Below are positions 1 through 16,911 of a DNA stretch of 16,911 nt, one piece after another. Both the position numbers and the translations under genes were made by a program. The DNA comes from Desulfovibrio sp. (lineage in GTDB: Bacteria > Desulfobacterota > Desulfovibrionia > Desulfovibrionales > Desulfovibrionaceae). Location: positions 1 to 16,911 of the forward strand of contig JAIWOE010000069.1 in the NCBI GenBank assembly GCA_020217165.1, given 5' to 3'. The notes beneath the pieces were generated by a model, which ran no database searches, was not told where the DNA came from, and saw only the letters and a program-made list of their open reading frames with translations. Positions within the stretch are counted from its first letter, which is position 1; every line of letters begins with the position of its first letter.

Positions 1-1666
1 CTTCCTGCACCGGCCAGGGCTGGCCGACTGGCGGCTGGACAACGGTTCCTCCCTGTTTGCCGCGGCGCCCCCCCTGCTGTTTTACCGGGACTGGACGCCC
101 CCCGAAGACGCTCCCTCCCGGGAGCTGCTGGCCCGTTCGGCCACGGTGGTGGCGGGCTGCGGACTGGGGTATGGCATCAATCATTTGCTGCAACGCCTGC
201 CGCCGGCCCATCGCCTCCTGGTGGTGGAGCCCCGGCCGGCCATGCTCCTGGCTGCCCTGGCCTCCACGGACTACTCACCCTTCCTGCAGCGCGGCAAGCT
301 CCTCTTCCTGCCGCCGGTGCGGGATGTGGTGGAGCGGGCCCTGCAGCACCTGGACGTGCAATTCCTGTTTGGCCGCATCGACCTCAAGGGCGATACTCCC
401 TGCAGGCAGCTTGGCCCGGAATACGCCCAGCTGCTGATCATGCTGCGCGAATTGCTGGAAGGCATTGCCGTGGAGCTGACCACCATGCGCCGTCGCCAGG
501 ACGTGATGGTGGGCAATGAACTCGGCAACTTCCAGGCTGCCATGGCGCATGGCTCCATCCGGGGGCTGGCCGGCTCGGCCCGGGGCGTACATGCCGCCAT
601 CCTGGGCGCCGGACCATCCCTGGAGCAGGCTGCCTCCATGCTGGCCGGGCAGGCTGCCGACGGGCAGGACATCCTCCTGGTCACCGCCCTGCAAACCCTG
701 CCGGCCCTGCAGCGGTTGGGCATCACCCCGCATCTGTGCCTGGCCATTGACTATTCCGAGGGCATGCGCGCCGTGTACGAGCGTCTGGATGCGGAGTACG
801 CCCGCTCCATCCCGCTGTTGTATTCCACCAAATTGCTGCCGGACGTGGTGGCCGCATACCCTGGCCCCAAACTGCCGGTCTGGACCCGCGGTGGCCTTGG
901 CACCTACATTTTTTCCGACAGGGAATATGTCCTGCACGCCGGTGGTAACGTCAGCGTGGCCTTGTTCCGGCTGCTGGCCTGGCTGGGCGTCAAGGCGGTG
1001 ACGCTGGCCGGGCAGGATTTTGCCTGGAAGGCAGACCAGTCCCACGCCGCGGGGCACCACGCCAACTGCGCAACGGCCCCCAACCAGGTGGCCCTGCAGA
1101 ATGCCGCCGGGGAGACCATCTGGTCCACCCTCTCATACACCACGGCCCTGCGGGACCTGGCGGCGGATATCGCCTCCAGTGATATTCCCGTTACCAATCT
1201 GTATGGCGGCGGCGCCATCATCCCGGGCACGCGCCAGGTGGACGCAACACAGGCACACACCCTGCTGCCCTCGGACCCCGGCAGTGTGGGGCGCTTCCTG
1301 GCTGCCCTGGAACAGGCCCGCCAGCCCCAGCCGCGACCCGTGTATCAGGCGCGGTCGGACCGCTGGGCATCCTCCCTGCGCGCCGTGCTCAAACATCTGG
1401 AAAAGTGTTTCAAAAAGGTGGAGAAGGAACAGCAGGCCATCGGGGAGGCCGTGGGCAACCTGTATGCCTTCCTGCGGCAGGACCCCCTGTACTTGCCATA
1501 TTTATACAATGAAATCATGGACGTGAACGGCATGCTGCACCTGGGTCGGCCCTTCCTCCCCCGGGACCTGCCAGCCCTGCGGCAGATTTGCAGCCGAGTC
1601 AACACCAAGGTACGGGAGGTGGATCGCACCATCTGCGGCTGCGGCAGGGCACGGCACGCGGCCTGA
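1..1666 (+). CDS. Maf/DUF115 motility-associated factor, likely flagellin glycosyltransferase (5' partial)
   Basis: The reading frame is open from the first full codon at position 2, so the true start lies upstream; 554 residues are visible. A nucleotide-binding-like motif VVAGCGLGYG (from about 143) is followed by VVEPRP, as in the first half of Maf proteins. The DUF115/MptE-like core follows, with AILGAGPSLE (about 595) and HAGGNVSVALFRLLAWLG plus AGQDFAW (about 940-1028). Maf proteins attach nonulosonic acids (pseudaminic or legionaminic type) to flagellin in the cytoplasm before export; that role is known for the family and inferred here. The C-terminus (IEKEQQ-like coiled region, then a Cys-containing tail ICGCGRARHAA) is less conserved. 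No flagellar gene is visible beside it, so the substrate is open. The family call is firm; the substrate is not. Confidence 0.85.
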   Translation, partial: FLHRPGLADWRLDNGSSLFAAAPPLLFYRDWTPPEDAPSRELLARSATVVAGCGLGYGINHLLQRLPPAHRLLVVEPRPAMLLAALASTDYSPFLQRGKLLFLPPVRDVVERALQHLDVQFLFGRIDLKGDTPCRQLGPEYAQLLIMLRELLEGIAVELTTMRRRQDVMVGNELGNFQAAMAHGSIRGLAGSARGVHAAILGAGPSLEQAASMLAGQAADGQDILLVTALQTLPALQRLGITPHLCLAIDYSEGMRAVYERLDAEYARSIPLLYSTKLLPDVVAAYPGPKLPVWTRGGLGTYIFSDREYVLHAGGNVSVALFRLLAWLGVKAVTLAGQDFAWKADQSHAAGHHANCATAPNQVALQNAAGETIWSTLSYTTALRDLAADIASSDIPVTNLYGGGAIIPGTRQVDATQAHTLLPSDPGSVGRFLAALEQARQPQPRPVYQARSDRWASSLRAVLKHLEKCFKKVEKEQQAIGEAVGNLYAFLRQDPLYLPYLYNEIMDVNGMLHLGRPFLPRDLPALRQICSRVNTKVREVDRTICGCGRARHAA

Positions 1667-1733
1667 CGTGCTGGCTGCATCCGCGGGGCCTGTGTTCTTA
1701 TGGATGACAGGCGAGGCGACCTTGGGCTACATG

Positions 1734-1767
1734 AGGAGAACTCCCGTTTGACAAGGAGAACTCCCGT
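1734..1767 (+). repeat. Tandem 14-bp repeat carrying the kinase ribosome binding site
   Basis: The 14 bases AGGAGAACTCCCGT occur at 1734-1747 and again at 1754-1767, exactly 20 bases apart. The second copy supplies the Shine-Dalgarno sequence and runs into the GTG start at 1766. The first copy is followed by an in-frame TTG (1748). It looks like a small tandem duplication of the translation-initiation region. Confidence 0.8.
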
Positions 1768-3634
1768 GACTGACCAATGCGCCTGCTCCGCCGCGTGCGA
1801 AGACCGGTTGACCGTGCTGGTGCTGGCCCAGGAGCCGCACCGCCGCGCCCGGCTGCAGGAGTTGCTGTCCTCCCAGTCCGTCACCCAGGCTGATGACCTG
1901 GGGGACGCCGTGCGCCTGCTTTCCCGCAGCGGCTTTGACCTGGTGGTGTTTTTTTCCTGCGATCCAACCTCGCATCAGCCCATCAGCATGCTGCTGCAAG
2001 CGGGACCTCTGACGCCGGTGGTGGCCGTGGTGCCATGGGAGGAAGCCAGCCTGGACCTGCTGGCCCAGGGCGCACTGGAAGTGCTGGTGTGGGACTCCCT
2101 GGACGAAGCGGCCATGCGCACGGCCCTGCGTCGGGCCATGGCGCGCCAAAAGGCAGTCCTGCCCCTGACCCTGCAGGAAGAAATTGTCAGCCGCATTGTG
2201 GAACAGGCTCCCGTGGGCATGGCCCTGGTGGGCCTGAACCGTCGCCTGCAGCTGGTCAACGAGGAATTCGCCCGCATTGCCGGGGTGGAGCGCTCCCTCC
2301 TGACCCGTTTGTGGATTTCGGACCTCTTTGCAGAGGAAGACGCCACTATGCTGACCCTGGAAATGGGCCGCCTGCTGGCCAACGATGCGGAATCCACCGT
2401 GGCGGAACACCGGTGCCTGCGCCAGGATGGCGGCGTTGTCTGGGTGCACCGCGTCATGCGGCTCATGCGGGATGGACAGGGCCGCCCCCTGGCATTTCTG
2501 CTGGTCATGGAGGATGTAGAGCACGCCAAACGCGCCGAGGGTCACCTCAAGCAGACCCTGCGTGAGCTGGAAATCATTTACGAAAACAGTCTGGTAGGTA
2601 TTCTGGAGCTGCAGGGAGACCGGCGCATCGTGCGGTGCAACCGGCGCGCGGCGGACGTGCTGGGCTACATTCCGGAAGAACTGCTGGGGCAGAGTGCCCG
2701 CTGTCTGCACCTTTCGGATGAGGCATACGCGGAGGCCAGCCACGCCCTGTTTGCCCAGCTGGCCAGCCGGGACTTGTTGCAGGCGGAGTGGCAGCTGCGC
2801 AAGAAGGATGGCGATCCCGTGTGGGTGCAGCTGTGGGGTAAGGCCTTGTCCCCTCCGCACCTGGAGCGAGGGGTCATCTGGCTGCTGGATGACATCACCG
2901 ACCGCAAGCGCTCCGAGGAATTGCGGCGGGACATGGAGCGCATTACCCAGCATGATCTGAAAACACCCCTCAATGCCATCCTGCCCATTCCCGAGCTCAT
3001 CCGCATGAGCGGGCCCCTCAATGCCGAGCAGCTTGAGTTGCTGCAGGAGGTGGAGCACTCCGCCTTGCAGATGCAGACCATGATCACGCGGTCCCTGGAT
3101 CTGGTGCGCATCGAGCAGGGACGCTTCACCTTTTCCCCTGTGCCTGTGGACCTTTGCGCCGTGTTGCGCAAGGTGCTCAAGGACTTGCAACCCCTGGCCC
3201 GCAGCCTGGATGTGATGGTCCTGGCGGGCTTCAACGGCAGCTCCCTGGAACGCCAGGTTGCGGGGGAGAAGGCCCAGCTCACCCGGCCAGCCCTGGCGGC
3301 CTCGGACCCGCTGTTGTGCTATTCCATCATGGCCAACCTGCTGCGCAACGCCCTGGAGGCATGCAGACCGTACGAAGAGGTGCGCATGCATGTGGTGTGC
3401 GAGGACGTCTGTGTCATCAGCGTGCACAATCCCGGCGTGGTTCCCGGGGATGTCTTGCCAAAATTTTTCGAGAAATATGTGAGTTACGGGAAGCCGCGGG
3501 GGCTGGGCCTGGGGGCGTACGCCGTCAAGCTCATGACCGAAGTGCAGGGCGGTACCGTCTCCCTGGAAAGCTGCGAACAGCGCGGCACCACGGTGCGTGT
3601 CGAACTGCCGCCGTGGGTATCCCCACAGGAGTGA
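1766..3634 (+). CDS. PAS-domain sensor histidine kinase with degenerate receiver-like N-terminus
   Basis: Soluble histidine kinase of 622 residues from the GTG at 1766, which has AAGGAG seven bases upstream. An in-frame ATG at 1700 would add 22 residues but has no ribosome binding site. Order: receiver-like fold (about 15-128), two PAS domains (about 138-255 and 264-380), a dimerisation/phosphoacceptor helix with HDLKTPLNAI (His396), and an HATPase domain with N box (NLLRNALEA) and G box (GLGLGAYAVKLM). In the receiver-like part, the position expected for the phosphoacceptor Asp after the third strand is Phe (DLVVFF) and the KP-type lysine region reads VWDSLD, so it probably does not accept phosphate. 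No membrane segment is visible, so it should sense a cytoplasmic signal through its PAS domains. No cognate response regulator is adjacent. The rhomboid gene follows after nine bases and may be cotranscribed. Confidence 0.9.
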   Translation: MTDQCACSAACEDRLTVLVLAQEPHRRARLQELLSSQSVTQADDLGDAVRLLSRSGFDLVVFFSCDPTSHQPISMLLQAGPLTPVVAVVPWEEASLDLLAQGALEVLVWDSLDEAAMRTALRRAMARQKAVLPLTLQEEIVSRIVEQAPVGMALVGLNRRLQLVNEEFARIAGVERSLLTRLWISDLFAEEDATMLTLEMGRLLANDAESTVAEHRCLRQDGGVVWVHRVMRLMRDGQGRPLAFLLVMEDVEHAKRAEGHLKQTLRELEIIYENSLVGILELQGDRRIVRCNRRAADVLGYIPEELLGQSARCLHLSDEAYAEASHALFAQLASRDLLQAEWQLRKKDGDPVWVQLWGKALSPPHLERGVIWLLDDITDRKRSEELRRDMERITQHDLKTPLNAILPIPELIRMSGPLNAEQLELLQEVEHSALQMQTMITRSLDLVRIEQGRFTFSPVPVDLCAVLRKVLKDLQPLARSLDVMVLAGFNGSSLERQVAGEKAQLTRPALAASDPLLCYSIMANLLRNALEACRPYEEVRMHVVCEDVCVISVHNPGVVPGDVLPKFFEKYVSYGKPRGLGLGAYAVKLMTEVQGGTVSLESCEQRGTTVRVELPPWVSPQE

Positions 3635-3643
3635 TTCCACCTT

Positions 3644-4213
3644 ATGAAAGTAACCTGGAATGCGCCGGGCACGCTGGGGCTGTGCGGCGTGTCACTGCTG
3701 GTGTTCGGGCTGCAGACGGTGCTGCCTGGTGTGGGCGGGGTGTTCGCCTCCCCCGTGCGGGTGGACCCGGCAGAGCCGCTTTTTTTTGTCCAATGCGTGG
3801 CACACGTGCTGGGGCACGTGAATTTTTCGCATCTTTCCAATAATTTGCTCCTGCTTCTCCTTCTTGGGCCCATGGTGGAAGCGCGCCACGGCACTGGCTG
3901 GTTCCTGAGCATCGCGGCCCTCACGGCCGTGGTGACGGCCCTGGCCGCTCTAGGGTTGGGGCATCGGGTGCAGGGGCTCAGCGGGGTGGTCTTCACCTGC
4001 ATTGGCCTGGCGTCCGTAGCCGGTGCGCGGCGGGGGGAACTGCCGGTGACCATGCTGCTGGTGCTGGGGGTGTATCTGGGCGCAGAGGTGATGGATCTGC
4101 TGCGCCATGACGCCGTCTCCCAACTCTCCCACCTCATCGGCGGGGTGGTGGGGGCTGGCGTGGGTCTGGCTTTGGCCCGGCCCGCTCCCGGCGAAAGGAG
4201 TTCTGAGCCATAG
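3644..4213 (+). CDS. Rhomboid family intramembrane serine protease
   Basis: A 189-residue, strongly hydrophobic protein with about six membrane segments. All rhomboid landmarks are present: the HxxxN oxyanion motif at His63-Asn67 (within GHVNFSHLSNN), the catalytic serine in GLSG (Ser113), and the catalytic histidine in SHLIGG (His163). Rhomboids cut transmembrane substrates inside the inner membrane; the substrate cannot be told from sequence. ATG 3644 is the first start after the kinase stop and has AGGAG 11 bases upstream, inside the end of the kinase gene, so cotranscription with the kinase is likely. A rhombosortase identity was considered, but the typical W-R-L-x-T context before the first histidine is absent and no GlyGly-CTERM protein is visible here. 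Confidence 0.88.
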   Translation: MKVTWNAPGTLGLCGVSLLVFGLQTVLPGVGGVFASPVRVDPAEPLFFVQCVAHVLGHVNFSHLSNNLLLLLLLGPMVEARHGTGWFLSIAALTAVVTALAALGLGHRVQGLSGVVFTCIGLASVAGARRGELPVTMLLVLGVYLGAEVMDLLRHDAVSQLSHLIGGVVGAGVGLALARPAPGERSSEP

Positions 4214-4228
4214 ACAGCTGCTCACGCG

Positions 4229-4267
4229 CCAGGAAGCCCGGCGCCATGGCGGCCTCGGGCTTCCTGG
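4229..4267. terminator. Stem-loop between convergent rhomboid and hsp20 genes
   Basis: Two perfectly complementary 12-base arms, CCAGGAAGCCCG (4229-4240) and CGGGCTTCCTGG (4256-4267), flank a 15-base loop. The hairpin fills most of the 68-base gap between two genes that face each other, so a bidirectional terminator role is likely. There is no T-run on either side, so it would be a non-canonical terminator or a transcript-end stabilising hairpin. Confidence 0.55.
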
Positions 4268-4281
4268 ATCGCTGGGTGCGG

Positions 4282-4767
4282 TCAGCTGGTGATTTCGATC
4301 TTGCGGGCCTTGGCTTCTTCGGCCTTGGGCAGGGTGAGGGTGAGCACGCCATTGACGAAATTCGCGGAAACCTTGTCTTCCGCCACGGGGGAGGGCAGGG
4401 ACACACTGCGGGAGAAGCTGCCGTAGCTCCGCTCCACGCGATGGAAAGCGCCCTCCTTGGTTTCCTCTTCGAATTTCTTTTCCCCCTTGATGGTCAAAAT
4501 GCCCTTGTCGATGGTCACCTCAATATCGCTGGCGGCCACGCCGGGCAGTTCGGCCGTCACTTCCAGGGCCTCTGGTGTTTCCCGCAGGTTCATGGCTGGA
4601 ATCACGCCTTCTACGTTGCGTACGAAGGGCAGGCCTTCCAGGGGAGCCTTCCAGAAATCCTCAAGCAGGCTGGCCAGGTCGGCCATGCTCGTCATGCCGG
4701 CAGGCCGGCGGGGATCCAGCAAAGAGACCCTGCGACGCTGCACATCGGGAACAAAGGAGCGGAACAT
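4282..4767 (-). CDS. Small heat-shock protein, Hsp20/alpha-crystallin family
   Basis: An ATP-independent holdase chaperone of 161 residues. The alpha-crystallin domain covers about residues 52-155: the strand set begins at IPAMNLRETPEALEV, continues through ELPGV and ILTIKGEKK, and ends with the family signature NGVLTLTLPK (139-148). The C-terminal RKIEITS contains the I-x-I motif used for oligomer assembly. The start at 4767 is chosen because AAGGAGGT sits six bases upstream; an in-frame ATG at 4812 would add 15 residues with no ribosome binding site. It is probably a single-gene transcript, with its own promoter (4815-4842) behind the peroxiredoxin gene. Length and motifs are typical and I see nothing abnormal. 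Confidence 0.95.
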   Translation of the reverse strand: MFRSFVPDVQRRRVSLLDPRRPAGMTSMADLASLLEDFWKAPLEGLPFVRNVEGVIPAMNLRETPEALEVTAELPGVAASDIEVTIDKGILTIKGEKKFEEETKEGAFHRVERSYGSFSRSVSLPSPVAEDKVSANFVNGVLTLTLPKAEEAKARKIEITS

Positions 4768-4814
4768 AGTGGGACCTCCTTGTGTGGTTGTCTGGTTGTG
4801 CTGTTTGCACAATC

Positions 4815-4842
4815 AACATAAGCAGGGAGTGTCCTGTGTCAA
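4815..4842 (-). promoter_or_regulatory. Putative sigma70-type promoter of hsp20
   Basis: On the minus strand a perfect -35 box TTGACA (4842-4837) is followed, after 16 bases, by TATGTT (4820-4815), a 4/6 match to the -10 consensus. This places the transcript start near 4808, about 40 bases ahead of the hsp20 ATG. I do not see a sigma32 pattern (CTTGAA with a downstream CCCCAT) nor a CIRCE inverted repeat. Confidence 0.45.
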
Positions 4843-4845
4843 GAT

Positions 4846-4879
4846 GCTGACGTCTCTTGGGAGCAGATGTGCCGTCAGC
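4846..4879 (-). terminator. Weak hairpin after the peroxiredoxin gene
   Basis: Seven-base arms GCTGACG (4846-4852) and CGTCAGC (4873-4879) are perfectly complementary around a 20-base loop. The element lies directly after the peroxiredoxin stop and just before the hsp20 -35 box on the same strand. No clear U-run follows, so termination may be inefficient or Rho-dependent. Confidence 0.35.
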
Positions 4880-4881
4880 CC

Positions 4882-5367
4882 TCACTCGACGAGCTTCTGC
4901 AATGTTTCCAGAACGTTTTGTGCATGTCCCGCGGCCTTGCCCACCTTGGGCCAGCGTTGGGCAATGCGCCCTTGGGGGTCAATGAGGGTGGTGGAGCGCA
5001 CCACGCCCATGCTTTTTTTGCCATACATGGCCTTTTCCTGCCAGGCGCCATAGGCGGAGATGCATTGCAGGGACTCATCCGCCAGCAGCCGCACGCCCAG
5101 GGCATGCTTGGCTGCAAACTTGGCGTGGGAAGCGACGGAATCCTTGCTCACCCCCAGCACCTGGCAGCCCAGGGCCTGGAATTGCGGCAGCAGTGCCGTG
5201 AACTCCAGGGCCTCCGCGGTGCAGCCGGACGTGTTGTCCTTGGGGTAGATATACACCACCACCCACTGACCCCGCAGGGCCGTCAGGGAAACGCGCACGC
5301 CTCCGGCGTCGGGCAGGTCGAATTCCGGGGCCATGTCGCCCACGGCCAGGGAGGTTGCGGTGGTCAT
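4882..5367 (-). CDS. bcp: Peroxiredoxin, Bcp/PrxQ type thiol peroxidase
   Basis: A cytoplasmic thioredoxin-fold peroxidase of 161 residues that reduces hydroperoxides. The peroxiredoxin signature PxxxTxxC is present as PKDNTSGC with the peroxidatic cysteine at Cys49, and the active-site arginine is in GVVRSTTLID. The resolving cysteine found five residues later in E. coli Bcp is Leu here (CTAEAL), and the alternative position in helix 3 is Ala. Only Cys68 and Cys102 remain, so the enzyme may work by a 1-Cys mechanism or with an unusual partner. The start at 5367 has GGAG six bases upstream; an upstream in-frame ATG (5409) overlaps the previous stop but lacks such a site. It lies 41 bases behind the zinc-ribbon gene, probably in one transcript. 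Confidence 0.93.
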   Translation of the reverse strand: MTTATSLAVGDMAPEFDLPDAGGVRVSLTALRGQWVVVYIYPKDNTSGCTAEALEFTALLPQFQALGCQVLGVSKDSVASHAKFAAKHALGVRLLADESLQCISAYGAWQEKAMYGKKSMGVVRSTTLIDPQGRIAQRWPKVGKAAGHAQNVLETLQKLVE

Positions 5368-5408
5368 GGCGGACTCCGTTGGAGGGGTGAAGGGTGGGTG
5401 AGACGTCA

Positions 5409-6149
5409 TTACGCACCGTCATTGGCGTCGTCAGGTCGGGAAGACTGGAACAGCACATGGGCATCCAGGGGATTGCGGGGCGAATTGGGCGGGAACTCCG
5501 CCACCACATCAGCCGCCTGTCCGCCGGGGGGCAGGGCCTGGCCATGCAGGCCCACCAAGCGGCAGCCGCTGAACACCATGGACAAGGGATTGTGCGAACC
5601 CATCAGCCCACGACACACACCCTGGACGCACACGGCATCGCCCCGGGGCAGGGCGGTGGGGGGAAGCAGGAGATCGGAAAATTCCAAAAAGGCTTCCGCT
5701 CGCTTGGACGATCCTTCGATGACGGCGAAGGTAAAATCCCCGGGGGTGGTCATCTCCCGCACCACGCCGTGGATAAGCAGGGTGCTCCCCATGGAAGAGG
5801 GCACCATGCCGGCCTGGCTCTCGGCACACAGGCGGGCATGGAGGGAATCCACTTCGGCCAGGGCGTCAAATTGCAGGGGCCCCGTGTTGTCAAACAACGT
5901 GAAGCTCAGCCCCCGCAGGCCCATCACCTTGACGCAGCGCGGCGCCGGCGGCTGGTGGGCGGCATAGGCCGTGAGCATGGCCTCCCTGGCGGACTTGGCC
6001 AGGGGATGCGGCTGATAGACATGGCTGCAATGCCGGCAGGTGGTCGGTGCGCCGGCGTCGTGGGGCCTGAGCAGCGTTTCCCGGCCGCACGCCGGGCAGG
6101 CGTATACCAGAATGAATTCTATGCGTGCGGGGGGGATGAAATCAGCCAT
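5409..6149 (-). CDS. Zinc-ribbon protein with possible OB-fold (tRNA_anti-like) C-terminal half
   Basis: I do not recognise a named family. The 246-residue product begins with a zinc-ribbon pattern, CPAC (Cys18, Cys21) and CRHC (Cys38, Cys41), 16 residues apart. The C-terminal half (about 140-220) has strand-like stretches STLLIHGVVREM and VCVQGVCRGLM followed by VFSGCRLVG. This resembles the V-x-V-x-G-x-C ... C-x-L pattern of tRNA_anti-like OB folds; that comparison is tentative. No signal peptide or membrane helix is present. The start at 6149 is preceded by AGGAAG; an in-frame ATG further upstream (6242) would add 31 residues that look non-coding. The gene ends 41 bases before the peroxiredoxin gene, so the two are probably cotranscribed. 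A redox or nucleic-acid role would be guesswork. Confidence 0.7.
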   Translation of the reverse strand: MADFIPPARIEFILVYACPACGRETLLRPHDAGAPTTCRHCSHVYQPHPLAKSAREAMLTAYAAHQPPAPRCVKVMGLRGLSFTLFDNTGPLQFDALAEVDSLHARLCAESQAGMVPSSMGSTLLIHGVVREMTTPGDFTFAVIEGSSKRAEAFLEFSDLLLPPTALPRGDAVCVQGVCRGLMGSHNPLSMVFSGCRLVGLHGQALPPGGQAADVVAEFPPNSPRNPLDAHVLFQSSRPDDANDGA

Positions 6150-6257
6150 GGGACTTCCTGGGTCGAGCCTGCGGTGCCAATCACGAGGAAGGCCATGGCC
6201 GGGCGGAAAATCCACCCGGTCCCATGACCTCCCCAGGTGCAAAGGATGCTACCGCAA

Positions 6258-6289
6258 GACAGGCGGCCCTGTCAGCCCACGGATGGGCT
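6258..6289 (-). terminator. Two contiguous tetraloop hairpins at the chemoreceptor gene end
   Basis: Two perfect six-base stems abut with no spacer: GACAGG/CCTGTC (6258-6263 with 6268-6273, loop CGGC) and AGCCCA/TGGGCT (6274-6279 with 6284-6289, loop CGGA), given on the plus strand. The second overlaps the chemoreceptor stop codon. No U-run follows, but the position at the gene end suggests a transcript terminator or stabiliser. Confidence 0.5.
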
Positions 6290-8273
6290 AAAATTGCGCC
6301 AACCTGTTGGGGGCTCGTGTGGCGTGATCGGGTTGTCCTTCTTCGTGACTGGCATCGGGGCTGGCAAACAGGCCATTAGGCAGGGATCGCCGGCGTGTGC
6401 GGTCCATGATAAAAAAATCAACAGATTCAAGCATTTGAGTGGCCTGAGCCGCCAGCGTCTGGGCAGTGCTGCTCACTTCTTCCGCCGTGGCTGCGTTCTG
6501 CTGGATGACCTGATCCAGCTGGCCAATGGCCTTGTTGATTTGCAGGGCTCCGGCCTTCTGTTGTTCGGAGGTGGCGGCGATTTCCTGGATGAGGGCCGCC
6601 GTGCGCTGGATTTCCGGCACCAGCTGCTGCAGTTTGCGCTCGGCTTCCTCGGCCACGGCCACACTGGAGCCGGAGAGGGTGCCAATTTCCGCCGCCGCCG
6701 TGCCGCTGCGTTCGGCCAGCTTGCGTACCTCCGCGGCCACCACGGCAAAGCCCTTGCCCTGGTCCCCGGCCCGGGCGGCCTCGATGGCGGCATTGAGGGC
6801 CAGCAGGTTCGTTTGGCGGGCAATTTCTTCAATGATGCCGATTTTTTCGGCAATCTGGCGCATGGCGGCCAGGGTGTGGGTTACGGCTTCACCACTGTGC
6901 CGGGCTTCGTCGGCGGCGGCGGTGGCGATGGCGTCCGTCTTTTGGGCATTTTCTGCGTTGTGGGCGACACTGGAGGACATCTCCTCCATGGAAGATGAAA
7001 TTTCCTCTATGGCTGCTGCCTGTTCCGTCGCCCCTTGGGCCAGGGTCTGGCTGGAGGAGGAGAACTCCTCGCAGCCACTGGCCACGCGTTCGGCAGAACT
7101 TTTCACATCCACAATCACGGTTTTGAGCCGGCTCACCATATCACGCAGGGCCTGGGCCAGCTCACCGGTTTCGTCACCGCTTGTATAGGTCACCTGATGG
7201 AACAATTCACCTTCGGCCATGCCCTTGGCGGCGTCCACCCCCTCACGCAGGGGTCGGGTGATGATGCGGGCCAGGACCACGCCCAGGACCACGGCCAGCA
7301 GCGCCCCCACGGCCATGCCACTCACGGCCACCGTGGAGGCCACGTTGACGCTGGCCTGGGCCTGGCGCGAGGTTTCCCGCGTGGCGTCAGCCACATGGTC
7401 CATCAGACGGGCAAGCACCTGCAGGGCCACCACCTGCTTTTCCCGGGCCACTTCCATGGATTGCCGGTACATTTCCTGATACATGGCCTCGGCCTTGTCC
7501 GCCTCCGCAGCCAGCACCCCGAACATGGAAAAGGTGGAAGCCATGGCCGGGAGCATGGTCTTATACGCATCGCCGGCCGCGGCACGGTCATGGGCAGCCA
7601 GGTGGGTTTTGATGTCGGCTACGCCCTTGTGGAAGGCGTTGTGATGCGGAATGATTTCCTGCAAGGCGTTCTGGATGGCCGGATTGCGAATGGTCTTGGC
7701 CTCTCCCTGCAACCACTTGCCAAAGTTGCAGGCCGTGGGGTCGGTGCCCCCCTGCACGGGCATGTCCAGGTGCAGGAGGTTGTTCACATTGGTGGCCAGG
7801 GCGTAGTGATCCCCGCGGAACAATTCCATTTTGCGACGCAGTTCCGTGGGATTGCGCACGTCGGCGTCATCAAGTTCCCTGGAACGTTGGAGGAACAACG
7901 CGTTGCTGGCCTCCCAGTCCTTCCAGGCTGCCTGCAATTCGGCGAGGGCAGAGTCCTGGCCCAGCAGGGGGGCCAGGGCGGCGAAGGCCCGCCCCAGGGC
8001 GGCCTGGGCGTCTTCGATGTTGGCATACTGGCGGACCTTGTCCTGTTCGGACAATCCCGGAGCCAGCAGCGTCCGGGTGGCCACACGCAGGCGCTCGGCC
8101 TCGGTTTTCAAGGTCATGAGTTGCTCGACGGCGGGCATCTGCACTTCCGTCAAGGCGAGGACGTTTTGATCAAGGATGCCGATGGATCGCAAGGTGGCCA
8201 AGCCTACGACGGCGGTGATGGCCGCCGCTCCCAGGAATCCCCCCACCAATTTGTGCCGCAGGCGAAGGCGCAT
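6288..8273 (-). CDS. Methyl-accepting chemotaxis protein with periplasmic CZB-like zinc motif
   Basis: A transmembrane chemoreceptor of 661 residues that signals to CheA/CheW. Order: TM1 (about 9-31), periplasmic helical sensor (about 32-308), TM2 (about 309-336), HAMP (about 333-388) and the cytoplasmic signalling domain, whose hairpin tip [20 protein letters not shown] (483-502) is canonical. In the sensor region there is a CZB-like pattern: His156, Cys182 in CNFGKW, then HHNAFH (His211 and His215), the three-histidine/one-cysteine ligand set of zinc-binding chemoreceptor domains. CZB domains are usually cytoplasmic, so this placement is notable. No C-terminal pentapeptide for CheR is present. 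The start at 8273 is chosen for its GAGGGGG ribosome binding site seven bases upstream; the frame stays open to 8345 without support. It is probably monocistronic, with hairpins at its end. Confidence 0.94.
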
Positions 8274-8382
8274 GCAATATCCCCCTCGTACATAGCAATG
8301 TCGCAGATACCGGTGGAACCCTACCAGCTTTGGGGCCGCAGTCAATCCACAAGTTTTAGGGGGAAATTCCTACTGCCCGCTA

Positions 8383-9603
8383 TTACCCCCCGGGCTTCAG
8401 CACATCAAGGATCTGCAGGCGGGAGGCCTGCCAGGCAGGATACGCGCCTGCCACCAGGCCCAGGAGCATGGACCCTGCCAGGGCGCCAGCCAGCAGCAAA
8501 GGATCGGCCACAAAAGGCAGGCCGCCGAATCGGGCCGCGGCAAGCATGATGCCCATGGCGCCAAGCACCCCCAGCAGCCCCCCCGTGCCGGCCATGAGTC
8601 CGGATTCCAATAAAAATTGCCGGATGATGTCCGTCCGTCTGGCGCCGGCGGCCCGGCGCACCCCGATTTCCAGCCGCCGGGCGCGCACCAGCAGGATCAT
8701 GATGGAAAGGATGCCCAGTCCGCCCACGGAAAAGGAAATGCTGGAGCTGATGAGCCCCAGGGTGCCCACCAGGTCCAGGGCCTGGCGTTGCAGGCGGATG
8801 GTGTCTTCCGCTGTCAGGACACTGAAATCCTCCCGCTGCCCGGGACCGATGCGATGACGCTGCCGCAGCAGCTCCGTGGCCGCAGCCTTGAGGGCGGTTT
8901 TGTCAGCCGTGGGGGCCAGTTCCAGATAGACGCCGTTGATCCAGTCCTGGTTGGAGAGGCGCCGCATGAGGGTGGACAGGGGCACGTAGGTTTGTTCATC
9001 CTGATTGCTGCCAGTCAGGTCCGCACCCTTGGGGGCGGAGACCCCCACCACCTGCAGGATGGCGCGGTGGGCGCGCACGCTTTGGCCCACGGCCCGGGCG
9101 GGGTCCTGAAACAACCGCTCGGCAATGGCCCAGCCCAGCACGCACACCATGGCCCGGTGCGCTTCATCCTGCGGAGAAATGAACCGACCGTGGGCCACTT
9201 CCAGGCTGCGCACCCGGGCGTAGTCCGGCCACACCCCCACCAGGGTGGAGAGTATTTGCGTGGCGCCGGACTTCAGGGCGCCGCTCTTCTGGGCAAAGGG
9301 CGAGCCAGCCAGTACCCCCGGCAGGGTGCCCTGCAGGGTGAGGGCGTCGCCGATGGTGAACGTACGGGCCAGGGTGCCGGCGCTGGCCCCGCTGCGTCGG
9401 AACCGCACCTGGCCGGACACGGCGGCGAACAGGTTGGGGCCCAGCTTTTCCGTTTCCAACTCCGCCTGTCGGACCATGGACTGGGAGACATGCTGCACCC
9501 CGGTGAGGGCCAGCGCCCCCAGGAACACCCCCAGCATGGCCAAGATGGTCCGCAGTTTGTGCACAGCCAGGGAGGCCAGGGCAATCTTCAGGCTCAACCA
9601 CAT
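8383..9603 (-). CDS. ABC transporter permease, MacB/FtsX family
   Basis: An inner-membrane permease of 406 residues. It has the MacB-type layout: TM1 near the N-terminus (about 20-40, after SLAVHKLRTILAMLG), a large periplasmic domain (about 41-275), then three helices (about 278-308, 330-357, 368-392). The FtsX signature is clear (EIGVRRAAGARRTDIIRQFL), as is the usual C-terminal P-A-x-x-A-s-r ending (PAWQASRLQILDVLKPGG). Such permeases work with a LolD/MacB-like ATPase in lipoprotein, peptide or drug export, often with a membrane-fusion protein. Neither partner is in the window, which is unusual because they are normally adjacent. ATG 9603 gives the expected N-terminus but has only a weak ribosome binding site. 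The 109 bases after it lead to the chemoreceptor gene. The substrate is unknown. Confidence 0.9.
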   Translation of the reverse strand: MWLSLKIALASLAVHKLRTILAMLGVFLGALALTGVQHVSQSMVRQAELETEKLGPNLFAAVSGQVRFRRSGASAGTLARTFTIGDALTLQGTLPGVLAGSPFAQKSGALKSGATQILSTLVGVWPDYARVRSLEVAHGRFISPQDEAHRAMVCVLGWAIAERLFQDPARAVGQSVRAHRAILQVVGVSAPKGADLTGSNQDEQTYVPLSTLMRRLSNQDWINGVYLELAPTADKTALKAAATELLRQRHRIGPGQREDFSVLTAEDTIRLQRQALDLVGTLGLISSSISFSVGGLGILSIMILLVRARRLEIGVRRAAGARRTDIIRQFLLESGLMAGTGGLLGVLGAMGIMLAAARFGGLPFVADPLLLAGALAGSMLLGLVAGAYPAWQASRLQILDVLKPGG

Positions 9604-9677
9604 GCCCGGGACTCTACCGGCTGCGCTGCGGACAAGGCAAGACCAGGGCGGAAAAATTAACGCATGGTAAAAAAAAT

Positions 9678-9707
9678 GTGACTTTTGATGCCCGTCAGGA
9701 CTATTAT
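9678..9707 (+). promoter_or_regulatory. Possible promoter of the sigma-factor/pilin operon
   Basis: GTGACT (9678-9683, 4/6 match to a -35 box) and TATTAT (9702-9707, 5/6 match to a -10 box) are 18 bases apart, preceded by a run of eight A (9669-9676) that could act as an UP element. If used, transcription would start close to the ATG at 9719, giving a nearly leaderless message. I do not see an obvious ECF-type AAC-containing -35 element, so autoregulation by the encoded sigma factor is not shown. Confidence 0.25.
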
Positions 9708-9718
9708 TGATAGCAACC

Positions 9719-10327
9719 ATGGACCAGGACCGCGAACACTCCATTATCCGCCAAGTGCTGGCCGGGGACCGCGAGGCGTTCGCGCTGCTGGTGGAGGCAT
9801 ATCAACAGCAGCTCTTTCACATGGCCTATGTGCTGACCGGCTCGGCGGACCAGGCGGAGGACGTGGTGCAGGACACCTTTGTGTGCATGTACGACAAGCT
9901 CGGCAGCTTTCGCCTGGAGCCAGGAGTACGGCTGGCGCCATGGATGTTCGCCATCTGTCGGCATGCCGCCTTTCGGCTGCGCAAGCGAGGGGGGCGGATG
10001 GTGACCGGCGCCCAGCACCTGGTGGACGATGCCAATCAGGGCCGAGGGATAGAGATAGTCGGTGCCCTGGATCCGGAGGCCGGCAGGACTGTGGATTGTG
10101 AGGATCAAGTGTTCCGCAGCGAGCAGGGCCGTATGCTGGCGCAATACTTGCTGCGCCTGCCGGTGGAGCTGCGGGAGGCGCTGGTGCTGCGCTTTACGGA
10201 GGAGTTATCCTTTCGGGAGCTGGCGGAGGTGCTGGGCATCTCCCAGCAGGCGGCCAAGATGCGCGTGTATCGCGGCCTGACCAGATTGCGGGAAATCATG
10301 CCGGGTCATCTTCGGGATGGGGCATGA
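9719..10327 (+). CDS. ECF-type RNA polymerase sigma factor
   Basis: A group 4 sigma factor of 202 residues. Region 2 (about 20-90) shows the typical core: LVEAYQQQLFHMAYVLTG, then ADQAEDVVQDTFVCMY and WMFAICRHAAFRLRKR. Region 4 (about 143-195) has LPVELREALVLRF, the helix-turn-helix FRELAEVLGISQQAAKMRVY, and RGLTRLRE. Regions 1 and 3 are missing, as expected for the family. Start choice: ATG 9719 has no ribosome binding site, while an in-frame TTG at 9707 has AGGA six bases upstream and would add four residues. The next gene begins inside its 3' end, and the operon continues into four pilin genes, which suggests that it controls their expression. It diverges from the ABC permease gene. Confidence 0.93.
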   Translation: MDQDREHSIIRQVLAGDREAFALLVEAYQQQLFHMAYVLTGSADQAEDVVQDTFVCMYDKLGSFRLEPGVRLAPWMFAICRHAAFRLRKRGGRMVTGAQHLVDDANQGRGIEIVGALDPEAGRTVDCEDQVFRSEQGRMLAQYLLRLPVELREALVLRFTEELSFRELAEVLGISQQAAKMRVYRGLTRLREIMPGHLRDGA

Positions 10328-11033
10328 AGACCCGCGGCGCGCACGTATTGAGCAACTTTTGATGACATTTGGGGTGGTTATGACATCAGATACCAGGCGT
10401 GCTCCCGGCGTTTCCGCCCTCGAAGGCGTGCTGGCGGATGACGCACGGTGGGAGCTGGGGGAATTGGGCGAGCTGGCGGCCATGTTACACGGGGCCGAGC
10501 GCGCCACACCGCGACCGGGCCTCGTCAGCCGGGTGATGTCCGCGGTTCCGTTGCGGCGGCCGGGCCTGCAGGGCAGGCTGCAGGACTGGTACCAGCGGCA
10601 GTTTGGCGTGTCGGCCTGGTTGCCGGGGCGCATCATCGCCACCGCGGCCGGGAGGTGCCATCTGTTCTTCTATTTTGTGGGCCTGCTGCACCTGGGGATG
10701 GCAGCCGTGCTGGCGGTGGAACTGCAGGGTTATGCGCACCTCTTTCCCAGCTGGATCAGCCGCCAGCCAGCGTTATCCTGCGCCATGGCCCTCTTGCTGC
10801 TGTGCCTGGGGGTGCTGCTGAGCCGGCGCACGCGGTACAGCAAAGTCCTGGCCAGGTTGGGCCTTGGGGTCTATTTTATTGCGGTGCTGGGCAACAGCCT
10901 GGGCATTGCCACCACCTTCGCGGCGCATGGGGCGGTGTGGGCCGCCGTGTCCCTGGCGGGCTGCGGCATTATCCTGGGGTCATTTTTGGGAACCATGCTG
11001 TTTACCTGTGCAGGAGATGGCCGTCATGTATAA
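10317..11033 (+). CDS. Four-helix membrane protein, candidate anti-sigma factor
   Basis: A 238-residue protein whose frame overlaps the sigma gene by 11 bases, suggesting translational coupling. The N-terminal third is cytoplasmic and helical (about 30-80) and includes PRPGLVSRVMSAVPLRR, resembling the linker region after the sigma-binding helices of many membrane anti-sigma factors. The zinc-binding HxxxCxxC motif of ZAS anti-sigma factors is absent. Four hydrophobic segments follow (about 114-136, 152-169, 180-199, 206-231) instead of the usual single one. The role as anti-sigma factor is inferred from position and this weak resemblance; the sequence alone would make it an unknown membrane protein. 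The start is uncertain: ATG at 10362 or 10380 in the same frame would also work, and none has a clear ribosome binding site. It overlaps the next gene by eight bases. Confidence 0.6.
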   Translation: MGHEDPRRARIEQLLMTFGVVMTSDTRRAPGVSALEGVLADDARWELGELGELAAMLHGAERATPRPGLVSRVMSAVPLRRPGLQGRLQDWYQRQFGVSAWLPGRIIATAAGRCHLFFYFVGLLHLGMAAVLAVELQGYAHLFPSWISRQPALSCAMALLLLCLGVLLSRRTRYSKVLARLGLGVYFIAVLGNSLGIATTFAAHGAVWAAVSLAGCGIILGSFLGTMLFTCAGDGRHV

Positions 11034-11556
11034 GAGCACACGCACCTCCACCAAATGCACCGGCCATGCCGGCCATGTCCGATTGCAGGCAGGGATCAGC
11101 ATGCTGGAGATAGTTATTGTGCTGGTTCTGGTGGGTATTCTGGCTACGGCTGCAATCCATACTGTCGATACCCAGGAAATAAACTACTACGCCGAGGTCG
11201 ACAACCTGCAAAACGCCCTGCGGTACGCGCAGCTACTAGCCATGGGTGATCAGGAAGTCTGGAATATCAACATCAAAAACTCGGAATACGAACTGCAGCG
11301 TAACTGCGCGACCCAGGATCCAGAAGGTCGCCTGGTGCGCCTTCCGGGGCAGGGTTCTGTTGTCTATGCAATTCCAAACGGTATCAGTATGTTCGGATCG
11401 CAGAATATCGCCTTCAACAGCAGGGGACAGCCCAGCGGCTGCGATGGTGTTGCATTGGCCGGAGACGTTGTGGTGACGGTGGACACCAGCAAATTACCGT
11501 CCGGAACAAAGCTCGGTGACTTCACCATCACCGCTAACACGGGGTTCATCCAATGA
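11026..11556 (+). CDS. Prepilin-like protein, FimT/GspH type minor pilin
   Basis: A 176-residue minor pilin or pseudopilin. After a basic 23-residue leader, the prepilin peptidase site is G23 before ISMLE: Ile24 would become the methylated N-terminus and Glu28 is the conserved Glu at mature position 5. The hydrophobic helix IVIVLVLVGILATAA follows, then a globular domain with NALRYAQLLAM, typical of the FimT/GspH start, and a strand-rich C-terminus. It is the first of four pilin-like genes and sits where GspH sits in GspH-I-J-K sets. ATG 11026 is chosen because AGGAG lies nine bases upstream; it overlaps the preceding stop by eight bases. A and T seem more common at third codon positions here than in the neighbours, judged by eye. 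Ile instead of Phe at mature position 1 is mildly unusual. Confidence 0.82.
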   Translation: MYKSTRTSTKCTGHAGHVRLQAGISMLEIVIVLVLVGILATAAIHTVDTQEINYYAEVDNLQNALRYAQLLAMGDQEVWNINIKNSEYELQRNCATQDPEGRLVRLPGQGSVVYAIPNGISMFGSQNIAFNSRGQPSGCDGVALAGDVVVTVDTSKLPSGTKLGDFTITANTGFIQ

Positions 11557-12095
11557 ACAGCGCACCACGTGATGTTCCTGAAAAAATGTTGGCCCCTCGC
11601 ACGGTAGGCCCGAACGGATTCACCCTCATTGATCTCATTATGGCCCTGGTGGTGCTGGCCATTGCCGGTGGGGCCCTCGTCTCTTTCATGCAGATTGGCA
11701 GCACAGTGGACGTGCCTGTGCAGCGCCTGCGGGCGGACAAGGAATTCGAGGCGGCCATGGAGAACATTCTGGCGGATTACAACAACAATTTCATGCGCAG
11801 CTGGCCGGATGCTCCGCCTGAAGATTTTGATGTGTGCGATGAGAGCATGCCGTTGTATGACCCAAGAAACAATGCCACTGCCGTCGAAGAAGGCGGCGGG
11901 CTGGTCTCTTCCTTGATGTTGTTCCGCAATGAGCTACTGACAAATGCCACAAAATACGGCGATATCACCGTGGAAGACATCACATGTGTGACCATGCGCG
12001 ACACGGATGCACCGTTCATGCAGCAGTTGCGCATTCAGGTGCGGAGCAACAGTGTCGTCAATCCGCAACGGATGATCCTTACCGTCGGCAGATAG
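11553..12095 (+). CDS. Prepilin-like protein, PilV/GspI type minor pilin
   Basis: A 180-residue minor pilin-like protein whose ATG overlaps the previous stop codon (ATGA), so translation is probably coupled. The prepilin motif is NGFTLIDLIMALVVLAIAGG: cleavage after Gly22, Phe23 as mature residue 1. Mature position 5 is Asp27 rather than the near-universal Glu. The helix is followed by a soluble domain with an acidic stretch (APPEDFDVCDESMPLYD), two cysteines (one in CDESMP, one in ITCVTM) and a final strand region. The canonical FTL start and the second place in the series fit the PilV/GspI slot, although the soluble domain is too divergent for a sure assignment. It would sit in the inner membrane before assembly and in the pilus tip afterwards. 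Confidence 0.8.
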   Translation: MNSAPRDVPEKMLAPRTVGPNGFTLIDLIMALVVLAIAGGALVSFMQIGSTVDVPVQRLRADKEFEAAMENILADYNNNFMRSWPDAPPEDFDVCDESMPLYDPRNNATAVEEGGGLVSSLMLFRNELLTNATKYGDITVEDITCVTMRDTDAPFMQQLRIQVRSNSVVNPQRMILTVGR

Positions 12096-12103
12096 GGGGA
12101 GCC

Positions 12104-12643
12104 ATGCAGACCAGAAGCACGCAACACGGGTTCACCCTGGTAGAGATGATCGCCAGCCTTGTCATCCTCGGGGTGGTGGCCATGGTGGGCACCCTGGGCA
12201 TGGCCGAGGTCATGCGGTCCTACGTCATGACGTCGGATCATTCCTCCATGTCCCAGAAAACCCAGGTGGCGCTAGCAAGATTGTACCTGGAACTGCAACA
12301 CCTGGCCGAGGTGACGGCCTCAGGCGATACATCTATCACCTACCGGCCCCGGTTCACCTTCGCCCAGGGCATCTTGGATCCCGCGGTGAATGCCTATAAC
12401 GCCGGCGCCGGCACCCTGACCCTGGACGGCAATGTGCTGCTGGACAATGTGCAGCAATTCGAACTGCGCTACTGCACCAGCAGCGATCTTGACTGCAATC
12501 CCACGGCCAGCTTTGATGATGAACTGACGCAGGTCATCGAAGTCAATGTGGTGGTTGGCGGTGCGGATACCAATGGCACCGGAGACAGGGTTCCCAGGGT
12601 CTTCCAGACCCGCGTGCAACCTGTCATTTTCCACTTCTCCTAG
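12104..12643 (+). CDS. Prepilin-like protein, PilW/GspJ type minor pilin
   Basis: A 179-residue protein with a textbook type IV prepilin N-terminus: an eight-residue leader before Gly9, then FTLVEMIASLVILGVVAM with Glu14 at mature position 5. Downstream, YLELQHLAE and LDNVQQFELRYC resemble the PilW/GspJ pattern (a strand with V-x-x-F-x-x-x-Y), followed by VIEVNVVVGG and a C-terminal strand region after TRVQPVIF. Two cysteines, in RYCTSSDLDC, could form a small disulfide loop. The start at 12104 has AGGGGGA just upstream and lies eight bases after the previous stop. In T2SS and type IV pilus systems, I-J-K or V-W-X subunits form the tip complex that starts fibre assembly; this is the J/W slot. 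Confidence 0.85.
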   Translation: MQTRSTQHGFTLVEMIASLVILGVVAMVGTLGMAEVMRSYVMTSDHSSMSQKTQVALARLYLELQHLAEVTASGDTSITYRPRFTFAQGILDPAVNAYNAGAGTLTLDGNVLLDNVQQFELRYCTSSDLDCNPTASFDDELTQVIEVNVVVGGADTNGTGDRVPRVFQTRVQPVIFHFS

Positions 12644-12667
12644 CCGTTTCACCCACAGGAGCGTTCA

Positions 12668-15100
12668 ATGAGCGTGTTCACTTTCTCCCATTGCATGGAT
12701 CACCCGGGTCGGCCCGCGCAGGCGCAGGGCGGCATGCAGGGGTTTTCCTTGGTGTACGGCATTGTGGTGCTCACGGTGGTGGCTGGCCTGGCAGCCGCCA
12801 TGGTGTCTATCACCTCCACCTCGCAGTTCAGCCAACTGCAGGAACATAACATCATGCAGGCCCGGTACATGGCGCAGGCCGGGCTGGCTTATTTGAACAG
12901 CGTCCCCAACCAGCACCGTGGCCTCAAGGACCTGAAGTTCGAAGTGGAAGACGCCGATGGCAACGTCATCGGACAGTACGAATTCATTTCCGTGCAGCGC
13001 CTGACCAACCTCAAGGTCCGGGCCGGCATCCTGGGCACCGCCGCCCCCGGCACTTCCCGCGAAACCAAGTACTACCTGGAAGGGGAAGCCCAGGAGGATT
13101 TCTCGGGCATCGCCAGTTCCGTGCAGGAAGACTTTGAGGACTTCACGGTCATCAATTCCGACGATTCCAAGAAAGGCACCAAGAAGATCGATGGCAAGGA
13201 CGATATCAGCTACGAAAAGCGCGCCAGGCGTGGCAAGGCCGCCCAGTCCGAATATGGCGGCACCGGCACCGAAGGTTCGGACGATGCCGCCAACGGCACC
13301 AACTCCTTTGGCGTGGGCGCCAGCGAGTTCAACAACTTTGGCATTGCCACCTTCACCGGCAGCCGCAAGTTCAAGTACAATACCTGCGTGGAGGGTGAAT
13401 GCGAGTTCAAGCTCGGCATGCGCTTCTTCATGACGGTGTGGTATGAAGTGAACAACGCCGACGGCCTGGTCATCACCCTCTTCAACGGCGACAACAACGA
13501 CAAGTATTCCGTGGGCGGGGATTCCCAGCACGGTGAGATGATTGCCTACGCCGGGGATTCACGCGTGTTGAGTAACACCAGTGGCACCAGCTATACCATC
13601 AACCGGTTCATTGATCCGGAAGCCAACGGCATCATGCCGCCAAAGCTGGGAGTGGAGATAGACAACTACGGCAACCCCAACCGGCGCATATGCCCATCCA
13701 GTACCAAATCCCAGTACTGGTACCGCAAAACCAACCCCGCCAGTGGCACAAGGTACGATTACGGCGGCGGTAATGCTGCCTCGGGGTTGGACCACGTCGC
13801 CTTTGTGGCCTGGGGGCTGGACCTGCCCTGGGGCTGTGCCTGGTATAACCAAAATACCAACAGCGTGCGCACGGCGAGCACCGGCAGCAAAACCGCCACC
13901 GCTGATGGCGCGGCGCGCTATGACGACAACCAGCATTCCCGGGAAAGCTGGTTGTGGAACCCCATGCACTACCACAACCCGGCCTCCAACCGCAGTGGCG
14001 AGGTGACCATGCGCTCCTCCTCGGTGCGCAGGGTGGCCCAGACATTTTACATCGAGGAACCCCTGCGCGTCTCCCAGGCGCACATCTACCTGCGCGCCTT
14101 GCCCAGCACCAACCTGGGCAAGAGCTTGCGGGCGTACATCTACCCCACGGTGGCCTCGGGCTCCGGGCGCGTCCCCACGGGCACCACGGCGTTGGCTTCC
14201 AGCCTGGAAAGTGATGATGCCGTCACCGACAGCACCCTGCCCACGGACGGCACCACCAGCACCAGCACCAATGAATCCATTTATGAAGACGGCAGCATGG
14301 TGTTTGTGGGCTTTCACTTCACCAACACCTGGAGCACGGGTTCCAGCGGCATCCTGGCCCCCGGCTGGTATGCCCTGGTCCTGGAATATGGCACCACCAA
14401 CTCGGACAACAACCTGCGCGTGCAGGTGGACGACACCTCCCCCACGCATCCCGGCAACTTTGCCACATACAATGGCTCCACCTGGTCTGTGGACACATCC
14501 AGGGACATGATCTTCTACGTGCTCTTCGACCCGCCCAACTACCAGCGCACGGGCTCCCTGGACGGCGGCGACTCCAGGGTCTATCAGCGTGCCGTGTTCC
14601 CCGTCGTCAATGGCGAAACCAGCTATGACAACGGCGCGGAGTCCATGGGTAACACCACAGCCTGGGGACTGTTCAAGCAGAACCTGGCCATCCGGGTGGA
14701 GGTGCACCGCGGCATCGGCAACAATCCGGATGCCGTGGTGAGCGACGGCACCCATGGCAACGCCGACAACCTCTATCATCCATACAGGATGCTCGTCTGG
14801 CTGCGACGGTGCGAAACCACAGACAAGGCGGGCAACTGTCCGAAGTACATCAACTCGTATTTTGCGGATACCTCCGGGGACCTGGATACCACCCTCAACC
14901 CCCCGGCCATGGAGCGAACCTTCTACCTGAACCCCACGGACCACAACAAGTTCGAGACCTTCCTGCTGGGCATCACCGAGGCCACGGGCGGCGCCACCCA
15001 GGAGGCCAACTTCAGCAACATCATCATGCAGTTCCGAACGCCGGACGACATCCCCCTCAACAAGCGGGCCTGCAAGGACTGCAACGACTTTGATGACTGA
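12668..15100 (+). CDS. Giant PilX/GspK-like minor pilin carrying an L-type-lectin-like tip domain
   Basis: An 810-residue protein with AGGAG upstream of its ATG, last in the operon. The N-terminus is pilin-like: a 25-residue leader, Gly25, then FSLVYGIVVLTVVAG, with Tyr30 at mature position 5; GspK proteins also lack Glu there. The helix continues to QARYMAQAGLAYLNSV, the PilX/GspK pattern. After a linker (about 80-212), I read a concanavalin A-like lectin jellyroll in two parts: residues about 213-395 (ADGLVITLF, KLGVEIDNYGN, DHVAFVAWG) and about 665-792 (LAIRVEVHRG, LLGITEATGGATQ, FSNIIMQFR). Between them, about 445-620, sits a second beta-sandwich-like unit (AQTFYIEEPLRVSQAHIYLR ... APGWYALVLEYG ... 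TYNGSTW). Cysteines occur in likely pairs (240/245, 715/724, 802/805). The pilin part is firm; the lectin reading comes from motif pattern only. It is probably a fibre-tip adhesin. Confidence 0.8.
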   Translation: MSVFTFSHCMDHPGRPAQAQGGMQGFSLVYGIVVLTVVAGLAAAMVSITSTSQFSQLQEHNIMQARYMAQAGLAYLNSVPNQHRGLKDLKFEVEDADGNVIGQYEFISVQRLTNLKVRAGILGTAAPGTSRETKYYLEGEAQEDFSGIASSVQEDFEDFTVINSDDSKKGTKKIDGKDDISYEKRARRGKAAQSEYGGTGTEGSDDAANGTNSFGVGASEFNNFGIATFTGSRKFKYNTCVEGECEFKLGMRFFMTVWYEVNNADGLVITLFNGDNNDKYSVGGDSQHGEMIAYAGDSRVLSNTSGTSYTINRFIDPEANGIMPPKLGVEIDNYGNPNRRICPSSTKSQYWYRKTNPASGTRYDYGGGNAASGLDHVAFVAWGLDLPWGCAWYNQNTNSVRTASTGSKTATADGAARYDDNQHSRESWLWNPMHYHNPASNRSGEVTMRSSSVRRVAQTFYIEEPLRVSQAHIYLRALPSTNLGKSLRAYIYPTVASGSGRVPTGTTALASSLESDDAVTDSTLPTDGTTSTSTNESIYEDGSMVFVGFHFTNTWSTGSSGILAPGWYALVLEYGTTNSDNNLRVQVDDTSPTHPGNFATYNGSTWSVDTSRDMIFYVLFDPPNYQRTGSLDGGDSRVYQRAVFPVVNGETSYDNGAESMGNTTAWGLFKQNLAIRVEVHRGIGNNPDAVVSDGTHGNADNLYHPYRMLVWLRRCETTDKAGNCPKYINSYFADTSGDLDTTLNPPAMERTFYLNPTDHNKFETFLLGITEATGGATQEANFSNIIMQFRTPDDIPLNKRACKDCNDFDD

Positions 15101-15135
15101 CGACGCCTGACCCCACCATACGCCATCACAAAGAT

Positions 15136-15168
15136 AAGGGAGCCCGCAACGGCAGGCTCCCTTTTTTT
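15136..15168 (+). terminator. Strong intrinsic terminator of the sigma/pilin operon
   Basis: The arms AAGGGAGCC (15136-15144) and GGCTCCCTT (15155-15163) form a nine-base perfect stem with a ten-base loop, followed by a run of T to 15168. It lies 35 bases after the last pilin stop. It may also serve the converging gene at 15186, whose side shows a weaker U-rich tail (TTATCTTT). Confidence 0.9.
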
Positions 15169-15185
15169 GTGGTGGAGTGGCACCG

Positions 15186-15890
15186 TTACTGCGGCCCGGG
15201 CGCCAGGCGCACCAGCCGGAAGCCCACGCCGCAATTCACATACCCGGGCACGGCACCCCGGCGGTTGGAGCAGCGCTCGCCCTTGAGCACGCGCATGGCC
15301 ACAGGTTCTTCCACCACAGGAGGCTGGCCGTCTTTGGTGTAATAGGTGTCCACCCATTCATCGGGGGTGTCGAGCATGCCCAGGAGCACGGGCCGGTTGC
15401 TCCGGGCGGTTTCCTGCTGGCGGCAGGCCGCCTCCCAATGGACCTCCTGTGGCAGGATGAAGGTCTCGGTACCATTGTGCAGCCGGGTCAGGGTGCGGGC
15501 GAAGTCGTCGGCTTCGAACCAGGTGATCCAGGCCACCGGCCGGGTGGCCTCATCTCCCCCGGGACAGGCCTGGTGGGGGTGGCCCGTCACGGCTTCCCAC
15601 TGGCCCTGGGTGGTTTCCTGGGTGGCAATCCAGAACCCGTCCGGGCAGGCCTGGCGGCGTGGCTCGTCGGCGTAATGCTTGTTGAAGAACCACTCTGGCA
15701 AGGCGGCCCGCAGGGCGGCTTCTTCCTGGTCGGTCATGCCCATGTCATAACATCCGCCCTGGATCCATACAAACGTAATGCCGCTCACGGGGTCCACCCA
15801 GGTGGTGGAAGACGAGTTGGACGCATTGCCGCAGGATGCCTGGGCCATGATGCATACAGTGCATATAATGGATAGCAGTTTCATGATCAT
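15186..15890 (-). CDS. Exported compact formylglycine-generating-enzyme-like (SUMF1 domain) protein
   Basis: A 234-residue protein with an N-terminal signal (MKLLSIICTVCIMAQASC): either signal peptidase I cleavage after AQA or a poor lipobox ending QASC. The mature part follows the FGE-sulfatase/SUMF1 fold order: ITFVWIQGGCYDMG, then FWIATQETTQGQWEAVTG, PVAWITWFEADDFA, ILPQEVHWEAACR (usually RLPTEAEWEYAAR), DEWVDTYY, MRVLKGERC and a closing GVGFRLVRL. The usual GLYDMxGNVWEW section is reduced, so the domain is shorter than most. Known family roles include formylglycine formation in sulfatases and, more broadly, ligand-binding or other oxidative roles; catalysis is not shown here and no sulfatase is visible. 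ATG 15890 has AGGAG 12 bases upstream; ATG 15884 is a close alternative. It converges on the pilin operon. Confidence 0.78.
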   Translation of the reverse strand: MIMKLLSIICTVCIMAQASCGNASNSSSTTWVDPVSGITFVWIQGGCYDMGMTDQEEAALRAALPEWFFNKHYADEPRRQACPDGFWIATQETTQGQWEAVTGHPHQACPGGDEATRPVAWITWFEADDFARTLTRLHNGTETFILPQEVHWEAACRQQETARSNRPVLLGMLDTPDEWVDTYYTKDGQPPVVEEPVAMRVLKGERCSNRRGAVPGYVNCGVGFRLVRLAPGPQ

Positions 15891-16054
15891 GATGGGGCGC
15901 CACTCCTGCAAAGATGCATGTCTGCGCTGCGGGGATGCAACACGGATGGCAGGTGGAAATCCCTCGACGCAACACGGCACAAGCTGCCTCAGGAAAACCA
16001 CGCTGCAGGCCTTTGGATGCGGTGGGCACGTGGATTAAAGAAAATTCATGCCTG

Positions 16055-16084
16055 TTGACAATGATGCAGCAGGAGAAGTAGATT
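16055..16084 (+). promoter_or_regulatory. Probable sigma70-type promoter of the secreted-protein gene
   Basis: A perfect -35 box TTGACA (16055-16060) and TAGATT (16079-16084, 4/6 match to the -10 consensus) are separated by 18 bases. Transcription would begin near 16091, giving a leader of roughly 65 bases before the ATG at 16158. The surrounding sequence is locally AT-richer than the rest of the window. Confidence 0.5.
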
Positions 16085-16126
16085 CGTCAAGTATTGTTCC
16101 AACGGCGTCGGGCGTCCGGGCGAATC

Positions 16127-16152
16127 CGCTCCCGCGACCTCGGCGAGGAGCG
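16127..16152 (+). promoter_or_regulatory. Leader hairpin burying a ribosome binding site
   Basis: CGCTCC (16127-16132) pairs perfectly with GGAGCG (16147-16152), and the stem can extend inward by CGC/GCG with one bulged base. The right arm contains most of the GAGGAG ribosome binding site (16145-16150) of the gene starting at 16158. A shorter competing hairpin, CCTC/GAGG (16138-16141 with 16145-16148), covers the same site. Translation could therefore be controlled by opening this structure. Confidence 0.4.
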
Positions 16153-16157
16153 TTCCC

Positions 16158-16911
16158 ATGTGTTGCGATCATCCCGTGCAGTCCCTCCCTCCCGTCCCCT
16201 CCCGGGGCCGTACCTCCCCTGCCGGCTTGCTGCGAATGGGCATGCCCAGGGCGGGCTGGCTGATGCTGGCGTTATGCGTGTTGCAACTTGTTGTCGCCCA
16301 CGCCGCCAACGCCAGGCTCATTGACCTGGATCCGGATTATTTTGGGGAGCGGGAATTCGGCGTCAGTGAACAGGGGATGTTTGAAGGCGTGATTCTCAAT
16401 GTTTCCCAGCACGTGCTCGCTGGCGTGCAGGTGGACATCACCGCCCTGGACAAGGACGGCGCCCAGCTATGGCGGCGCACCATCGCCTTGCCACCCCTCA
16501 AGCCGACCCAACGCGCCCCGGTGTCGGCATTCGTGGGCCTCGACGCCGGCCAGCCTGCTACCTATGACACCATGTATCGTATGGACGATACAGTCGGAAA
16601 AAACCCCAATGTCACCACTGCAACGGAACGCAGGGAGGTGGGCTTCAGCGTCAAGGGCACCGGGGACTTCCGAACCAGCCCCGTGACCATTTCCTCCGGG
16701 GAAAAAACTTTTACCATTGAATATTTGGGTGATGACGTGGTGGTGGTGCTGCTGCAAAACGCGGCGGGCACCCTGGAGCTGCCCCTGTTTGAACTGCAGG
16801 GGCCGGGCAACGCCACCACCCGGATTGTGCTCGACGCCAAGGATGCGTATGCCTTCCATGTGGATGGCGACGGCGCATGGACCATCCAGCTGCGGGACGA
16901 TCAACGTGCCC
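16158..16911 (+). CDS. Secreted protein of unknown function (3' partial)
   Basis: The frame is open to the window end with no stop; 251 residues are visible. I do not recognise the family. ATG 16158 is chosen because GAGGAG lies seven bases upstream. It gives a long basic N-region before the hydrophobic segment AGWLMLALCVLQLVVAHA (about 32-49) with likely cleavage near AHAANA. In-frame ATGs at 16236 and 16242 would give a standard-length signal peptide but have no ribosome binding site. The exported part is strand-rich: an Ig-like stretch (MFEGVILNVSQHVLAGVQVDITALDKDGAQLWRR in segments, about 73-107), a polar middle with DTMYRMDDTVGKNPN, and further strands (about 171-251). It is cysteine-free after the signal. 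It may be a periplasmic or surface protein linked to the pilus locus, but that is only proximity. Confidence 0.75.
   Translation, partial: MCCDHPVQSLPPVPSRGRTSPAGLLRMGMPRAGWLMLALCVLQLVVAHAANARLIDLDPDYFGEREFGVSEQGMFEGVILNVSQHVLAGVQVDITALDKDGAQLWRRTIALPPLKPTQRAPVSAFVGLDAGQPATYDTMYRMDDTVGKNPNVTTATERREVGFSVKGTGDFRTSPVTISSGEKTFTIEYLGDDVVVVLLQNAAGTLELPLFELQGPGNATTRIVLDAKDAYAFHVDGDGAWTIQLRDDQRA

What the first reader, a model, noticed from the sequence alone, without database searches (positions are those of the whole stretch)
12668..15100. A PilX/GspK-slot minor pilin carrying an L-type-lectin-like jellyroll
The last pilin-like gene encodes 810 residues, several times the usual size. After a genuine pilin N-terminus (Gly25, FSLVY, long hydrophobic helix) I read the strand motifs of a concanavalin A-like lectin: ADGLVITLF, KLGVEIDNYGN, DHVAFVAWG, LAIRVEVHRG and a closing LLGITEATGGATQ with FSNIIMQFR. 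GspK/PilX subunits cap the fibre, so this would place a carbohydrate-binding domain at the very tip, giving a lectin-tipped pilus adhesin. The pilin part is seen directly. The lectin reading is pattern recognition without a search.
Basis: partly seen in the sequence, partly recalled or inferred. Interest (0 to 1): 0.82.

Follow-up and report, generated by a model that had tools for sequence, protein, structure and literature searches.

The report
Predicted lectin-bearing pilus cap subunit
A sulfate-reducing bacterium appears to carry, on the pilus subunit expected to cap its hair-like fibres, a sugar-binding domain built like the lectins of peas and beans, with a second lectin-like domain nested inside it, which would let the fibre tip grip specific sugars; binding itself has not been tested.

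The parts
12668..15100 (+). K-slot (PilX/GspK-position) modular minor pilin, 810 aa, with split L-type lectin and nested second domain
12668..12742 (+). leader peptide, residues 1-25, ending in Gly25 (predicted prepilin-peptidase site); an internal start at Met23 is possible (the M. gigas database entry starts at the equivalent Met)
   Evidence: Gly at -1 in 30 of 30 rows; residue +5 is Tyr in 24, Trp in 4, Val in 2, never Glu
12743..13102 (+). pilin module, residues 26-145: helix 26-78 plus small beta head
   Evidence: secondary structure
13103..13936 (+). first part of the L-type lectin, residues ~146-423 (ADG 264-266, GGD 283-285, E-x-D-x-Y-x-N 330-336, D364, H376, DDNQH 419-423)
13460..13465 (+). 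D265-G266, predicted sugar-contact Asp of the ADG loop
   Evidence: 30 of 30 rows; the family profile aligns this Asp-Gly with that of PDB 7elv 'legume lectin'
13655..13675 (+). E330-x-D332-x-Y334-x-N336, predicted metal and sugar site
   Evidence: E, D, N 30 of 30 rows; Tyr 21, Trp 9 at 334; E and D in 73 of 73 ORFs listed
13937..14647 (+). nested second module, residues ~424-660 (boundaries +/- 15 residues, my estimate): beta-sandwich most like phage phi812 baseplate and Cwp84 domains
14648..15052 (+). second part of the lectin, residues ~661-795, with the closing loop EATGGATQ (771-778)
12104..12643 (+). J-like minor pilin (GFTLVE, Glu5 present)
   Evidence: N_methyl E 8.7e-8
11553..12095 (+). 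I-position minor pilin (GFTLID; N_methyl only E 0.0054, below cut-off)
11017..11556 (+). H-like minor pilin (GISMLE); GspH model E 3.1e-7, below cut-off (start codon inferred)
10317..11033 (+). protein with four hydrophobic segments, overlapping both neighbours; candidate anti-sigma factor (inferred from position; no Pfam match better than E 0.4)
9707..10327 (+). ECF-type sigma factor heading the same-strand run of genes
   Evidence: Sigma70_r2 E 4.8e-14, Sigma70_r4_2 E 1.6e-11; synteny

Best explanation
This is the K-position (cap) minor pilin of a type IV pilus in a Megalodesulfovibrio-like sulfate reducer, carrying a metal-dependent legume-type (L-type) lectin as a glycan-binding tip adhesin. 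Shown here: pilin N-terminus without Glu5, H-I-J-K gene order, L-type fold by model, invariant metal- and sugar-site residues. Inferred: prepilin peptidase removes residues 1-25; H, I, J and K form the tip complex that starts the fibre; the lectin, with a probable second lectin-like beta-sandwich nested in one of its loops, is presented outermost and binds a sugar at the Asp-Gly-Asn site around Ca2+, so that extension and retraction pull the cell along or toward a glycan (own or foreign polysaccharide). The ECF sigma factor and membrane protein heading the run of genes probably switch it on (inferred from position only).
Against: P0001 itself has no Pfam hit up to E 1 and no PDB sequence hit up to E 10. 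Foldseek's own ranking put a phage baseplate protein and birnavirus VP2 first, with TM-scores of 0.06-0.23 in its first 29 rows; legume lectins appear only at E 1.4e-2 and worse, so the fold claim rests on the VIA re-alignment and on motifs. The model is weak where D364 and H376 lie (residues 341-400, block pLDDT 52-76). No coordinates were available to check metal geometry, and the YwfG correspondence is by pattern, not by a residue-level structure alignment. The fourth YwfG Ca2+ ligand could not be scored in the two-form comparison (gapped columns). G001 and G011 each have a second secretin match. Tip position, processing and binding are untested; nothing found here identifies the ligand.
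Confidence: 0.72

Rival explanations
1. The lectin fold is used for protein contact or as a rigid tip scaffold that presents the nested domain; the nested module is the real binder (of a surface polymer or protein) and the L-type site is secondary.
Against: Strict conservation of the sugar Asp and Asn in 55 of 55 members without Glu5, with or without inserts, and their loss in most Glu5 members is hard to explain without sugar binding.
Confidence: 0.15
2. The four pilins are the pseudopilus of a type II secretion system; the lectin is a secretion-related tip, not an adhesin.
For: The NCBIfam models that match are T2SS ones: GspH for gene H (E 3.1e-7), GspK for 2 of 30 relatives of K. G001 and G011 have a second secretin match each.
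Against: The only secretin match in the window's genome sits with PilM_2 and PilO; in G282, a one-contig genome with the same gene order, the relative of that secretin is the only match. The window's genome is only 87% complete, so this is not conclusive.
Confidence: 0.07
3. A pilin-bound lectin remnant without binding activity; conservation reflects fold stability (metal site) only.
For: In the Glu5-bearing sister form the sugar Asp and Asn are mostly gone while metal-site residues persist, so versions without the canonical sugar site exist.
Against: The window's protein belongs to the form in which they are invariant.
Confidence: 0.06

Closest known systems
Streptococcus sanguinis PilC (modular T4 pilin with ConA-like lectin module; PMC9934059, passages seen)
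   Same: Pilin with a grafted ConA-superfamily lectin, encoded with other minor pilins, proposed at the tip; glycan binding shown for PilC.
   Different: PilC keeps Glu5 and is not described as the K subunit; its lectin was superposed on galectin-7 and is preceded by an Ig-like module. Here the carrier lacks Glu5, the lectin is of the legume/YwfG type with a conserved metal site, and a second module is nested inside it.
Modular pilins in general (PMC8179133, passages seen: more than 1,200 proteins, 264 architectures, including PF13385 lectin-like modules)
   Same: Same design principle: functional module grafted on a pilin.
   Different: That survey required the IPR012902 N-terminal motif; P0001 has no N_methyl (PF07963) hit and 1 of 30 members has one, at E 0.0091, so this family would probably be missed (that IPR012902 corresponds to PF07963 is recalled). 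PF18483 is not among the carbohydrate modules named in the passages I saw.
Thermus ComZ (PMC6561018, abstract and passages seen)
   Same: GspK-like pilin without Glu5 (Gly at 5), enlarged by a binding domain, argued to sit at the pilus tip.
   Different: ComZ carries a beta-solenoid inserted within the pilin fold and binds DNA; here a lectin follows the pilin module.
L-type lectin domain of the Lactococcus lactis surface protein YwfG, with its relative SraP (PMC9815576, passages seen)
   Different: YwfG is wall-anchored with mucus-binding repeats, not a pilin; the passages mention no domain nested in its lectin.
MSHA pilus protein MshQ (PMC7096442, two passages seen: putative adhesin)
   Same: Putative adhesin of a type IV pilus system.
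   Different: Its domain make-up was not compared here.

Membership tests
L-type (legume-type) lectin, by fold and site | jellyroll matching solved L-type lectins over most of the domain | tested here: met
L-type (legume-type) lectin, by fold and site | metal site E-x-D-x-[YFW]-x-N ... D ... H (legume pattern recalled; Ca2+ ligands of YwfG from PMC9815576) | tested here: met
   (30 of 30; His 29 of 30); geometry not checked
L-type (legume-type) lectin, by fold and site | monosaccharide-site Asp, Gly and Asn | tested here: met
   D265, G283/G284, N336 30 of 30; profile alignment; compared by pattern with YwfG
L-type (legume-type) lectin, by fold and site | reversible carbohydrate binding | not testable with these tools
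   needs glycan array or ITC
Pfam PF18483 Lectin_L-type_dom (as a sequence family) | match above the curated cut-off | tested here: not met
   P0001 no hit; the four relatives whose scores I saw have 12.7-25.5 bits against 78.3
K (PilX/GspK) minor pilin | class III leader with Gly at -1, hydrophobic helix, no Glu5 | tested here: met
K (PilX/GspK) minor pilin | encoded last in an H-I-J-K gene run | tested here: met
   order kept in G001, G011, G282 (I not detected by tblastn in G011 and G282)
K (PilX/GspK) minor pilin | NCBIfam GspK model above cut-off | tested here: not met
   P0001 no GspK hit up to E 1; 2 of 30 members match weakly, P0007 E 5.2e-6, 26.2 bits against 130
K (PilX/GspK) minor pilin | tip location | not testable with these tools
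   needs cryo-ET or immunogold
Modular type IV pilin | pilin module joined to a domain not specific to pilus biology | tested here: met
GspK of a type II secretion system | GspD-type secretin and T2SS genes in the genome | tested here: inconclusive
   one secretin match, linked to PilM_2/PilO, in an 87% complete genome; one in G282, two each in G001 and G011

The most novel reading that the evidence does not exclude
A dedicated family of pilus-cap lectins in the Desulfovibrio group and relatives: a legume-type lectin on the Glu5-less cap subunit, with a loop that accepts whole extra binding modules, and in this lineage controlled by its own ECF sigma/anti-sigma pair, so that the fibre tip works as an exchangeable, contact-regulated sugar sensor. 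The Glu5-bearing sister form, with the sugar residues mostly lost, would be a subunit that does not bind sugar in the canonical way.
Probability: 0.3. Interest if true: 0.75.

Novelty: new variant of a known kind. Interest (0 to 1): 0.6.

Why it matters
Sulfate reducers live in biofilms and among other microbes, yet what their pili hold on to is not known to me. A lectin on the cap subunit gives a direct, testable ligand question, in a family whose core is present in 60 of 348 genomes of the class and which motif-based surveys of modular pilins would probably miss because the carrier lacks Glu5. The natural split between forms with and without the sugar residues is a ready-made control for deciding whether the lectin binds.

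Tried and rejected
Led nowhere: phmmer of P0001 against PDB sequences, the search for related loci in genome contigs (six pattern matches, none confirmed), PHROGs, Rfam at gathering threshold, the PilY1 family search (its 14 controls were silent too, so absence is not shown), the paper search for TafC (in the two relatives seen, the NCBIfam TafC match covers only the C-terminal LamG part). The PDB hits of the full 30-row profile cover profile positions 487-638; the alignments shown are to the C-terminal LamG domain of other members, which P0001 lacks. They include clostridial neurotoxin chains, which I left alone.

Considered and rejected: a LamG/pentraxin-type reading for P0001 (those hits belong to a second domain in other genera); birnavirus VP2 or a phage baseplate protein as homologues of the whole protein (Foldseek: TM-scores 0.06-0.23, rmsd about 20 A or more). 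My reading by eye of the P0006 insert as an F5/8C (discoidin) domain got no Pfam support (only Kre9_KNH, E 0.017) and is not used. The nested domain's own model is modest (pLDDT 63, pTM 0.67, six sequences), so its fold assignment is probable, not firm; that Cwp84 residues 335-497 are its lectin-like domain rests on the title of 4ci7 (aligned over the same range) and recall.

Counts and dropped rows: one search listed 73 lectin-core ORFs. By coordinates one (L096 3222-3971) is the cut copy of the L118 gene, so I count 72. Of these 65 have a pilin site with Gly at -1, 6 with Ala at -1, and one (L045) begins at a contig end. The pilin sites come from a simple hydrophobicity script plus eye; in a few rows it chose a Gly one or more residues off, and none of the 55 has Glu at +5. 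(74 of 348 genomes) also admits pilin-only matches, so I use. In one search (395 genomes drawn from the phylum) 12 match, 7 of them outside the class; of these 7, 5 are on pilins and 2 (G495, G589) have what I judge an ordinary signal peptide (the script gave G589 a weak site), so the lectin is not exclusive to pilins. Relatives P0008 and P0009 were not examined; P0009 carries other domains (PF01011 and others).

In print: eight searches of the open PMC library. I saw only the listed rows (6 to 18 per search; several searches matched hundreds of papers or more); no listed title or abstract start describes an L-type lectin on a type IV pilin or this family. Most subscription papers are not held, so this is weak evidence of absence.

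Full report
What is there. The ORF at 12668-15100 encodes 810 aa. Upstream on the same strand lie three small pilin genes: 11017-11556 (GISMLE; GspH model E 3.1e-7, below its cut-off), 11553-12095 (GFTLID; N_methyl E 0.0054) and 12104-12643 (GFTLVE; N_methyl E 8.7e-8). H and I overlap by four bases; I-J and J-K are 8 and 24 bases apart. They are preceded by an ECF-type sigma factor (9707-10327, Sigma70_r2 E 4.8e-14) and a protein with four hydrophobic segments (10317-11033), each overlapping the next gene. tblastn finds the order sigma, membrane protein, H, (I), J, lectin pilin in G001 (same genus), G011 and G282 (same family); I was detected only in G001 among these three. The closest named relative is DGI_2668 of Megalodesulfovibrio gigas, 71% identical.

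The pilin part. Gly25 is followed by FSLVYGIVVLTVVAGLAAAMV; the model has one helix from 26 to 78 and a small beta head to about 142. Position +5 is Tyr; in the 30 aligned rows it is Tyr 24, Trp 4, Val 2, never Glu, whereas the three upstream pilins have Glu, Asp, Glu. PMC9934059 (passages) describes H, I, J, K as encoded by an operon, with a K subunit that lacks Glu5 and caps the complex. The NCBIfam GspK model matches only 2 of 30 members and not P0001, so the K slot rests on gene order and the missing Glu5, not on a family match. The window's genome has one PilM_2-PilO-secretin contig and five full T2SSE ATPases with MshEN domains. G282, one contig and 99% complete, has the same gene order and one secretin match, 46% identical to that one; G001 and G011 have two secretin matches each, one of each pair resembling it (76% and 45%). 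This favours a type IV pilus over type II secretion without excluding the latter.

The site. PMC9815576 (passages) reports for YwfG: Ca2+ held by Asp152, Tyr154 O, Asn156, Asp166 and water; mannose held by Asn156, Asp117, Gly136 (through water), Tyr154 (stacking) and the main chain at 250-252. P0001 has D332, Y334, N336 with the same spacing, then D364, D265, G283/G284 and the loop EATGGATQ (771-778). D265, G266, G283, G284, E330, D332, N336 and D364 are identical in 30 of 30 rows, H376 in 29; position 334 is Tyr 21, Trp 9. The rows go down to 23% identity with P0001. The correspondence is by pattern and profile alignment; I had no coordinates, and the model is weak at 341-400.

Distribution and the built-in control. 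The lectin core is found in 60 of 348 genomes of the class at E 1e-6 or better, 19 of 59 genera, and in 12 of 395 drawn from the phylum, 7 of them outside the class. Of 72 distinct core ORFs in the class, 71 begin with a pilin-like N-terminus and one is cut by a contig end (one duplicate removed). They fall into two forms: 55 without Glu5 and 16 with Glu5. In the 55, the sugar Asp and Asn are 55 of 55 each. In the 16, they are 6 and 3 of 16, although the metal-site Glu, Asp and His are 16 of 16 each; direct reading of the motifs agrees. By genome handle the Glu5 form (11 genomes) and the other form do not meet in one genome. Shared ancestry means these are not independent events, but the pattern is what selection for sugar binding in the cap form would leave. 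Outside the class 5 of 7 genomes have the lectin on a pilin and 2 on a protein with an ordinary signal peptide.

How it most likely works. H, I and J with K start the fibre; K stays at the end and holds the lectin outward; the lectin binds a glycan in a Ca2+-dependent way; retraction then pulls the cell. Steps shown: gene order, N-terminus, predicted fold, residues. Steps inferred: processing, tip location, binding, regulation by the ECF factor. The ligand is unknown; I would guess microbial polysaccharide in sediments or biofilm.

Known or new. Modular pilins with lectin modules are known, and S. sanguinis PilC binds glycans (PMC9934059, PMC8179133, passages). A Glu5-less, GspK-like pilin with a binding domain, proposed at the tip, is known in ComZ (PMC6561018, abstract and passages). 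Among the listed rows of the paper searches I saw no report of a legume-type lectin on a type IV pilin, nor of a module nested in such a lectin. I therefore call it a new variant of a known kind.

Noticed in passing
window 9707-11033, + strand: ECF-type sigma factor and a four-segment membrane protein (candidate anti-sigma factor) overlap and head the minor-pilin genes; the order is kept in G001, G011 and G282.
   Followed up: partly
window 15186-16001, - strand: FGE-sulfatase/SUMF1-like protein (PF03781 E 2.2e-9), convergent with the lectin pilin and conserved beside it in G001, G011 and G282.
   Followed up: partly
window 16158-16910, + strand: Protein with FxLYD domain (NCBIfam NF038353 E 4e-6), also next door in G001; cut by the window end.
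   Followed up: no
L122-L132 (11 genomes): Sister form of the lectin on Glu5-bearing pilins, up to three copies at one locus (L125), with the sugar-site Asp and Asn mostly lost but metal-site Glu, Asp and His kept.
   Followed up: partly
L009, L015, L049: Pilin-type N-termini followed by what look, by eye, like repeat-rich beta-helical domains instead of a lectin.
   Followed up: no
L135, L136 (G542, G642, outside the class): Lectin pilins with extra repeats of the type YAVGSQVKPGTNNGYYYTVQTAGTSGGTQPGWP near the DDNRH motif; Pfam gives the repeats no match.
   Followed up: partly
window 146-1666, + strand: MptE-like protein (PF01973 E 1.1e-24), with relatives also within several kb of the pilin genes in G011 and G282.
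   Followed up: no
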